NCBI RefSeq assembly: GCF_016658865.1
Contig: NZ_CP067992.1
Location: 1,941,001 to 2,005,000, forward strand
Direction: 5' to 3'
DNA: 64,000 bases
Source of the DNA: Streptococcus mitis
GTDB taxonomy: Bacteria > Bacillota > Bacilli > Lactobacillales > Streptococcaceae
The notes under the pieces were generated by a model that searched no databases, was not told the DNA's origin, and saw only the letters and a program-made list of their open reading frames with translations. Positions 1 through 64,000 of the stretch are shown here, in pieces. Both the position numbers and the translations under genes were made by a program. Each line of letters opens with the position of its first letter. Positions within the stretch are counted from its first letter, which is position 1.

Positions 1-596
1 ACTCCTTGAGCCAGATGGTAAACGCCATGCACTTGCCCTTCTCCATCCTGATAGAAGGAAACTCTTGCAAAGTAGGCGTCTGTCTCTTGAACCGCACGTA
101 CACATGCTTCAAACTGAGCCAAGCCATCTTCCCCTAAAAAGCTTTTCAAATCCTCATGACTAAAGAAAACAGGATTAAAAATTCCTTGGCAAATCGTAAA
201 GCGGGCTGCACTATCAGCCAGATGGGCTTGAATACCTGCTTGGAAATAAGCTTCAAAGTCAAAATCATCGAGCCCCTCAATCTCCGTTCCTGTGTAAGCA
301 AGCAGGGCTTCTAAAAATGACTTGATGATCTCCCAGTCTGTCTTCGTTAGTAGCTCAGGAAGATCGACACGGTAACCCTTTTGACCATCAGCATAACTGA
401 CCTTAAAAAGAAATTGTGATTGCCCCACTATCGCACACTCGATATACTCGAGACGATTAAGAGGCTGACGGAGATAGACAGCATCATAGCTATGTGACTC
501 CAAACCATCTACCAAGGCCAAGATCGACTTGGCAGTCAAAATTTCCTGTTCTCCTAAAATGCTCTGTTTATTTGGAATAAAAAATGTTTTCGTCAT
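1..596 (-). CDS. DUF4299-like hypothetical protein (3' part outside window)
   Basis: An open frame reads from an ATG at 596 (N-terminus MTKTFFIPNKQSILGEQ) to the left edge with no stop, so the C-terminus is missing. About 198 residues are visible. They are acidic and soluble, with no signal peptide or membrane segment. The sequence resembles streptococcal proteins annotated DUF4299 (recalled, not searched). AAAGGAG lies just upstream of the start. A TATACT -10 box followed by a perfect CcpA operator (609-624) suggests repression by preferred sugars. The function is unknown. Confidence 0.6.
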   Translation of the reverse strand, partial: MTKTFFIPNKQSILGEQEILTAKSILALVDGLESHSYDAVYLRQPLNRLEYIECAIVGQSQFLFKVSYADGQKGYRVDLPELLTKTDWEIIKSFLEALLAYTGTEIEGLDDFDFEAYFQAGIQAHLADSAARFTICQGIFNPVFFSHEDLKSFLGEDGLAQFEACVRAVQETDAYFARVSFYQDGEGQVHGVYHLAQG

Positions 597-608
597 AACT
601 GGACTCCT

Positions 609-632
609 TTGAAATCGTTTACATATAGTATA
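609..632 (-). promoter_or_regulatory. -10 box and cre site upstream of the DUF4299-like gene
   Basis: Read on the minus strand, TATACT (632-627) is followed by a 16-mer (624-609) matching the cre consensus WTGNAANCGNWNNCWW at every fixed position. The plus-strand reading is TTGAAATCGTTTACAT. A cre just downstream of a -10 box normally blocks transcription when CcpA is active. No convincing -35 was seen. Confidence 0.65.
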
Positions 633-690
633 CCCTATTTTCCTGAAAGATACAGAAACAAACTTTAGATTTTTTAGTAAAAAGCATAGA

Positions 691-716
691 AAAACAGCCC
701 CTAAGGACTGTTTAAT
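691..716 (-). terminator. Terminator of trhO
   Basis: Read on the minus strand, ACAGTCC and GGGCTGT flank a 4-nt loop and are followed by TTTTT. The hairpin lies just after the trhO stop. Confidence 0.7.
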
Positions 717-717
717 C

Positions 718-1704
718 TTATACAGTAGCTGCTTGATCCAAGCTTTCACCGATAGCGGCTAGGCGCTCGACAACTTCAGCTTGTGTCAATTCATGTTCTG
801 AAACATAGCGGTTACGTGGGTGAACACGGCACTCGTGTGAGCATCCACGAAGGTACTTGTCTTCATTTTCTTCTGATGTCAAGATACGACGGTTACAGAA
901 TGGATTTCCACAGTTGACATAACGTTCACATGGTGTTCCATCAAACCAGTCTTTCCCTACGATAGTTGGGTTGACATGGTTGACATCTACGGCAATACGC
1001 TCGTCAAAGACGTACATTTTCCCATCCCAAAGCTCACCTTGAACTTCTGGGTCTTTACCGTAAGTAGCGATTCCTCCGTGCAATTGGCCTACATCTTTGT
1101 AGCCTTCACGCACCATCCAGCCTGAGAATTTCTCACAGCGAACGCCACCTGTACAGTAAACCACGACGCGCTTGTCCATGAATTTTTCCTTGTTATCACG
1201 AACCCACTGTGGCAACTCACGGAAGTTGCGGATATCTGGGCGGATAGCCCCACGGAAATGTCCTAGGTCATACTCATAATCGTTACGTGTGTCAAGGACA
1301 ACCGTATCTTCGTCAAGAAGAGCTTCTTTGAACTCTTTTGGAGACAAGTAAGCACCTGTTGTTTCAAGTGGGTTGATGTCGTTGTCAAAGTCGTTGTCTT
1401 CCAAACCAAGGTGGACAATTTCTTTCTTGTAGCGAACAAACATCTTCTTGAAGGCCTGTTCATTTTCTTCGTCAATCTTGAACCAGAGGTCTTCCATGCC
1501 TGGGAGGCTGTGAACGTAGTCCATGTATTTTTGAGTTGTTTCGTAGTCACCTGAAACTGTTCCGTTAATTCCTTCGTCAGCGACTAGGATACGACCTTTA
1601 AGGCCGATTGATTTACAGAAAGCCAAGTGGTCTGCAGCAAATTGCTCTGCATTTTCAATTGGAGTGTAAAGGTAGTAAAGTAAGACACGAATATCTTTTG
1701 CCAT
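718..1704 (-). CDS. trhO: tRNA uridine-34 hydroxylase TrhO (rhodanese family)
   Basis: The protein has 328 residues from [11 protein letters not shown]. An in-frame ATG 15 codons upstream is less likely, because the family starts at MAKDIRV. The N-terminal part is the acylphosphatase-like UPF0176 region. A rhodanese domain spans about 115-215 with the active-site loop YCTGGVRC (Cys184, Cys190). A Cys-rich C-terminus follows (CGNPFC, GCSHEC). Family members hydroxylate the wobble uridine of certain tRNAs, the first step toward 5-methoxyuridine in Firmicutes. It appears to be a single-gene unit ended by the hairpin at 691-716. Confidence 0.9.
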
Positions 1705-1835
1705 AAGATTTGTTCTCTTTTCTATTCTTAAATTTTCAGAATTTTTCATCTAACTATACTAGTATACCTGCTTGAGAAAGCGAATGCAATTTATTTGACT
1801 GGAAATTGTAGAAAAGTGCTTATCCCTGCACTTCA

Positions 1836-2132
1836 TCAGTAACCATAGCGAATAGCAGATAATTCTCTCAATTTTTTTATTTGCTCGGCTTGATTTTCTG
1901 ACAAAATCAACTTATTATCAATCAACACACGTGAGATATCAACATTCATTTGACTCAATATAAAAGGAGTAGAAGTCCCATCGTCCTTCAATCTTCTTTG
2001 ATAAATAACTAATTGATTTTTCAAGGGAGTCAATTGAGGCGTATCCTTTATATCTTCCAATAGATGATTTATGATAGTCATGGCTTCACAACGCCTTTCG
2101 CTTCCTCCTGCAAACCATTTTAATGGTGTCAT
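1836..2132 (-). CDS. Enterocin A-type bacteriocin immunity protein
   Basis: This 98-residue soluble, helix-rich protein (MTPLKWFAGG... to SAIRYGY) fits the EntA_Immun family, four-helix cytoplasmic proteins that protect against pediocin-like class II bacteriocins. The start is supported by AAGGAGG upstream and by the LKWFAGG N-terminus typical of streptococcal members (recalled). It lies just downstream of a CPBP membrane protease gene, a common pairing in blp/pnc immunity regions. No bacteriocin precursor with a double-Gly leader was found nearby, so this looks like orphan immunity. The link to a particular bacteriocin is inference. Confidence 0.75.
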   Translation of the reverse strand: MTPLKWFAGGSERRCEAMTIINHLLEDIKDTPQLTPLKNQLVIYQRRLKDDGTSTPFILSQMNVDISRVLIDNKLILSENQAEQIKKLRELSAIRYGY

Positions 2133-2187
2133 TCTTATTTTCCTCCTTAAATTGAAAAGCTATCATTCTTACTCTCGAACTAATATT

Positions 2188-2877
2188 TTACCCAAACACC
2201 CTATATAAAAAAGTCAGCAAAAATGGTAATGTCGCGAAAATATTATTAATCACATGCACCGCATAGGAAGGATAAATGCTCTTGGTATAGCGGGTCAAAC
2301 TAGCAAAGATGATGCCAGATGTTGCAAAGACGAAGATATCTAACAAACTAGGCAGGCTTGAAAAATGAGGAAGAGCAAATAAAATGGACGGAAGAAGCAA
2401 ATCAAGGCCAAATCTAGAATGCTTAAAGAAGGCGTGTTGCAGTAATCCTCTATAGATCAGCTCTTCCATAAGTGGAGTCAGAAAGAACAGGGTTATATAG
2501 ATACCTAGCTCAGCAAAGTTGGTCCCACTATAACCGATCAATACGGCCCAACCTTCAGCAGTTGACTGAACATGTTTAGCTGTCTGAACGTTAAAAGAGA
2601 TCTGGAGCACTACCACTAATACTGTCAAAATCGAATACCAAAGCCATTTTTTTCTCGGAATGCGAAAGAGATAACCATGGTCTGTCTTAACCAGAATCCA
2701 AATCATGACTCCGCTAAATAGCAAACTCAAGATATTTTGAATCCAGAAGAAATTGCCAATCTGGGAAGAAAATTGCCAATAATTTTGGACAATAAGCGTC
2801 AGCTGAGAAAGACCAAATACAAAAAATAGGTAAGAGAAAACTGCACTTATTTTGAGTAAAAGCTGATACTTCTTCAT
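2188..2877 (-). CDS. CPBP (CAAX/Abi) intramembrane metalloprotease, likely bacteriocin self-immunity
   Basis: This 229-residue membrane protein has about six to seven hydrophobic segments. It carries the Abi/CPBP motifs EELIYRG near 139-145 and a histidine in the PHFSS motif, which form the putative metal site. Family members include type II CAAX proteases and immunity proteins of class II bacteriocin loci. AAAGGAGGG precedes the ATG. The EntA-like immunity gene follows 55 nt downstream, so the two probably form an operon. The protease substrate is unknown. Confidence 0.8.
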   Translation of the reverse strand: MKKYQLLLKISAVFSYLFFVFGLSQLTLIVQNYWQFSSQIGNFFWIQNILSLLFSGVMIWILVKTDHGYLFRIPRKKWLWYSILTVLVVVLQISFNVQTAKHVQSTAEGWAVLIGYSGTNFAELGIYITLFFLTPLMEELIYRGLLQHAFFKHSRFGLDLLLPSILFALPHFSSLPSLLDIFVFATSGIIFASLTRYTKSIYPSYAVHVINNIFATLPFLLTFLYRVFG

Positions 2878-3021
2878 GTGAACCCTCCTTTCTAAAATCG
2901 GAACATCTCTAATATAAGCTATATTTTCCTAAATCTTTACTCCAAATCCTAAATGTTACTTGAGATTTCCTGAGTAGTTAAATAGTGATAAGAAAACATG
3001 GATATCCTATGCTCTCATTTC

Positions 3022-3066
3022 AAAAAATCACTGCCTTCCCCAGACAAACCTGAGGAAAACAGTGAT
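3022..3066 (-). terminator. Terminator of the N-glycan ABC transporter operon
   Basis: ATCACTG and CAGTGAT (3027-3033 and 3060-3066), with inner pairs TTCC/GGAA and CAG/CTG, form a long stem. On the minus strand it is followed by TTTTTTG. It lies 45 nt past the substrate-binding protein gene. Confidence 0.75.
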
Positions 3067-3110
3067 CACATTTTTAGGAATTAGGAATGAATACACGAAA
3101 TCAATTGATT

Positions 3111-4592
3111 TTATGATTTTTTGTTTTTCAAGAATTCATCATATTGTTTTTGCATTTCGTTCAATACTTTTTCGTAGGCACCTTCAGATTTCAATTTTTC
3201 CATCAATTCTGGAATAGCTTTATCTGGGTCTACAGTACCAGTGTTGATAGCTGTATCGAATTGTTGCATTGTATTAGAGATTGCTGAGATTTCAGATTTC
3301 ACACTATCAGTGTTAAAGATGAATCCAAGCGCTGGAGATTCTTTAGCTTCAGCCAATTGTTTCTTAGAATCTTCAATTTGTTGGTCTGTAACGTTTTCGT
3401 TGATGTAAAGGATCCAGTTGTTACCAGTGTTCCATCCACCCATGTGAGTGTTTCCTTTGTATCCATCAAGGACGCGAACACGGTTTTCTTTTCCTTCAAT
3501 TTTTTCCCAGTTCTTGCCTTCTGGACCGTAAACAAGACCGTTCAAGAGTTCTGGGTTAGTGTTCAAGAGGTTCAACACTTCCATTGATTTTTCTTTGTTC
3601 TTAGAGTTGTTTGAGATAACAAAGTTAGCAACTTGTGTTGTTTGGTTTTTCTTGATGAAGTTAGTGATTGGTTTGATTTGGATATCTTTGTTTGCAACAC
3701 GTGAAAGCAAGCTGTTACCATAGTCAGCTGGTCCTACTGTTTCTTCACGAACGAACCAAGTATCTTGTTGAAGGTCAAATGAAGTATCGCTTGTTGCTAC
3801 GTCTTTTGGAATGTATCCAGCTTCATAGAATTTATGAAGAGTCTTCAAGTGTTCTTTGAAACGAGGTACTTCGTAACGGTTTACGATCTTAGTAGTGTCT
3901 CCTTCAAGGTCGATAACGAATGGAAGTCCATTTGGAACTGGGTAGTCAAAGTTATCAGATGGGATGAAGTTCTTAGTAACCGCAAATGGCACTACATCTG
4001 GAGCTTTTTCTTTAATTTGTTTCAAGACTGGTTCAAGTGTTTCGTATGAAGTTACACCTGAAATATCGATACCGTATTTAGCAAGAAGTGTTCCGTTGAA
4101 GGCGAAGTTTTGAGATGATGCAACGTTGGCTGCAACTGGAACTGCGTAAATTTTACCGTTAATGCTGTTACCTTTGATGTAAGCTGGGTCAAGTACCTTG
4201 TAAAGATCTTTACCTTCTTTTTTGTACAATTCTGTCAAGTCAGCGTAAGCACCTTTTTGAGCGTTTACAACATAGTTATCTGCAAAGGCGATATCATAAT
4301 TTTCACCAGATGATGTGATAACTGACATTTTCTTACCATAGTCACCCCATCCAAGGTATTGGATATCCAATTTAGCACCAACTTTTTCACCGATGATTTT
4401 GTTAGCATTTTCTAGCAATTCATCCAAATTATCCGGTTTGTCACCGATTTGGTACATTTTGATAACAGTCTTATCACCTGAAGCTGAGTCAGCAGCTTTT
4501 TTGTTACCTGAAAGGTTTCCACAAGCAGCAAGACCAGCAGCCAAAGCGACTACGCTAGCAGATGCAAAAGCATATTTTTTCCAGTTTTTCAT
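3111..4592 (-). CDS. ngtS: Sugar ABC transporter substrate-binding lipoprotein (NgtS-like, N-glycan oligosaccharides)
   Basis: The protein has 493 residues from MKNWKKYAFASASVV, with AAGGAG upstream. It has a lipoprotein signal with lipobox LAAC and lipidated Cys24. The rest is a family-1 extracellular solute-binding domain. It matches by recall the pneumococcal NgtS, which binds Man5GlcNAc-type products released from host N-glycans by EndoD. It is the last gene of a three-gene operon after two CUT1 permeases. No ATPase gene is present, and in streptococci MsmK usually energises such orphan transporters. The neighbouring mannosidase genes support the substrate assignment. The ligand is inferred from family and context. 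Confidence 0.8.
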   Translation of the reverse strand: MKNWKKYAFASASVVALAAGLAACGNLSGNKKAADSASGDKTVIKMYQIGDKPDNLDELLENANKIIGEKVGAKLDIQYLGWGDYGKKMSVITSSGENYDIAFADNYVVNAQKGAYADLTELYKKEGKDLYKVLDPAYIKGNSINGKIYAVPVAANVASSQNFAFNGTLLAKYGIDISGVTSYETLEPVLKQIKEKAPDVVPFAVTKNFIPSDNFDYPVPNGLPFVIDLEGDTTKIVNRYEVPRFKEHLKTLHKFYEAGYIPKDVATSDTSFDLQQDTWFVREETVGPADYGNSLLSRVANKDIQIKPITNFIKKNQTTQVANFVISNNSKNKEKSMEVLNLLNTNPELLNGLVYGPEGKNWEKIEGKENRVRVLDGYKGNTHMGGWNTGNNWILYINENVTDQQIEDSKKQLAEAKESPALGFIFNTDSVKSEISAISNTMQQFDTAINTGTVDPDKAIPELMEKLKSEGAYEKVLNEMQKQYDEFLKNKKS

Positions 4593-4695
4593 GACAAAAA
4601 CTCCTTTTTTTATTTTTAAACTTATAAACAATGTAATGATTTTAACTTCACGCAAGGGAAGTTTGAAAACGAGAAAGGATATTTCTCAACAAGTA

Positions 4696-5619
4696 CTATT
4701 CTTTCACACCACCGATAGTCAAACCTTTTACAAAGTAGCGTTGGAAGAATGGATATAAAATCGCGATTGGAAGGGTTGCGACCACAACCATGGCCATACG
4801 ACCTGTTTCTTTCGGTAGAGCAACGCCCAGTTGACCTGAAAGGCCGACTGCTTTGGCGATGTAGTCCATATTTTGTTGGATTTGCATGAGCAAATATTGC
4901 AATGGATACAAGTTGTCACTCTTGATATAAAGAAGGGCGTTGAACCAGTCATTCCAGAAACCAAGAGCTGTTAAGAGCGTGATGGTTGCGATACCTGGCA
5001 GTGACAATGGCAAACAGATCTGGAAGAAAATTCGGGCTTCACTGGCACCATCGATACGAGCAGATTCTAGAATAGCTTCTGGAATGGTCTTCTTGAAGAA
5101 GGAACGCATCAAGACAATATTGAATGGTGAGAGAAGCATTGGAACAATCAAGGCCCAAACAGTGTCACCAAGCTGAAGTACACGAGTGACCATGATATAA
5201 CCTGGTACCAAACCAGCGTTGAACAACATACTGAGAAGTACGAAGATGGTAAAGAATCTGCGATACTTAAAGGTTGTACGTGAAATGGCGTAAGCATAAG
5301 TTGTTGTGATAAAGACATTTGTCAATGTCCCAACTACGGTTACAAAGACTGAGATGAAGAGGGCTTGTAGGATTTTATCCTTAAACTGTGCCAAGAACTC
5401 AAATCCATCTAATCCAAATTGAGATGGGAAGAAGCTATATCCATTTTGGAGGATACTCTTTTCATCTGTTACCGAAATAACGATAACGAATACGAAGGGT
5501 AGGATACAAGAGAGGGCAACCAAACCAGAAATGGTACTAAAGAAGATATCTGCTTTCTTACTGAAGGAGTGAATGCCGACATTATCAATTTTTTCTTTTT
5601 TAATTTTCTTTTCTGCCAT
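4696..5619 (-). CDS. Carbohydrate ABC transporter permease (MalG/YtcP type)
   Basis: A 307-residue inner-membrane permease starts at MAEKKIKKEK, chosen because AGGAGGAG lies 5-8 nt upstream; the longer in-frame ORF has no ribosome site. Six transmembrane segments are visible. The cytoplasmic EAA loop reads ESARIDGASEARIFFQICLP. In pneumococcus this subunit is one of NgtP1/NgtP2; I cannot say which name applies. It follows the LplB-type permease by 13 nt and precedes the binding protein by 103 nt. CcpA repression of the whole operon is likely from the upstream cre. Confidence 0.88.
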   Translation of the reverse strand: MAEKKIKKEKIDNVGIHSFSKKADIFFSTISGLVALSCILPFVFVIVISVTDEKSILQNGYSFFPSQFGLDGFEFLAQFKDKILQALFISVFVTVVGTLTNVFITTTYAYAISRTTFKYRRFFTIFVLLSMLFNAGLVPGYIMVTRVLQLGDTVWALIVPMLLSPFNIVLMRSFFKKTIPEAILESARIDGASEARIFFQICLPLSLPGIATITLLTALGFWNDWFNALLYIKSDNLYPLQYLLMQIQQNMDYIAKAVGLSGQLGVALPKETGRMAMVVVATLPIAILYPFFQRYFVKGLTIGGVKE

Positions 5620-5632
5620 ATTCTCCTCCTTT

Positions 5633-6562
5633 CTAGAACAAGGCTGAGTTTGGATCAACTCGTCTTGCAAGTAAGTTTGATAGGATAACCAGAATCAAGC
5701 CGACTACTGATTGATAGAGACCTGCCGCTGAAGCCATCCCAATATCTGCTGTCTGAGTCAAGCCATTATATACATATACGTCCAAGACATTGGTTACGTT
5801 ATAAAGCTGACCAGCATTGTGGGGGATTTGGTAGAAGAGACCAAAGTCTGCACGGAAGATATTTCCGACTGCAAGGATAGTCAATACGGTTACCAGCGGT
5901 GTCAACTGCGGAATGGTGACATTGCGAATTCGTTGCCATTTGCTGGCCCCGTCCACTGTCGCTGCTTCGTAGTAGGTTGGATCAATTCCCATGATTGTCG
6001 CATAGTACATGACACTGCTATATCCAAAACCTTTCCAAATACCTAGGAAAAGTAGGAGATAAGGCCAGATGCCTAAGTTAGCGTAGAAATTAATTTCCTT
6101 CATCCCAATAGACTCTAGGAAATGGTTGAAGACCCCTTTATCAATGTTTAGGAAGGCATCTGTAAAGAAACTGATGATAACCCAAGACAAAAAGTAAGGG
6201 AACAACATGGAAGTTTGGAAGATCTTAACCATTCTCTTAGAACGGAGTTCACTTAAGATGATAGCAATCCCTACAGATACAATCAAACCGATAAAGATAA
6301 AGCCTAGATTGTAGAGGACAGTATTTCGAGTGATGATAAAGGCGTCTTTTGAACTAAACAAGAATCTGAAATTATCGAGTCCGACCCATTTACTATTCAC
6401 GATACTATCTATAAATCCATTACTGGTCATGTGGTAGTCTTTAAAAGCAACCACGTTTCCAAATACTGGAATGTAGAAGAATAGAATCAACCAGAGTGCA
6501 CCTGGTAAAACCATCAAGAGAAAGATCCAGTTATCTCTCAAGGTTTTTGAAAACTTATTCAT
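5633..6562 (-). CDS. Carbohydrate ABC transporter permease (LplB/YteP type), first gene of operon
   Basis: This 309-residue permease has six transmembrane segments. The EAA motif reads YEAATVDGASKWQRIRNVT near 195-215, which docks the ATPase. The start ATG is preceded by GGGAGG. It belongs to the LplB/CUT1 group that imports complex oligosaccharides. Together with the next permease and the lipoprotein it forms the N-glycan importer; the ATPase must come from elsewhere in the genome. The upstream promoter and cre (6616-6664) control it. Confidence 0.88.
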   Translation of the reverse strand: MNKFSKTLRDNWIFLLMVLPGALWLILFFYIPVFGNVVAFKDYHMTSNGFIDSIVNSKWVGLDNFRFLFSSKDAFIITRNTVLYNLGFIFIGLIVSVGIAIILSELRSKRMVKIFQTSMLFPYFLSWVIISFFTDAFLNIDKGVFNHFLESIGMKEINFYANLGIWPYLLLFLGIWKGFGYSSVMYYATIMGIDPTYYEAATVDGASKWQRIRNVTIPQLTPLVTVLTILAVGNIFRADFGLFYQIPHNAGQLYNVTNVLDVYVYNGLTQTADIGMASAAGLYQSVVGLILVILSNLLARRVDPNSALF

Positions 6563-6615
6563 AATTTCCTCCCTTTTTTATTTTGATATCCATCTAAAAA
6601 TTCCTTTTTAGACTT

Positions 6616-6664
6616 TTGATAACGATTACATTATTAGTATACTCCTATTTGAAGGTTAGGTTAA
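6616..6664 (-). promoter_or_regulatory. Promoter with CcpA (cre) operator for the sugar ABC operon
   Basis: Minus-strand reading: TTAACC (6664-6659), a 17-nt spacer, TATACT (6641-6636), then ATGTAATCGTTATCAA (6631-6616), a perfect match to the cre consensus. The operator covers the expected start of transcription, so catabolite repression is likely. Confidence 0.75.
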
Positions 6665-6679
6665 ACTACTAATTATAGA

Positions 6680-6717
6680 AAAAACTCCACAAATTATTTT
6701 ATGTGGAGTACTTTTTT
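6680..6717. terminator. Bidirectional terminator hairpin
   Basis: ACTCCACA (6684-6691) and TGTGGAGT (6702-6709) form an 8-bp perfect stem. There are A/T runs on both sides, TTTTTT on plus and on minus. It probably ends the GH20-ROK-GH38-GH125 transcript. Confidence 0.75.
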
Positions 6718-6727
6718 AAGAAAGGGA

Positions 6728-6743
6728 TGTTTCACGAGAAACA
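6728..6743. promoter_or_regulatory. parS-like partition site
   Basis: The 16-mer TGTTTCACGAGAAACA differs at one central position from the parS consensus TGTTTCACGTGAAACA, the ParB (Spo0J) loading site. The flanks GGG and CCC extend the inverted repeat. It is intergenic, downstream of GH20 and beside a separate terminator. parS sites cluster near oriC, which fits the inferred location of this window. ParB binding is inferred. Confidence 0.6.
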
Positions 6744-6771
6744 CCCTGCTCAAGGCAAGGTGTTCTTGTTT

Positions 6772-8652
6772 TTAAGTTGTATAAATGGTTGAAGCTGTCG
6801 CAATAGTATGCCACTGGTTGGCTGTTGTGGCTGCGAAGTCCTTGTCTGCGTAGAAGTCTGTAAATGGCAGAATTTCCACTTCTAACTCATCGATGCGGTC
6901 AATCTGACCAGCCAGATAAGCTTCGATACGGCTTTCTGCTCGCTTAATGCGTTGCAAGAGTCCACCCATGCGGATATCGACCGTATCCAAGCCAAAGACC
7001 TTGTTTTCTTTCAGCCATTGGTGGCTAAAGAGGGCATGGAAGTCTTCAATTTGGCTTCTGAGTTCTGGTAATTCTTGCCTTGCGATTTCTTGCAGACTTC
7101 CTTTATCATCTGCTTGGTAAGCCTGACGAATGCGTCGTCCCACATCGACTTTGCTACTTAAAATGGCATTCAACTGAGCCTGCGTTTCAAAGAGGTAGGC
7201 ATAGTTGCCAGCTTTTTCTTTAATGTTAGCAAGCGTCTCAGCAGCCTGAGCGAAGTGCGGTTTGTCCTGTTCAGGTGTCATGTGTCGGTCAAGGATTGGA
7301 CAGAGAACATCCTGATAAAAGACATAGCGGTTGGGATTGATCCCGCTGAGATTGCCTGGTAGATCTGGTAAGAGGTTAGCAAGGTCAATCTGCATAAATT
7401 CCTCAACTGATAGGCCTGTATTGGTCTGAAAATGAGCAGACAAACGGTCTAGGTCATTGCGGTAGCTGAGTTCTGCCCAGATTTGCAAGCTTGGTAGGAC
7501 AGCGAATTGGGCAGTTTCACCACCATTGTCCCCCCAACCCGTCACGATGACTTCTTTGATATCATTGGCACGACAGGCCTTGTTCGCTTCAAGAGCGATA
7601 AGACGGCTGAAATGGTTATTGGGTGTGAAACCAATCCACTTCCAAGCTCCCCCTGCAAAGGCAAGGTCATGGCTAATATTGTGATGGTTGCGGAAGTTGC
7701 GATTGTATTTTTCCTCGCTATCCTGATAATAGTCCCAGTAAACCAAGGTCACTCGGTCTTTGAGATGGTCTAGGTAGACACGAGTTTCTTCTGGAATTTC
7801 CACATCACGGTCGTACTGACCATCTGCTGACATGAGTTTAAAGAACATATCGCTCCACATCTGGCAGTGGAAACCATATTTGTCAGCAATATCCAGCACG
7901 CGCTCCAAGTGTTGGCACATGAGGAGACTACGATCCACAACACCGTTCAGAATCAAGTAGCGTCCCAAACCAACCAAGTGGGCTTCGTCCATCCCGATAT
8001 TGACCTTGCGAGTTTGTAGTTTAGATAGAGTAGCAAACATGCCATCAATCAGGTCATAAACCTTTTCTTCGCCGATAAGAAGGATATCCTCCACATCACG
8101 GAGTTCCTGCACTTCCTTGACACCCCATTTAACGAAGGCTGACAAGTGAGCCAAGGTCTGGATACATGGCACAAAGGTCATATCAAACTGCTGGGCATAA
8201 GCTTCGATTTCCTGCAACTCCTCTGCTGAATAAGCACCGCGGAAATAGCCAAAGTAAGGCTGCCCTTCAATCTGGTAAGTGTCTTCCATGTAGAGCTCAA
8301 AGGTTGAGTAGCCCATGAGAGCCAAGACCTCAACCATCTGCTTGGCAGAAGCCACATTCAGCACCGCATTTCTCGAACAGTCTGCCATGTAGGCTAAATC
8401 TTCATAAGCTGCTTGTTCTTCTATCTCTACTTTATCACCTTCTGCTAGAGCTGTTACCAACAAGGACAAGGCACGATAAAATTGGTGAGATTTGCGATAA
8501 GTTAGTTGATAATGGCCACCCTCACCCTTGATAGAGATAGAGGCTTGGTCAGACTGAGCGACAGCTACTTCCACATCTGGTAGAGAAATGTGCTTTTGAA
8601 GCAACTCTATAGCTTGATGTTGTTTGGGACTAAGTCCTGTAAATCTTACCAT
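6772..8652 (-). CDS. GH20 beta-hexosaminidase (GH20C type)
   Basis: This 626-residue enzyme has no signal peptide, so it is cytoplasmic. The start [11 protein letters not shown] follows GGAGG and overlaps the ROK stop codon by 7 nt. An N-terminal GH20b-like domain spans about 1-80. The TIM barrel carries the GH20 Asp-Glu pair in IGMDEAH (Asp222, Glu223), which performs substrate-assisted hydrolysis through the N-acetyl group. It resembles the second pneumococcal hexosaminidase (GH20C). Its expected role is removing terminal GlcNAc or GalNAc from imported glycan fragments. It is last in the GH125-GH38-ROK-GH20 transcript. Confidence 0.85.
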
Positions 8653-9527
8653 TGATTTTCCTCCTGTAACCAGTTGACAAGGGCACCATAGAGATTGGCA
8701 TCTGCATGATAGGTACAAGCTTGGATAAGAGGTGCGACCGTGTATTCTTCGTAGGCATCGATAAAGTCTTCAACAGCCTTCTTGACACCTTGGATAAAAT
8801 CTGGATTTTGACTGATAGAGCCTCCCAGACTGATGACATCTGGGTCGATGAGATATTGGATATTGAGCAAGCCTTGCGCCAGATTACGGTTCATGCGCTC
8901 AATGGCTTCTTGGCAAAGGGTATTTCCTGCTTCGGCCTCTTGGTAAATCTTGCGACCGTCCCAGTCAGTCTGACCAGACTTTTCAATCACGTATCGAACC
9001 ATATTTCCAGTTGACGCTAGTTGCGACCAGTTGTTGAGTTTTTCAGCAGGGGCAAGGGTTGTCATGTAGCCAAATTCTCCACCCAAGCCATGGCGTCCTC
9101 GGTGAAGCCTACCGTTGATAATCATGGCTCCGCCGATCCCTGTCCCAATCACGACACAGGCTGCATTTTCAAGCTCTGGATGAGCTAGCAATTCACTTAA
9201 CCCAACGCAGTTGGCATCATTTTCAAGATGGACAGGTAGCTGATATGAGCTAAGCGCCTCATACCAAGAAAATCCGTGAATGTAGGGCACCGCACTGAAG
9301 CCATCAATCACACCTGTCTCTTGATTGACCGCACCTGGAACGCTCATAGCAATCCCGCTATAATCCTGCTCTAACAAGCGCTGGTCTAGCCAAGCTAGTA
9401 AATCCTCCAAACTTTCTGGCGTTGGAATGCTTGTCTTATTCAGTATTTTCCCATCAGGAGTCAGACTAGCAAACTTAATACCAGTCCCTCCGATATCAAT
9501 CGTTGCAATGGTCATTGTTTTTACCAT
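8646..9527 (-). CDS. ROK-family sugar kinase
   Basis: This 293-residue kinase starts near [16 protein letters not shown], the ATP phosphate-binding loop typical of ROK proteins. Further motifs are ENDANC near 112-117 and GTGIGGAMI. The usual ROK zinc motif CxCGxxGC is absent, and there is no N-terminal HTH, so it is an enzyme and not a repressor. By context it phosphorylates a monosaccharide freed by the neighbouring mannosidases or hexosaminidase, such as mannose or GlcNAc. A second Met at 9515 could be the start. The unusual hairpin upstream favours 9527, because it would bring the Shine-Dalgarno close to that ATG. Confidence 0.82.
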
Positions 9528-9576
9528 AAAAAGGGGCGAATCAGCAGTTAGTTCTTACTTTTTCGCCCCTCCTTTC
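9528..9576 (-). terminator. Terminator-like hairpin abutting the ROK start codon
   Basis: Minus-strand arms AGGGGCGAA (9570-9562) and TTCGCCCCT (9540-9532) form a 9-bp GC-rich stem with a 21-nt loop. TTTTT comes directly before the ATG at 9527. The only good Shine-Dalgarno, AAAGGAGG, runs into the 5' arm. It may be an intra-operon attenuator, a spacer-shortening hairpin for translation, or both. Confidence 0.6.
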
Positions 9577-9598
9577 TTTTTATGTTTACTTTTTGAAA

Positions 9599-12244
9599 TT
9601 AAATTTCTTCTTTTTGGATGAATTCTGTACGAATCTCTTGCGGTGCAATGAGGCCTCTATGAACTGGGTATGGTCGTTCAAGTAGGTCAAGGAAGAGATG
9701 TTGACTTTCCGGTACACGTACATTTTCACTACACATATTGTAGTAACGAAGAACATAGCCTTCTTCATTTTCAGCCACCTTAAAGGCTGTCGGACAGATT
9801 TGCGGTATGCTGAGAACAGAATGACTCAAGAGGCTACCAGTCGCAGCCACGCTTCCTTCTTGTCTAGCAATCTGAAGGCTGGTAAATGGTGTCTGCAAGG
9901 CTTTCGCGCGACGAAAAGCTGAAAAGCGTTCTTGGGCTTGGTGGCATTCAATCGCAAATTCGACTTCAAACTCACGCAAGCACTGAGCCTCTGGTGTTGG
10001 GAAGTAACCCCAGTCGCCTAACTCACCTGAGGCACGCAAAATAGTCACTGCAATGGTGTCGTCTCCAAGGATTTCGTATTCATTCAATCCCTTGTTGGAT
10101 ACAGTCACACCTTTTTCATCGTCATATAGACTGACAAAGGCTTGTTGGTGTTGAGGATTTTCAGGATTTTCCCATGAAGTAGCTGGTTTGTTTGGTCGTG
10201 TCACCACTTCATAAATGCTTTCAGAATCATTGCTTGGACGTGTGTTATGAGTCTTGACTAAGAGACGGATACGGTGGTCTTTGGCAGTGTTAGTAAAGCG
10301 AGTCTTGAAGCGGATTTGTGGATTGTCAACAAAGACAGTCAACTCAGTTTCAAGAGGAATGCTTGTCAATTCTTCTGAACGTCCAGCCTCACGCTTCATA
10401 AACTCGATGATTCCTTTTTGCTCTTCTTCTAGCGTTTCATCTGCACTGACAGGCACAGTCAATTCATGTTTGAGCAAAATCTTAGCATAGCGAGCTGTGT
10501 TTTCCAAGACCTCGTAGCCCTTAAGCTCTGCATAGATAGGCTCTGTTCCTTTTGGTTGGAAATAAATATACTCGTTTCCGACGTCACCACGGTCCTCAAA
10601 ACGGATAAAATCTTCATAAGCTTCGTGAGTTGTCTTGTCATAAACTGTGATATTGTCATCCACACTCACCGTTACAAATGGCGTATCAATCAATCCGTTT
10701 TGGTAGATTCCATCACGGTGTTCTTGTTCTCCTTCCAGCAATTGGAAAGTTGTCCAAGAAAGCGGTGCTAAGTGAACTGGGATGGTCACGCGCACTTGGC
10801 GAGCGATACGAGCTTGGCGGAACTTATCTTTTGGTAAATCGTACTCAAAATTAGCTCCGAGGTCTTCGATTTTAGCCTCTACAGGACGCCCATCCAAGTC
10901 CTCCACACGGTATCTTGGCAAGGTTAAGGCAGCCATCTTCTTGTAACCTTCTGTTGGGTGCAATTCCTTGAAATCACAAGTCGCCACATCAATCACTGTG
11001 CTGACCGTATCAACCTTATCATGCAAGCCCGTGTTAATGACGGTAAAGAGATAATCACTTTGAGCCTTAGCTGTAGCAATTTTACCCTTCCACTCGTTGA
11101 GAAGATTACTCTTAACAAAGTTTCCGACTTGATTGACCTTGGCAAAACGCGTTTCCATCTCACGGTGAACTTCGTCCACACTACAGCCACAGATACTATC
11201 ATGCGGCGCATTTTGCAAAAGAGTTTTCCAAGCATAGGTCAACTGGTCCTTGTGGTTATGACCCCCAGTGATAATAGTCAAGGGTTCTACAACTTGCTCT
11301 AGAAGGTTGCTATTTTCTTGGAAGGATTGTTTGAGATAAATACGAGATGAAGAAGTGTTGGCAAGCGTGTACCAACCATCTGTTTCCTGACTGGTCAACT
11401 CACCTGTAACCGTTGATAAGTGTTCAGGTAGGGCACCTTCCACAGCTTGAACATATTCATCAAAAGAACTGTGAACAAAGGTCACATCTGGGAAGAGTTC
11501 ATTGGCCACACGAATAGCTTCACTCAGATTTTTCTGTACAGGTTGGTGATCACAGCCGTTCATCATCAACCATTGGTTGGTCGAAGCGTAGTCACGCACG
11601 TCTGATAATTTTTGTTTCCAGAAGGTCAAGGCCTCGTCTTTATCAACTGGAATTTCATTCCCATTACTGTACCAGTTGGCAAAGAGAATCCCGAGGACAC
11701 GACTACCATCCGCACCCTGCCAGTACATTTCTGAAAACTGGGAAGTAAATTGTTCATCTTCGAGGACTTGGTTATCAAAACCAATCGGCTTCACACCACG
11801 CCCAAAAGCGGCTACGTGAATGCCTGATTTTTGAAGGATCTGAGGCGCTTGCCCCATATTTCCAAAGGTATCTGGGAAGTAACCAATCTGGGTTGATTTG
11901 CCCCATTTTGCAGCTTCTTGCTGACCAATAAGAGTATTGCGGACATTGGCTTCACTTGAAATCAAGTAATCATCCTGCAAGATGTAAAAAGGACCAATTT
12001 TAAGTTTACCTTCGTCGATATAACGTTGAACTTTGTCACGATTTTCAGGGCGAATCTCCAAGTAGTCATCAAGGACAATGGTTTGACCATCCAAGTGGAA
12101 GCTCTTGAACTCAGGGTCATTTTCAAAGAGATCAAAGAGATTGTCAAATAATTCCACCAACTGCATACGGTGGCTTTCAAAAGGCAAGTACCACTCACGG
12201 TCCCAGTGACTATGTGAGATAATATGTACAACAACATTTTCCAT
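9599..12244 (-). CDS. GH38 alpha-mannosidase
   Basis: This 881-residue cytoplasmic enzyme starts at MENVVVHIISHSHWDREW, with GAGG 9 nt upstream; a start five codons earlier is less likely. GH38 zinc ligands are His13 and Asp15 in HSHWDREW. The nucleophile is Asp125 in GYFPDTFGNMGQ. The all-beta C-terminal half is typical of bacterial GH38. Family enzymes cleave alpha-1,3 and other alpha-mannose linkages with retention. Between GH125 and the ROK kinase, it would dismantle the imported Man-GlcNAc core. Confidence 0.93.
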   Translation of the reverse strand: MENVVVHIISHSHWDREWYLPFESHRMQLVELFDNLFDLFENDPEFKSFHLDGQTIVLDDYLEIRPENRDKVQRYIDEGKLKIGPFYILQDDYLISSEANVRNTLIGQQEAAKWGKSTQIGYFPDTFGNMGQAPQILQKSGIHVAAFGRGVKPIGFDNQVLEDEQFTSQFSEMYWQGADGSRVLGILFANWYSNGNEIPVDKDEALTFWKQKLSDVRDYASTNQWLMMNGCDHQPVQKNLSEAIRVANELFPDVTFVHSSFDEYVQAVEGALPEHLSTVTGELTSQETDGWYTLANTSSSRIYLKQSFQENSNLLEQVVEPLTIITGGHNHKDQLTYAWKTLLQNAPHDSICGCSVDEVHREMETRFAKVNQVGNFVKSNLLNEWKGKIATAKAQSDYLFTVINTGLHDKVDTVSTVIDVATCDFKELHPTEGYKKMAALTLPRYRVEDLDGRPVEAKIEDLGANFEYDLPKDKFRQARIARQVRVTIPVHLAPLSWTTFQLLEGEQEHRDGIYQNGLIDTPFVTVSVDDNITVYDKTTHEAYEDFIRFEDRGDVGNEYIYFQPKGTEPIYAELKGYEVLENTARYAKILLKHELTVPVSADETLEEEQKGIIEFMKREAGRSEELTSIPLETELTVFVDNPQIRFKTRFTNTAKDHRIRLLVKTHNTRPSNDSESIYEVVTRPNKPATSWENPENPQHQQAFVSLYDDEKGVTVSNKGLNEYEILGDDTIAVTILRASGELGDWGYFPTPEAQCLREFEVEFAIECHQAQERFSAFRRAKALQTPFTSLQIARQEGSVAATGSLLSHSVLSIPQICPTAFKVAENEEGYVLRYYNMCSENVRVPESQHLFLDLLERPYPVHRGLIAPQEIRTEFIQKEEI

Positions 12245-12343
12245 GAAGTAAAACCTCATTCTAAATTTAAATTTTTATTGTTAACATTTTTGGATGTAAA
12301 TTTGTGATTCTTTCCAAGAATCAGTTGCGCTAAAGCGTGTTCC

Positions 12344-13624
12344 TTAGCGGATATCCAAGTAATCCAAGACCAATTCACAGAACATCATGTTGGCCCAAGA
12401 GAACCATTCACGAGAGTAGAGAGTTGGGTCATCTACGTGGAAGCTTTCATGCATGACGCCTGTCCCCCCATCACAAGCAACCAGCTGATCCAGCAAGAAT
12501 TTCTTCTCTGCCTTATTCCTTGTTGTCAAACCTTGGATAGAAAGGGCGATTGGCCAGATATAGCGATAGAAGGTATGAGAACTTCCGAGACCGCTAGCGT
12601 ATTCTCCTTGGTAGAAGTATGGATTTTCAGGGCTCAGAATGGTACGACGAGTTGCTTGATAAACTTCATCATCGACCGAACAGTAACCCAGATAAGGTGC
12701 AGCCAGCAGACTTGGTACGTTTGGATCATCCATGATGCTGGCATTTCCTAGACCATCCACTTCAAAGGCATAAATCTTTTCGCCCTTGCTGTTGCTTGTG
12801 TAGGCGTAGTTTTCGATACCTTCTTGGATCTCCGCTTTGAGACGCTTAGCATCATCAATAACACTCTCGCTATCAGCTAAGTCTAGTTCTGCAAAGATTT
12901 CTTGAACATACCCCAAAACAACAACTGCAAACATATTTGACGGAATCAAGTAACTATACTGACAGCAGTCATCACTCGGACGAAAAGCGGACCAAGTCAT
13001 ACCTGTCACTGCAAAATCAGGGCCAAAGCCATCATTTACCAAGGTATCTTCCTTACGGTCCGTATCTCGGACAAAACGATATGGAGAGTTCTTGTGGTCT
13101 TGTTCCACCGTCCAAAGATGGAGAATTTCCTTAGTCGCTGCGACAAAAGTCTCATCAAAATGACTAGTCTCGCCAGTCTCTTTCCAGAGGAGATAAGCCA
13201 GCTGCAAAGGATAGCAAAGCGAGTCCACCTCGTACTTGCGTTCCCAAATCCAGCCATTCAGGTCTGTATGGTCGGTCTCGTGGTGCCCCTTCCAGTTTTC
13301 CTCAATGTTGAAGGAATTGGCATAAGGATCCTTGAGTACCAAGGTCATCTGACGTTTGACCAAACCTGCAATGGTCTGACGCAGGAGGGCATCCCTTTTA
13401 GCCACATGCAGGTAGGGTCTGAGTTGGGCTGTCGAATCCCGAAGCCACATAGCAGGAATATCCCCAGTCAAGACAAAAGTTGACCCATCTTCCAATATTT
13501 CAACTGTATTGTCCAAGGTATCTGTATAGCAACGTTCAAAGACATCCACCCACTCTGGATGGTCCTTAGCACGTTCTGCTACTTCATCTAGCCATTCTCT
13601 AACAATTTCTTTTGAATAAATCAT
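12344..13624 (-). CDS. GH125 exo-alpha-1,6-mannosidase
   Basis: This 426-residue enzyme is read from MIYSKEIVREWL, with AGAGGA 9 nt upstream. GH125 hallmarks are visible: TGDIPAMWLRDSTAQ near 56-70, the acidic ENWKGHHETDHTDLNGW region, and the C-terminal FHVDDPTLYSREWFSWANMM. No signal peptide is seen. GH125 is an inverting exo-alpha-1,6-mannosidase family first characterised from this lineage and Clostridium. It is the first gene of the minus-strand glycan operon and divergent from GH92. Confidence 0.93.
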   Translation of the reverse strand: MIYSKEIVREWLDEVAERAKDHPEWVDVFERCYTDTLDNTVEILEDGSTFVLTGDIPAMWLRDSTAQLRPYLHVAKRDALLRQTIAGLVKRQMTLVLKDPYANSFNIEENWKGHHETDHTDLNGWIWERKYEVDSLCYPLQLAYLLWKETGETSHFDETFVAATKEILHLWTVEQDHKNSPYRFVRDTDRKEDTLVNDGFGPDFAVTGMTWSAFRPSDDCCQYSYLIPSNMFAVVVLGYVQEIFAELDLADSESVIDDAKRLKAEIQEGIENYAYTSNSKGEKIYAFEVDGLGNASIMDDPNVPSLLAAPYLGYCSVDDEVYQATRRTILSPENPYFYQGEYASGLGSSHTFYRYIWPIALSIQGLTTRNKAEKKFLLDQLVACDGGTGVMHESFHVDDPTLYSREWFSWANMMFCELVLDYLDIR

Positions 13625-13659
13625 CGTGCAGTATCCTCTTTCAAACAAGTTTCATTTTC

Positions 13660-13768
13660 AGTATATAGCTTTTGAGACAGAAAATACATACACAAATGAT
13701 AGTCATTTTTCTACAAAATAGTTATCTTTAAAACTCCTTTTCTAAAGGCTATCTTTTTCTGATATAAT
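13660..13768. promoter_or_regulatory. Divergent promoter region GH125 / GH92
   Basis: The plus strand has an extended -10, TGATATAAT (13760-13768), 27 nt before the GH92 ATG with AAAGGAAAG between. The minus strand has TATACT (13665-13660) 36 nt before the GH125 ATG. The -35 boxes are weak on both sides. No clear cre was seen. Confidence 0.55.
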
Positions 13769-13794
13769 GTAGAAAAACAGCTAAAGGAAAGACT

Positions 13795-15882
13795 ATGAAA
13801 CCACTACTTGAAACCATCGATACCCGATTTGGAACTGCCAGCAAGTATGCCTTCTCTCGGGGAAATACCCTGCCATACACAGGCGTGCCTTTTGGGATGA
13901 ATTACTTTGTACCCCAGACCAGCAACCAGGAGGGATCTTGGTTTTTCGACCCACATCTGCCTATATTTCAAGGGATTCGATTAACCCACCAGCCCAGCCC
14001 TTGGATTGGCGACTACTCTTGGCTCCTTCTGACACCTGTCACAGGCCAACTGGGTGGAGACAGCCTCTTCCATCGTCAGTCTTCCTATGATATGGATAAG
14101 GCCTCTTTCCAACCTCATTATCTGAAGATTTTCTCCCTGCGCTATCAGATTGAAACCCAGCTCACACCGACTTGCTACGGTGCTTCTATTCGTTTGGAGC
14201 AAAAGCAAGGAAAAGCTCTCTCCCTCTATCTCCACGCAGCAGATGAACTGACCGTAGAGCAAGTAGATAAGCGGAATCTTGCCCTGCGACAAGAAGGAAA
14301 AACTGAAACCAACAAAAATCCACTAACGATGTTCACTGTCCTGCAAATGAATACGGATATTCTTGCTGTTAGCCAAGAAGGTGGAGACTGGCGAATTGAC
14401 TTAGCAGATAGCCATGCTGAGATTCAACTAGCGACTTCTTTCATCTCCCCTTCTCAAGCTCTAATCAATCTACCTCAAGAAGATTTTGATATCTGTAAAG
14501 CAAGTGCCCAAGCGAACTGGGAAAATCTCCTCCATCGTTTTGACGTTATAGAAACAGGAGAGGCCGACCGAACCTTCTTTGACCACTGTCTCTACAGACT
14601 CTTCCTCTTCCCACAGACTTTTTATGAGGTTGATGAATCAGGGCAAGCCATCCACATAGATCTGGCTACTGGTACTGTCAAGCCCGGTGTCCTCTTTAGC
14701 AACAATGGTTTCTGGGATACCTTCCGCACCACCTTCCCCCTCTTTGCTCTCATCATACCAGAGCATTATCGTCTCTTTTTAGAAGGCTTTCTCAATAGCT
14801 ACCGCGATACTGGATTCCTTCCAAAGTGGTTGGCTCCAGATGAACGTGGTATGATGCCGGGTACCCTGCTAGATGGTATTATCGCTGATAGCGCCTGCAA
14901 GGACATGGCCCCCGACCTAGAAGCAGAACTCCTCCAAGCCATGCTTGAAACAGCCAGCAAGTCCGACCCTCTCGGCATCAATGGCCGCCACGGACTAGCC
15001 CAATACCAAGAACTAGGCTACCTCTCTACAGACCACCACGAAAGCGTCAGCCATACCCTAGACTATGCCTATAGCGACTTTTGTATCGCCAGCTGTGCCA
15101 AAAAACTAGGGAAAACAGAAATCGCTGATACCTACATGGCTGCTTCACAAAATTACCGCCATCTATTTGACGCTAAGACAGGATACATGCGAGCGCGAGA
15201 CAGCCAAGGCAACTTCCGCCCTGACTTCTCTCCTTATAGTTGGGGGCGAGACTACGCTGAATGCTCTGCCATTCAAGCAACTTTAGGCGTCCTCCACGAC
15301 ATGCCAAGCTTAATCCAACTTATGGGTGGAAAAGAAGCCTTCAGCAAGTATCTTTTGAAAGTCTGTCAAGAGGCTCCCCTCTTTGAGACGACAGGCTATG
15401 GTTACGAGATTCATGAGATGAGCGAAATGGCTACCTCTCCTTTTGGACGAGTCGCTATTTCCAACCAACCTAGCTTCCACATTCCTTATCTCTTCCGTTA
15501 CAGCCACTACCCTGACTACACTGCCCTTCTTATCAAGACCTTGCGTCAAAAAGCCTTTCATACAAGCTGGCAAGCCTATCCTGGCGATGAAGACAATGGT
15601 AGTCTCTCTGCTTGGTACATCTGGTCGGCTCTCGGATTTTATCCGACCTGCCCAGGAAAATCAAGCTACGACCTCGGAATCCCTCTCTTTGACCACCTCC
15701 GTATCTACCTAGCTAAAGAAAATAAATGGCTAGATATTCATACTGAGCAAAACCACAGCCATTTTAACTTTGTAAAAGAATGCCGACTGGACAAAACACT
15801 CGTATCAACTATTCAACACAAAGATCTCCTAAAAGCTGAGCAACTAACCTTCACCCTCAGCTGGTTGCCAAGTCATCGCTAA
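13795..15882 (+). CDS. GH92 alpha-1,2-mannosidase
   Basis: This 695-residue calcium-dependent mannosidase carries the GH92 motif GDEDNGSLSAWYIWSALGFYP in the C-terminal half and HYPDYTALLI before it. The pneumococcal homologue trims terminal alpha-1,2-mannose from high-mannose N-glycans, preparing Man5GlcNAc2 for EndoD (recalled). No classical signal peptide is visible, although the substrate is extracellular in that model; how it reaches the surface is not evident. It is transcribed alone on plus from its own extended -10, divergent from GH125. Confidence 0.9.
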   Translation: MKPLLETIDTRFGTASKYAFSRGNTLPYTGVPFGMNYFVPQTSNQEGSWFFDPHLPIFQGIRLTHQPSPWIGDYSWLLLTPVTGQLGGDSLFHRQSSYDMDKASFQPHYLKIFSLRYQIETQLTPTCYGASIRLEQKQGKALSLYLHAADELTVEQVDKRNLALRQEGKTETNKNPLTMFTVLQMNTDILAVSQEGGDWRIDLADSHAEIQLATSFISPSQALINLPQEDFDICKASAQANWENLLHRFDVIETGEADRTFFDHCLYRLFLFPQTFYEVDESGQAIHIDLATGTVKPGVLFSNNGFWDTFRTTFPLFALIIPEHYRLFLEGFLNSYRDTGFLPKWLAPDERGMMPGTLLDGIIADSACKDMAPDLEAELLQAMLETASKSDPLGINGRHGLAQYQELGYLSTDHHESVSHTLDYAYSDFCIASCAKKLGKTEIADTYMAASQNYRHLFDAKTGYMRARDSQGNFRPDFSPYSWGRDYAECSAIQATLGVLHDMPSLIQLMGGKEAFSKYLLKVCQEAPLFETTGYGYEIHEMSEMATSPFGRVAISNQPSFHIPYLFRYSHYPDYTALLIKTLRQKAFHTSWQAYPGDEDNGSLSAWYIWSALGFYPTCPGKSSYDLGIPLFDHLRIYLAKENKWLDIHTEQNHSHFNFVKECRLDKTLVSTIQHKDLLKAEQLTFTLSWLPSHR

Positions 15883-15909
15883 ATAATAAAAAATCTGCAA
15901 TCCCCAAAG

Positions 15910-16062
15910 TTATCCACAAGTCGTGAATAACTATCCCAAACTGTGCTTAACTCTTTATTTACAGGAATTAAAACTACTTTATAATCCTAAAAAGTTACTA
16001 GATTGCTCATACCAATAAGAATTATCTCTAAAACAATCAGAAGTTATCCACACTTATCCACA
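15910..16062 (+). other. DnaA-box cluster in 273-bp intergenic region
   Basis: Three exact copies of TTATCCACA, all in the same orientation, lie at 15910-15918, 16044-16052 and 16054-16062. The last two are exactly 10 bp apart, one helical turn. The region between GH92 and the SPFH gene is AT-rich and otherwise holds only the SPFH terminator. There is no dnaA or dnaN here, so it is not oriC. A DnaA-titration or timing site is the likely reading. Confidence 0.7.
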
Positions 16063-16123
16063 ACCTGTTAGTAACTTTTGTGAATCGTCTTGCTTAAGCT
16101 AAGACTTATCTCTCACGAACACT

Positions 16124-16149
16124 AAAAAGAGCCTGACTCCAGGCTCTTT
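16124..16149 (-). terminator. Terminator of the SPFH gene
   Basis: Minus-strand reading: AAAGAGCCTG, a 4-nt loop, CAGGCTCTTT, then TT. A perfect 10-bp stem directly after the stop codon. Confidence 0.85.
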
Positions 16150-16155
16150 AGTCTA

Positions 16156-17055
16156 TTATTTCTTCTCAGCACGGAGGGCTGACAAGATTTGTGTACGGAT
16201 ATCATCCACACCATTTGGCGTATTTGGTAAAAAGATAGTTTGATTTCCTTTAGAGGCAAAGGTATTCAAAGTATCCAAATATTGGTTGGTCAAGAGGATG
16301 GACATGATTTGCTCTTCTGTCATACCAACATTGGCTTCCTTGAGTTCTGTGATAGACTCTGCCAATCCATCCACAATGGCCTTACGTTGTTGGGCAATCC
16401 CCACACCATGGAGGCGGTCTTTTTCTGCTTCGGCTTCAGCTGCAGTGACGATTTTAATCTTGTCGGCTTCCGCCAATTCTTGCGCTGCGACCCGCTTGCG
16501 TTGCGCCGCATTGATTTCATTCATGGATTGCTTGACTTCTGCATCTGGTTCGACCTTGGTAATCAAGGTTTTCACGATAATGTAACCGTAAGTAGTCATT
16601 TCTTCTGCTACTTGGTGTTGAACTTCAAGGGCAATCTCATCTTTTTTCTCAAACAATTCATCCAAGGTTAATTTGGGAACAGAAGAGCGAAGAGCATCTT
16701 CGATATAAGATTTAATCTGAGATTCTGGACGCATGAGTTTATAGTAAGCATCTGTCACGCTCTGCTCATTGACACGGTACTGGGTCGCCACATTCATCAT
16801 AACGAACACATTGTCCTTTGTCTTAGTCTCAACCACAATATCGCTTTGCAACAAGCGCAACTGAATCCGCGCTGCAATCGAGTCAATCCCAAAAGGCAAG
16901 CGAATATGAATACCGCTATTAGCAACCTTTTGGTATTTCCCAAAGCGTTCAATAATCGCCACCGACTGCTGACGAACTACATAAACTGTACTCAGTGTGA
17001 CTATCACCAATAGGAGCACACAAACCACCACAAAAATCATCAAAAATGTTGCCAT
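16156..17055 (-). CDS. SPFH/band 7 (stomatin-like) membrane protein
   Basis: The 299-residue protein starts at MATFLMIFVVVCVLL, with GGAGGT upstream. One N-terminal membrane anchor (about 3-28) is followed by a band 7 domain (YVVRQQSVAIIERFGKYQKV onward) and a charged, Ala/Glu-rich coiled-coil near 180-225. Stomatin/paraslipin relatives oligomerise on membrane microdomains and often work with NfeD or proteases; none is encoded next to it. The gene stands alone with its own terminator. Confidence 0.85.
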   Translation of the reverse strand: MATFLMIFVVVCVLLLVIVTLSTVYVVRQQSVAIIERFGKYQKVANSGIHIRLPFGIDSIAARIQLRLLQSDIVVETKTKDNVFVMMNVATQYRVNEQSVTDAYYKLMRPESQIKSYIEDALRSSVPKLTLDELFEKKDEIALEVQHQVAEEMTTYGYIIVKTLITKVEPDAEVKQSMNEINAAQRKRVAAQELAEADKIKIVTAAEAEAEKDRLHGVGIAQQRKAIVDGLAESITELKEANVGMTEEQIMSILLTNQYLDTLNTFASKGNQTIFLPNTPNGVDDIRTQILSALRAEKK

Positions 17056-17495
17056 TATCGTGACCTCCATCATTATTTTTCCTGTATTATAGCACATTTA
17101 AAGAAGGCTGTGCAGTTTTTACTGCGATTTTTCCTGAAATGTCAATAATTAGAGGTGAATTGTCACATTGTCGTCTAATCTCTTGCTAAAACAACTGGTA
17201 AGGAATTAGGTGCACCATGCTAGTTCTCTCTAACTCTATTGATTATCAACATACTATCTGAGCTTTACAAGTCGTGGACAAAAAAACGAAACAAGTAACG
17301 GTTAATCCCTTTAAAAGACTCACAAAAAACATCATTACAATGAACCACACTCCAATAGTTCAAGCATTAAGTGAGGTTGATGATCTAAATTTGATGTGTA
17401 TACTATTTTTGTCATCGGTTACCGATTACGTTCCTTAGGTATCTGAAAGGTATATAATGAAGTTACCATCTAGTACCCAACCTAATCTAGTATCC
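17056..17495. other. 440-bp non-coding gap with promoter-like remnants
   Basis: No credible gene is seen. A palindrome TCGGTTACCGA lies near 17416-17426, and an isolated GGTATATAATG lies about 30 nt further right on the plus strand with no gene behind it. As I recall pneumococcal order, a fucose-utilisation operon sits at this place, so this may be the scar of its loss or a site it never entered. Confidence 0.4.
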
Positions 17496-17531
17496 AAAAA
17501 CCGACTAGTTCCTATGATCTAGTCGGTTTCT
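17496..17531 (-). terminator. Terminator of adcRCBA
   Basis: AACCGACTAG (17499-17508) and CTAGTCGGTT (17519-17528) form a perfect 10-bp stem. TTTTTGG follows on the minus strand. Confidence 0.85.
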
Positions 17532-17533
17532 CA

Positions 17534-19039
17534 TCAATGCGCCAACATTTCTTGAGCGATTTCTTGGCCAGATAGGTTATCTGGGTAGTAGGTTGGCCAG
17601 TTGTCCATTTCTTCAAAGAGGGCTTCTTGGCTTGTTCCTCCAAAGAAGATATGGAAATGTTCTGCCTTAACTGGGGCGATATTATGGTCGCTAAACTGAA
17701 CATACTTGAACTGTCCAGCATCCGCATCTGTGGCTTCAAAGAGGAAGCGCACACCACGATTGCCTTTCTTGTATGTCAAAATTTTCTTACCAACATACTT
17801 GTAAGTATATTTCTTGCTTTGTCCACCTTGAACAAATTCCATAGTATTATCAGCAATGTTGATCTTAGTGACATCTGTCTGATAGCCTTTTGTATAGTAA
17901 GCCTTGTACTCAGCCTGGGTCATCTTACCAGTCAACTTAGCCTTGTAGTCAAAGACTTGGTCAAAGGTCCCATCTTCAAGGAAAGGATAAACTGATTGCC
18001 AGTTACCTGCATAGTCACTCAAAGTGCGGTCCTTGACGTCTGCATCCTCAAAGTAACCATTTTGAACTGTCTTCGTATCCTCTGCCTTTTCAGGCTCAAT
18101 TGCTGGGCCTTCTTGGTCTGTTGTTTGTTTCAGAGCCTTGAGGTTTTTCTCCATAACGGAGATGTAGTTTTCGCCAGCCTTGGTGTCCTCTTCTGTCAGA
18201 CTTTCTAAAGGATTGAGGACATCTGTTTTGACACCTGCCTCTTTTGAAAGTGTATTAGCAAGAGCTTGTGAGGCATTTTCTTCAAAGTAGATATAGGCAA
18301 TTTTATTTTTCTTGACATACTCTGTCAATTCTGCCAGACGTGCAGCTGATGGCTCTGCATCTGGAGAGAGACCTGAGATTGCGACTTGCTTGAGTCCATA
18401 GTCCAAAGCAAGATAGTTAAAGGCTGCGTGTTGAGTCACAAAGCTCTTTTGTTTAGCTTGAGATAAACCTTCTGCATAAGCCTTATCCAAGGCTTGCAAT
18501 TTTTCAACATAGGCAGCAGCATTCTTCTCAAAGGTCTCTTTTTTATCAGGATAATCTGCTGACAAGCTATCACGGATGTGCTCTACTAGTTTAATGGCAC
18601 GAACTGGTGATAACCAAACATGGGGATCATACTCATGGTGATGGCCTTCTCCGCCATGGTCATGGTCTCCCTCTTCTTCCTCACCACCTGGCAAGAGTAA
18701 CATATCTCCAGTCGCCTTGATGGTTTTCACTTTTTTCTTATCCAAAGTATCTAGCAATTTAGGGACCCATGTTTCCATGTTTTCATTTTCATAAACGAAG
18801 GTATCTGCGTCTTGGATTTTGGCAACTGCCTTGGCAGAAGGTTCATATTCATGAGGTTCTGTACCAGCACCGATGAGGAGTTCTACATTAGCAGTATCTC
18901 CTGCGACTTGCTTGGTAAATTCATAGACAGGGTAAAAGGTTGTCACAATATTTAGTTTGCCATCTGCCTGCTTTTGATTGGAACAAGCCACTAAAAACAA
19001 GGCACATAGACTGGCGAACAATAAGCTAATTTTTTTCAC
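17534..19039 (-). CDS. adcA: Zinc ABC transporter substrate-binding lipoprotein AdcA (ZnuA-ZinT fusion)
   Basis: This 501-residue zinc-binding lipoprotein starts with GTG (MKKISLLFASLC), with AGGAG upstream. Lipobox LVAC, Cys19. An N-terminal cluster A-I/ZnuA domain (about 28-310) contains the His/Asp/Glu-rich loop GDHDHGGEGHHHEYDPHVW, which captures zinc. A C-terminal ZinT domain starts near 325 (YFEDADVKDRTLSDYAG). The fusion is typical of streptococcal AdcA. It is last of adcR-adcC-adcB-adcA and should be induced when zinc falls and AdcR leaves its operator. Confidence 0.97.
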   Translation of the reverse strand: MKKISLLFASLCALFLVACSNQKQADGKLNIVTTFYPVYEFTKQVAGDTANVELLIGAGTEPHEYEPSAKAVAKIQDADTFVYENENMETWVPKLLDTLDKKKVKTIKATGDMLLLPGGEEEEGDHDHGGEGHHHEYDPHVWLSPVRAIKLVEHIRDSLSADYPDKKETFEKNAAAYVEKLQALDKAYAEGLSQAKQKSFVTQHAAFNYLALDYGLKQVAISGLSPDAEPSAARLAELTEYVKKNKIAYIYFEENASQALANTLSKEAGVKTDVLNPLESLTEEDTKAGENYISVMEKNLKALKQTTDQEGPAIEPEKAEDTKTVQNGYFEDADVKDRTLSDYAGNWQSVYPFLEDGTFDQVFDYKAKLTGKMTQAEYKAYYTKGYQTDVTKINIADNTMEFVQGGQSKKYTYKYVGKKILTYKKGNRGVRFLFEATDADAGQFKYVQFSDHNIAPVKAEHFHIFFGGTSQEALFEEMDNWPTYYPDNLSGQEIAQEMLAH

Positions 19040-19048
19040 GTTAGTCTC

Positions 19049-19855
19049 CTATTTGATAAAACGTCTTACTAAACTAATAAGTAAAAAGACAGTTACAAAA
19101 ATAATGGTAATACTTGCACTTGCAGGTGTTTCTGCATAGTATGAAATATAAAGTCCTGCTACCATTCCCAAAAACCCAATCGCACTGGCAAGCAACATAA
19201 CCGATTTAAAGTTTTTCCCCAGACGCAGGGCAATACTAGCTGGCAAGACCATAATGGTCGACACCAAAAGAGCTCCTGCTGCTGGAATCATAAGGGCAAT
19301 AGCCACCCCTGTCACCATGTTAAAAAGAATAGACATGGTGCGAACTGGCAGACCATCCACAAAGGCCGTATCCTCATCAAAGGTCAAGATATACATTGGA
19401 CGAAGGAAGAGGAAAGTCAAAATCAAGACAACCGCCGCAATGACAAAGAGGGAAATGACCTGTTCTTCACTAATAGTCACGATTGAACCAAAAAGATACT
19501 GGTCCAAACTCATAGAACTCGAGCTTTTACCCTTGCTCATGACAATCAGAGAAACAGCCAGACCTGTCGACATGAGGATAGCTGTCCCGATTTCCATAAA
19601 ACTCTTGTAAACCGTACGGAGATACTCCAGAAAGACCGCCGCAATCAAGACAATGGCAATCGTAGAAACAGTCGGAGAAATTCCTAGGACCAGACCAAAG
19701 GCTACACCTGAAAGTGAGACGTGGCTAAGAGTATCACTCATCAAACTCTGGCGACGCAAGATAAGGAAGGTTCCAAGAACTGGCGAGAAAAGACTCATTG
19801 CAATAACAGCCAGAAAGGCACGCTGCATAAAGTCATAAGATAATAAACTAAGCAT
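19049..19855 (-). CDS. adcB: Zinc ABC transporter permease AdcB
   Basis: This 268-residue ABC-3 family permease has about seven to eight transmembrane segments. The start [15 protein letters not shown] was chosen because AGGAGGTGGG lies just upstream; this overlaps the adcC end by 8 nt and suggests translational coupling. The motif [15 protein letters not shown] is typical of manganese/zinc permeases. It works with AdcC and AdcA to import zinc. Confidence 0.95.
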
Positions 19856-20552
19856 GGCCCACCTCCTGATCATTCTCATGAACATTGAAACAACGCCATG
19901 GTGAGTCTTGGTTACGGACTAGATGAATATTGCGGTCCGCATAGTCCTTAACTTCTTCAGGATCATGGGTAATCATCAAAACAGCCTTGCCATGATGATG
20001 GGCGCTGTGGTGCATGAGTTCGTAAAATTCATTTTTACTTCCTGCATCCATCCCCGTTGTCGGCTCATCTAGGATAAATACATCTGGGTCAGAAGCAAAC
20101 ATACGCGCGATCACCGCTCGCTGCTTTTGCCCCCCAGAAAGAGACCCCAAGCGTTTGTCTCGGTGTTCCCACATACCAACTGAATCCAGACTAGCCTTTA
20201 TATGCTCCTCATCATGAGCATTCAGGCGACGGAACCAACCCTTTCGCGGATAGCGGCCTGACTTGACAAATTCATAAACCGTACTTGGAAAACCTGCATT
20301 AAAACTGGCAATCTGTTGGGGAAGATAGGCTATTCTCAATTTCTTACCCTGGGTATTTGTCTTTGAAATGGTCACCTTACCAATGCGTGGCTGAAGGATT
20401 CCAAGACTGGCCTTGATGAGTGTCGTCTTAGCTGCCCCATTTTCTCCCGTCAAGGTCACAAATTCCCCACTATCAACACTATAATTGATATGCTCGAGAA
20501 CTGGCTCCTTATCATAATAGAAGGATAAATCCTCTACCGTAATATATCTCAT
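19848..20552 (-). CDS. adcC: Zinc ABC transporter ATP-binding protein AdcC
   Basis: This 234-residue ATPase has the signature [16 protein letters not shown] and Walker [10 protein letters not shown], followed by the switch His in MITHDPEEV. The Walker A region reads GENGAAKTT, where the usual Gly before Lys is Ala (canonical GxxGxGKST/T); this is unusual but may be tolerated. Its start overlaps the adcR stop by one base. Confidence 0.95.
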
Positions 20553-20992
20553 TATTTGATTTCTCCTACTAAAGCAGTCAAAAACCGCTGGATCACTTTT
20601 TGTTCATTTGGAGTAAACTGAGTCGCCACTTGTTCATAAGTTAAAAGTGTATGCTCATGGTGATGATGGTGCTCCTCAGCGATTGGACGAGCCAAATCAG
20701 TCAACTGGTAAAAAATCACACGCGCATCCTTAGGATCTTTAGATGTTTCTAACATCCCTTCCTTAACCAGAGATTTAATGGCCTTGGTAACCGCCGCCTG
20801 ACTGACATTGAGGCGACGGGCTAATTCTGAATTTGTTAAAGATTCTTCTGACAAAAGCATGAGAATATGCTCCTGGGTATTAGTCAGGGCTACCTCACTA
20901 GTACAATGACCTATTAGGATTTCATGCTGATTTTCCGCCTGCAAAATCACCTCGTTCAAAAAAGCATCGATATCCTTAGCTAGCTGTCTCAT
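20552..20992 (-). CDS. adcR: Zinc-responsive MarR-family repressor AdcR
   Basis: This 146-residue MarR-type winged-helix protein has its HTH near 45-75 ([21 protein letters not shown]). The His-rich stretch [11 protein letters not shown] near 110-120 supplies zinc ligands, as in characterised AdcR. Zinc-bound AdcR represses zinc uptake genes. It is first in the operon and autoregulated through the operator at 21057-21068. Confidence 0.96.
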
Positions 20993-21056
20993 ATCTGACT
21001 CCTTTCCTTTTGGACTTCTCTTTTTTAAGAGAAAAATACTATTCTTTGAAGAATTA

Positions 21057-21079
21057 TTTACTGGTTAATTATATCACAA
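21057..21079 (-). promoter_or_regulatory. AdcR operator and extended -10 promoter
   Basis: Minus-strand reading: TGATATAAT (extended -10; TATAAT at 21073-21068), then TTAACCAGTAAA (21068-21057). The second matches the AdcR box TTAACYRGTTAA with one mismatch. Operator and -10 overlap by one base. Confidence 0.75.
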
Positions 21080-21146
21080 CCAAAAAAAGAGTCAAGAAAA
21101 AATGTGAAAACCAGTTTCATTCTTGAACTCTTCTATATATTATTAT

Positions 21147-22650
<1,504 letters not shown>

Positions 22651-22659
22651 TTATTTCCT

Positions 22660-23904
22660 TTATTTTTTAAACCATAAATCATTCAAAAATCCAGAAAAGA
22701 TCAAGAATGACAGCATGACGACATGGAAGGTGATAACCATGCCAAGCAACTGAATCCAGCGATTCTCAGGTAGAGCAGGCTTCCCTGCTTTTTTCCGTTC
22801 CTTATTGAGCGTTTTTTTCTTGCGAATCCAAGCATCATTGATGACCAATCCAAGTCCATGAAAGAGGCCATAGGCGATGTAGTACCAGGTCACACCATGC
22901 CAAAATCCCATAATCAGCATATTTACAATGTAGGCCACACTTGAGGTTACATTGCGATTCTTAAAGACCTTCTTTCTGGTCAATACCATCACCATTCGCA
23001 TAAAGACAAAGTCACGGAACCAGAAAGACAGACTCATATGCCAACGATTCCAAAATTCCTTTAAATCCCTTGATAAAAAGGGTTTGTTGAAGTTGATAGG
23101 GCTACGGATTCCCATCAAATTTGAAATAGCCAAGGCAAACATAGAGTACCCTGCAAAGTCAAAGAATAGCTCCAGACCAAAGGTATACATGACTGCCAAG
23201 GCATAGTGGTTAAAGAAACCACCTGACTGCAGGGCTAGATTCTTCAGAGGAGGGAGTAAGGTTTCTCCTAAAACATGAGCTAGGATAAACTTATACAAAA
23301 ATCCCCACATGATATAGCGAACAGATTCATCCAGCATATCCATCAACTCATCTCGCTCAGGAATGGTCTGATAATTTTCATTAAACCGCTTAAAGCGATC
23401 GATTGGCCCGCTTGAAAAAGTCGGCATGAAGAGTAGGAAGCGGAGGAATTCCCAGAGGCTAAAATCCTTAATCACTCCATCTCTCAGCTCGATGATAATC
23501 CCAACCGAACGAAAGGTCAGGTAAGAAATTCCCAAAAATCCAAGCAAAGACTGCGTTCCATTGATAGCTGGCTGCACCTTGACAAAGATAATCGGCAGTA
23601 GGGACAGAAAACTAACTAGGTAGAAAACCCACTTACCATCCTTACTTTTTCGATAGTGCTTATAGAAAAGCAAGAGCAATATTTCCCAGCACAGATAAAT
23701 GCCCAAGGCAGCCAATTGATTAGTCTTCCCACCTACCAGCATGGTAACGATAAAGAAGAGACTAACCAATACCTCGTACCAGGCAAAGCGTTTCTTGAAA
23801 AAGAGGCCGATAAAGATGGGCAAGGTTGCAGCAATCACATAGACAAAATACTGAGGATTGCCGTATGGCTCTAAATGAGGAAGCTGTTTAAAGAACTCCA
23901 TCAT
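22660..23904 (-). CDS. dltB: D-alanyl transfer MBOAT protein DltB
   Basis: This 414-residue multi-pass MBOAT protein has the active histidine in [11 protein letters not shown] and the upstream motif [18 protein letters not shown]. It moves D-Ala from DltC across the membrane by way of DltX. Its start overlaps the dltA stop (ATGATG within the dltA tail), indicating coupled translation. Confidence 0.96.
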
Positions 23905-25451
23905 CTCCTATTTACCTCATTAATCAATCCTTTGATATCAATTTTTCCATTTGGAGTCAGTGGCAAACTGTCTCGATAAAGGAATTTGGACGGCATCATA
24001 TAAGACATCATAATATCTGTCAAGTCTTCCTTAATGGCCTTGGTAATATCGATATCACGCTCAAACTGCTCACGAACACCATCTTTTAAGATGACATAGG
24101 CTAGAAGATTTTGCACCTTGTGGTCTTTATTATAGCGCGGTACTGCAACAGCAGACTCGATAAAGCGAGACTTATTGAGGTTTTGAGAGACATCTTCTAA
24201 CTCAATGCGGTAACCGTTGAACTTAATCTGGAAGTCCATGCGTCCGCCGTAGAGAAGCAAGCCTTCATCTGTCATGGTTCCCACATCACCTGTGTGATAA
24301 GCTGGCAGACCTTCAAACTCAAAGAAGGCTTCTGCTGTTTTTTCAGGATTATTCATATAACCTTTTGAGACGGCCGGTCCTGAAACAATGATTTCTCCCT
24401 GTTCACCATTTGGCAGTTTATTTCCTTCCTCGTCAATGATAAAGGTTGGAGAATCAGCCTTGGTATAGCCGATTGGGAGGCGTTTGAGAGTAGCTAGCAT
24501 CTCGTCTGTCACAGCAACTGCTGACAAAGCTACTGTCGCTTCTGTTGGGCCGTAAGCATTGATAATACGGGCATTTGGGAAACGTTCGCGCAGTTTTTGA
24601 GCCGTTTTAACCGTCAATTCTTCGCCATCAAAGTAAAAATGCGTGATGCCAGGCATTTTCTCGCCATTAAAGTCTTCTGACAACATAGCCATATCCACAA
24701 AAGAAGGCGTTGAAGTCCAGATAGCGATTGGCAATGAAAAAATGGTCGCAAAGAGTTGCTTAAAGTCCTGAGTAATAGCTGAAGGAAGGGCAAAAAGCGT
24801 ACCTCCCAGTGCCAAGGTCGGCGCCCAGTACATGACGGACAGGTCAAAAGAATAAGGTGGCTGAGCCAGCATTTGCGGACGACTTGGCGTCGCAAATTCC
24901 TTATCCGTAATCATCCAGTTGGTAAAACTGAGGAGGTTATCATGGGAAATCTGCACTCCCTTTGGCTTACCAGTCGTACCAGAAGTAAAGATAATATAGT
25001 AGTTATCATCACCCTTGACTGGATGCGTAATCTCATAACTAGTCCCTTGAGCAAAGGCTTCTTGAACCTGAGCTAGATTCATTATCGGTGTAGAAGCCTT
25101 CTCCAATGGAAAATCTGAGATAGCAATAATCAAGCTTGGCTCTGCTACTTCTAAAATAGCCGAAACTCGCTCCAAGGCTGAATGGCTGTCAATGGGAATG
25201 TAGGCATGTCCTGACTTAGTCAGCGCTACAAAAGTTGCCAACATTTCATATTCTTGGCCACCAAAAACGACCACAGGAGACTTCTCTGGCAAATTCATCT
25301 GGTCAATAACTGCAGCCAAACTGTCCGAATCAGCCTTTAAATCGCCATAAGTATGTTCCTGCCCCAAAACATTGTAAACAGGATAGCTAGGCTGTGTCTG
25401 AGCAAAATGCTCAATGGTTTCAATCATATCTACGATTGCTTTATTTGACAT
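23901..25451 (-). CDS. dltA: D-alanine--D-alanyl carrier protein ligase DltA
   Basis: The 516-residue AMP-forming ligase has the P-loop [14 protein letters not shown] near 152-165, [11 protein letters not shown] near 290-300, YHTGD, and the C-terminal lysine in TPNGKIDIK. It activates D-alanine as D-Ala-AMP and loads DltC. AAGGAG lies before the ATG. DltX is 20 nt upstream. Confidence 0.97.
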
Positions 25452-25471
25452 AATAAGGATTCTCCTTCAAG

Positions 25472-25603
25472 TTAAAATTCATTATAGATAAAGCTTCCTT
25501 GACCCTGACCAAGATAGCTAAAGAAGTAAAGCAGCCCTAGAAAGATAAGAAAATACAAGGCTGTCCGACCAAGAAATATGTACAATTCTTTTCTCTGTTT
25601 CAT
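25472..25603 (-). CDS. dltX: DltX microprotein of the canonical dlt operon
   Basis: This 43-residue protein begins MKQRKELYIFLGRTALY, has a single transmembrane segment (about 13-30) and ends in FIYNEF. The FxYxxF C-terminal motif is the DltX hallmark; its Tyr is reported as the D-alanyl acceptor between DltB and DltD. It is the first gene of the operon, after a strong promoter at 25676-25705. No strong Shine-Dalgarno is seen; TTTTTCTTG precedes the ATG. Confidence 0.93.
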   Translation of the reverse strand: MKQRKELYIFLGRTALYFLIFLGLLYFFSYLGQGQGSFIYNEF

Positions 25604-25675
25604 CAAGAAAAACCATTCATTTCTGTAATTTTCCGCTAAAATAAAATCAATTTCTTACTAATTTATTTTTCTGCT

Positions 25676-25705
25676 ATTATACCACTTTATAGACTAGTTT
25701 TTCAA
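25676..25705 (-). promoter_or_regulatory. dltXABCD promoter
   Basis: Minus-strand reading: TTGAAA (25705-25700), an 18-nt spacer, TATAAT (25681-25676), with TGG just before the -10 (extended). The start codon of dltX is 72 nt downstream. Confidence 0.75.
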
Positions 25706-25789
25706 TTGTTTACCCGTCTATTTTCACTACGTTCCAGTAACATTAATTTGTTCCATATGATTCTTTCTAATGATAGTTTGAATGCTTTT

Positions 25790-25925
25790 CAGTATAAATT
25801 ATATGGGGCTACAATAAAGTAGGCTCCATACTACCTATAGAGGATGTCTCCACTATAAATATTATAGAGCCTTATCTTATGTCTCACTTTATCGGTGCAG
25901 TTCCCTTTATCTAGAGTTTTTTATA
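25790..25925. other. Structured non-coding stretch, possible insertion-sequence remnant
   Basis: Two adjacent imperfect hairpins (about 25803-25832 and 25838-25860) are followed by a segment reading AGAGCCTTATCTTATGTCTC. By recall this resembles terminal regions of streptococcal IS630-type elements. A weakly similar GAGACAAAA stretch lies near 28616 on the other side of the second dlt module. No transposase is present. Confidence 0.3.
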
Positions 25926-25935
25926 GTATGTAATC

Positions 25936-26094
25936 CTAAAATTCACTATAGATAAATTCTTGAATGTTCGAAAAATCGGTCACAAAACAATAAATCACGA
26001 TGCTTAAGATAACCGTATAGAAAAATAACGTCCACAAGATTAAACGGTGTGTGTTAGTTAGCTTGGTTTGCAAATTTGTAAAGCTCTTTTTCAA
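25936..26094 (-). CDS. DltX-like microprotein of the second dlt-like module
   Basis: A 52-residue frame with TTG start (MKKSFTNLQTKLTNTHRL) has one transmembrane segment (about 17-38) and ends FIYSEF, the same FxYxxF motif as DltX. AAAGGA lies 10 nt before this TTG. A shorter 45-residue form could start at TTG 26073. The frame opens after a TGA, so no ATG or GTG start is possible. It overlaps the 3' end of the DltD-like gene by 41 nt in another frame. Its order after dltB2 and dltD2 is the same set of parts as the canonical operon, rearranged. The function is inferred from the motif. Confidence 0.72.
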   Translation of the reverse strand: MKKSFTNLQTKLTNTHRLILWTLFFYTVILSIVIYCFVTDFSNIQEFIYSEF

Positions 26095-27226
26095 CTTCCA
26101 TCCATCCTTTCACTCCAACGTGCATCACATCAAATAAAAAGTAATCATCATACTCTCTGTTTCCATAGTTTAATACCGTTGCACCATGGCTTTTTGCGAC
26201 ATCTTCTATTTTTTTATAAGTTTTCTCCCGCATCTCTCTTGAGACACCTGTGTAGTCATTCCATTTACCATTTACTGGGAAAATAATGACCTCAACTTCA
26301 ATGCCCAATTCCTTGGCAACTGTCAAGAAGAGTTCCATATCTGAATACTCTGGTGACTCCAGATAACTCAAATCTTTATTAGAATCTTTCAGAGATACAT
26401 AGCGATCTTTTAAGTAGGTATTGTAGTAGTTATTATCAACAGCATAATCATTATTGTCTGTTTTCTTTTTGACCTCTTCTACAAACTGATTCGTCATTTT
26501 CTCCCAATCATAGTCTGGGGTTTTATCCCCTAGTGAAGGATAAGCTGATTTGGCATGTTTTTGATAAAAAGTCTGTTTGAGTTTAAAGGAATAAATCGCG
26601 TTATCGAACTCTAATAGTTTTTTATCAACAATCGTTCCTTTCTCATCTATGAAATAACTTTTGTATTTTTTGTAGATGTCATTTTGTTGCTTGTTCCCCT
26701 TGGTAATCTCGATAATGCGATTGATTAGTTTTTCTTTCGTTTCCTTACTAATCTTGTCATTATCTAGCATGTGGAAAATATGTTCCTGAGAAGCCTTATT
26801 CAAAAAGGCATCTTGATGGGTCCCATCTTTTTCAAACCACTGAACCGACTCTATTATAGCCACTTTTCGCTTAGTCATAGATCCTTCAATTGAGCCCAAG
26901 GTCGTAGCCTGAATGATGTTTTGTGAATAGCTGGTTCCAATCTGCATGATATTAAAATCGTTGTAGTTAAAAATTTTATTGGGATGATAGTCTTCATTTA
27001 TCGTTGCAACCAACTCAGATGACCCCAATAAAACCAATGTATTGGGAGTGATATTGCTTGTTAAAATATCTCTACTTTTATACTTTTCATACGAAGTGCT
27101 ATAGCGAATACTATTATCCTTTACTTTATAATAATCATCAATCTTCTTGACGTATGTCACATTTAAAAGCGCAAGCGTCGCAATTACGAGCACAAGCGAT
27201 AGCAAAAATGCTTTTAGTTTAATCAT
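26054..27226 (-). CDS. DltD-like SGNH acyltransferase (second copy)
   Basis: This 390-residue paralogue of DltD has one N-terminal membrane anchor (about 5-25), a serine motif VLLGSSEL near 67-74, and a C-terminal catalytic DVMHVGVKGW. It is clearly diverged from the canonical DltD, though the C-terminal LGIEVEVIIFPVNGKWNDYTG matches the DltD pattern. It lies 47 nt after dltB2 and overlaps the DltX-like gene. It probably attaches an acyl group to a surface polymer; whether the group is D-alanine and which polymer is modified are unknown. Confidence 0.85.
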   Translation of the reverse strand: MIKLKAFLLSLVLVIATLALLNVTYVKKIDDYYKVKDNSIRYSTSYEKYKSRDILTSNITPNTLVLLGSSELVATINEDYHPNKIFNYNDFNIMQIGTSYSQNIIQATTLGSIEGSMTKRKVAIIESVQWFEKDGTHQDAFLNKASQEHIFHMLDNDKISKETKEKLINRIIEITKGNKQQNDIYKKYKSYFIDEKGTIVDKKLLEFDNAIYSFKLKQTFYQKHAKSAYPSLGDKTPDYDWEKMTNQFVEEVKKKTDNNDYAVDNNYYNTYLKDRYVSLKDSNKDLSYLESPEYSDMELFLTVAKELGIEVEVIIFPVNGKWNDYTGVSREMREKTYKKIEDVAKSHGATVLNYGNREYDDYFLFDVMHVGVKGWMEVEKELYKFANQAN

Positions 27227-27273
27227 CTCGTTTTATCCTATCCCTTCGATCCGTCCAATCTCTTTTCAAGTTC

Positions 27274-28428
27274 TTATCTCTTTAAAATCGTCAGTAAGAT
27301 TTTATAAGGTTCACCTGAAAAGATAAAGAAACCAATCATAACCAAATTCATGGTCACAAACCAACTCAGTAGCTTATACCAATCTTTATTTTTATTTTTC
27401 TTATAAAAATTGCTTTTCTTTTGATACACTTCAAATCCAGCCATCAAGACACCGTGATAAAAACCATAAACAATGTAGCTAACACTAAGGCCATGCCAAA
27501 AACCCATGACCAACATATTGACCATATAGGCATAGGTTGCATTGTGTAGTCTATTTTTAAACCATTTTTTCCTGATAACCTGCATCAATACTCTTGAAAA
27601 TACAAAATCTCTCAACCAGGTCGACAAGGTGATATGCCACCTGGTCCAGAAATCCTTGATATCGACACTCAAGAAAGGTTTATTAAAGTTCATCGGTGTC
27701 TGAATACCTAGAATGTTGCTACTTCCAACGGCCATTAGACTATAGCCTGCAAAGTCGAAGAACAGATACAAGGTATAGAGGTACATATACTTGATTGAGT
27801 AAACGACTGTGCCAGTATTATTTAGAGCGAGTAACATCTGGTAAACATAGGTTGATAAAACAACCTTGTAAAGAAGGCCTAGAACGATACGATACACACC
27901 GTCCCCTGCTAACTCTAGATACTCTTTTCGAGGCATGACCTCGTTTATCTCTTTTAAAAATCTCCTACTCCGATCAATCGGACCAGCACTAACTGTAGGG
28001 AAAAAAAGTAAAAATTGCAGGTAGTCTTTTATACTAATCTTTTCTTTAATCAAGCCATCCGATATCTCCAGCATGATCTGAATGGTCTTAAAGGACATGT
28101 AAGAAATGCCAATAAAGGCCAACAAATGCAGAGAAGTCAAGGCAAAGACTTTATTGATCACTAAAGGAAGAATGGAAAGGAAAACCAGTGGTTTCAGCCG
28201 CTTTGCCTCTATCCTCTGTGCTAGAAAAACTAGAAAATATTGGTAAATGACAAAGGCAAGTAAATAGACAATCATTGCTCTACTCTTGCCATAAATAGCT
28301 CCTGCAAATAAGAGGGAGAGCACCAAAATATAGTAGTCCTTACGTTTTTCAAAAAAGTTTACTACAAAACCAATTAGTAAAACTACAAACAAAAGAAGGA
28401 AAAACTCATTCCCCTCGAAATAATTCAT
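27274..28428 (-). CDS. DltB-like MBOAT acyl transporter (second copy)
   Basis: The 384-residue multi-pass MBOAT is read from ATG MNYFEGNEFF, with AAAGGAG 10 nt upstream; a TTG three codons earlier is too close to the ribosome site. The motifs DFWTRWHITLSTWLRDFVF and MGFWHGLSVSY hold the active His. It is diverged from DltB but keeps the whole fold. It is first in a dltB2-dltD2-dltX2 transcript. No dltA or dltC accompanies it, so it must share the canonical DltA/DltC or use another donor. Confidence 0.87.
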   Translation of the reverse strand: MNYFEGNEFFLLLFVVLLIGFVVNFFEKRKDYYILVLSLLFAGAIYGKSRAMIVYLLAFVIYQYFLVFLAQRIEAKRLKPLVFLSILPLVINKVFALTSLHLLAFIGISYMSFKTIQIMLEISDGLIKEKISIKDYLQFLLFFPTVSAGPIDRSRRFLKEINEVMPRKEYLELAGDGVYRIVLGLLYKVVLSTYVYQMLLALNNTGTVVYSIKYMYLYTLYLFFDFAGYSLMAVGSSNILGIQTPMNFNKPFLSVDIKDFWTRWHITLSTWLRDFVFSRVLMQVIRKKWFKNRLHNATYAYMVNMLVMGFWHGLSVSYIVYGFYHGVLMAGFEVYQKKSNFYKKNKNKDWYKLLSWFVTMNLVMIGFFIFSGEPYKILLTILKR

Positions 28429-28832
28429 ACCAGCCAAACTCCTTTTTTCTTTTTCTCATCTCTTGATTTATCTTTTTAAGATTAGTTCCTATCATATTAC
28501 CAAGGATAGTTAACTTTATTCATTATATCATAATTTAAAAACTAAAAATACTTCTGTTATTTTATTTCTTAAAATAAAAAATCCAACTGACTCTCAGTAC
28601 TGAACCCCAATAATGAGACAAAATTATTCACACCATAAATAAAATTCAAGAACAAAAAATTGATGAAGGAAGCAGTGAAAGATTCTGCCTTTTTAGCTAA
28701 AATAGTAATCAACACCAGTATACAAACTTAAAAAAATCAAAACGACCAAAATGAAGTGAGAAAGTGCTCCTTATTTTGGTCGTTTTTTGTAAGTTATGTT
28801 TATTACGGTATGAATAATTGAGTTTTAATATC
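28429..28832. other. Intergenic region with dltB2 promoter and glp terminator
   Basis: On minus, an extended -10 TGATATAAT (TATAAT at 28527-28522) lies about 95 nt before dltB2. Between 28570 and 28740 I see no gene. A stretch near 28598-28620 (GAACCCCAATAATGAGACAA) looks like mobile-element debris but cannot be identified. Confidence 0.45.
28741..28784. terminator. Terminator of glpKOF (probably bidirectional)
   Basis: AACGACCAAAAT and ATTTTGGTCGTT form a 12-bp perfect stem with a 20-nt loop. T-runs follow in both directions. Confidence 0.85.
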
Positions 28833-29537
28833 TTAGAAAAGTGAGAATACAAGCACGGCCAAGGCTGCACCGATAACAGGTCCTACAACTGGAATCCAAG
28901 CATAAGACCAGTCTCCGTCTCCCTTGTTTGGAATTGGCAAGATGCTGTGCATGATACGAGGGCCAAGGTCACGCGCAGGGTTCAAGGCATAGCCTGTTGT
29001 CCCACCAAGTGATAGACCAATACCGACAATCAACGTTCCCACTGCGAAGGTTCCGATACCTGCCTGAAAATCGTACAGCCCCAAAGCAAAGATTGTCAAT
29101 ACCAAAACAAAGGTGCCAAGGATTTCGCTGATCAAGTTAGAAACTGTATCCTTGATGGCTGGACCAGTGCTGAAGGTTGCTAGGATATTGCCTGCATTTT
29201 CTTCTGCCTCATAATGCGGTTTGAATTGCAACCAAACCAAAATCTGACCGAGCATAGCCCCTGCAAACTGAGCTAGGATATAAGGGAAAACGGAAGCCCA
29301 AGGCAAACCACCTTTTAAGGCTACACCAATAGTCACCGCTGGATTTAAATGAGCCGGACTGAGCTTGCCAGATACAAAGACTGCAACGGCAACGGCAATC
29401 CCCCAACCCATAGTAATCACAATCCAACCTGAATTGTTACTCTTAGTTTTTGGAAGAACCACACCTGCAACAACACCATTTCCTAGAAGAATCAGGATTA
29501 AAGTCCCCAAAAATTCTCCAAATAATTCATTCATCAT
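28833..29537 (-). CDS. glpF: Glycerol facilitator GlpF
   Basis: This 234-residue aquaglyceroporin has six transmembrane segments and the two half-helix motifs HLNPAVTIG and ALNPARDLG (NPA boxes). The Asp after the second NPAR is typical of glycerol channels. The start MMNELFGEF was chosen because GGAGA lies 9 nt upstream; the longer frame lacks a site. It is third in glpK-glpO-glpF. Confidence 0.95.
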   Translation of the reverse strand: MMNELFGEFLGTLILILLGNGVVAGVVLPKTKSNNSGWIVITMGWGIAVAVAVFVSGKLSPAHLNPAVTIGVALKGGLPWASVFPYILAQFAGAMLGQILVWLQFKPHYEAEENAGNILATFSTGPAIKDTVSNLISEILGTFVLVLTIFALGLYDFQAGIGTFAVGTLIVGIGLSLGGTTGYALNPARDLGPRIMHSILPIPNKGDGDWSYAWIPVVGPVIGAALAVLVFSLF

Positions 29538-29606
29538 CTTTCTGTCTCCATTAAAAAGAAGGGGCGGGCGACAAGGAATGCTGCCCTCCACATCTTTTCC
29601 TTTTTC

Positions 29607-31433
29607 TTAATTTTTTAATTCTGCTAAATCGTTGTTAGCGAGAGCTGCTTCAACATCCGAACGATAGACTGCTTTTTCTTCTTCTGACCAGTCATAGAAG
29701 CGTCCCATTTCATCCAAAACTGGCTCTACGATGCTGTCTAAGCTATCACGCATAAAGAGCATGTGGTTGGTACGACGAAGGAGGAAGTCAACTGGGCTGA
29801 GAGCCAACTCATTGCGCATTGCATAGTGAAGTGACAAGGTGTCTGCCAAGCTGAGTCCTGGCGCTTGTTCCAAGCTGTGAGCAAGGGCAAAGACCTTCGG
29901 TGCATTTGAACCGTAAAGATTTGCTAGATAGTGAGCTTCCTTGCTATCCAATCCACGTGACACTCCAAGTTGCGCAAAGGCTTCGATTTCTGAGTCCACA
30001 TTTGCTGGGTTCAATTCTCCACCTGAAACAGGGTAAGTCTTAGAATTGATCAGTTTAAAGCTGCGGTCAAATTCTGCTTTGAGGATGTCAACCACGCGCT
30101 CCATAGCTCCCTCAGCCATCTTACGGTAGTCTGTGATTTTACCACCAGCAAGGGTCAAGAGACCATTATCGTCTCGGTCCAAGCTAGAACCACGAGAAAC
30201 TGCAGATGGGTCCAAATGTTTCTCAGAGGTACTGCTTTCAAGCTTGCTAACAGCAGCCTCTACATCTTCACGCGTTTTTTCTTTAGAGAGGTAAGACTCA
30301 ACAGTCGCAATCAAGTTGTTAAAGCTTTCATCGCTGATGGTTCCGTTATTTCCTCCATTGTAGTCAGAAGCGCTATTGCCTGCGATCAATGGACGAAGAC
30401 CTGCCCAGCTGCTTTCGATATCATCAATGGTGATGTTGGCTTCTGGGAAGCGGTTGTTGACAATGCGAATTAGGTAATCTACATCTTCTTGAGTTACTTT
30501 TGGATGTTCCAAATCACCTGTGTAGTCTGTATCAGTTGTACCGAAGTAAGTCTTGTTTTCACGTGGAAGAACAAAGACCATACGGCCGTCACCCAAACCT
30601 GTGTCAAAGTAAACTGGCTGTGAAACCTTAATTTTGCTTGAATCCACGACTAGGTGAACTCCCTTAGTTGGACGCATTTGTGAGAATTGTGTTCCCTTAT
30701 TAGACAAATTGCGCACCTTGTCGCTCCAAGGACCTGTTGTATTGATAACCAGACGAGCCTTGATTTCAAAGACTTGGTCTGTCAAGAGATCACGAGCTAC
30801 AACACCTGTAATCTTGCCACTTTCGTCAAAGAGGAAGCCTTCTGCCTTCACGTGGTTAGCAATGAGGGCACCGTCTTGGTTGGCACGTTTGATGTTTTCA
30901 ATCACGAGACGTGCATCGTTGTTACGGAAGTCAAGATAAACCCCACCTCCTACCAAGCCTTCTTTCTTCAAGTTTGGCTGGCGTTCTAAGACTTCTTCCT
31001 TGCTCAAGACCTTGTTAGCAGCTGGTGTGTTGTTAACACCCGCCAAAAGGTCGTACAAGTCCATGGCTACTTTGAGACGGAAGAGGCTAAAGGTCGCTCC
31101 ATCCTCATCGTAAACTGGTAAAAGCATTGGGTCTGGTTTTGGAATATGTGGAGCGATTTGTTGAACTACAGCACGTTCAGAAACCGTATCTGAGACTACT
31201 TCTACGTCAAATTGTTTGAGGTAACGAAGACCTCCGTGAACTAATTTTGTTGAACGGCTAGATGTTCCTTCTGCGAAGTCCTGCATTTCAATCAAACCAG
31301 TCTCAAGGCCGCTAGCTGCCGCCTGCAAGGCTACACCAGCCCCTGTGATTCCTCCACCGATAATCAAGAGATCCAGGGTACGTTCCTGCATTTTTTTAAT
31401 TGATAATTCACGTGTTTTCTTTGAAAATTCCAT
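29607..31433 (-). CDS. glpO: Alpha-glycerophosphate oxidase GlpO
   Basis: This 608-residue flavoprotein has an N-terminal FAD fold LLIIGGGITGAGVALQA and the GTSSRSTKLVHGGLRYL motif. The insertion around 350-400 (KEKTREDVEAAVSKLESS) separates streptococcal GlpO from respiratory GlpD. It oxidises sn-glycerol-3-phosphate to DHAP with O2, making H2O2. It lies between glpK (41 nt) and glpF (69 nt). Confidence 0.95.
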   Translation of the reverse strand: MEFSKKTRELSIKKMQERTLDLLIIGGGITGAGVALQAAASGLETGLIEMQDFAEGTSSRSTKLVHGGLRYLKQFDVEVVSDTVSERAVVQQIAPHIPKPDPMLLPVYDEDGATFSLFRLKVAMDLYDLLAGVNNTPAANKVLSKEEVLERQPNLKKEGLVGGGVYLDFRNNDARLVIENIKRANQDGALIANHVKAEGFLFDESGKITGVVARDLLTDQVFEIKARLVINTTGPWSDKVRNLSNKGTQFSQMRPTKGVHLVVDSSKIKVSQPVYFDTGLGDGRMVFVLPRENKTYFGTTDTDYTGDLEHPKVTQEDVDYLIRIVNNRFPEANITIDDIESSWAGLRPLIAGNSASDYNGGNNGTISDESFNNLIATVESYLSKEKTREDVEAAVSKLESSTSEKHLDPSAVSRGSSLDRDDNGLLTLAGGKITDYRKMAEGAMERVVDILKAEFDRSFKLINSKTYPVSGGELNPANVDSEIEAFAQLGVSRGLDSKEAHYLANLYGSNAPKVFALAHSLEQAPGLSLADTLSLHYAMRNELALSPVDFLLRRTNHMLFMRDSLDSIVEPVLDEMGRFYDWSEEEKAVYRSDVEAALANNDLAELKN

Positions 31434-31474
31434 ATTTACACACTTTCTAACTAAGTCGCTTTATTCTTCCAGTA

Positions 31475-33028
<1,554 letters not shown>

Positions 33029-33034
33029 CTAACT

Positions 33035-33064
33035 AGTATACAAAATAAAGCGCTTTCTTGTTCA
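33035..33064 (-). promoter_or_regulatory. glpKOF promoter with cre-like operator
   Basis: Minus-strand reading: TGAACA (33064-33059), an 18-nt spacer, TATACT (33040-33035). The spacer contains AGAAAGCGCTTTAT (33058-33045), a palindromic cre-like sequence that differs slightly from the consensus. CcpA bound there would block RNA polymerase. Confidence 0.6.
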
Positions 33065-33114
33065 TCAACTTTTTTTAATTTTTTAAAAAATGTGAGGAGA
33101 TTGTGTAAATTTCA

Positions 33115-33140
33115 CAAAAAAGACCTGGAACAACCAAGCC
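33115..33140 (-). terminator. Terminator of the Mga-like regulator
   Basis: Minus-strand reading: GGCTTGG, loop TTGTT, CCAGGTC, then TTTTTT. The seven-pair stem includes two G-U pairs. Confidence 0.65.
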
Positions 33141-33142
33141 TT

Positions 33143-34570
33143 TTAAGTGAATAATAACTGACGAATCCCTGCCAAATCTTCCATATCCAAGTCGTTTTTT
33201 AAATAATAAACTGGGGTCTGTTCCTTCTTATGAATGGGGTTATTGGTAACCAGCAAATCATAATGCCGACTAGGGTCATAGGCTTCAATGGTAATAAAAC
33301 GATTGTATTCCAAATACCGTTTCAAAATGGCTGCCATCCTTGAAAAGACAAGAAAACCAGATGTCAAATCTAGACCAATCCGCATATGCTGACCACCATT
33401 TTCAGCCATATATTCCATCAACTGGAGCCATTCCCAGAGAATTTTCTTATCCAAATCCGTTCCCTGATGAAAGGCAGGTAAAGCATGAAAAATCTCTTCT
33501 GCTGTCTCTTTAAAATCATGTTCCATCAGCAAATAAGGATGACGATTCTCTGTCTGGTATCTGTACTGATCTTGTAAAATATAGCCCTTATATAGATAGA
33601 CTTGAGCACAAAGCTGACTAAGTTCATAGGTGACATGGTCCTCTGTGTAGTCCCCTAGTAACTCCTCCTTCTTCATTTCTTGAATCAATTGCGTCAGCAA
33701 ATCTGCCAACTGCCCTCCAAAACCAAGGATATATTCCATAGTATGAAGAGGAAGAATACGATGAGATAGGAGGAAAGAGAAGAAAATCATCATCTCCCCA
33801 TCCTCAGTTCCTAGAGGAAGGTGTTGTCCAGCGAAAAAGGACGGAGCCTTTCGATGCAAACGAAGGTAGAAAATATTGTCAAAATACCCTCGCATTTTTT
33901 CTTCTATGACTTGAAACTGACAGGCATTGACCCGGAGACGTTGTTGACTGATGTGAGCCCAGAGAACCAGGTCCAATTTCTGACCCGAAGACAAACTTGC
34001 ACCGCAGATTTCTTCTAAAGTGGCAATCTCCTGTTTTCTCTCTGATTTCTGCATGTGACCTTCCCACTCCTGACTGGACCAAACCTTGCGGAAAAGACAG
34101 AAATAGAAATAGCGAATTTGATGTTCTGGACCTCGCCACCGTCCATTTTGGATGGATAAGTCAAATTCTGACAAAATCTGATTTATACTAGCTAAGTGGC
34201 GACCAAGCGTAGCCTCACTAATCATCAATTCTTGAGCCAGCTGATGGGCTAAAAACTGTTGGTGGTAGAGAAGATAAACAAGAATCTGATATTTAACAGC
34301 ATTCTCCAAAAACAGGATCCTAATATCTCTCCCCTTGGTAGCTGCACCAATCGATAGACGCAGATTCTCATCTTCTAACTGGATTGTCAGCTCTAAACCA
34401 CTATCCAAAGCCTTGTCATTGAGCAGGGTAACATATTTGGTTAGGGTTGCTTTTGAAAATCCTGTTTCCTCCATTACAGCCTTGACGGTCGTCTGAGACT
34501 CTTGTAGTAGAAAGGAAAGGATTGAAAATTGGCCAGATTCAGCCTTTTCCATCAAGTCTCCTAAATACAT
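33143..34570 (-). CDS. Mga-family transcriptional regulator
   Basis: This 475-residue protein has two N-terminal HTH regions ([21 protein letters not shown] and [19 protein letters not shown]) followed by an Mga/PRD-like central part. Two starts are possible. MYLGDL has AAAGGGG at good spacing, and MEKAESG six codons later has AGGAGA. It lies next to glpKOF on the same strand but upstream with its own terminator, so it may regulate glycerol genes; this is only inferred from position. Confidence 0.85.
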
Positions 34571-34734
34571 TTGTTACCCCTTTCATTTTCTACCTTAAGC
34601 ATAGCATAAATCTAACAAATGCTGAAATAATCTGTTTCTCTTTTTACTTTCATGCTGATTTCCTGGTTCATTATCCTGAAAATCAACAAACACACGGCTC
34701 CCCCTTTGGGCATTTTTATGCTAAAATAGTAGCT

Positions 34735-35607
34735 ATGGATAAAATTATTAAAACAATATCAGAAAGCGGCGCCTTTCGTGCTTTTGTCCTTGACAGCACA
34801 GAAACCGTCCGCACTGCTCAAGAAAAACATCAAACCCAAGCTAGCTCAACTGTAGCGCTTGGTCGAACTCTTATCGCCAGCCAGATTCTCGCAGCCAATG
34901 AAAAAGGAAATACCAAACTAACAGTTAAAGTGCTGGGGTCTAGCTCTCTAGGTGCTATCATCACCGTCGCTGATACCAAGGGGAATGTCAAAGGTTACGT
35001 TCAAAACCCCGGTGTTGACATCAAAAAGACTGCAACTGGTGAAGTCCTAGTCGGACCTTTTGTCGGAAATGGTCAATTCCTCGTTATCACAGACTATGGT
35101 ACTGGAAATCCTTACAACTCTATGACCCCCCTCATCTCTGGGGAAATCGGTGAAGACCTTGCCTTTTACCTGACTGAAAGCCAACAGACCCCTTCTGCAG
35201 TCGGCCTCAATGTCCTTTTGGACGAAGAAGACAAGGTCAAGGTTGCAGGTGGTTTCCTAGTCCAAGTCTTGCCAGGAGCCAAGGAAGAGGAGATTGCTCG
35301 CTTTGAAAAACGCATCCAAGCAATGCCAGCTATCTCTACTCTTCTCGAAAGCGACGACCATATTGAAGCCCTCCTCAAAGCTATCTACGGCGATGAATCC
35401 TACAAGCGTCTTTCTGAAGAAGAAATCCGTTTCCAATGTGACTGTAGCCATGAGCGCTTTATGAATGCTCTTGCCAGCCTTCCAAGCTCAGACCTACAGG
35501 AAATGAAAGAGGAAGACCACGGGGCAGAAATCACTTGTCAATTCTGCCAAACTACTTATAACTTTGATGAAAACGACCTGGAGGAACTCATTCGTGACAA
35601 ATCTTAA
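34735..35607 (+). CDS. hslO: Hsp33 redox-regulated chaperone HslO
   Basis: The 290-residue protein is read from [17 protein letters not shown]; the frame upstream to 34522 is not conserved coding. The C-terminal redox switch has the zinc cysteines [10 protein letters not shown] and ITCQFCQ. On oxidation Hsp33 releases zinc, unfolds its C-terminus and holds unfolding proteins. It overlaps dusB by 14 nt on plus. Confidence 0.96.
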
Positions 35608-36574
35608 TACACCTTTTATGATTGGCAATGTTGAGATTCCCAATCGTACCGTTTTAGCGCCTATGGCTGGCGTGACTAACTCAGCCTTTCGTACCATCGC
35701 AAAAGAACTCGGAGCTGGACTCGTTGTCATGGAAATGGTCTCTGACAAGGGAATCCAATACAACAATGAAAAAACCCTGCATATGCTTCATATTGATGAG
35801 GGCGAAAACCCTGTCTCTATCCAACTTTTTGGTAGCGATGAAGACAGCCTAGCACGCGCAGCAGAATTCATCCAAGAAAACACTAAGACCGATATCGTCG
35901 ATATCAACATGGGCTGCCCAGTTAACAAAATCGTGAAGAACGAAGCTGGCGCTATGTGGCTCAAGGATCCAGATAAGATTTACTCTATCATCAACAAGGT
36001 CCAATCTGTCCTTGATATCCCACTTACTGTCAAAATGCGTACCGGCTGGGCTGACCCATCTCTTGCAGTAGAAAATGCCCTCGCTGCTGAAGCAGCAGGT
36101 GTTTCTGCCCTTGCCATGCATGGACGTACCCGTGAACAAATGTACACTGGTCACGCTGACCTTGAGACCCTTCACAAGGTCGCTCAAGCATTGACAAAAA
36201 TTCCATTCATCGCCAACGGTGACATCCGTACGGTTCAAGAAGCCAAACAACGCATCGAAGAAGTCGGTGCTGACGCAGTCATGATTGGCCGCGCTGCCAT
36301 GGGGAATCCTTACCTCTTTAACCAAATCAACCACTACTTTGAAACAGGAGAAATCCTACCTGATTTGACCTTTGAAGACAAGATGAAAATTGCCTACGAG
36401 CACTTGAAACGCTTGATTAACCTCAAAGGGGAAAATGTCGCAGTTCGTGAATTCCGAGGACTCGCTCCTCACTACCTCCGTGGAACATCTGGCGCTGCCA
36501 AACTCCGCGGAGCCATTTCACAAGCTAGCACTCTGGCAGAGATTGAAGCTCTCTTACAGTTGGATAAGGCATAA
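35594..36574 (+). CDS. dusB: tRNA-dihydrouridine synthase DusB
   Basis: The 326-residue enzyme starts with GTG at 35594 ([26 protein letters not shown]), chosen for the GGAGG 8 nt upstream, which lies inside hslO. An FMN-dependent TIM barrel carries the catalytic Cys108 in INMGCPVNK and [10 protein letters not shown]. It reduces specific uridines in tRNA D-loops. It is translationally coupled to hslO. Confidence 0.95.
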
Positions 36575-36575
36575 A

Positions 36576-37115
36576 ATGGTTCATACGGCTCTACTGATTA
36601 TCGATATGCAAAAAGCATTTGATAGACCTAGCTGGGGAGAACGAAACAACCCTCAAGCTGAACACCAAGCATTGAGAGTACTGGCACACTTTCGTAAACA
36701 CGATCTTCCAGTCTTACACATTCAACACATATCTGATAATCTCCAGTCGCAATTTCATAACAAACAAAATCAGGAGTTTAAAAGTGGATTTGAACCAGTT
36801 GCTTCCGAACCTGTCTTTCAAAAAACGGTTAATAGCGCCTTTATTGGAACAAATCTTGAAACCTATTTACGAACAAATCAGATTTGTCATTTAGTCGTTA
36901 TTCCTCATTGTGTATCTACTACGACACGAATGGCAGCAAATCTTGGTTTCGAAGTCACTTTACTAGCAGATACTACTGCCAGTTTTACCCTATCTAACAA
37001 AAACGGTCAGGCCATCTCTCCTGAGACTATCCATGAGATTAACCTCCTTTCTCTACAAGATGAATTTGCTCAAATTCTTACTACAGAAGAATTTCTAACC
37101 CAAGTACAAGTATAA
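36576..37115 (+). CDS. Isochorismatase-family cysteine hydrolase
   Basis: The 179-residue enzyme starts one base after the dusB stop (MVHTALLIIDMQKAF). The catalytic triad is Asp10 in IIDMQ, Lys83 in FQKTVNSAF, and Cys112 in IPHCVSTTTRMA. Relatives hydrolyse isochorismate, nicotinamide or other amides; the substrate cannot be read from sequence. No Shine-Dalgarno is obvious, so it probably relies on coupling to dusB. In the pneumococcal genomes I recall, this position is followed by a choline-binding protein locus instead. Confidence 0.85.
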   Translation: MVHTALLIIDMQKAFDRPSWGERNNPQAEHQALRVLAHFRKHDLPVLHIQHISDNLQSQFHNKQNQEFKSGFEPVASEPVFQKTVNSAFIGTNLETYLRTNQICHLVVIPHCVSTTTRMAANLGFEVTLLADTTASFTLSNKNGQAISPETIHEINLLSLQDEFAQILTTEEFLTQVQV

Positions 37116-37118
37116 AAT

Positions 37119-37154
37119 AATCCGTCAACTCTTATTGAGCTGACGGATTTTCTT
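37119..37154 (+). terminator. Terminator of hslO-dusB-hydrolase
   Basis: AATCCGTCA (37119-37127) and TGACGGATT (37141-37149) form a 9-bp stem, followed by TTCTTTG. Confidence 0.8.
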
Positions 37155-37184
37155 TGATTGTAAATATTCAAATACTGATCGTTA

Positions 37185-37883
37185 TTATTGATTCAAAGCA
37201 ACACTGGAAACCTTACCATCCGCTCCTGTTGTAATTTGGATGATTTTTCCCCCACCAATTTTGGCATTATACTTACCATCATCAAGAGTATAAGAATAGT
37301 CTCTGATAGAGTAGTTTTCTTTCTTTCCATCAGCAGATTCTACTGTGAATTTGCCTCCTGATGAAACTGTGATGGTTTCACCATTGGCACCCTTCCAGTT
37401 GCCTGCAGCTGCTGAGAAATCACCATCAACCATGGTTAAAACACCCTTGTAGCGTTTGTTGTGTTCTGCTTGCTTGTCTTGAAGTTTGCGGTCAGTTGTT
37501 GGATCATAGCCTGACTGGTTAGACTGAGCTTGAGAACCTTGCTGAGTTGAAGGAGCTTGAGTAGCAGTTTGTTGACTCACTGCCTGTTGATTAGACACTT
37601 CTTGGCCTTGTCTTTGCTCTGGTGCAGGTGTCGCTTGTGATGGTGTCGCAGTTGCTGCAGACTGGTCAGTAGATGATTTGGCCTTTTCAGATGAAGCTGA
37701 ACTTGAGGACTTCTGAGTCTTGCTTTCTTTGCTAGAAGAAGCTGCTTTAGAACTTGATGATTGGCTTGTCTTAACAGAACTGCTTGCTTGAGTTGTTTCC
37801 TTTTTATTTCCACAAGCTCCTAATAGCAAGGTAGAAGCCAATACAGTTGCTGCCATCAATTTGATATAGGTTTTCTTTTTCAT
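37185..37883 (-). CDS. Ser/Gln-rich surface lipoprotein with C-terminal lipocalin-like (DUF6287-type) domain
   Basis: This 232-residue protein has a lipoprotein signal, with lipobox LLGAC and Cys24. A low-complexity linker (about 28-135) rich in Ser, Lys, Gln and Thr follows. The C-terminal domain runs from about 150 (VDGDFSAAAGNWKGANGETI) to the end and resembles DUF6287 domains of other streptococcal lipoproteins (recalled). AAGGAG precedes the ATG. It is a single-gene unit with unknown function; the linker suggests it reaches through the wall. Confidence 0.75.
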   Translation of the reverse strand: MKKKTYIKLMAATVLASTLLLGACGNKKETTQASSSVKTSQSSSSKAASSSKESKTQKSSSSASSEKAKSSTDQSAATATPSQATPAPEQRQGQEVSNQQAVSQQTATQAPSTQQGSQAQSNQSGYDPTTDRKLQDKQAEHNKRYKGVLTMVDGDFSAAAGNWKGANGETITVSSGGKFTVESADGKKENYSIRDYSYTLDDGKYNAKIGGGKIIQITTGADGKVSSVALNQ

Positions 37884-38099
37884 TTTTCTACTCCTTTGTA
37901 ATGTTTTAGAAATATAAAGAAATCTTTTTGTAATATAATTGTAACATATGGCCTTGAATATGTCAACAATTTATCTAAACTATTTTAAAAATCTCACATC
38001 ATTTAGATATATTTACTCCTCCTACTCTTCTATTCGTAATAAAACAGAAAAACAGGAGATTTTTCTTTTAAAATTTGAATTTGTTTTTTGTGTAATCGC

Positions 38100-38155
38100 T
38101 TGCATTATATTAGACAAAGGAATATAATAACATTGAAATAGAATATAGGAGGTGT
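38100..38155 (+). promoter_or_regulatory. Strong promoter and ribosome site of the small membrane protein
   Basis: TTGCAT (38100-38105), a 17-nt spacer and a perfect TATAAT (38123-38128), then AGGAGGTG 7 nt before the ATG at 38162. Confidence 0.75.
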
Positions 38156-38161
38156 AGGCTT

Positions 38162-38422
38162 ATGTTAAGCAAATATTACAAGTATCTTCCTGGGTTGATT
38201 TTGGGAGCTATTTGCTCTTATGAAACAGCCACTTACTATGCGCGAACTGCATTTGATGTCTTCTATCTGACTACAAGCTTTATGATTGTCTACATCGCTT
38301 TGTTATTTTTACATGAGAACTATCTCAAGTATCGATACAAAGACTTCTTTACGCACCTGTTGAGCAATTCTAAGAAAGATAGCCATTCCCTAAAACAGTC
38401 ACAACACAAAACCATCTCATGA
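38162..38422 (+). CDS. Small membrane protein of unknown function
   Basis: This 86-residue protein has two hydrophobic segments (about 9-27 and 32-52) and a basic, Ser/Lys-rich tail (YKDFFTHLLSNSKKDSHSLK). It has near-consensus promoter and ribosome sites and its own terminator, so it is very probably expressed. I do not recognise a family. Confidence 0.7.
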   Translation: MLSKYYKYLPGLILGAICSYETATYYARTAFDVFYLTTSFMIVYIALLFLHENYLKYRYKDFFTHLLSNSKKDSHSLKQSQHKTIS

Positions 38423-38433
38423 TGGTACATAAA

Positions 38434-38466
38434 GAGGTCAGGAACTTTGTCCCGACCTCGTTTTTT
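38434..38466. terminator. Bidirectional terminator
   Basis: GAGGTC (38434-38439) and GACCTC (38454-38459) with inner GG/CC pairs, followed by GTTTTTT on plus. On minus it would end the nadR-pnuC-NrtR transcript. Confidence 0.8.
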
Positions 38467-39238
38467 ATTTCAATCGATAGGTTTTTCTTGGTTTCTTTTT
38501 AGGCACTCGTTTGAGTCCGACTTCTTCTACATATTCGCCGTATTTTACGAGAAAGTTATTGCTGACGATTGGACGACCTGGGTTGATGAGATTGACCAGT
38601 TCGGTTCCTTCATATACAGTGAACTCCTCCTCTAGCAGATAGAGGAAGGTCGGATTCCAGTCAAGTCGTCCTTGGATTCGTTTGATGGATTCTTGGATAA
38701 TGGCATAATGGTCAAAAGCAAAGGCTCTTTCGTCCAGCTCCACTCCCTCTAGGTAGCATTTGCCTGTCTGAAAATCGACATCTACGAAAACGACATCCTT
38801 GGCATCGTCTCCTGCCTGAACAAGTTCTAATGCACGACTAGGCAGATAAACCAAGTGGGCAATGGTCACTGTCCAGCCCCGTGGATCACGGCCGGGGGTC
38901 GATACGGTCATCAATTGCTCGATTTTTTCTAAAGGAAGATCGAGATTGACTTCTTCTCTCACTTCACGCTGACAGGCATGTGCAGCATCTTCGCCCTTGT
39001 CCATAAATCCTCCAACTAAGGCCAAACAATTTTGATAAGGGTGAGCCTTGCGACGAATTAATAAGAGCTTGATCTTTCCTTCGACAAAGCAGTAGGCTAC
39101 CATATCCACCGTCACACTTGGTTTTTCGTATTGAGGGAGTTCCTGCTTGTAGTACCAGTCTAAAAACTCTTCCTGACTTGCATGAACTTCAAAAAATTCT
39201 TTTTCCGTCATCCCTGCTGGAATCATCGTATCCGCCAT
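38465..39238 (-). CDS. NrtR-like Nudix regulator of NAD salvage
   Basis: The 257-residue protein has a Nudix domain (about 40-165). Its Nudix box at 77-99 fits GxxxxxExxxxxxxREUxEE, but the conserved Gly after the Glu pair is Asn (EEVN). The C-terminal part (about 170-257) is basic and fits the winged-helix half of NrtR repressors. NrtR proteins sense ADP-ribose and repress NAD-biosynthesis genes. It is third in nadR-pnuC-nrtR, lying 1 nt after pnuC. It might instead be an active ADP-ribose pyrophosphatase. Confidence 0.72.
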   Translation of the reverse strand: MADTMIPAGMTEKEFFEVHASQEEFLDWYYKQELPQYEKPSVTVDMVAYCFVEGKIKLLLIRRKAHPYQNCLALVGGFMDKGEDAAHACQREVREEVNLDLPLEKIEQLMTVSTPGRDPRGWTVTIAHLVYLPSRALELVQAGDDAKDVVFVDVDFQTGKCYLEGVELDERAFAFDHYAIIQESIKRIQGRLDWNPTFLYLLEEEFTVYEGTELVNLINPGRPIVSNNFLVKYGEYVEEVGLKRVPKKKPRKTYRLK

Positions 39239-39239
39239 T

Positions 39240-40019
39240 TTATGCCTCCTTACGAACTGCCTTGGTCCATTGGTACCAACCTACTAGACTATTGAGTGTG
39301 TAAACCCAGTACATCCCTTGGATGTGGATATTTTCACCCCACCAGAGGTAGATACTAAAAAGATTGGTTGCAATCCAGAAAATCCATTGCTCACGGTAGA
39401 GACGTGTCATCAAGAGCTGACCTACACCATTGGTCGCATCGGTTACACTATCACGGAAAGGGCGAGCGCTATGAATACTTTGGTAAGCCAAGCCCATACC
39501 AATCCAAATGATAGCAGTCAAAGCCAAGTACTTGAGCCAGTCAAGCACAGATAATTTCTTAGCTTCAAAGTGAGATTCTTCTACTTTTCCTTGATCATTG
39601 ATACGGTTGGACAGCCAAGCATAGAGGCCAATCGGCTGCATGACAAAGAAGTAAACGGTCGTCAAAACTTCACCATAAAAAGTCGCATTCATAGCCAAAA
39701 CCAAATAGATAGCAGAGTTAATGGCCCCAAAGAGATAATTGCTTGCACGCCCTTCTGCTACCAAGATAACACAGACAATCCCAGTCCAAGATGCCAACAA
39801 GCTCATCCAGTCATGACTTTCTGTATTTTGCGTGAATTCCAAGATCAAGGGAACACTTGACAAGACAATGAGATACAACCACTGGAAGAGGCTACGGCCG
39901 ACAAAGAGATCTTTCCAGAGCAGGTTCATGATTCCTGTAAAACCGATCTTGCGGGCTTCCGCATGGACATTTTTAAAGTTTTCGATAAATTGTGTGATTT
40001 TTTCAGTTAGTTTTTTCAT
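39240..40019 (-). CDS. pnuC: Nicotinamide riboside transporter PnuC
   Basis: The 259-residue membrane protein has about seven transmembrane segments and the PnuC motifs NYLFGAINSAIYLVLA and QPIGLYAW, with WGENIHIQGMYWVYTLNSLVGWYQW at the end. It facilitates uptake of nicotinamide riboside, trapped by NadR phosphorylation. AGGAG lies upstream, and the gene is 9 nt after nadR. Confidence 0.92.
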   Translation of the reverse strand: MKKLTEKITQFIENFKNVHAEARKIGFTGIMNLLWKDLFVGRSLFQWLYLIVLSSVPLILEFTQNTESHDWMSLLASWTGIVCVILVAEGRASNYLFGAINSAIYLVLAMNATFYGEVLTTVYFFVMQPIGLYAWLSNRINDQGKVEESHFEAKKLSVLDWLKYLALTAIIWIGMGLAYQSIHSARPFRDSVTDATNGVGQLLMTRLYREQWIFWIATNLFSIYLWWGENIHIQGMYWVYTLNSLVGWYQWTKAVRKEA

Positions 40020-40028
40020 AATTGTCTC

Positions 40029-41087
40029 CTAATCTGCTTGATAAATGGCATCAATAGCCACTTTTGCTGCTTCATAATTGCCTAGGTAATCCTCAGCTAG
40101 ATAAACTAGTGGAATGGTGGTTAAATATCGCTCTCTCATCTGGTCCAAATGCTGGGAAAAACTATGACGAATATGGTCTTCTGCCATAGTCATATCTCTA
40201 AATCCGTCATTGACATAGGAGCCGACAGGCTGCACAAAGAGAATCAAGTCCCATTTTTCCTTAGCTAAGATTGAGGCAAAGAGATTATCAAAAGTCTCTC
40301 CTGATAAATCCCCTTGGTCCTCAGTCTCCATGTAATAATCATAGTAGCCCTTGGTTACTAAGGAGTTGGTATCAGCTATCACCAGTCCCCTATTGGCATT
40401 ACTGTCGATTAATTTAGAGGTCTGGTCATACTGTCCTAAAAGGAGATAATAGTAATCTTTTGGAGTCAATTCATCGTCACGGACATTGTTTTTGATCTGG
40501 TACTCACGTGCGTATTCCAGACTGACGGGTGCATCGTAATACCTTGCCAAATCCTTGGCTAGAGTGGTCTTCCCATTGCTGGCACTTCCCATAATCAACA
40601 CTTTCTTTGTAAACTGACGACGGAAGGGTTGAGCGATATATTTCCAATATTTGCTTGGATTTTCTCGAATCATAGTCGCTGAGATACCAAACTTTTTTTC
40701 TTGCAAGACAGTCTCAAAGCCACGATTTGATAATTCTTGCTGGTAGTCACGTTCTCCCACAAAGAAGATCAGCTCTTGCTGGGTTTCATCATAGGAAATC
40801 TCTGCTAACATCTGGTCCAACCACTCCTGCCAGCCTATAGGATAACGGGGAAGGTTAGTTTCATCCAGCTTACAGACAGAGGTTAACTCATCATCTCGAA
40901 AAGCCTCTCGAATATAGCGAAACCTTTTTTGCAATGTTAAGCCTACCTGCTCCCCTCGGTCTCCCTCGTAGCCTGAAACGACAACCCAGACCTGGTCACA
41001 CTGCCGCTTCGCTCGCTGAATCAGATCGATATGTCCTTGATGAAGTGGAGCAAAGGTTCCAAATACCACTGCTGTTTTCTTTTTCAT
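40029..41087 (-). CDS. nadR: Bifunctional NMN adenylyltransferase / ribosylnicotinamide kinase NadR
   Basis: The 352-residue protein has an N-terminal nucleotidyltransferase (His16-x-Gly-His19 in APLHQGHID) and a C-terminal kinase with P-loop MGSASNGKTTLA near 165-177. It lacks the N-terminal HTH of enterobacterial NadR, so it is an enzyme only. It phosphorylates nicotinamide riboside and converts NMN to NAD. It is first in its operon, behind a consensus promoter. Confidence 0.93.
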   Translation of the reverse strand: MKKKTAVVFGTFAPLHQGHIDLIQRAKRQCDQVWVVVSGYEGDRGEQVGLTLQKRFRYIREAFRDDELTSVCKLDETNLPRYPIGWQEWLDQMLAEISYDETQQELIFFVGERDYQQELSNRGFETVLQEKKFGISATMIRENPSKYWKYIAQPFRRQFTKKVLIMGSASNGKTTLAKDLARYYDAPVSLEYAREYQIKNNVRDDELTPKDYYYLLLGQYDQTSKLIDSNANRGLVIADTNSLVTKGYYDYYMETEDQGDLSGETFDNLFASILAKEKWDLILFVQPVGSYVNDGFRDMTMAEDHIRHSFSQHLDQMRERYLTTIPLVYLAEDYLGNYEAAKVAIDAIYQAD

Positions 41088-41131
41088 AAATGCATTGCCT
41101 TTTTATAATTTTTGATATTTTTATTATCTAT

Positions 41132-41187
41132 GTTTTTTATTATAAACTATATTTTTGTTTTGTCAATAGTTTTTTATTGTTTTTTAT
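41132..41187 (-). promoter_or_regulatory. nadR promoter with triple ATAAAAAAC repeats
   Basis: Minus-strand reading: TTGACA (41166-41161), a 16-nt spacer, TATAAT (41144-41139). Three exact copies of ATAAAAAAC lie at 41187-41179, 41177-41169 and 41140-41132, flanking the core promoter. They may be the operator of the NrtR-like regulator in this operon, which is inferred. Confidence 0.6.
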
Positions 41188-41200
41188 AAAAAAGTAGTAA

Positions 41201-41235
41201 AAAAGAGAATCAAGATTGCTCCTGATTCTCTTTTT
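41201..41235 (-). terminator. Terminator of ctsR-clpC
   Basis: GAGAATCA (41205-41212) and TGATTCTC (41223-41230) form an 8-bp stem, with TTTTTT on the minus side. Confidence 0.85.
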
Positions 41236-43668
41236 TTATGCAATATCAAATTTTAACTGGCCTGCTTTTACACCAATCTTAAGTGTGCTACCTGCCACTA
41301 AATCTCCCTTGAGAAGAAGTTCTGCTAACTTGTCTTCCACTTCTGTTTGTAGGGTTCTGCGAAGTGGACGAGCTCCCATCTCTGGATCATATCCTTGATT
41401 TGCCAACAATTTCAGGGCTGAAGCTTGTAATTTCAAGTCAATGCCTTTTTCAGCCAAACTTGCCACTAAAGGTTTAACCATAATCTTCACCACTTCCTGC
41501 ATATGATCGCTAGACAGGCTATGGAAGACCACCTTTTCATCAATACGATTGATGAATTCCGGTCTATAAGCCTTTTTCAGCTCTTCGAACATGCGTTTCT
41601 CCATATTCTCCTGGTCAAAACGAATGCCCTTAGCCCCAAAACCGACGGTCTTGTCATCACGAAGGGCTGTCGCACCAAGATTTGACGTCATGATGATAAT
41701 GGTATTTGAAAAGTCAACCTTGCGGCCCTTGCTATCGGTCAAGACACCATCATCTAAAACCTGCAAGAGAACATTAAAGATGTCTGGATGGGCCTTCTCT
41801 ACCTCGTCAAAGAGGAGAACAGAGTATGGTTTGTTGCGAACTTTCTCGGTCAACTCCCCACCTTCTTCATACCCCACATAGCCCGGAGGAGCTCCATTGA
41901 GACGGCTGGCTGCAAATTTCTCCATATATTCACTCATATCAAAGCGGATCAGAGCTGATTCATCATCAAAAAGAACTTCTGCTAGAGCCTTAGCCAATTC
42001 GGTCTTACCGACACCTGTAGGCCCTAAGAACATAAAGGAACCAATCGGACGCTTATGACTGCGAATCCCTGACTGGTTGCGGCGAATCGCACGGCTAATG
42101 CTTGAAACTGCTTGATCTTGCCCGATGACACGTTTGTGCAATTCAGCTTCCAAGTTTAGGTATTTCTTAGCATCAGTCTGAGTCAGTTTTTGGACTGGAA
42201 TATCTGACAAGCGACTCAAGGTGGTCAAAATATCAGACTCTGTCACCAAGTCTTTATAGACAGGCACTTCCTCTTCTTTTGCGATTAACTGAGCTGCCTG
42301 TTTCCACTTACCATCCATCAAGGCCTTGTCAGCTGGACTCAAACCTGAATCGTCTGCTTTTACATGCTTAGCCTTATTTTGCACTGTTGCCGCTGCTTCA
42401 TCTAAGAGGTCGATAGCAGAGTCTGGCAAGTGACGACTCGTCAAGTAACGATGAGCCATCTTAACCGCTGTTTCAACCGCTTCATCTGTGATTTGCACAC
42501 GGTGATGCTTCTCATAAGTCGCCTTCAAGCCTTGCAAAATGGTCATGCTGTCTGCCACACTTGGTTCTTCAATCGTCACTTTAGCGAATCGACGAGAAAG
42601 GGCCGCATCTTTTTCGATGTGTTTTTGGTATTCTTCCTGAGTGGTCGCACCAACCGTTCTCAAAGTTCCACGCGCCAAGGCTGGCTTCAAGATATTGGCC
42701 GCATCCAGAGTCGAATCAATCCCGCTCCCAGAACCCATGATGGTATGAAGTTCGTCGATAAAGAGAATCACTTGGCCATCTTCTTCAACATCCTTGATAA
42801 TATTGTTCATGCGCTCTTCAAAGTCACCACGGAAGCGTGTCCCTGCAACGACATTCATCAAATCAAGCTCTAACACGCGCATCTTAGCCATTTCCGCAGG
42901 CACATCACCACTAGCAATACGCTGGGCAAGACCAAGCGCCAAGGCTGTTTTCCCGACACCAGCATCCCCAACCAAGACAGGATTATTCTTGGTTTTACGG
43001 CTCAAGATTTGAATCATACGCGAGATTTCCTTATCCCGACCGATGACTGGTTCTAACTTTCCAGAACGCGCTTGCTCTGTCAAATCATGCGTATAGTCCT
43101 CGAGACCACCACTCGGAGTCTGGGGCATGCCCATCATATTAGCCATAGAATTTTGCTTATCAGCTACGGTACGATGGCGTTGGCGCAAAGCTTTAAGGTC
43201 TTCGCGAGTCCAGCCTGCCCGTTCTTCTAGATTGCGACGAAGTGCAGCAATCTTAACCTGGTCTTTCTTGTCTTCATAAGAAAAACCAGCCCTCTCCAAG
43301 ATACGAGTCGCCAAGGCATTGCCATCATGCAAAATCGCATAGAGGACATGCTCTGTCCCTAGCACCTTAGCATGAACCACTGATGCCACATATTCTGCTT
43401 CATCAAAAAGGACCTGCAAACGATGAGAAAACGGCAATTCCGTAAAGGTTTCATCCTGACTATAGTCCGTTTCAGTCAGCTCCAAAGCCACCTCTTCTAA
43501 ACGGTCCATCTCATATGGATAATCATTTAAAGTGGCCCCTGCCACACTATAACTGTGATTAGACATGGCAATCAACAAGTGCCAAGACTCTAGGTAACCA
43601 GCTCCAAAATGGCCAGCAACCATGTAGGCACTTTCGATACATTCATTCAATGCTTTTGAATAGTTCAT
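41236..43668 (-). CDS. clpC: AAA+ protease ATPase ClpC
   Basis: The 810-residue Hsp100 has the N-terminal Clp repeats (about 1-140), D1 Walker [12 protein letters not shown] and D2 Walker [16 protein letters not shown] short middle domain lies between. It unfolds proteins for ClpP, with roles in stress survival. It follows ctsR by one base in the same transcript and is under CtsR control. Confidence 0.96.
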
Positions 43669-43669
43669 C

Positions 43670-44128
43670 TTACTTCCCTTTTCTATCTACCTCTTGTATG
43701 ACCTGTCGTAGCATGTTTGCACGAACAACTGGAGCTTCTTCTCCTAGAACGCGATCCAAAGCTACTGCCACCAGCAAATTCATCTCCTGCTTGGTCATCA
43801 ATTCCTGCTCAACCAAAAGCTGCAGAATATCCTCATAAATTTCTTGACTAACTCGCTCACCAATTGAGTAAAGCAAATCGCGGAGCATTTCATGATGACT
43901 AGAAAACTCAATCCGTCCTATGCGAATGTAGCCTCCGCCACCACGCTTACTTTCAACCAAGTAACCTCTACTTTCCGTAAAGCGTGTCTTGATCACGTAG
44001 TTAATCTGACTAGGAACAACCTGGAAGGTATCCGCCAACTGACTCCGTTGCAACTCCACGATACCAGATTGATCTAAAATTGCCTTGATGTAGGCCTCAA
44101 TATGATCCGATGTATTTTTAAATCTCAT
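43670..44128 (-). CDS. ctsR: Class III stress repressor CtsR
   Basis: The 152-residue protein has a winged-HTH (about 20-70; LADTFQVVPSQINYVIKTRF) with the Gly-rich wing ESKRGGGGYIRIGR that senses heat. It represses clp genes by binding heptad repeats. Unlike in Bacillus, no mcsA/mcsB lie between ctsR and clpC, as usual for streptococci. Confidence 0.96.
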   Translation of the reverse strand: MRFKNTSDHIEAYIKAILDQSGIVELQRSQLADTFQVVPSQINYVIKTRFTESRGYLVESKRGGGGYIRIGRIEFSSHHEMLRDLLYSIGERVSQEIYEDILQLLVEQELMTKQEMNLLVAVALDRVLGEEAPVVRANMLRQVIQEVDRKGK

Positions 44129-44154
44129 TACAAACCCACCTCTCTCTTTAAACC

Positions 44155-44177
44155 TTGACTATCTTTGACTATTATAC
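44155..44177 (-). promoter_or_regulatory. CtsR operator and -10 box
   Basis: Minus-strand reading: TATAAT (44177-44172), then AGTCAAAGATAGTCAAG (44171-44155). This is a tandem heptad repeat matching the CtsR box RGTCAAANANRGTCAAA at all but the last base. Confidence 0.85.
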
Positions 44178-44201
44178 CGAAATTTTCTCATTTTTAAAAG
44201 A

Positions 44202-44239
44202 AAAAGGGCGCTGGTAAAGGATAATCTTCACCAACTCCC
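44202..44239 (-). terminator. Terminator of the thiamine-precursor ABC operon
   Basis: Minus-strand reading: GGGAGTTGGTGAAG, loop, CTTTACCAGCGCCC with a few mismatches or G-U pairs, then TTTTTC. Confidence 0.65.
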
Positions 44240-44246
44240 TATTTTT

Positions 44247-44975
44247 CTACTTATCTAAGCCTAATTCTGCTAATATTTGACGTTTATAGGCAATCTTTTG
44301 GACTTCCTTGTCCTCGTCCTCAGACCAATCTAGTTTAATTTCTGAAACGATCTGTCCAGGGCGATTTTTCAAGATATAAATGCGGTCGCTAAGATTGAGA
44401 GCCTCTTCAATACTATGCGTAATGATTAGGGTCGTTAGCTGCAACTGTTTGTGAATCTCAAGGTACCAAGCGTGGAGTTCCATCTTTGTCATCTCATCCA
44501 AGGCGCTAAAGGCCTCATCCAAGAGAAAGAGCTTGTGACCGAAAAGGTAGGTCCTAAGCAAGGCCACACGCTGACGCATCCCCCCACTCAGTTCATGAGG
44601 ATACTTGTCCCGTACAGTTGTCAACTGGAAGGTCGCAAGGATTTCATCTGCTCGGGCAATGGCCTCCGCCTTATCCACTTTTTGAATCAAGAGGGGAAGA
44701 ATGATATTGCCAAGCACCGTCTTGTGCTCCAAGAGGAGATCCTTTTGCAACATATAACTCACGCGCCCCTTGGGATTTTCTTCACCATCAAGGACAATTC
44801 GCCCCGACTGGACTTCTAAAATCCCAGCGATTAGATTAAAGAGGGTGGTTTTTCCAACACCACTTGGGCCTAAAATAGAGACTACTTCACCCGAAGTGAC
44901 TTTCAGATTGATATCCTCTAAAATCCTCTCCTGACCATAGGCATAGCTTACGTGTTCTAGTCTAATTTCTGTCAT
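44247..44975 (-). CDS. thiZ: ABC transporter ATP-binding protein, thiamine precursor (ThiZ-like)
   Basis: The 242-residue ATPase has Walker A GPSGVGKTTLF, signature LSGGMRQRVAL and Walker B LFLLDEAFSALD, with switch His in IITHSIEEAL. It belongs to the nitrate/taurine/HMP group. It overlaps thiY by one base. The upstream TPP riboswitch points to thiamine-precursor (HMP) import. Confidence 0.85.
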   Translation of the reverse strand: MTEIRLEHVSYAYGQERILEDINLKVTSGEVVSILGPSGVGKTTLFNLIAGILEVQSGRIVLDGEENPKGRVSYMLQKDLLLEHKTVLGNIILPLLIQKVDKAEAIARADEILATFQLTTVRDKYPHELSGGMRQRVALLRTYLFGHKLFLLDEAFSALDEMTKMELHAWYLEIHKQLQLTTLIITHSIEEALNLSDRIYILKNRPGQIVSEIKLDWSEDEDKEVQKIAYKRQILAELGLDK

Positions 44976-45982
44976 TATTTCACAAATTCGTTAGTGAAGC
45001 CCTTGTCTGTCAAGTCTTCTTTAAGGATACCATTTTCTTTATCCCATTTGTAGAAGGCATTCCAGCGAGCTGCATCAAATTGCCCCCATTTTTCCTTGTC
45101 GCTTGCGTATTCTTTTGACAAGTATTTTTGAGATTCGATGACAAAGTCACGTTTTTCCTTGAGTTCAGGTGCATTTTTGATGAGGATATCAGCTGCTTCT
45201 TCTGGATGCTCCATAGCATATTGGTAGCCTTTTTTGATAGCTTGGATAACTTTGCGAGCTTCTTCTTTGTTGTCTTTCAAATAGTCATTGTTTGCGATGA
45301 TAACTGGTGAGTAGTAGTCAAACTCTTTAACGTAGTCTTTCAAGTACATGAAATTAGCATCTACACCTTGAGATTTTGCAAGGATACCATCCCAACCGTA
45401 GTAGATCCAAGCAGTATCAAAGACCCCATTGGCAATCGGTGTAATCGAGTTTGAGTCGTTGTTTGGTACTTTTTCTACTTTTTCAAAGTCTCCACCTTGA
45501 GATTCTACTAAGGTTTTCAACATAGCAAGTTCAGTTGGGTCATTCCAAGTTCCGTATTTCTTACCAACCAAGTCTTTTGGACTAGCTACATTGTCAGATT
45601 TACGAGAGATGATTCCTGATGTATTGTGCTCAACAATAGCTGCAACAGCAGTGATTCCTGCTCCTTTTTCCAATTTTTTAGCCATGTAGTCTTGGAAATA
45701 GACTGCAAATGGTGCCTTACCATTGATAACCAAGTCAGAAGAACTTTCTTCTGGTGGCAATTTCAAATCAACATCCACTCCAGCTTCCTTGAAGTAGCCT
45801 TTTTCCTTAGCAACATAAAGCCCTGTGTGGTTGGTATTTGGTGTCCAGTCTAGGATAAAGTCAATTTTCTTGAGTTCTGCCTCTTTGTTGTCCTTAGAAG
45901 CAGTTCCTTGACCACAGGCCACAAGTACGACAGCTACAAGAGCTGTTAAAACAGTTAAAAACACTTTCCATGTTTTCGTCAT
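44975..45982 (-). CDS. thiY: ABC substrate-binding lipoprotein, thiamine precursor (ThiY-like)
   Basis: The 335-residue protein is read from MTKTWKVFLTVLTAL, with AGAGGAAAG upstream. Lipobox LVAC, Cys23. It has an NMT1/THI5-like fold: FILDWTPNTNHTGLYVAKEKGYF near the N-terminus is the hallmark of pyrimidine-precursor binders. It should capture HMP or formylaminopyrimidine for thiamine synthesis. Confidence 0.88.
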   Translation of the reverse strand: MTKTWKVFLTVLTALVAVVLVACGQGTASKDNKEAELKKIDFILDWTPNTNHTGLYVAKEKGYFKEAGVDVDLKLPPEESSSDLVINGKAPFAVYFQDYMAKKLEKGAGITAVAAIVEHNTSGIISRKSDNVASPKDLVGKKYGTWNDPTELAMLKTLVESQGGDFEKVEKVPNNDSNSITPIANGVFDTAWIYYGWDGILAKSQGVDANFMYLKDYVKEFDYYSPVIIANNDYLKDNKEEARKVIQAIKKGYQYAMEHPEEAADILIKNAPELKEKRDFVIESQKYLSKEYASDKEKWGQFDAARWNAFYKWDKENGILKEDLTDKGFTNEFVK

Positions 45983-46020
45983 TTTCTTTCCTCTTTTCTT
46001 TTTCAGAAACATCCTTTTTC

Positions 46021-46782
46021 TTATGAACGTTTCCATTTAATAACATATTTTTCACTAATATCGACCAGCTTCATACCGAGAAGACTGATAATCGATACCA
46101 GAATAATAATAGCAAACATGGTATCATACTGAAACAGTTTTTTGGACTGAATCATATAAACACCAAGACCCTCAAAGCCTCCCAACCACTCAGATACCAC
46201 TGTTGTGATAAAGGCGTAGGAGACACTGACCCTCAGACCTGCATAAAAGTAAGGCAGGCTGACTGGAATTTTAAAATGCCACAGGATTTGCCAAGGCTTG
46301 GCCCGCATCAGACTAAACAAGGTCAGCATATCCTTGTCACAATGCCTAAAACCATCTAATATGCTAACGATGATAGGAAAGGTTGTCGTTAGGATAATCA
46401 AGACAATCTTGGGTAAAATTCCATAACCTAGCCACAAAACTAAGATAGGAGCTATAGCAATGGTCGGGATAGTCTGAACAACCACCATCATAGGATAAAT
46501 CAGGTCATTGAGCCAAGTCAAACTGTCCATAAGCACAGCCATGAGACAGGCAATTAAGACTCCCAAAATTAGACCTAGCAAAGCCACTCTCAATGTCGCC
46601 CAGCTATGGTGCCAGAGAAATTCTCTATCACGAACAAAAGACTGGAGGATTTCAAGAGGTGTCGGCAGAATAAACTTGGGGAGAAGTTTAAGAAAACCTG
46701 CTAACTGCCAGATTGACAAGACTCCCAGAAAACCCAATAGACTAATGTGTCGTCTCAGTATACTTTTCAAGCTTCTCATCAA
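46021..46782 (-). CDS. thiX: ABC transporter permease, thiamine precursor (ThiX-like)
   Basis: The 253-residue SsuC/TauC-type permease has about six transmembrane segments and an EAA-like loop near FSLMRAKPWQILWHFKIPVSL. It overlaps the thiamine-binding protein gene by 41 nt on the same strand, so translation is probably coupled. Confidence 0.85.
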   Translation of the reverse strand: MMRSLKSILRRHISLLGFLGVLSIWQLAGFLKLLPKFILPTPLEILQSFVRDREFLWHHSWATLRVALLGLILGVLIACLMAVLMDSLTWLNDLIYPMMVVVQTIPTIAIAPILVLWLGYGILPKIVLIILTTTFPIIVSILDGFRHCDKDMLTLFSLMRAKPWQILWHFKIPVSLPYFYAGLRVSVSYAFITTVVSEWLGGFEGLGVYMIQSKKLFQYDTMFAIIILVSIISLLGMKLVDISEKYVIKWKRS

Positions 46783-47032
46783 TACTTAAAATCTCTCCTA
46801 CATTTATTTTGACGTTGGCAAAGACATTGTCTGCCTCCTGCCCTGCCACTGCTAGCGCTTCTTTGAGAATGCGCATGAGCTCATCAAACTCTCCTTCCAA
46901 GACCGTTTCAAATGGTGTCACCACCATGGTCACTTCTTGAGCTTGCAGATAAGCAATGACCTGATCGATAACAGCTATCCGATCAATCCCCTGTGATAGG
47001 GGTAAAACTTGCAAGGCAATGCTTGCTTTCAT
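46742..47032 (-). CDS. Thiamine-binding MTH1187/YkoF-family protein
   Basis: This 96-residue protein has a ferredoxin-like fold (KASIALQVLPL...VTPFETVLEGEFDELM). MTH1187/YkoF relatives bind thiamine or HMP in the cytoplasm. The ATG follows GAGGAGG. It is first in the riboswitch-controlled operon. Confidence 0.85.
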   Translation of the reverse strand: MKASIALQVLPLSQGIDRIAVIDQVIAYLQAQEVTMVVTPFETVLEGEFDELMRILKEALAVAGQEADNVFANVKINVGEILSIDEKLEKYTETTH

Positions 47033-47108
47033 AACAACCTCCTCTTCTCATTTTCCTTTGACAAAAAGAAAAACCTTTACCATATATGGAAAAGGTGCAG
47101 AATAGATT

Positions 47109-47193
<85 letters not shown>

Positions 47194-47261
47194 ATATTAT
47201 ATGGACATATGATAGCGCAAAACAAAAAAAATGTCAAGGAAACTGCTTACAGAAAAACATG

Positions 47262-47293
47262 AAAAAGAGTTTGAAAACAAGTGCTTCAAACTC
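47262..47293 (-). terminator. Terminator of polA
   Basis: GAGTTTGAA (47267-47275) and TTCAAACTC (47285-47293) form a 9-bp stem. TTTTTC follows on minus. Confidence 0.85.
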
Positions 47294-47305
47294 TATATAG
47301 CTTTT

Positions 47306-49939
47306 TTATTTAGCTTCGTACCATGTTGCCCCTTCATTTTCATCTGCGATGAGGGGAACACTGAGTTGAATGGCTTCTTCCATAGTTTGTTTGACCAATT
47401 TTTTCATCTCTGCTAGTTCCGATTTAGGCACTTCAAGGACGATTTCATCGTGCACTTGCAGAAGCATCTTAGTCTGATAAGCACCTGCAACCAAGGCCTT
47501 GTCTAGCTGAATCATAGCAATCTTGAGAATATCTGCCGCCGAACCCTGAATAGGAGAGTTGATAGCAGTCCGCTCCGCAAAACCACGAATATTAAAGTTA
47601 CGCGAATTGATATCTGGTAACTCACGACGACGCTTGAAGAGAGTCTCTACATAGCCCTTATCACGCGCTTCACGCACCACTTCATCCATGTAGTTTTTAA
47701 TACCTGGGAAGCGTTCAAAGTAGGTATCAATGTAGGCTTTGGCCTCCTTACGGCTGATGCCCAAATTATTAGACAAACCAAAGTCTGAAATCCCGTAAAC
47801 CACTCCAAAGTTAACCGCCTTGGCATTACGACGGTCATTTGCAGTCACATCCTCGGGACGCTCAATGCCAAAGACCCGCATGGCTGTCGAAGTATGGATA
47901 TCTGCCCCCTCTTGAAAAGCCTTAATCAAGTGCTCGTCTTTAGAAATATGCGCCAAAACACGCAATTCAATCTGTGAATAGTCGGAGCTGAGAAGTACAC
48001 TATCCTCCCACTCAGGCACAAAAGCCTTACGAATGAGACGCCCCTGTTCCAAACGCACAGGGATATTTTGCAAGTTTGGATCCACACTAGACAGACGCCC
48101 AGTCTGGGTCAAATCCTGCACATAGCGCGTATGAATCTTGCCATCAGCCAAAATCCAGTCCTGCAAGCCAATCACATAAGTAGACTGAATCTTAGCAATC
48201 TGACGGTAATCCAGGATTTTCTTAACAATCGGTGCAATCGGAGCCAGACGCTCTAACACATCCACTGCTGTCGAGTAACCTGTTTTAGTTTTCTTGGTGT
48301 ATTCTAAAGGAAGTCCCAATTTTTCAAAGAGAAGGACACCCAACTGCTTAGGCGAGTTGATATTAAACTCCTCACCAGCCAGTTCGTAAATCTCCTGAGT
48401 CAGTTTTTCAATAACAAGCTCATTTTCAGCCTGCATCTCAAGCAAGGTCTCTTTCCTGACCGTAATCCCAGCAATTTCCATCTTGGCAAGGACAAAAGCC
48501 AGAGGCTGCTCCATATCATAAAGAAGCTCTAATTGCCCATTTTCACTGAGTTTTTCAAGCAAAACAGGCTCAGTCTCAACCAAAACAGCAAGCTTACGCG
48601 CCAAATGTTCCAAGAATTTCTTACGTTCAGGAATGGCCTTTTTAACACCTTTACCGTAGAAGGTCTCATCATCAACCAAGTAAGTCTGACCATACAGTCT
48701 AGCAATGGTTGAAATTTCATTGTCTTCTACAGTTGATAATAAGTATTTAGCCAAGCGGCTATCAAAGGAAGGAGCCTGCAAATCCACACCAAAACGACGC
48801 AAGAGAACCTTGGATTTTTTAAAATCATAAATTTTCAAAGATGTTTTTTCTAAGAAATCCTTGAAAATAGGTTCCTGAAAAAGCTCAAGCTTGTCTGTAG
48901 CATAGAGCTTTTCCCCACAAGACCAGGCAAAACCAACCAAATCATCCGTATGGTAATTCTCACCAAAAAGCTCAAAATGGAAGATAGACTCTTCACTCAG
49001 CATGTCTTGACTGATTTGGTCAACAATAGTAAAGTCCAAACTCTCAGCCACTTCAGCTGACGATGCATTTAAAGTCTGCTTGAGCTGTTTGAAGCCCATC
49101 TCATCGTAGAATTTCCCAAGGTTTTCAACATCTGGACCGCTATAGACCAACTCCTCCAAACCAATCTCAATCGGTGCCTTGGTATCAATGGTCGCTAGTG
49201 TTTTAGACAAAAAGGCCTGTTCCTTATCATTGATAAGATTTTCCTTCATCTTAGAAGCCTTCATCCCATCGATATTTTCATAAATACCCTCAAGCGAACC
49301 ATGCTCCAGCAAGAGCTTGATACCCGTCTTTTCACCGATTTTGGTCACTCCAGGGATATTATCCGACTTATCACCCATGAGCGCCTTGAGATCGATAAAC
49401 TGAGCCGGTGTAATGCCCATCTTTTCCATAAGATATTCTGGCGTAAAGGCCTCAAACTCAGCCACACCTTTCTTGGAAATCTCAACCACCGTATGCTCAT
49501 CCGTCAGCTGAATCAAGTCCTTGTCCCCACTGACAATGGTAATATCAAAACCATCTTGCTCAGCTAATTTATCTAGTGTCCCAATAATGTCATCCGCCTC
49601 ATACTGAGCCAATTCATAGTGACGAATCCCCATATGATCCAACAACTCACGAATGAAAGGAAATTGCTCACGAAACTCATCAGGAGTCTTAGCCCGACCA
49701 CCCTTATAGTCCGCATACATCTCTGTACGGAAGGTCGTCTTTCCTGCATCAAAAGCCACCAAAATATGACTTGGCTCAACCCGCTCCAACAAATGGCTCA
49801 ACATCAACTGAAAGCCATAAATCGCATTGGTATGCAAACCAGCCGCATTCTTAAAACGGTCCAACTGCTGATAGAGCGCAAAAAACGCCCGAAAAGCAAC
49901 AGAAGACCCATCAATCAATAATAATTTTTTCTTATCCAT
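47306..49939 (-). CDS. polA: DNA polymerase I
   Basis: The 877-residue protein is read from MDKKKLLLIDGSSVAFRAF; 12 upstream codons are not conserved. A 5' nuclease domain (about 1-290) is followed by a degenerate 3'-5' exonuclease region and the polymerase, with motif A DYSQIELRVLA, the O-helix DRRNAKAVNFGVVYG and motif C QVHDEIVLE. The exonuclease site acids do not line up, as usual for Gram-positive Pol I. No clear Shine-Dalgarno is seen before this ATG. Confidence 0.96.
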   Translation of the reverse strand: MDKKKLLLIDGSSVAFRAFFALYQQLDRFKNAAGLHTNAIYGFQLMLSHLLERVEPSHILVAFDAGKTTFRTEMYADYKGGRAKTPDEFREQFPFIRELLDHMGIRHYELAQYEADDIIGTLDKLAEQDGFDITIVSGDKDLIQLTDEHTVVEISKKGVAEFEAFTPEYLMEKMGITPAQFIDLKALMGDKSDNIPGVTKIGEKTGIKLLLEHGSLEGIYENIDGMKASKMKENLINDKEQAFLSKTLATIDTKAPIEIGLEELVYSGPDVENLGKFYDEMGFKQLKQTLNASSAEVAESLDFTIVDQISQDMLSEESIFHFELFGENYHTDDLVGFAWSCGEKLYATDKLELFQEPIFKDFLEKTSLKIYDFKKSKVLLRRFGVDLQAPSFDSRLAKYLLSTVEDNEISTIARLYGQTYLVDDETFYGKGVKKAIPERKKFLEHLARKLAVLVETEPVLLEKLSENGQLELLYDMEQPLAFVLAKMEIAGITVRKETLLEMQAENELVIEKLTQEIYELAGEEFNINSPKQLGVLLFEKLGLPLEYTKKTKTGYSTAVDVLERLAPIAPIVKKILDYRQIAKIQSTYVIGLQDWILADGKIHTRYVQDLTQTGRLSSVDPNLQNIPVRLEQGRLIRKAFVPEWEDSVLLSSDYSQIELRVLAHISKDEHLIKAFQEGADIHTSTAMRVFGIERPEDVTANDRRNAKAVNFGVVYGISDFGLSNNLGISRKEAKAYIDTYFERFPGIKNYMDEVVREARDKGYVETLFKRRRELPDINSRNFNIRGFAERTAINSPIQGSAADILKIAMIQLDKALVAGAYQTKMLLQVHDEIVLEVPKSELAEMKKLVKQTMEEAIQLSVPLIADENEGATWYEAK

Positions 49940-50009
49940 ACACCCATTATAAAGGAAAGCACCAAAAAATACCATTGGGAAGAGTTCCCTGAGAGAAACT
50001 AAGATAATA

Positions 50010-50040
50010 GTAAAAAGAGAAGGAAGTTACTCCCTCTCTT
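50010..50040 (-). terminator. Terminator of the LPXTG pseudogene
   Basis: Minus-strand reading: AAGAGAGGGAG, short loop, CTTCCTTCTCTT, then TTT. Confidence 0.7.
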
Positions 50041-50057
50041 TCAAACTACGAAATGAA

Positions 50058-51302
50058 TTAGTTTTTACGTTTCACAAATGGAAGGGCACCAAGGAACAAT
50101 CCAAGGAATCCTAATGATGCAACTGCAACATTATCTTTACCACCAGTATTTGGAAGTTCTTTTTTATCTTCTGTTTTTACTGCTGGCGCTTGATAAGTAT
50201 TATCCTTGTTAGTACCTGCTGTTGTAAGAGTATATTGTGGAACTTCGTTAATTGCTACTTCTACACTATTAACGCCTCCTGTATATTCTGGAGCATCGGC
50301 TACAGTAGGAGGTGTTGCATCATTTACCCCACCAGTGAAATCAGATTCATTATCTCCAGAAGGAGAATCACTAGGATTCACACCACCATTAAATTCTGGA
50401 GCGTTAGGAGCAGTTGGTACTTCATCTGCTTCCTTAGCAGGTTCAGTAGGTGTTGCATCATCACTTACTCCACCACTGAAGTCTTTCAGTTCTTCATCCT
50501 TAGGAACTTCTTTTAATTTTTCGATGTAACCTAAAGTTGCGTTGTCATCGTCAGTTAGTATATCGATTGCTTACGATCTTGTAATGATTCATTAACTTCG
50601 TCAAATTTAGCTTGAGCTTCATCAACAGAAGCTTTAGCAGAAGCGACAGAACCTTCTAGTTTAGTTACAGCATCTTGTAATTTATCGATAACATCTTGAT
50701 CAGCTTTATTCGTTTTAGCTGTTTCAAGAGCAACTTTAGCTTTTTCTAAGGTTTCTTTTTGTTTATCTAAGGCAGCATTTTTCTCTTCTACTACCTTAGC
50801 TTTTTCACCAGTATCAGCTAAATCATCAGCTATATCTGTAAGTTTTTTAACGATTGATTTAGAAGCTTCTTTTTTAGTAGCTTCATCAATTTTTTTAGCT
50901 TCTTCAGCATCTAATTTTTTAGTTTTATCAACTTTTTCAGGAGCTTTGTTTCTAGTGTTATGGTCGTTTTCTAATTCTTTTAGAACATCTTTAGCAGATA
51001 AATCACCTTTTTCAACGTAATCTAGAATAGCTTCTTTACCAATTTCAGCTTTCTTTTCAGCATCGGCTTTTAATTTCTCAGCATCATCCGTCAAGTTTTC
51101 AATTGTTTCAGTTAAATCTTCTTTAGCTTTTCCGACTTCAGTTTTTGGAGTTTTAACCACAGGTCAGGTGTGGATCCAGTTTCTCCGGATGTGCTAGTAG
51201 ATGTAGTGCATCAGCTTTTACAACCGACGGTTGAGACACAGCAAAAACCGCACCTAAAACCGTAACACTAGCTAAGCTAGTCAAGATCATTTTTTTATCC
51301 AT
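50058..51302 (-). pseudogene. Frameshifted LPXTG cell-wall surface protein with PspA-like signal peptide
   Basis: Three pieces in different frames make one gene. (1) ATG at 51302 gives MDKKMILTSLASVTVLGA..., a PspA-like signal peptide, but it hits a stop after 49 codons. (2) 51160-50555 encodes about 200 residues of Lys/Glu/Ala coiled-coil (TEVGKAKEDLTETIENLT...), ending in a premature stop. (3) About 50575-50058 encodes NATLGYIEKLKEV, then repeats with the core PE(F/Y)(N/T)GGVN, and a sortase signal LPNTGG with hydrophobic segment and KRKN tail. Indels lie near 51158-51213 and 50558-50585. It is inactive unless these are sequencing errors. Confidence 0.82.
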
Positions 51303-51633
51303 TTTTAAAACGCCCCTTTGTGGAATTATATTTCTCTCTATTATAACTTTTAATATAGATTAACGAAAACAATATATTAAGTTGTTTAAAAAATATATTT
51401 ATATCGACTAGAAAAGAATAATGTCAATATAAACATATTTTTAACTTTCTAATATTACTACGGAAACCTAGATAAGCAATAAATTCTTTATTAAAGAATT
51501 TATCTCATGAAAATAGTTCGGATCAAACAAGCTACAATAAAAAAATATATAAGAACGCTTCAAGTAAATATTTAAAATAGTGCTAATTACTTTTGAATAT
51601 AGTTAAAAATGATAATGAATCAAGTTTTTTAGT
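51303..51633. other. 330-bp AT-rich gap
   Basis: Very AT-rich, with no credible gene. It presumably holds the promoter of the surface-protein pseudogene, with AAAGGGG just before its ATG. I do not see a clear terminator after cbpD. Confidence 0.4.
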
Positions 51634-52782
51634 TTATTTTTCTTTAATCCACTCACCATTATGATTTACAGTATAACCGTCTACTATTGTATTAACAGCT
51701 AGCTCACCTGAAGAGTAAGAATAATACCACTTACCAGAGACTTGATACCAGCCCGTTTTCATTGCCCCTGAGTCATCTAGATAATACCAAAATCCTTTCT
51801 CCTGTAACCAGCCTGTCTGCATTTCACCAGATGATTTCAAATAATACCAGGTAGAACCATCTTTCAGCCATCCCGTCGCCTTAGAACCATCTGATTTGAA
51901 ATAATACCAACTACCATTTATTTTCTTCCAACCCACAGTCAATCCATTATTTGAACCATGATTAGATTTATTTACTGATTGATTTTGTGACGAAATCACT
52001 CCCTCCAACTGAATATAACGTCGACTCCCGCTATAAGAAATATAACTCAACCACTTGTAACCATCCTTTTCTATCACCTGATCATAATGAACACTCTCAC
52101 CTGGAGAATAATATGCAAGTGGAGTTGCATTCAATAATGGTTGATCTTTAATAGGAGTCTCCACCTTAAAATAATGAGTTCCTCTCATCAAAGATGACGA
52201 TTGACTGGTCACAACATGATTGCTTGTCGAATCTTTTGAACTGCTTGGGACTTCTTTAGAATTGCTTGATAAATCTTTAAAATGAATAAAACCGGTCATC
52301 TTGTTTGCTTTTACAATTCGTTTATTATAATTACCTTTATAATCATAGTTATATTCCTCAATTTCTATATTATCTCCCATCACATTTGAAACCCAAGCAA
52401 CATGGCCATAACCTCCTGCAGTAGACCAAGCAATAGATCCGATAGCTGGTGTATTATCGACACGATAACCTTCACGACGAGCACGATAACCCCATTCACC
52501 AGCATTACCATAAGCACCTGGAAGCTCAAAACCATTTACTCCACTCAAGCGAAAAGCAGCAAATGAAGTACACTGACGAGAATACATCCTCCACTTATCA
52601 ATACTCTGACTCCCATTTTTATAATAAGCAGGATAATCATCTCCACGAGCATAAGAACTGTTTGCATGAACACTTTCTCCAGCCGACAACATCAGCCCTA
52701 CTACTAAAAAAGGAACAACCTTTTTAACTGACTTTCTAATAGAAAGCCTTGTCTCTGCTACTTTAAATGGTGAAATTTTCAT
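51634..52782 (-). CDS. cbpD: Choline-binding murein hydrolase CbpD (competence fratricin)
   Basis: This 382-residue secreted protein has a long signal peptide (about 1-40, ending SVHA). The CHAP domain (about 45-170) holds Cys71 in SRQCTSF and His127 in GYGHVAW. One SH3b domain (about 198-262) and four choline-binding repeats of the GWxxxxGxWYY type follow. Pneumococcal CbpD, as recalled, has two SH3b domains and is about 66 residues longer, so this is a single-SH3b form. It lyses sister cells during competence. A com-box lies 50 nt upstream. Confidence 0.93.
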   Translation of the reverse strand: MKISPFKVAETRLSIRKSVKKVVPFLVVGLMLSAGESVHANSSYARGDDYPAYYKNGSQSIDKWRMYSRQCTSFAAFRLSGVNGFELPGAYGNAGEWGYRARREGYRVDNTPAIGSIAWSTAGGYGHVAWVSNVMGDNIEIEEYNYDYKGNYNKRIVKANKMTGFIHFKDLSSNSKEVPSSSKDSTSNHVVTSQSSSLMRGTHYFKVETPIKDQPLLNATPLAYYSPGESVHYDQVIEKDGYKWLSYISYSGSRRYIQLEGVISSQNQSVNKSNHGSNNGLTVGWKKINGSWYYFKSDGSKATGWLKDGSTWYYLKSSGEMQTGWLQEKGFWYYLDDSGAMKTGWYQVSGKWYYSYSSGELAVNTIVDGYTVNHNGEWIKEK

Positions 52783-52831
52783 TCTTCCTCCTTGAAAAAT
52801 AATATAAATCGAAGATTACCTTCACTTAAAC

Positions 52832-52839
52832 TATTCGGA
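52832..52839 (-). promoter_or_regulatory. Com-box (ComX/SigX promoter) of cbpD
   Basis: Minus-strand TCCGAATA, one mismatch from the consensus TACGAATA, follows a T-rich tract, as in late competence promoters. The T-rich tract also serves the veg terminator next to it. Confidence 0.75.
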
Positions 52840-52872
52840 GAAAAAAGAAAAAGTGAGAAAATTTCTCACTTT
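52840..52872 (-). terminator. Terminator of the gdpP-rplI-dnaB-veg group
   Basis: Minus-strand reading: AAAGTGAGAAA and TTTCTCACTTT in a near-perfect stem overlapping the veg stop codon, then a T-rich tail. Confidence 0.7.
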
Positions 52873-53137
52873 AGTCAAGATAATGAATCAAATTCTTTTC
52901 TGTAAGGATATCTGAGTAAGTAAAGGATTCAACGTAAACATTAGCTTGTTTATCTCCTTCAACGTTCCCAAATTCAACGATAAATAGGGATGGATAAACC
53001 TCAATTAGCTTACCCAATCTATTTTTTTGGCGCTTACGACCATTCTCCAAAGTCATTTCTACGACTTGTCCCTCATGTGCCTTGATTTCTTCTTTGATTT
53101 TTTTCATCTTGGCAACATCTGTAAATGCATCTGACAT
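52871..53137 (-). CDS. Veg-family protein
   Basis: The 88-residue protein matches Veg (DUF1021): KKIKEEIKAHEGQVVEMTLENGRKR..., then YPSLFIVEFG. Bacillus Veg influences biofilm matrix genes; its role in streptococci is unclear. It starts one base after the dnaB stop. Confidence 0.85.
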   Translation of the reverse strand: MSDAFTDVAKMKKIKEEIKAHEGQVVEMTLENGRKRQKNRLGKLIEVYPSLFIVEFGNVEGDKQANVYVESFTYSDILTEKNLIHYLD

Positions 53138-53138
53138 C

Positions 53139-54491
53139 TTATGCCTCCCTCTTTGAGATACTTGAAAATTTATTGTATTCTTTTTGGAAAATTAATTCCA
53201 CCGTTCCACGAGCTCCACTACGGTTTTTCTCGATAATAACTTCTACCTTATTATTCGGTATGCCTTCCTCTTCTTCTCCACCACGCTCATAGTAATCGTC
53301 GCGATAAAGAAAGGCTACGATATCAGCGTCCTGCTCAATAGACCCAGATTCACGAATATCAGACAAGACCGGTCTCTTATCCTGACGTTGTTCTACACCA
53401 CGAGAAAGCTGACTTAGAGCGATTACTGGAACCTTCAGTTCCTTAGCTAAAATTTTCAACTGACGTGAAATTTCTGAAACCTCTTGTTGACGATTTTCTC
53501 TACCAGTTCCCGTGATAAGCTGCAAATAGTCTATCAAAATCAAACCAAGATTTCCAGTTTCTTGAGCCAGTTTACGAGAACGAGAACGAATCTCTGTAAT
53601 CCGAATCCCTGGCGTATCATCGATATAGATACTTGCATTAGCTAGATTCCCTTGAGCAATGGTATATTTTTGCCACTCCTCATCAGTCAATTGACCCGTA
53701 CGAATAGAATGCGATTCCACCAAACCTTCTGCCGCCAACATACGGTCCACTAGACTTTCCGCACCCATTTCGAGTGAAAAAATAGCAACTGTTTTGTCCA
53801 ACTTAGTCCCAATATTCTGAGCAATATTCAAGGCAAAGGCTGTCTTACCAACCGCCGGACGGGCTGCTAGGATAATCAACTCCTCCTCATGAAGTCCAGT
53901 CGTCATATGATCCAAGTCACGATAGCCTGTCGCAATACCTGTAATATCGGTCGTTTGTTGCGAGCGAGCTTCCAGATTTCCAAAGTTGATATTCAACACA
54001 TCTCGAATGTTCTTAAATCCACTTCGATTAGCATTTTCGCTGACATCAATCAGGCCTTTTTCTGCCTGAGCAATGATTTCATCAGCTGGTTGCGAAGCCT
54101 CGTAAGCTTGATTGACAGACTCTGTCAACTTGGAGATTAATCGACGTAGCATGGCCTTCTCTGCAACAATCTTAGCATAATACTCCGCATTAGCAGAAGT
54201 TGGCACAGAATTGACAATCTCAACCAAGTAAGACAGGCCACCAATATTCTGTAAATCACCTTGATTATCAAGAATGGTGCGAACCGTTGTTGCATCTATA
54301 GCATCGCCACGATCGGATAAATCGACCATAGCTTGGAAAATCAAACGATGGGCATACTTAAAAAAGTCCCGAGACTCAATATATTCTCGCACAAAAACAA
54401 GCTTACTCTCGTCAATAAAGATAGCCCCTAAAACGGATTGCTCAGCTAAGATATCTTGAGGTTGTACTCGTAACTCTTCTACTTCTGCCAT
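53139..54491 (-). CDS. dnaB: Replicative DNA helicase DnaB
   Basis: The 450-residue helicase (called DnaC in Bacillus) has the N-terminal DnaB domain (about 10-115) and a RecA-like ATPase with Walker A AARPAVGKTAFAL. Motif 4 reads QLSRGVEQRQDKRP. It unwinds DNA at the fork. It is downstream of rplI, a usual Gram-positive order. Confidence 0.96.
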   Translation of the reverse strand: MAEVEELRVQPQDILAEQSVLGAIFIDESKLVFVREYIESRDFFKYAHRLIFQAMVDLSDRGDAIDATTVRTILDNQGDLQNIGGLSYLVEIVNSVPTSANAEYYAKIVAEKAMLRRLISKLTESVNQAYEASQPADEIIAQAEKGLIDVSENANRSGFKNIRDVLNINFGNLEARSQQTTDITGIATGYRDLDHMTTGLHEEELIILAARPAVGKTAFALNIAQNIGTKLDKTVAIFSLEMGAESLVDRMLAAEGLVESHSIRTGQLTDEEWQKYTIAQGNLANASIYIDDTPGIRITEIRSRSRKLAQETGNLGLILIDYLQLITGTGRENRQQEVSEISRQLKILAKELKVPVIALSQLSRGVEQRQDKRPVLSDIRESGSIEQDADIVAFLYRDDYYERGGEEEEGIPNNKVEVIIEKNRSGARGTVELIFQKEYNKFSSISKREA

Positions 54492-54534
54492 CAGACTTCC
54501 CTTCCTTTTACAATCTTGTCAAGAAAGTGTAAAT

Positions 54535-54987
54535 TTACCCTTCTTTCACACGAAGATTGATTACACTTGTAATATCTTGATAGATTTTCACTGGTACATC
54601 AATCAAACCAACTGCTCGAATCGGAGCTTGTACTTGGATATGACGTTTATCAATCTTAATTCCAAATTGCTTTTGCAATTCTTCTGCAATTTTCTTATTG
54701 GTAATGGAACCAAAGGTACGACCATCTGGACCAACTTTTTCAACAAATTCTACAATAGTTTCCTCTGCTTCTAGTTGAGCTTTAATTGCTTTTGCTTCTG
54801 CAATCATCTCAGCATGAGCTTTTTCTTCCGATTTTTGTTTACCACGAAGTTCACCTACAGCTTGAGCAGTCGCTTCTTTGGCTAGACTCTTTTTGATAAG
54901 AAAGTTTTGCGCATACCCTGTTGGTACTTCCTTAATTTCGCCTTTTTTACCTTTTCCTTTGACATCTGCTAAAAAGATTACTTTCAT
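54535..54987 (-). CDS. rplI: 50S ribosomal protein L9
   Basis: The 150-residue protein has the N-terminal L9 signature [30 protein letters not shown] and the connecting helix. Its ATG overlaps the gdpP stop (4 nt), so translation is coupled. Confidence 0.97.
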
Positions 54988-56957
54988 TCTTCTTTCTCCT
55001 TTTCCTTTATTTCATTTAATACAATTTCTGTCAGTTTTTCACCTGCTTCTGACAAGGTTGAATCCTTAATTTGAGCTGCTGCCAAATTAAAGTGGCCTCC
55101 ACCTCCCAGCTCTTCCATAATCCGTTGTACATTCAGCTTACTACGACTGCGAGCTGAGATAGAGATAAATCCTTGTGTATTCTTCGCAAGAACAAAACTC
55201 GCTTCAATACCTGACATAGCTAACATGGCATCTGCTGCCTTACTAATAACAACTGTATCATAACATTTCGAGTCCTTAGCCTCTGCTATTAGTACATCTG
55301 AACCTAATTTACGCCCCTGTAAAATCAGTTCATTGACCTCACGATATTCTTCAAAATCTGTCGCAGCAATTTCTTGGATAGCAATACTATCACTTCCTCT
55401 CGTTCTGAGATAGCTAGCAACATCAAATGTCCGACTAGTCACTCGTGAGGTGAAATTTTTAGTATCCAACATCATACCAGCCATTAAAACACTTGCTTGC
55501 ATACGACTCAAACGATTTTTCTTAGAATTCTGGAACTGAATCAATTCCGTTACCAACTCACTGGCACTACTTGCACCACTTTCGATATAAGTAATAACCG
55601 CATTATCTGGAAAATCCTGATCCCGTCTGTGGTGGTCGATGACGATGGTTTGGGTAAATAAATCATAAAAATCTTTTGATAAAGTTAAGGCAGTCTTTGA
55701 ATGGTCTACAAGAATCAACAAAGAACGATTGGTCACCATCCCCATTGCGTCCTTAACAGACAACAACTTTGTAACTCCTTCTTTTTCTAAGAATGAAACA
55801 GCTCGTTCAATATCCGGCGACATTTGATTTTCATCATAAAGGGCATAACTATTTTCAGTCACATTGCTGGCAAACAAGTGCATACCTACAGCAGAGCCAA
55901 GAGCATCCATATCTAGATTTTTGTGACCAACTACAAAAACCTGATCCACACTACGAATCTTATCTGAAATAGCCGTCATCATAGCACGCGTACGGGTCCG
56001 TGTACGTTTGATTGAGGCAGCAGAGCCACCACCAAAATAAACTGGATTTTTCGTTTCGTCGTTTTCCTTGACAACAACTTGGTCGCCACCACGCACTTCA
56101 GCCAAGTTCAAGTTGAGCAGAGCAACTTTCCCTATCTCATCATGATTTCCATCACCATAAGAAAATCCCATACTTAGGGTCAATGGCAACTGTCTCTGTT
56201 TGGACTCTTCTCTAAAAGCATCAATAACAGAAAATTTATCATTCATCAATCCTTCAAGTACTGTGTAGTCCGTAAATAGATAAAAACGGTCCATGCTTAC
56301 TCGACGGGAGAACATGGCATGCTTCCCAGCAAATTCTGAAACAAAATTGGCTACAAAACTGTTAATATGACTAATGTCAGACTCCGATGTCGCATCTTCT
56401 AAATCGTCATAGTTATCAACGGAAACAATTCCAATAACCGGACGACTCGTCACTAACTCAACAGTCGCTTCGTATTCTCCAGACACATCAAAGAAGTAAA
56501 GAACACCAGATACCTTGTCCATATGAACCGAATAGCGAGTCTCACCCAAGGTGGCATAAGAACCTGGATTCCCCACAGACGCCTTTATAATTGTTTGAAT
56601 TAATGCAACATCAATCTCCCCCACTTCATTAGTCAAAATCAATTCAGCGTAAGGATTGAACCATTCAACTTCACCTGACGATAAGTCTAGTTTAATAACT
56701 CCGACAGGCATCTGTTCTAACAAAGTTGTCAAACTATCTTCAGCTTGGTGGTTTACATACTGGATTTGTTCTACTTCACTCTTTGAGTAGTAGTCTCTCT
56801 GATGGATGAATAGTAAAATATATGAACCCAAAATAAGTAGCAAAAGAAATAGCGTTACCAGTGTATTCGTTACAAAAACAAGTTGCACAGATAGCACTCC
56901 GAACGCCACTATTCCTAATATTAAGGGGAAAATAGGACTTACATAAAATTTTTTCAT
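54984..56957 (-). CDS. gdpP: Cyclic-di-AMP phosphodiesterase GdpP (Pde1)
   Basis: The 657-residue protein is read from [13 protein letters not shown]. Two N-terminal membrane segments (about 8-50) precede a PAS-like domain, a degenerate GGDEF domain (about 170-300), and a DHH/DHHA1 phosphodiesterase with [27 protein letters not shown] and [13 protein letters not shown]. It hydrolyses c-di-AMP to pApA, affecting turgor, cell-wall and beta-lactam responses. Confidence 0.95.
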
Positions 56958-57092
56958 TCCAAACCTCTTGGCACCCATTATACCATAATAACCACCAAAA
57001 AGCGACTTTTTAAAAGTGTAATCAGTAATTCTATCAATTATAAGAAAAAGGAGATTTACAATTTAGTAAACCTTCCTTTACACATATTGAAA

Positions 57093-57641
57093 TTAAGATT
57101 CTTTAACTTCTAACAAGCCAATCTCGCCATCTTCACGACGATAAATCACATTGGTTGTCTGATCTTCAACATCCACATAGATAAAGAAATCATGTCCCAA
57201 CAAATCCATCTGTAGAATAGCTTCTTCCAAATCCATTGGTTTTAAATCAATTTGTTTTGAACGAACAACTCTTGATTGGACAACATTTGTATCTTCCACC
57301 AAAGCATCTGTAAATAATTGACTAGTTGCTACCTTATTTTTATTTTTACGCTCGATTTTTGTTTTATTTTTACGAATCTGACGTTCAATTTTATCGGTTA
57401 CAAGGTCAATTGAACCATACATATCTTGAGACACATCTTCTGCACGAAGAGTAATTGAGCCAAGCGGAATCGTCACCTCCACTTTAGCCGTTTTTTCACG
57501 ATACACCTTCAAGTTAACTCGAGCATCCAACTCTTGTTCAGCTTGAAAATACTTTTCGATCTTTTCGAGTTTAGAAACTACATAATCACGAATTGCTTCT
57601 GTTACTTCTAGGTTTTCACCACGGATACTATATTTAATCAT
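57093..57641 (-). CDS. hpf: Long-form ribosome hibernation factor HPF
   Basis: The 182-residue protein has an N-terminal YfiA/HPF domain (about 1-100) and the C-terminal dimerisation tail (VVRSKQIDLKPMDLEEAILQMDLLGHDFF). Long HPF dimerises 70S ribosomes into 100S. AAGAAGG lies upstream. It stands as a single gene behind a good promoter with a cre-like site. Confidence 0.95.
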   Translation of the reverse strand: MIKYSIRGENLEVTEAIRDYVVSKLEKIEKYFQAEQELDARVNLKVYREKTAKVEVTIPLGSITLRAEDVSQDMYGSIDLVTDKIERQIRKNKTKIERKNKNKVATSQLFTDALVEDTNVVQSRVVRSKQIDLKPMDLEEAILQMDLLGHDFFIYVDVEDQTTNVIYRREDGEIGLLEVKES

Positions 57642-57682
57642 ATGAGTACCTTCTTTCTAAACGTTTTTGTTTTTCTGATTTC

Positions 57683-57711
57683 ATTATAACGCTTTCATTT
57701 TGTTTTTGCAA
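57683..57711 (-). promoter_or_regulatory. hpf promoter with cre-like sequence
   Basis: Minus-strand reading: TTGCAA (57711-57706), a 17-nt spacer, TATAAT (57688-57683). ATGAAAGCGTTATAAT (57698-57683) matches cre at all but one fixed base and overlaps the -10, so hpf may be relieved when glucose runs out. Confidence 0.65.
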
Positions 57712-57720
57712 ATTTTTTCC

Positions 57721-58383
57721 TCATCTTACAAGGGAAAATGTTTTTACATCCTCAGCACCAGCTTCTTCCAACAGTTTCTTCATACGATTTATAGTTGTTC
57801 CGGTAGTATAGATATCATCTATAAGTAGGATTTTTTTAGGAATAGTGACTCCACTTTTGACAAAGAAGGGAAGTTCTGTTGCCAAGCGTTCTGAACGATT
57901 TTTGGAAGAACTAGCTCGCTCTTCTCTCTTCTCTAGTAAGTCTTGAAAAGAGAACCCTGCTGCTTCAACTAAACCTTCAACCTGGTTAAATCCCCTCTCG
58001 AGCAATCTTTCAGGACTTAGGGGAATTACAACAAATTGATACTCTTTGTACTTTTTTAACTCCTCACTTAAAACTGAAGCAAAGACTTTTCTTAAAAGGA
58101 AGTCTCCATCAAACTTATACCGACTGAAAAAATCCTTCATAGCTTGATTGTAAATAAAAATCGCTCTATGACTGACTTCAACTCCTTCTTTACACCAAAA
58201 TTGACAATCTTGACACTTTGTTGACAATCCTGTTTTCATACAGTTTGGACAGTTCTCTTCTCCAATCTTATCAAAAGTAGAATCACAATCTAAACAAAGA
58301 CAGGATGCATCATTCTTCAGAAGTAAAAGACTACTGAAAGTTAAAACAGCCTTCATAGTCTGCCCACATAATAAACACTTCAT
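57721..58383 (-). CDS. comFC: Competence protein ComFC
   Basis: The 220-residue protein has an N-terminal zinc-binding Cys region (CLLCGQ, CLCLDC, CPNC, CQDC) and a C-terminal phosphoribosyltransferase fold with ILLIDDIYTTGTTI. It works with ComFA in importing single-stranded DNA. Its ATG overlaps the comFA stop by 4 nt. Confidence 0.95.
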   Translation of the reverse strand: MKCLLCGQTMKAVLTFSSLLLLKNDASCLCLDCDSTFDKIGEENCPNCMKTGLSTKCQDCQFWCKEGVEVSHRAIFIYNQAMKDFFSRYKFDGDFLLRKVFASVLSEELKKYKEYQFVVIPLSPERLLERGFNQVEGLVEAAGFSFQDLLEKREERASSSKNRSERLATELPFFVKSGVTIPKKILLIDDIYTTGTTINRMKKLLEEAGAEDVKTFSLVR

Positions 58384-59678
58384 AGACCCGCCTCCTTATT
58401 CATCTGTTGAATTTCCTTAATTGCCTTTTTGATTGAAGCATTTAACCCGTCATGGAAGAAAAGCAAATCTCCTGTCGGTCTATCCATGCTTCGTCCAACT
58501 CGTCCACCAATCTGAATCAAACTAGATTTGGTAAACAGACGATGGTTGGCTTCTACTACAAAAACATCCACACAAGGGAAGGTAACTCCACGCTCCAAGA
58601 TTGTCGTACTGATAAGTATTGTCAGTTCTCCATCTCGAAAAGCTTGTACCTGCTCTAATCTATCTTCTGTTACAGAAGATACAAAGCCAATTTTCTCATT
58701 TGGAAATTGCTCCTGTAAGATTTCTTTTAGTTGCTCTCCTTTCTTAATTTCTGAAGCAAAAATGAGTAAGTGATAGCCTGTCTTTCTCTGTTTCTCAATA
58801 TAAGTCTTTAGCTTTGGTGACAAACGATTCTTATCCAAATAGCGATTAAAATCCGATAACCAGACAGGCTTTGGAATAATCAACGGATTTCCATGAAACC
58901 GTCTAGGCAAACTCAATCGTTTTAATTCTCCGATGCGAACCTTCCTATCTAACTCATCGGTAGAAGTTGCTGTTAAAAAGATTCTCAAGCCATTCTTCTT
59001 TACACTATTCTTGACAGCATGGTAAAGCGTGGGATTGTCAACATAAGGAAAGGCATCTACTTCATCCACTATCAGCAAATCAAAAGCTTGATAAAACTTC
59101 AATAACTGATGGGTCGTCGCAACAACTAGTGGTGTTCGAAAATACGGCTCTGATTCTCCGTGTAGTAAAGATATCTCGCAAGCAAAATCATCTTGCAGTC
59201 GCTTGTACAGCTCCAAACAAACATCTATGCGAGGACTAGCCAAGCATACTGCACCACCCGCATTGATCACTTTAGCTACTACTTGATAAATCATTTCTGT
59301 CTTTCCAGCTCCTGTTACCGCATGTACCAAGGTTGGTTCTTGCTTATCTACTGCTTGAATCAATCCCTCTGACACCTTCTCTTGAAAAGGAGTTAATTGG
59401 CCACGCCATTTAAGAACATCTTGTTTCGGAAAATCCTCCTGTGGGAAATAGTATAAAGCTTGATCACTCCTAACTCGCTTCATAATTAAGCACTCCCGAC
59501 AATAATAAGCACCGATAGGTAAATACCATTCTTCTAGAATAGTACTATTACAACGTTGACAGAAAAATTTTCCCTTCTCCTTTCTCATTGCTGGAATGTT
59601 CTCTGCCAACTTACGTTCCTCTTCTGTTAATTCATTCTCAGTAAACAACCGACCGAGATAATTTGGATTTACTTTCAT
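58380..59678 (-). CDS. comFA: DNA uptake helicase ComFA
   Basis: The 432-residue protein has a zinc-finger (CQRCNS near 39-44 and YYCREC), a DEAD-type ATPase with HAVTGAGKTEM near 120 and LLIVDEVDAFPYV, and a C-terminal motif QIGGRVGRS. It drives transport of single-stranded DNA through ComEC. The com-box ends only 7 nt before the ATG and no real Shine-Dalgarno is present, so the mRNA is probably nearly leaderless. Confidence 0.95.
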   Translation of the reverse strand: MKVNPNYLGRLFTENELTEEERKLAENIPAMRKEKGKFFCQRCNSTILEEWYLPIGAYYCRECLIMKRVRSDQALYYFPQEDFPKQDVLKWRGQLTPFQEKVSEGLIQAVDKQEPTLVHAVTGAGKTEMIYQVVAKVINAGGAVCLASPRIDVCLELYKRLQDDFACEISLLHGESEPYFRTPLVVATTHQLLKFYQAFDLLIVDEVDAFPYVDNPTLYHAVKNSVKKNGLRIFLTATSTDELDRKVRIGELKRLSLPRRFHGNPLIIPKPVWLSDFNRYLDKNRLSPKLKTYIEKQRKTGYHLLIFASEIKKGEQLKEILQEQFPNEKIGFVSSVTEDRLEQVQAFRDGELTILISTTILERGVTFPCVDVFVVEANHRLFTKSSLIQIGGRVGRSMDRPTGDLLFFHDGLNASIKKAIKEIQQMNKEAGL

Positions 59679-59685
59679 ACTTCTT

Positions 59686-59693
59686 TATTCGTA
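59686..59693 (-). promoter_or_regulatory. Com-box (ComX/SigX promoter) of comFA
   Basis: A perfect minus-strand TACGAATA preceded by TTTT. It lies unusually close to the comFA start codon. Confidence 0.9.
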
Positions 59694-59734
59694 AAAACCT
59701 AGCGCTTTAGATAATTTTTTAGTACAATTAAATC

Positions 59735-60370
59735 ATGGAATTTAGAACAATTAAAGAGGACGGTCAAGTCCAAGAAGAAATTAAAAAATCACGCTTTATC
59801 TGTCATGCAAAGCGTGTTTATAGCGAAGAAGAGGCTCGGGACTTTATTACTGCCATCAAAAAAGAACACTACAAAGCTACGCATAACTGCTCAGCCTTTA
59901 TTATTGGGGAACGTAGTGAAATTAAACGGACAAGTGATGATGGTGAACCCAGTGGTACTGCTGGCGTTCCCATGCTTGGGGTACTAGAAAATCACAATCT
60001 TACTAATGTCTGTGTAGTAGTGACACGCTACTTTGGAGGCATTAAGCTAGGCGCTGGAGGATTGATTCGTGCTTATGCCGGCAGTGTTGCCTTAGCTGTC
60101 AAAGAAATTGGCATTATTGAAATAAAGGAACAGGCTGGCATTGCTATTCAAATGTCTTACGCTCAGTATCAAGAGTACAGTAACTTCCTTAAGGAACATG
60201 ATCTCATGGAACTTGAGACAAACTTTACAGATCAAGTCGATACGATGATTTATGTTGATAAAGAAGAAAAAGAAAATATTAAAGCTGCACTGGTAGAGTT
60301 TTTTAATGGAAAAGTCACTTTAACTGATCAAGGTTTACGAGAAGTTGAAGTTCCTGTAAACTTAGTGTAA
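59735..60370 (+). CDS. yigZ: YigZ/IMPACT-family protein
   Basis: The 211-residue protein has the UPF0029 N-terminal domain (SRFICHAKRV, SDDGEPSGTAGVPML, VTRYFGGIKLGAGGLIRAY) and a ferredoxin-like C-terminal domain (about 140-211). The family is linked to translation or ribosome quality by homology to eukaryotic IMPACT; the bacterial role is uncertain. TACAAT (59723-59728) lies 6 nt before the ATG and there is no ribosome site, suggesting a leaderless mRNA. Confidence 0.85.
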   Translation: MEFRTIKEDGQVQEEIKKSRFICHAKRVYSEEEARDFITAIKKEHYKATHNCSAFIIGERSEIKRTSDDGEPSGTAGVPMLGVLENHNLTNVCVVVTRYFGGIKLGAGGLIRAYAGSVALAVKEIGIIEIKEQAGIAIQMSYAQYQEYSNFLKEHDLMELETNFTDQVDTMIYVDKEEKENIKAALVEFFNGKVTLTDQGLREVEVPVNLV

Positions 60371-60385
60371 AAAAAGGAGAAAAAT

Positions 60386-60829
60386 ATGGCATTTGGTAAA
60401 TTCATTCAAGGACTCGCTGGTAACTTTAGCGAGCAAAACAAAGAAACTCTTATCAAAGAATATGGACAATATCTACTAGAAAATGAAGAAATTCAAAGTG
60501 GATATAAACTGATTCGTGACTCAATTATATTTACAAATATACGTATCATCTTTACAGATAAACAAGGCGCTACCGGTCGTAAGATGTCTATTAAATCAAT
60601 TTTTTTGATGAACATTGTTAACGTGGAAATGGAAACTGCTGGAGCAGGTATAGATGATAGTGAAATTACTATTACTTATTTAGAAAATGTTTTTCTAAAA
60701 GCACATAATGAGCATTTTAGTGCTCATAAATTTGAATTCCCTAAGAAAACGGATATCGTTCCACTTTACACCTATTTATTAGAATTAGCTTATCACAATC
60801 GTTTGAAAATTAATGGCTTAGACCTGTGA
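60386..60829 (+). CDS. Bacterial PH-domain protein
   Basis: The 147-residue soluble protein fits a single bacterial pleckstrin-homology (bPH) domain (RDSIIFTNIRIIFTDKQGATGRKMSIKSI). It follows yigZ by 15 nt with AAAGGAGAAA before the ATG, so the two are an operon. The function is unknown. Confidence 0.75.
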   Translation: MAFGKFIQGLAGNFSEQNKETLIKEYGQYLLENEEIQSGYKLIRDSIIFTNIRIIFTDKQGATGRKMSIKSIFLMNIVNVEMETAGAGIDDSEITITYLENVFLKAHNEHFSAHKFEFPKKTDIVPLYTYLLELAYHNRLKINGLDL

Positions 60830-60838
60830 TATAAAAAA

Positions 60839-60870
60839 ATCCTATCACTTCGATAGGATTTCTATATTTT
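60839..60870 (+). terminator. Terminator of the yigZ-PH operon
   Basis: AATCCTATC and GATAGGATT form a 9-bp stem with a 4-nt loop, followed by TCTATATTTT. Confidence 0.8.
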
Positions 60871-60896
60871 ACAAATGGTATAGTTAGAGTTATACT
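60868..60896 (+). promoter_or_regulatory. cysK promoter
   Basis: TTTACA (60868-60873), a 17-nt spacer, TATACT (60891-60896). The -35 box lies in the T-tail of the upstream terminator. Confidence 0.7.
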
Positions 60897-60925
60897 AGAA
60901 ATATCTTATACAAAGAGGTATTCAT

Positions 60926-61852
60926 ATGTCTATTTATAACAACATTACTGAACTAATCGGACAAACACCGATTGTTAAACTCAACAACATTGTGCCAGAA
61001 GGTGCTGCGGACGTCTATGTAAAACTTGAAGCATTTAACCCTGGTTCATCTGTAAAAGACCGTATTGCTCTTAGCATGATTGAAAAAGCGGAACAAGATG
61101 GTATTCTGAAACCGGGTGCTACCATTGTTGAAGCAACAAGTGGAAACACTGGTATTGGACTTTCATGGGTAGGTGCTGCTAAAGGGTATAAAGTTGTTAT
61201 CGTTATGCCTGAAACTATGAGTGTGGAACGACGTAAGATTATCCAAGCCTATGGTGCCGAACTCGTCCTCACTCCTGGTAGCGAAGGAATGAAAGGTGCT
61301 ATCGCCAAGGCTCAAGAAATCGCTGCTGAACGTGATGGTTTCCTTCCTCTTCAATTTGACAATCCAGCAAATCCAGAAGTACACGAAAGAACAACAGGAG
61401 CTGAAATACTAGCTGCTTTCGGTAAAGATGGATTAGACGCCTTTGTTGCTGGAGTTGGTACCGGTGGAACAATTTCTGGTGTTTCTCATGCACTCAAAAC
61501 AGCAAATTCAAACATTCAAGTTTATGCAGTGGAAGCTGATGAATCTGCTATTCTATCTGGTGAAAAACCTGGTCCTCACAAAATTCAAGGTATCTCAGCT
61601 GGATTTATTCCTGATACACTGGATACAAAGGCTTATGATGGTATCGTTCGTGTAACATCAGACAATGCTTTAGCACTTGGCCGTGAGATTGGCGGAAAAG
61701 AAGGCTTCCTTGTTGGTATTTCTTCAGCTGCAGCTATCTACGGAGCAATTGAAGTTGCTAAGAAATTAGGTACAGGTAAAAAAGTTCTTGCTCTAGCACC
61801 AGATAACGGTGAACGTTATCTCTCTACAGCACTCTATGAATTTGAAGTGTAG
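60926..61852 (+). CDS. cysK: O-acetylserine sulfhydrylase (cysteine synthase A)
   Basis: The 308-residue PLP enzyme has PLP lysine Lys44 in NPGSSVKDR, the substrate loop [11 protein letters not shown] and the phosphate loop [10 protein letters not shown]. It makes cysteine from O-acetylserine and sulfide. AAAGAGG lies upstream. It is a single gene with its own promoter and terminator. Confidence 0.94.
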
Positions 61853-61868
61853 TCTCCTAAGTACACTT

Positions 61869-61891
61869 AGCCCTTATTATAGGGCTTTTTA
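61869..61891 (+). terminator. Terminator of cysK
   Basis: AGCCCT (61869-61874) and AGGGCT (61881-61886) form a stem, followed by TTTTA. Confidence 0.8.
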
Positions 61892-61940
61892 TTTATACCT
61901 TAAAAATAGGAACATCTCCCTATAAAGATTGACTGCATAG

Positions 61941-61964
61941 AAAAAAGGAAGCAATTTAGCTTCC
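61941..61964 (-). terminator. Terminator of rpsB-tsf
   Basis: GGAAGC (61947-61952) and GCTTCC (61959-61964), with TTTTTT on minus. Confidence 0.8.
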
Positions 61965-61977
61965 TTCCTTTTTATTA

Positions 61978-63018
61978 TTAGTTATTCAAGGCTGCTGCCA
62001 TTGTAGCTGCAACTTCAGCTTCGAAGTCGTTTGCAGCTTTTTCAATACCTTCACCAACTTCAAAGCGAGCGAACTCAACTACTGAAGCGTTAACTGATTC
62101 AAGATATGCTTCAACTGTCTTGCTGTCATCCATGATGTATACTTGTGCAAGAAGTGTGTAAGCTTGGTCAACTTTAGTGTTGTCAAGCATGAAGCGGTCC
62201 ATTTTACCTGGGATGATTTTGTCCCAGATTTTTTCTGGTTTGCCTTCTGCAGCCAATTCAGCTTTGATGTCAGCTTCAGCTTGGGCAATCACTTCATCAG
62301 TCAATTGAGCTTTTGATCCATACTTCAAGTGTGGAAGAGCTGGTTTGTTAACCATTGCACGACTTTCGTTGTCTTGGTCGATAACGTGGTTCAATTGTGC
62401 CAACTCATCTTTAACGAATTGCTCATCCAATTCTTTGTAAGAAAGAACTGTTGGTTTCATCGCTGCGATGTGCATTGACAATTGTTTAGCAAGTGCTTCG
62501 TCTCCACCTTCAACAACTGAAATAACACCGATACGTCCACCGTTATGTTGGTATGCTCCAAAGTGTTGTGCGTCTGTTTTTTCAATCAATGCAAAGCGAC
62601 GGAATGAGATTTTTTCTCCGATAGTTGCTGTTGCAGATACGTATGCAGCTTCAAGAGTTTCACCTGAAGGCATTGTCAAAGCAAGTGCTTCTTCATTATT
62701 AGCAGGTTTTCCTTCAGCAATAACTTTAGCTGTAGTATTTACCAATTCAACGAATTGAGCATTTTTCGCAACGAAGTCAGTTTCAGCGTTTACTTCAATA
62801 ACTGCTGCAACATTACCGTTAACGTAAACACCAGTCAAACCTTCTGCAGCAACACGGTCAGCTTTCTTAGCTGCCTTAGCCATACCTTTTTCACGAAGCA
62901 ATTCAATCGCTTTTTCGATGTCACCGTCTGTTTCTACAAGCGCTTTTTTAGCGTCCATAACTCCGGCACCAGATTTTTCACGCAACTCTTTTACAAGTTT
63001 AGCTGTAATTTCTGCCAT
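61978..63018 (-). CDS. tsf: Elongation factor Ts
   Basis: The 346-residue protein has the UBA-like N-terminus ([21 protein letters not shown]) and the nucleotide-exchange motif TDFVAKN (80-86). It reloads EF-Tu with GTP. It lies 78 nt after rpsB, with a strong intergenic hairpin system that overlaps its ribosome site. Confidence 0.97.
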
Positions 63019-63024
63019 TTTGAT

Positions 63025-63075
63025 TCTCCTATATTTTTTAAAAATAGGAGAGCCGGGCTAAGCCCCGCCCTCCTA
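63025..63075 (-). promoter_or_regulatory. rpsB-tsf intergenic attenuator with mutually exclusive hairpins
   Basis: Minus RNA: positions 63075-63045 form a 14-pair-position stem with one mismatch and one G-U pair, followed by a U-tract (63044-63040), an intrinsic terminator. Positions 63051-63044 can instead pair perfectly over 8 bp with 63032-63025, which include the tsf AGGAG. The two folds share 63045-63051. Confidence 0.65.
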
Positions 63076-63096
63076 GGTAATTACTAATTATATGAA

Positions 63097-63876
63097 TTAA
63101 GCGTTGTCGCCTTCTACAACTTCAACGATTTCTTCAATTGAATCTGCTTGAGCTTCAGAAGCTACAAATTCTGCTTCAACTGCTACTGCATCTTCACCTT
63201 GACGTCCTTCGATGATAGCGTCAGCCAATTTAGCTGTGATCAATTTAACAGCGCGGATAGCATCATCGTTAGCTGGGATGATTACATCGATATCATCTGG
63301 ATCAGTGTTTGTGTCAACCATCGCCACAACTGGGATTCCCAATTTTTTAGCTTCTTTAACAGCGATTTGCTCTTTATGTGGGTCAACTACGTACATCACA
63401 TCTGGGATACGAGGCATATCTTCGATACCACCCAAGAATTTTTCAAGACGTGCACGTTGTTTGTTAAGAAGTGCAACTTCTTTCTTAGGAAGAACTTCAA
63501 AAGTTCCATCTTCTTCCATACGTTTGATTTCTTTCAAACGAGCGATACGTTTTTGGATTGTTCCCCAGTTTGTAAGAGTTCCACCCAACCAACGGTGGTT
63601 GATGAAGTATTGACCTGAACGTACTGCTTCTTCAGCAACTGCATCAGCTGCTTGTTTCTTCGTACCAACGAACAATACAACTGCATCGTTAGCTGCTGCA
63701 TCACGCATGAAATCGTATGCTTGGTCTGCGTATTTTACAGTTTGTTGCAAGTCAATAACGTGGATTCCGTTACGCTCAGTGAAGATGTACTTAGCCATCT
63801 TAGGGTTCCAGCGACGAGTTTGGTGACCAAAGTGTACACCAGCCTCAAGAAGTTGTTTCATTGAAATTACTGCCAT
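63097..63876 (-). CDS. rpsB: 30S ribosomal protein S2
   Basis: The 259-residue protein is read from [26 protein letters not shown], with AAAGGAG upstream; the 28-codon extension is leader. S2 motifs are [19 protein letters not shown] and [12 protein letters not shown]. The acidic C-terminal tail ([12 protein letters not shown]) is typical of streptococci. It is first in the rpsB-tsf operon. Confidence 0.97.
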
Positions 63877-64000
63877 GAGTATTTCTCCTTTTTGTTTTTT
63901 TCCTCTTCTTGACTTCAACTCGCAAAACGACCCAAAGGCAACTGTTTCACAATTCATCAAGAATGAGTATTATCGTTCACACGACAAGTTTCATTTTACC

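What the first reader, a model, noticed from the sequence alone, without database searches (positions are those of the whole stretch)
25936..28428. A second, stripped-down dlt-like acylation module (MBOAT + DltD-like + DltX-like) beside the canonical dlt operon
Seen: the MBOAT (27274-28428) and SGNH/DltD-like (26054-27226) genes keep their catalytic motifs but are diverged from the local DltB/DltD. They are followed by a DltX-like microprotein with the FxYxxF end. dltA and dltC are absent. Known: DltB passes D-Ala from DltC to the DltX tyrosine, and DltD moves it to teichoic acid; other MBOAT/SGNH systems acylate other polymers. Inference: this module either shares DltA/DltC to D-alanylate a second polymer or site, or uses another acyl donor. 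In pneumococcal genomes, as I recall, the same spot holds only small gene remnants, so the intact module may be lineage-specific.
Basis: partly seen in the sequence, partly recalled or inferred. Interest (0 to 1): 0.85.

Follow-up and report, generated by a model that had tools for sequence, protein, structure and literature searches.

The report
Borrowed second D-alanine transfer cassette
This oral streptococcus carries, beside its normal set of genes for decorating the cell wall with D-alanine, a second three-gene transfer arm akin to that of Gemella and Granulicatella, which probably borrows the host's own D-alanine supply to decorate a further wall target.

Summary
In detail: an intact MBOAT (DltB2), SGNH/DltD-type enzyme (DltD2) and DltX-type microprotein (DltX2, ending FIYSEF) lie upstream of a canonical dltXABCD operon. 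They are not a local duplication. DltB2 is 40% and DltD2 23% identical to the local proteins, and in trees they group with the dlt proteins of Gemella and Granulicatella, where the same types sit beside dltA and dltC in the order A-B-C-D-X. The three genes form a discrete cassette with its own conserved extended -10 element (21 of 21 loci examined), found at three sites in two genera: before dltX, behind metNI, and behind dltC in a Granulicatella-like genome whose relative shows the empty site. DltD2 occurs in 36 of 284 Streptococcus species genomes; all 36 have DltA and a canonical DltD. All three genes are under strong purifying selection; a minority of copies are broken. DltB2 keeps the DltC-docking residues, mostly missing in MBOATs without DltC. 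Most likely it is a horizontally acquired D-alanine transfer arm fed by the host's DltA/DltC. The acceptor is unknown; a site or polymer different from DltD's is my guess. No expression or chemistry data were available. Eight term searches (capped listings) showed no description of it.

The parts
28522..28530 (-). extended -10 promoter element TGnTATAAT of the cassette, about 100 bp before the DltB2 start
   Evidence: present 66-105 bp upstream of DltB2 in 21 of 21 loci examined at three insertion sites; 0.008 expected per 165 bp from the window's own count
28439..28444 (-). ribosome-binding site AAGGAG of DltB2
   Evidence: AAGGAG or AGGAGG in the last 25 bp before the start in 21 of 21 loci examined
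27274..28428 (-). DltB2, MBOAT membrane acyltransferase, 384 aa
   Evidence: PF03062, TIGR04091 above cut-off; model pLDDT 84.1, best solved matches are DltB
26054..27226 (-). DltD2, SGNH-type D-alanyl transferase, 390 aa, presumed triad S70/D366/H369
   Evidence: PF04914, TIGR04092 above cut-off; model pLDDT 90.4, all 12 solved matches with E <= 0.001 are DltD; invariant columns
25936..26094 (-). DltX2, microprotein ending FIYSEF, TTG start, overlapping dltD2 by 41 bp
   Evidence: FIYSEF in 20 of 20 streptococcal copies; Pfam DltX 17.4 bits, below cut-off
25769..25882 (.). strong hairpin between the cassette and dltX, resembling the pneumococcal RNA family Srn266
   Evidence: z -3.67; RF02822 55.2 bits, below gathering 63; found in 8 further loci with the cassette at this site, not in the three dlt loci without it that were searched
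25676..25705 (-). promoter-like site of the canonical dlt operon (11 of 12 matches, TG before -10)
   Evidence: consensus scan; not evidence of function alone
25472..25606 (-). canonical dltX, ends FIYNEF
   Evidence: PF12459 57.6 bits
23901..25451 (-). canonical dltA, proposed shared D-alanine ligase
   Evidence: TIGR01734 810.7 bits
22660..23904 (-). canonical dltB
   Evidence: TIGR04091 542.4 bits
22408..22647 (-). canonical dltC, proposed shared carrier protein
   Evidence: NF003464 124.1 bits
21147..22430 (-). canonical dltD
   Evidence: TIGR04092 421 bits

Best explanation
The three genes are a mobile D-alanine transfer arm of the Gemella/Granulicatella dlt lineage, present without its own dltA and dltC. 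The host's DltA loads D-alanine on the host's DltC; DltC docks on the cytoplasmic helix of DltB2 as it does on DltB; DltB2 passes D-alanine to the DltX2 C-terminal tyrosine; DltX2 hands it to Ser70 of DltD2, which esterifies an extracellular wall polymer. Shown here by sequence: gene content, lineage, discreteness of the cassette, own promoter element, kept active and docking residues, purifying selection. Inferred: use of host DltA/DltC, the D-alanyl cargo and each chemical step. Guessed: a role that DltD does not fill, most likely another teichoic acid population or hydroxyl. (The 0.65 covers a non-redundant role: 0.42 for a distinct polymer or hydroxyl, the rest for the same sites at another time, place or level.)
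For: Lineage: DltB2 groups with Gemella DltB (100/100, 24 rows) and apart from streptococcal DltB (25-row clade, 100/99); DltD likewise in a quick tree (join with Gemella SH-aLRT 86). Five Gemella loci and Granulicatella elegans carry the same B, D, X types beside dltA and dltC, order A-B-C-D-X, and this MBOAT is the only one in the 3 such genomes searched. Donor: in 18 of 18 intact streptococcal DltB2 rows Arg317, Met332 and Tyr345 are kept, Lys312 in 17 of 18, whereas 15 MBOAT rows without a DltC match in their locus have no Arg317, Met332 or Tyr345 and 14 have no Lys312 (contact residues from PMC11035591, passages). DltC contact residues differ only by M36 to L between the two lineages. Carriers: 36 of 36 have DltA and a canonical DltD. 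In a Granulicatella-like genome the cassette starts 174 bp behind dltC. Selection: median dN/dS 0.067, 0.043, 0.023 for B2, D2, X2. Own promoter element in 21 of 21 loci examined.
Against: No biochemical, expression or cell-wall data. In 23 of 36 carriers (4 of them on another contig) the cassette is not seen next to dltA (tally), so linkage is not required; DltC was not counted genus-wide. All 36 having DltA is weak evidence because 230 of 284 genomes have it and carriers are related (P = 0.0003 ignoring kinship). The docking residues are not absolute: DltB rows linked to dltC also vary (Lys317 in Listeria, Thr317 in Staphylococcus agnetis, Pro312 in L080), DltB2 has Ser at 302, and one copy (L037) has Gln at 312. 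In L049 a terminator-like hairpin, read by eye, lies between dltC and the cassette. At least 3 of 21 named streptococcal loci have an interrupted DltB2 (L046, L048, L056) and one DltD2 (G082) has an internal stop, so it is dispensable. S. oralis Uo5 LTA is only sparsely alanylated (PMC4649388, passages), though I did not check that strain for the cassette.
Confidence: 0.65

Rival explanations
1. Redundant arm: the cassette shares DltA/DltC and alanylates exactly the same sites as DltD, as a simple backup.
For: Own promoter element; DltD2 keeps the DltD fold and presumed triad; nothing known forces a second acceptor.
Against: A redundant copy should be lost or decay; instead dN/dS is as low as for the canonical genes over deep divergence, and DltD2 is only 23% identical to DltD, as expected if it reads another acceptor. 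(That some copies are broken is in favour of redundancy.)
Confidence: 0.22
2. The cassette transfers acetyl (or another acyl) groups, for instance the O-acetyl on galactose of S. oralis LTA, whose enzyme was unidentified in 2015.
For: PMC4649388 (passages) reports O-4 acetyl on beta-Galp and says the enzymes have to be identified; S. oralis strains carry the cassette; other MBOAT/SGNH pairs use acetyl-CoA (PMC12148441, passages).
Against: DltB2 keeps the DltC-docking residues that 15 MBOAT rows without a DltC match beside them mostly lack, is not fused to the hexapeptide motif as acetyl-CoA MBOATs are, and its relatives sit with dltA and dltC.
Confidence: 0.08
3. Neutral passenger: a transferred, non-functional piece of a dlt operon in decay.
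For: At least 3 of 21 named streptococcal loci have an interrupted DltB2, one DltD2 has an internal stop (G082) and one genome keeps only a 173-bp remnant.
Against: Median dN/dS 0.023-0.067, FIYSEF in 20 of 20, promoter element in 21 of 21 loci examined.
Confidence: 0.05

Closest known systems
Canonical dltXABCD D-alanylation system (DltB-DltX-DltD with DltA/DltC)
   Same: Same three membrane and extracellular parts, same active-site residues, same shuttle motif, same DltC-docking surface; proteins pass the NCBI DltB and DltD equivalog cut-offs.
   Different: No dltA or dltC of its own, X at the 3' end instead of before dltA, separate lineage, found in addition to a complete system.
Gemella and Granulicatella dlt gene sets (order A-B-C-D-X)
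   Same: Nearest relatives: DltB 66-75% (Gemella) and 55% (G. elegans), DltD 50-52% and 45%; DltX of the same type with (T/A)DFSN before the C-terminal motif.
   Different: There it is the whole set and the only MBOAT of the 3 genomes searched; here only B, D and X are present and they stand beside a streptococcal-type system. Several Gemella DltX end YVYSEF or YVYSNF rather than F at the first motif position.
Acetyl-CoA-dependent MBOAT/SGNH pairs such as PatA/PatB
   Same: MBOAT passes an acyl group through a tyrosine in an FxYxxF-type motif to an SGNH enzyme (PMC12148441, passages).
   Different: There the motif is fused to the MBOAT on two extra helices and no carrier protein is used; DltB2 has neither feature.

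Membership tests
Dlt D-alanylation system | DltB-type MBOAT with catalytic His pair and DltC-docking surface | tested here: met
   H289/H336/Y345 equivalents 18 of 18, Lys312 17 of 18, Arg317 18 of 18 intact streptococcal DltB2 rows; TIGR04091 489.7 against 375
Dlt D-alanylation system | DltD-type SGNH transferase with catalytic Ser, Asp, His | tested here: met
   S70, D366, H369 among 18 invariant columns in 24 rows; fold matches only DltD at E <= 0.001
Dlt D-alanylation system | DltX microprotein with C-terminal FxYxxF | tested here: met
   FIYSEF in 20 of 20; but Pfam DltX score 17.4 is under its cut-off of 25
Dlt D-alanylation system | dltA and dltC encoded in the same unit | tested here: not met
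   none in the cassette; present elsewhere in the genome, and 36 of 36 carriers have DltA
Dlt D-alanylation system | D-alanyl esters on teichoic acid depend on it | not testable with these tools
   needs deletion strains and chemistry
Recent paralogue of the local dlt genes | Groups with streptococcal DltB/DltD | tested here: not met
   40% and 23% identity; separate clades
[quoted passage not shown]
   DltB2 ends ...ILLTILKR; motif is on DltX2
Acetyl-CoA MBOAT/SGNH pair (PatAB type) | Lacks the DltC-docking residues | tested here: not met
   residues kept in DltB2; Arg317, Met332, Tyr345 absent in 15 of 15 comparison rows, Lys312 in 14 of 15 (alignment there is gapped, and the rows' type is inferred)
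Add-on to LtaS-made type I lipoteichoic acid | Carrier genomes encode an LtaS-type sulfatase-fold synthase | tested here: not met
   PF00884 absent from G000, G087, G347 and G348, present in G045, of the 5 streptococcal carriers searched; present in the Granulicatella-like carrier G343

The most novel reading that the evidence does not exclude
A portable acceptor-specificity cassette: a complete MBOAT-microprotein-SGNH arm that moves between genera on its own promoter and plugs into whatever DltA/DltC the host has, so that one charged carrier feeds two export arms and D-alanine is placed on a second wall polymer or hydroxyl.
Probability: 0.42. Interest if true: 0.78.

Novelty: new variant of a known kind. 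Interest (0 to 1): 0.62.

Why it matters
Dlt is usually treated as one operon per cell (recalled), and DltB is proposed as a drug target (PMC11035591, passages). A transferable second arm would mean that a sizeable group of oral streptococci has two parallel D-alanine export routes from one carrier, that loss or inhibition of DltB or DltD may be partly bypassed, and that acceptor choice can be swapped by gene transfer. It also gives a natural pair, DltD against DltD2 in one cell, with which the question of what sets acceptor specificity can be tested. Standard annotation tends to hide it, because both proteins pass the models that name them plain DltB and DltD and the microprotein falls below the Pfam cut-off.

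Tried and rejected
Local duplication: rejected by identity and trees. LtaS-linked polymer: rejected as a general rule, since 4 of 5 streptococcal carriers searched lack PF00884. Tracking of choline teichoic acid: LicD is found in 36 of 36 carriers, but G045, G087 and G308 have only one LicD match and many non-carriers have three or four, so no clean link. Phage carriage: no relative found in the viral contig collection. Acetyl transfer: weakened. Structure prediction confirmed folds but could not test complexes. Literature term searches with no second-dlt report among the listed papers: (open-licence library only; two searches returned nothing; some searches listed only 20 of 106, 12 of 42, 15 of 101 and 6 of 7). 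PMC6212727 (pneumococcal annotation) gave no dlt hit. The key paper on DltX chemistry, whose DOI I recalled, was not held; its content is used only through PMC12148441.

Rows dropped or unseen: trees used ORFs of 360-440 aa, so the interrupted or cut copies L045, L046, L048 and L056 of DltB2 were left out, and the middle of that output was cut off; dN/dS used intact-length copies and pairs with dS over 0.15. The DltD tree is the quick version; long branches are flagged in both trees, and the DltB tool warned that the Staphylococcus row and the DltB2 side meet as long branches. One search scored two candidates per genome. Gene names glpF, glpO, glpK, hsp33, adcR and adcC are recalled from the sequences and come from no family search.
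Full report
WHAT IS THERE. On the minus strand, between glpF (ending at 28833; name recalled) and the canonical dltXABCD operon (25606 down to 21147), lie three genes in the order dltB2 (27274-28428, 384 aa), dltD2 (26054-27226, 390 aa) and dltX2 (25936-26094, 52 aa, TTG start, overlapping dltD2 by 41 bp). The coordinates of the finding are right. DltB2 and DltD2 pass the NCBI equivalog cut-offs for DltB and DltD (489.7 against 375 bits; 392.3 against 150); DltX2 reaches only 17.4 bits against Pfam's DltX cut-off of 25. Against the local canonical proteins, DltB2 is 40% and DltD2 23% identical, and DltX2 matches over 27 residues only. The genome (2,033,396 bases, one contig) has two MBOAT and two DltD genes and three small proteins with a phosphopantetheine site, one of them DltC. 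It belongs to a streptococcus whose glp genes are 98-99% identical to those of S. mitis L037 and L038.

LINEAGE. The genes are not a local duplication. In a 56-row DltB tree (IQ-TREE, careful mode) the streptococcal DltB2 group with a second DltB of strain 263_SSPC (99/94, 19 rows), then with Gemella DltB (100/100, 24 rows), then with Granulicatella (98/93, 27 rows); clostridial and actinobacterial rows fall on the same side. Streptococcal, Listeria, lactobacillus and Staphylococcus DltB lie in the other, 25-row clade (100/99). A quick DltD tree gives the same split, though the join with Gemella has SH-aLRT 86 only. Long branches are flagged in both trees: mostly outgroups, but also G. elegans and, for DltB, Gemella bergeri. 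Copies at the two streptococcal sites (below) are intermixed in the DltB2 part, so the cassette has moved or recombined within the genus. In five Gemella loci and in Granulicatella elegans the relatives of B2, D2 and X2 lie side by side with dltA and dltC, in the order A-B-C-D-X; the MBOAT is the only one in the two Gemella genomes and the one G. elegans genome searched. So in those genomes this type is the ordinary dlt system. PMC3783018 (passages) notes that DltX genes known in 2013 lay immediately upstream of dltA with two exceptions, so the X-last order is unusual.

A MOBILE CASSETTE. The three genes occur together at three places in two genera. Of 21 named streptococcal loci, ten lie upstream of dltX (for example S. 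mitis L037, S. infantis L040, L042, L047; L038 and L045 end at a contig edge and are placed by their upstream flank) and eleven lie behind a transporter gene pair (S. oralis L032, L034, L035, L036; S. peroris L043), in one of these (L046) with a truncated DltB2 and an intervening metI duplicate. The pair was identified by family search in L035 only, best matches MetN and MetI, both below the curated cut-offs; the others were placed by the same ORF. In unnamed species genomes, my tally of positions gives 13 of 36 beside dltA (one, G045, judged across a contig edge), 19 of 36 far away on the same contig and 4 of 36 on another contig. The third place is strain 263_SSPC (L049, titled Streptococcus): its flank is 94.7% identical over 8.6 kb to G132, a genome of another family of the order, so the record is misnamed and probably Granulicatella. 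There the cassette starts 174 bp behind dltC, and G132 shows the empty site: L049 9814-12541 against L181 6619-6673; a terminator-like hairpin, read by eye, lies between dltC and the cassette. This genome also keeps a native DltB, and a second DltD elsewhere, so there too the cassette is an addition. The stretch shared between the met site and the dlt site runs from about 25926 to 28445, in some strains to about 28558. S. oralis BCC10, S. peroris and G240 show dlt loci without the cassette.

OWN PROMOTER. An extended -10 element TGnTATAAT stands 66-105 bp before dltB2 in 21 of 21 loci examined (20 fetched loci and the window) at all three sites, with AAGGAG or AGGAGG before the start; the window holds 6 such elements in 128 kb of strand, 0.008 per 165 bp. 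At the dlt site no terminator-like site was found between dltX2 and dltX, so read-through is possible, but that scan found no more terminators than shuffled sequence gives (6 against 6.2).

DISTRIBUTION AND SELECTION. DltD2 (91% identity or more) is in 36 of 284 Streptococcus species genomes. All 36 also have DltA (230 of 284 overall; P = 0.0003 for a random draw, ignoring kinship, so weak) and a canonical DltD; DltC was not counted genus-wide. Median dN/dS is 0.067 (B2), 0.043 (D2) and 0.023 (X2 outside the overlap), against 0.057, 0.070, 0.040 and 0.027 for canonical B, D, A and C. FIYSEF ends 20 of 20 streptococcal DltX2. Against this, at least 3 of 21 named loci have an interrupted DltB2 (L046, L048, L056), the DltD2 of G082 has one internal stop, and G240 keeps only a 173-bp remnant, so the cassette is useful but dispensable.

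DONOR. PMC11035591 (passages) names the DltB residues that touch DltC in S. thermophilus: Met302, Val305, Ile306, Met309, Lys312, Arg317, with His289, His336 and Tyr345 at the active site. Mapped on 18 intact streptococcal DltB2: Arg317, Met332, both His and Tyr345 in 18 of 18, Lys312 in 17 of 18, the four helix positions Ser, Leu, Met, Ile. In 15 MBOAT rows of loci without a DltC match (L084-L097), Arg317, Met332 and Tyr345 are absent in all 15 and Lys312 in 14 (the alignment is gapped there, some of these loci are short, and calling the rows PatA/AlgI-like is my inference). The positions are not absolute: among DltB rows with dltC beside them, Listeria has Lys and S. agnetis Thr at 317, L016 has Arg and L080 Pro at 312. 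The DltC of Gemella and Granulicatella differs from streptococcal DltC at the contact residues only by Met36 to Leu. Acetyl-CoA-using MBOATs carry the shuttle motif fused to their own C-terminus (PMC12148441, passages); DltB2 does not. So a DltC-type donor is much likelier than acetyl-CoA, and the DltC found in this genome is the host's own. That DltB2 really accepts it is inferred.

FOLDS. The DltD2 model (pLDDT 90.4) matches only DltD structures at E <= 0.001 (12 of 12, TM 0.73-0.77); the DltB2 model (pLDDT 84.1) matches DltB best (TM by query length 0.87-0.89), then human PORCN and HHAT. Complexes could not be modelled.

ACCEPTOR. Unknown. This genome has no PF00884 match and hence no LtaS, nor have 3 of 4 other streptococcal carriers searched; G045 and the Granulicatella-like carrier G343 have one, the two Gemella and the G. 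elegans genomes none. PMC7136413 (abstract and passages) reports phosphorylcholine incorporation genes in all Gemellae, so the ancestral acceptor may be a choline-type teichoic acid like that of the mitis group. PMC6722419 (passages) describes variable teichoic acid genes across S. mitis, S. oralis and S. infantis, mostly of a galactose type, and its main text does not mention dlt. PMC4649388 (passages) finds zero to three alanines per S. oralis Uo5 LTA on ribitol and an O-acetyl on galactose with unidentified enzymes. I did not check strain Uo5 for the cassette. My choice, that DltD2 serves a teichoic acid population or hydroxyl that DltD does not, is a guess from the 23% identity and long conservation.

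NOVELTY. DltD2 relatives are named DltD in public databases and DltB2 passes the model that gives the name DltB, but eight term searches of an open-licence library, seen as capped listings, showed no report of a second B-D-X arm. It is a new variant of a known kind: the chemistry is that of Dlt, the packaging as a carrier-less, transferable arm beside a complete system is new to me.

Noticed in passing
L172:5333-8260 (window genome, G000:C1:1910332-1913259) and L176: The 3' end of metI looks like an insertion hotspot: in the window genome an Rgg-type regulator and a gene without family match (transporter-like by eye) lie between metI and a 242-bp, 94% identical duplicate of its 3' end; in G313 such a duplicate precedes a truncated DltB2.
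   Followed up: partly
L175, L176 (G313:C2:106560 and 139839): DltB2 5' part and DltD2 of the met-site cassette lie about 33 kb apart on one contig, as after a rearrangement.
   Followed up: no
L049: Record titled Streptococcus sp. 263_SSPC is 94.7% identical over 8.6 kb to a genome of another family (G132); it is probably Granulicatella, misnamed.
   Followed up: yes
L044:14514-15757: Canonical dltB of S. infantis SPAR10 reads as two pieces while its DltB2 is intact; an assembly error or a natural loss of the canonical arm.
   Followed up: no
window 25769-25882: Strong hairpin between cassette and dltX resembling Srn266, which PMC12323649 lists with 15 in a column that I read as copies, with transposase targets (passages); found in 8 further loci with the cassette at this site, not in the three dlt loci without it that were searched.
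   Followed up: partly
G013:C1:614266 and C2:316136: This Streptococcus genome has two DltB and two DltD matches but no DltD2 of the cassette type: perhaps a second complete dlt operon of another kind.
   Followed up: no
G132:C1:311231 and 1447833: In this Granulicatella-like genome the only DltD match lies over 0.8 Mb from dltABC, so donor and acceptor parts are split there too.
   Followed up: no
window 28833-34570: In the window, L037, L038 and L042 a glp cluster and a regulator lie between hsp33 and the cassette (names recalled); in L033, L040, L041, L044, L045, L047 and L048 hsp33 abuts the cassette, and in S. oralis BCC10 it abuts the dlt operon.
   Followed up: partly
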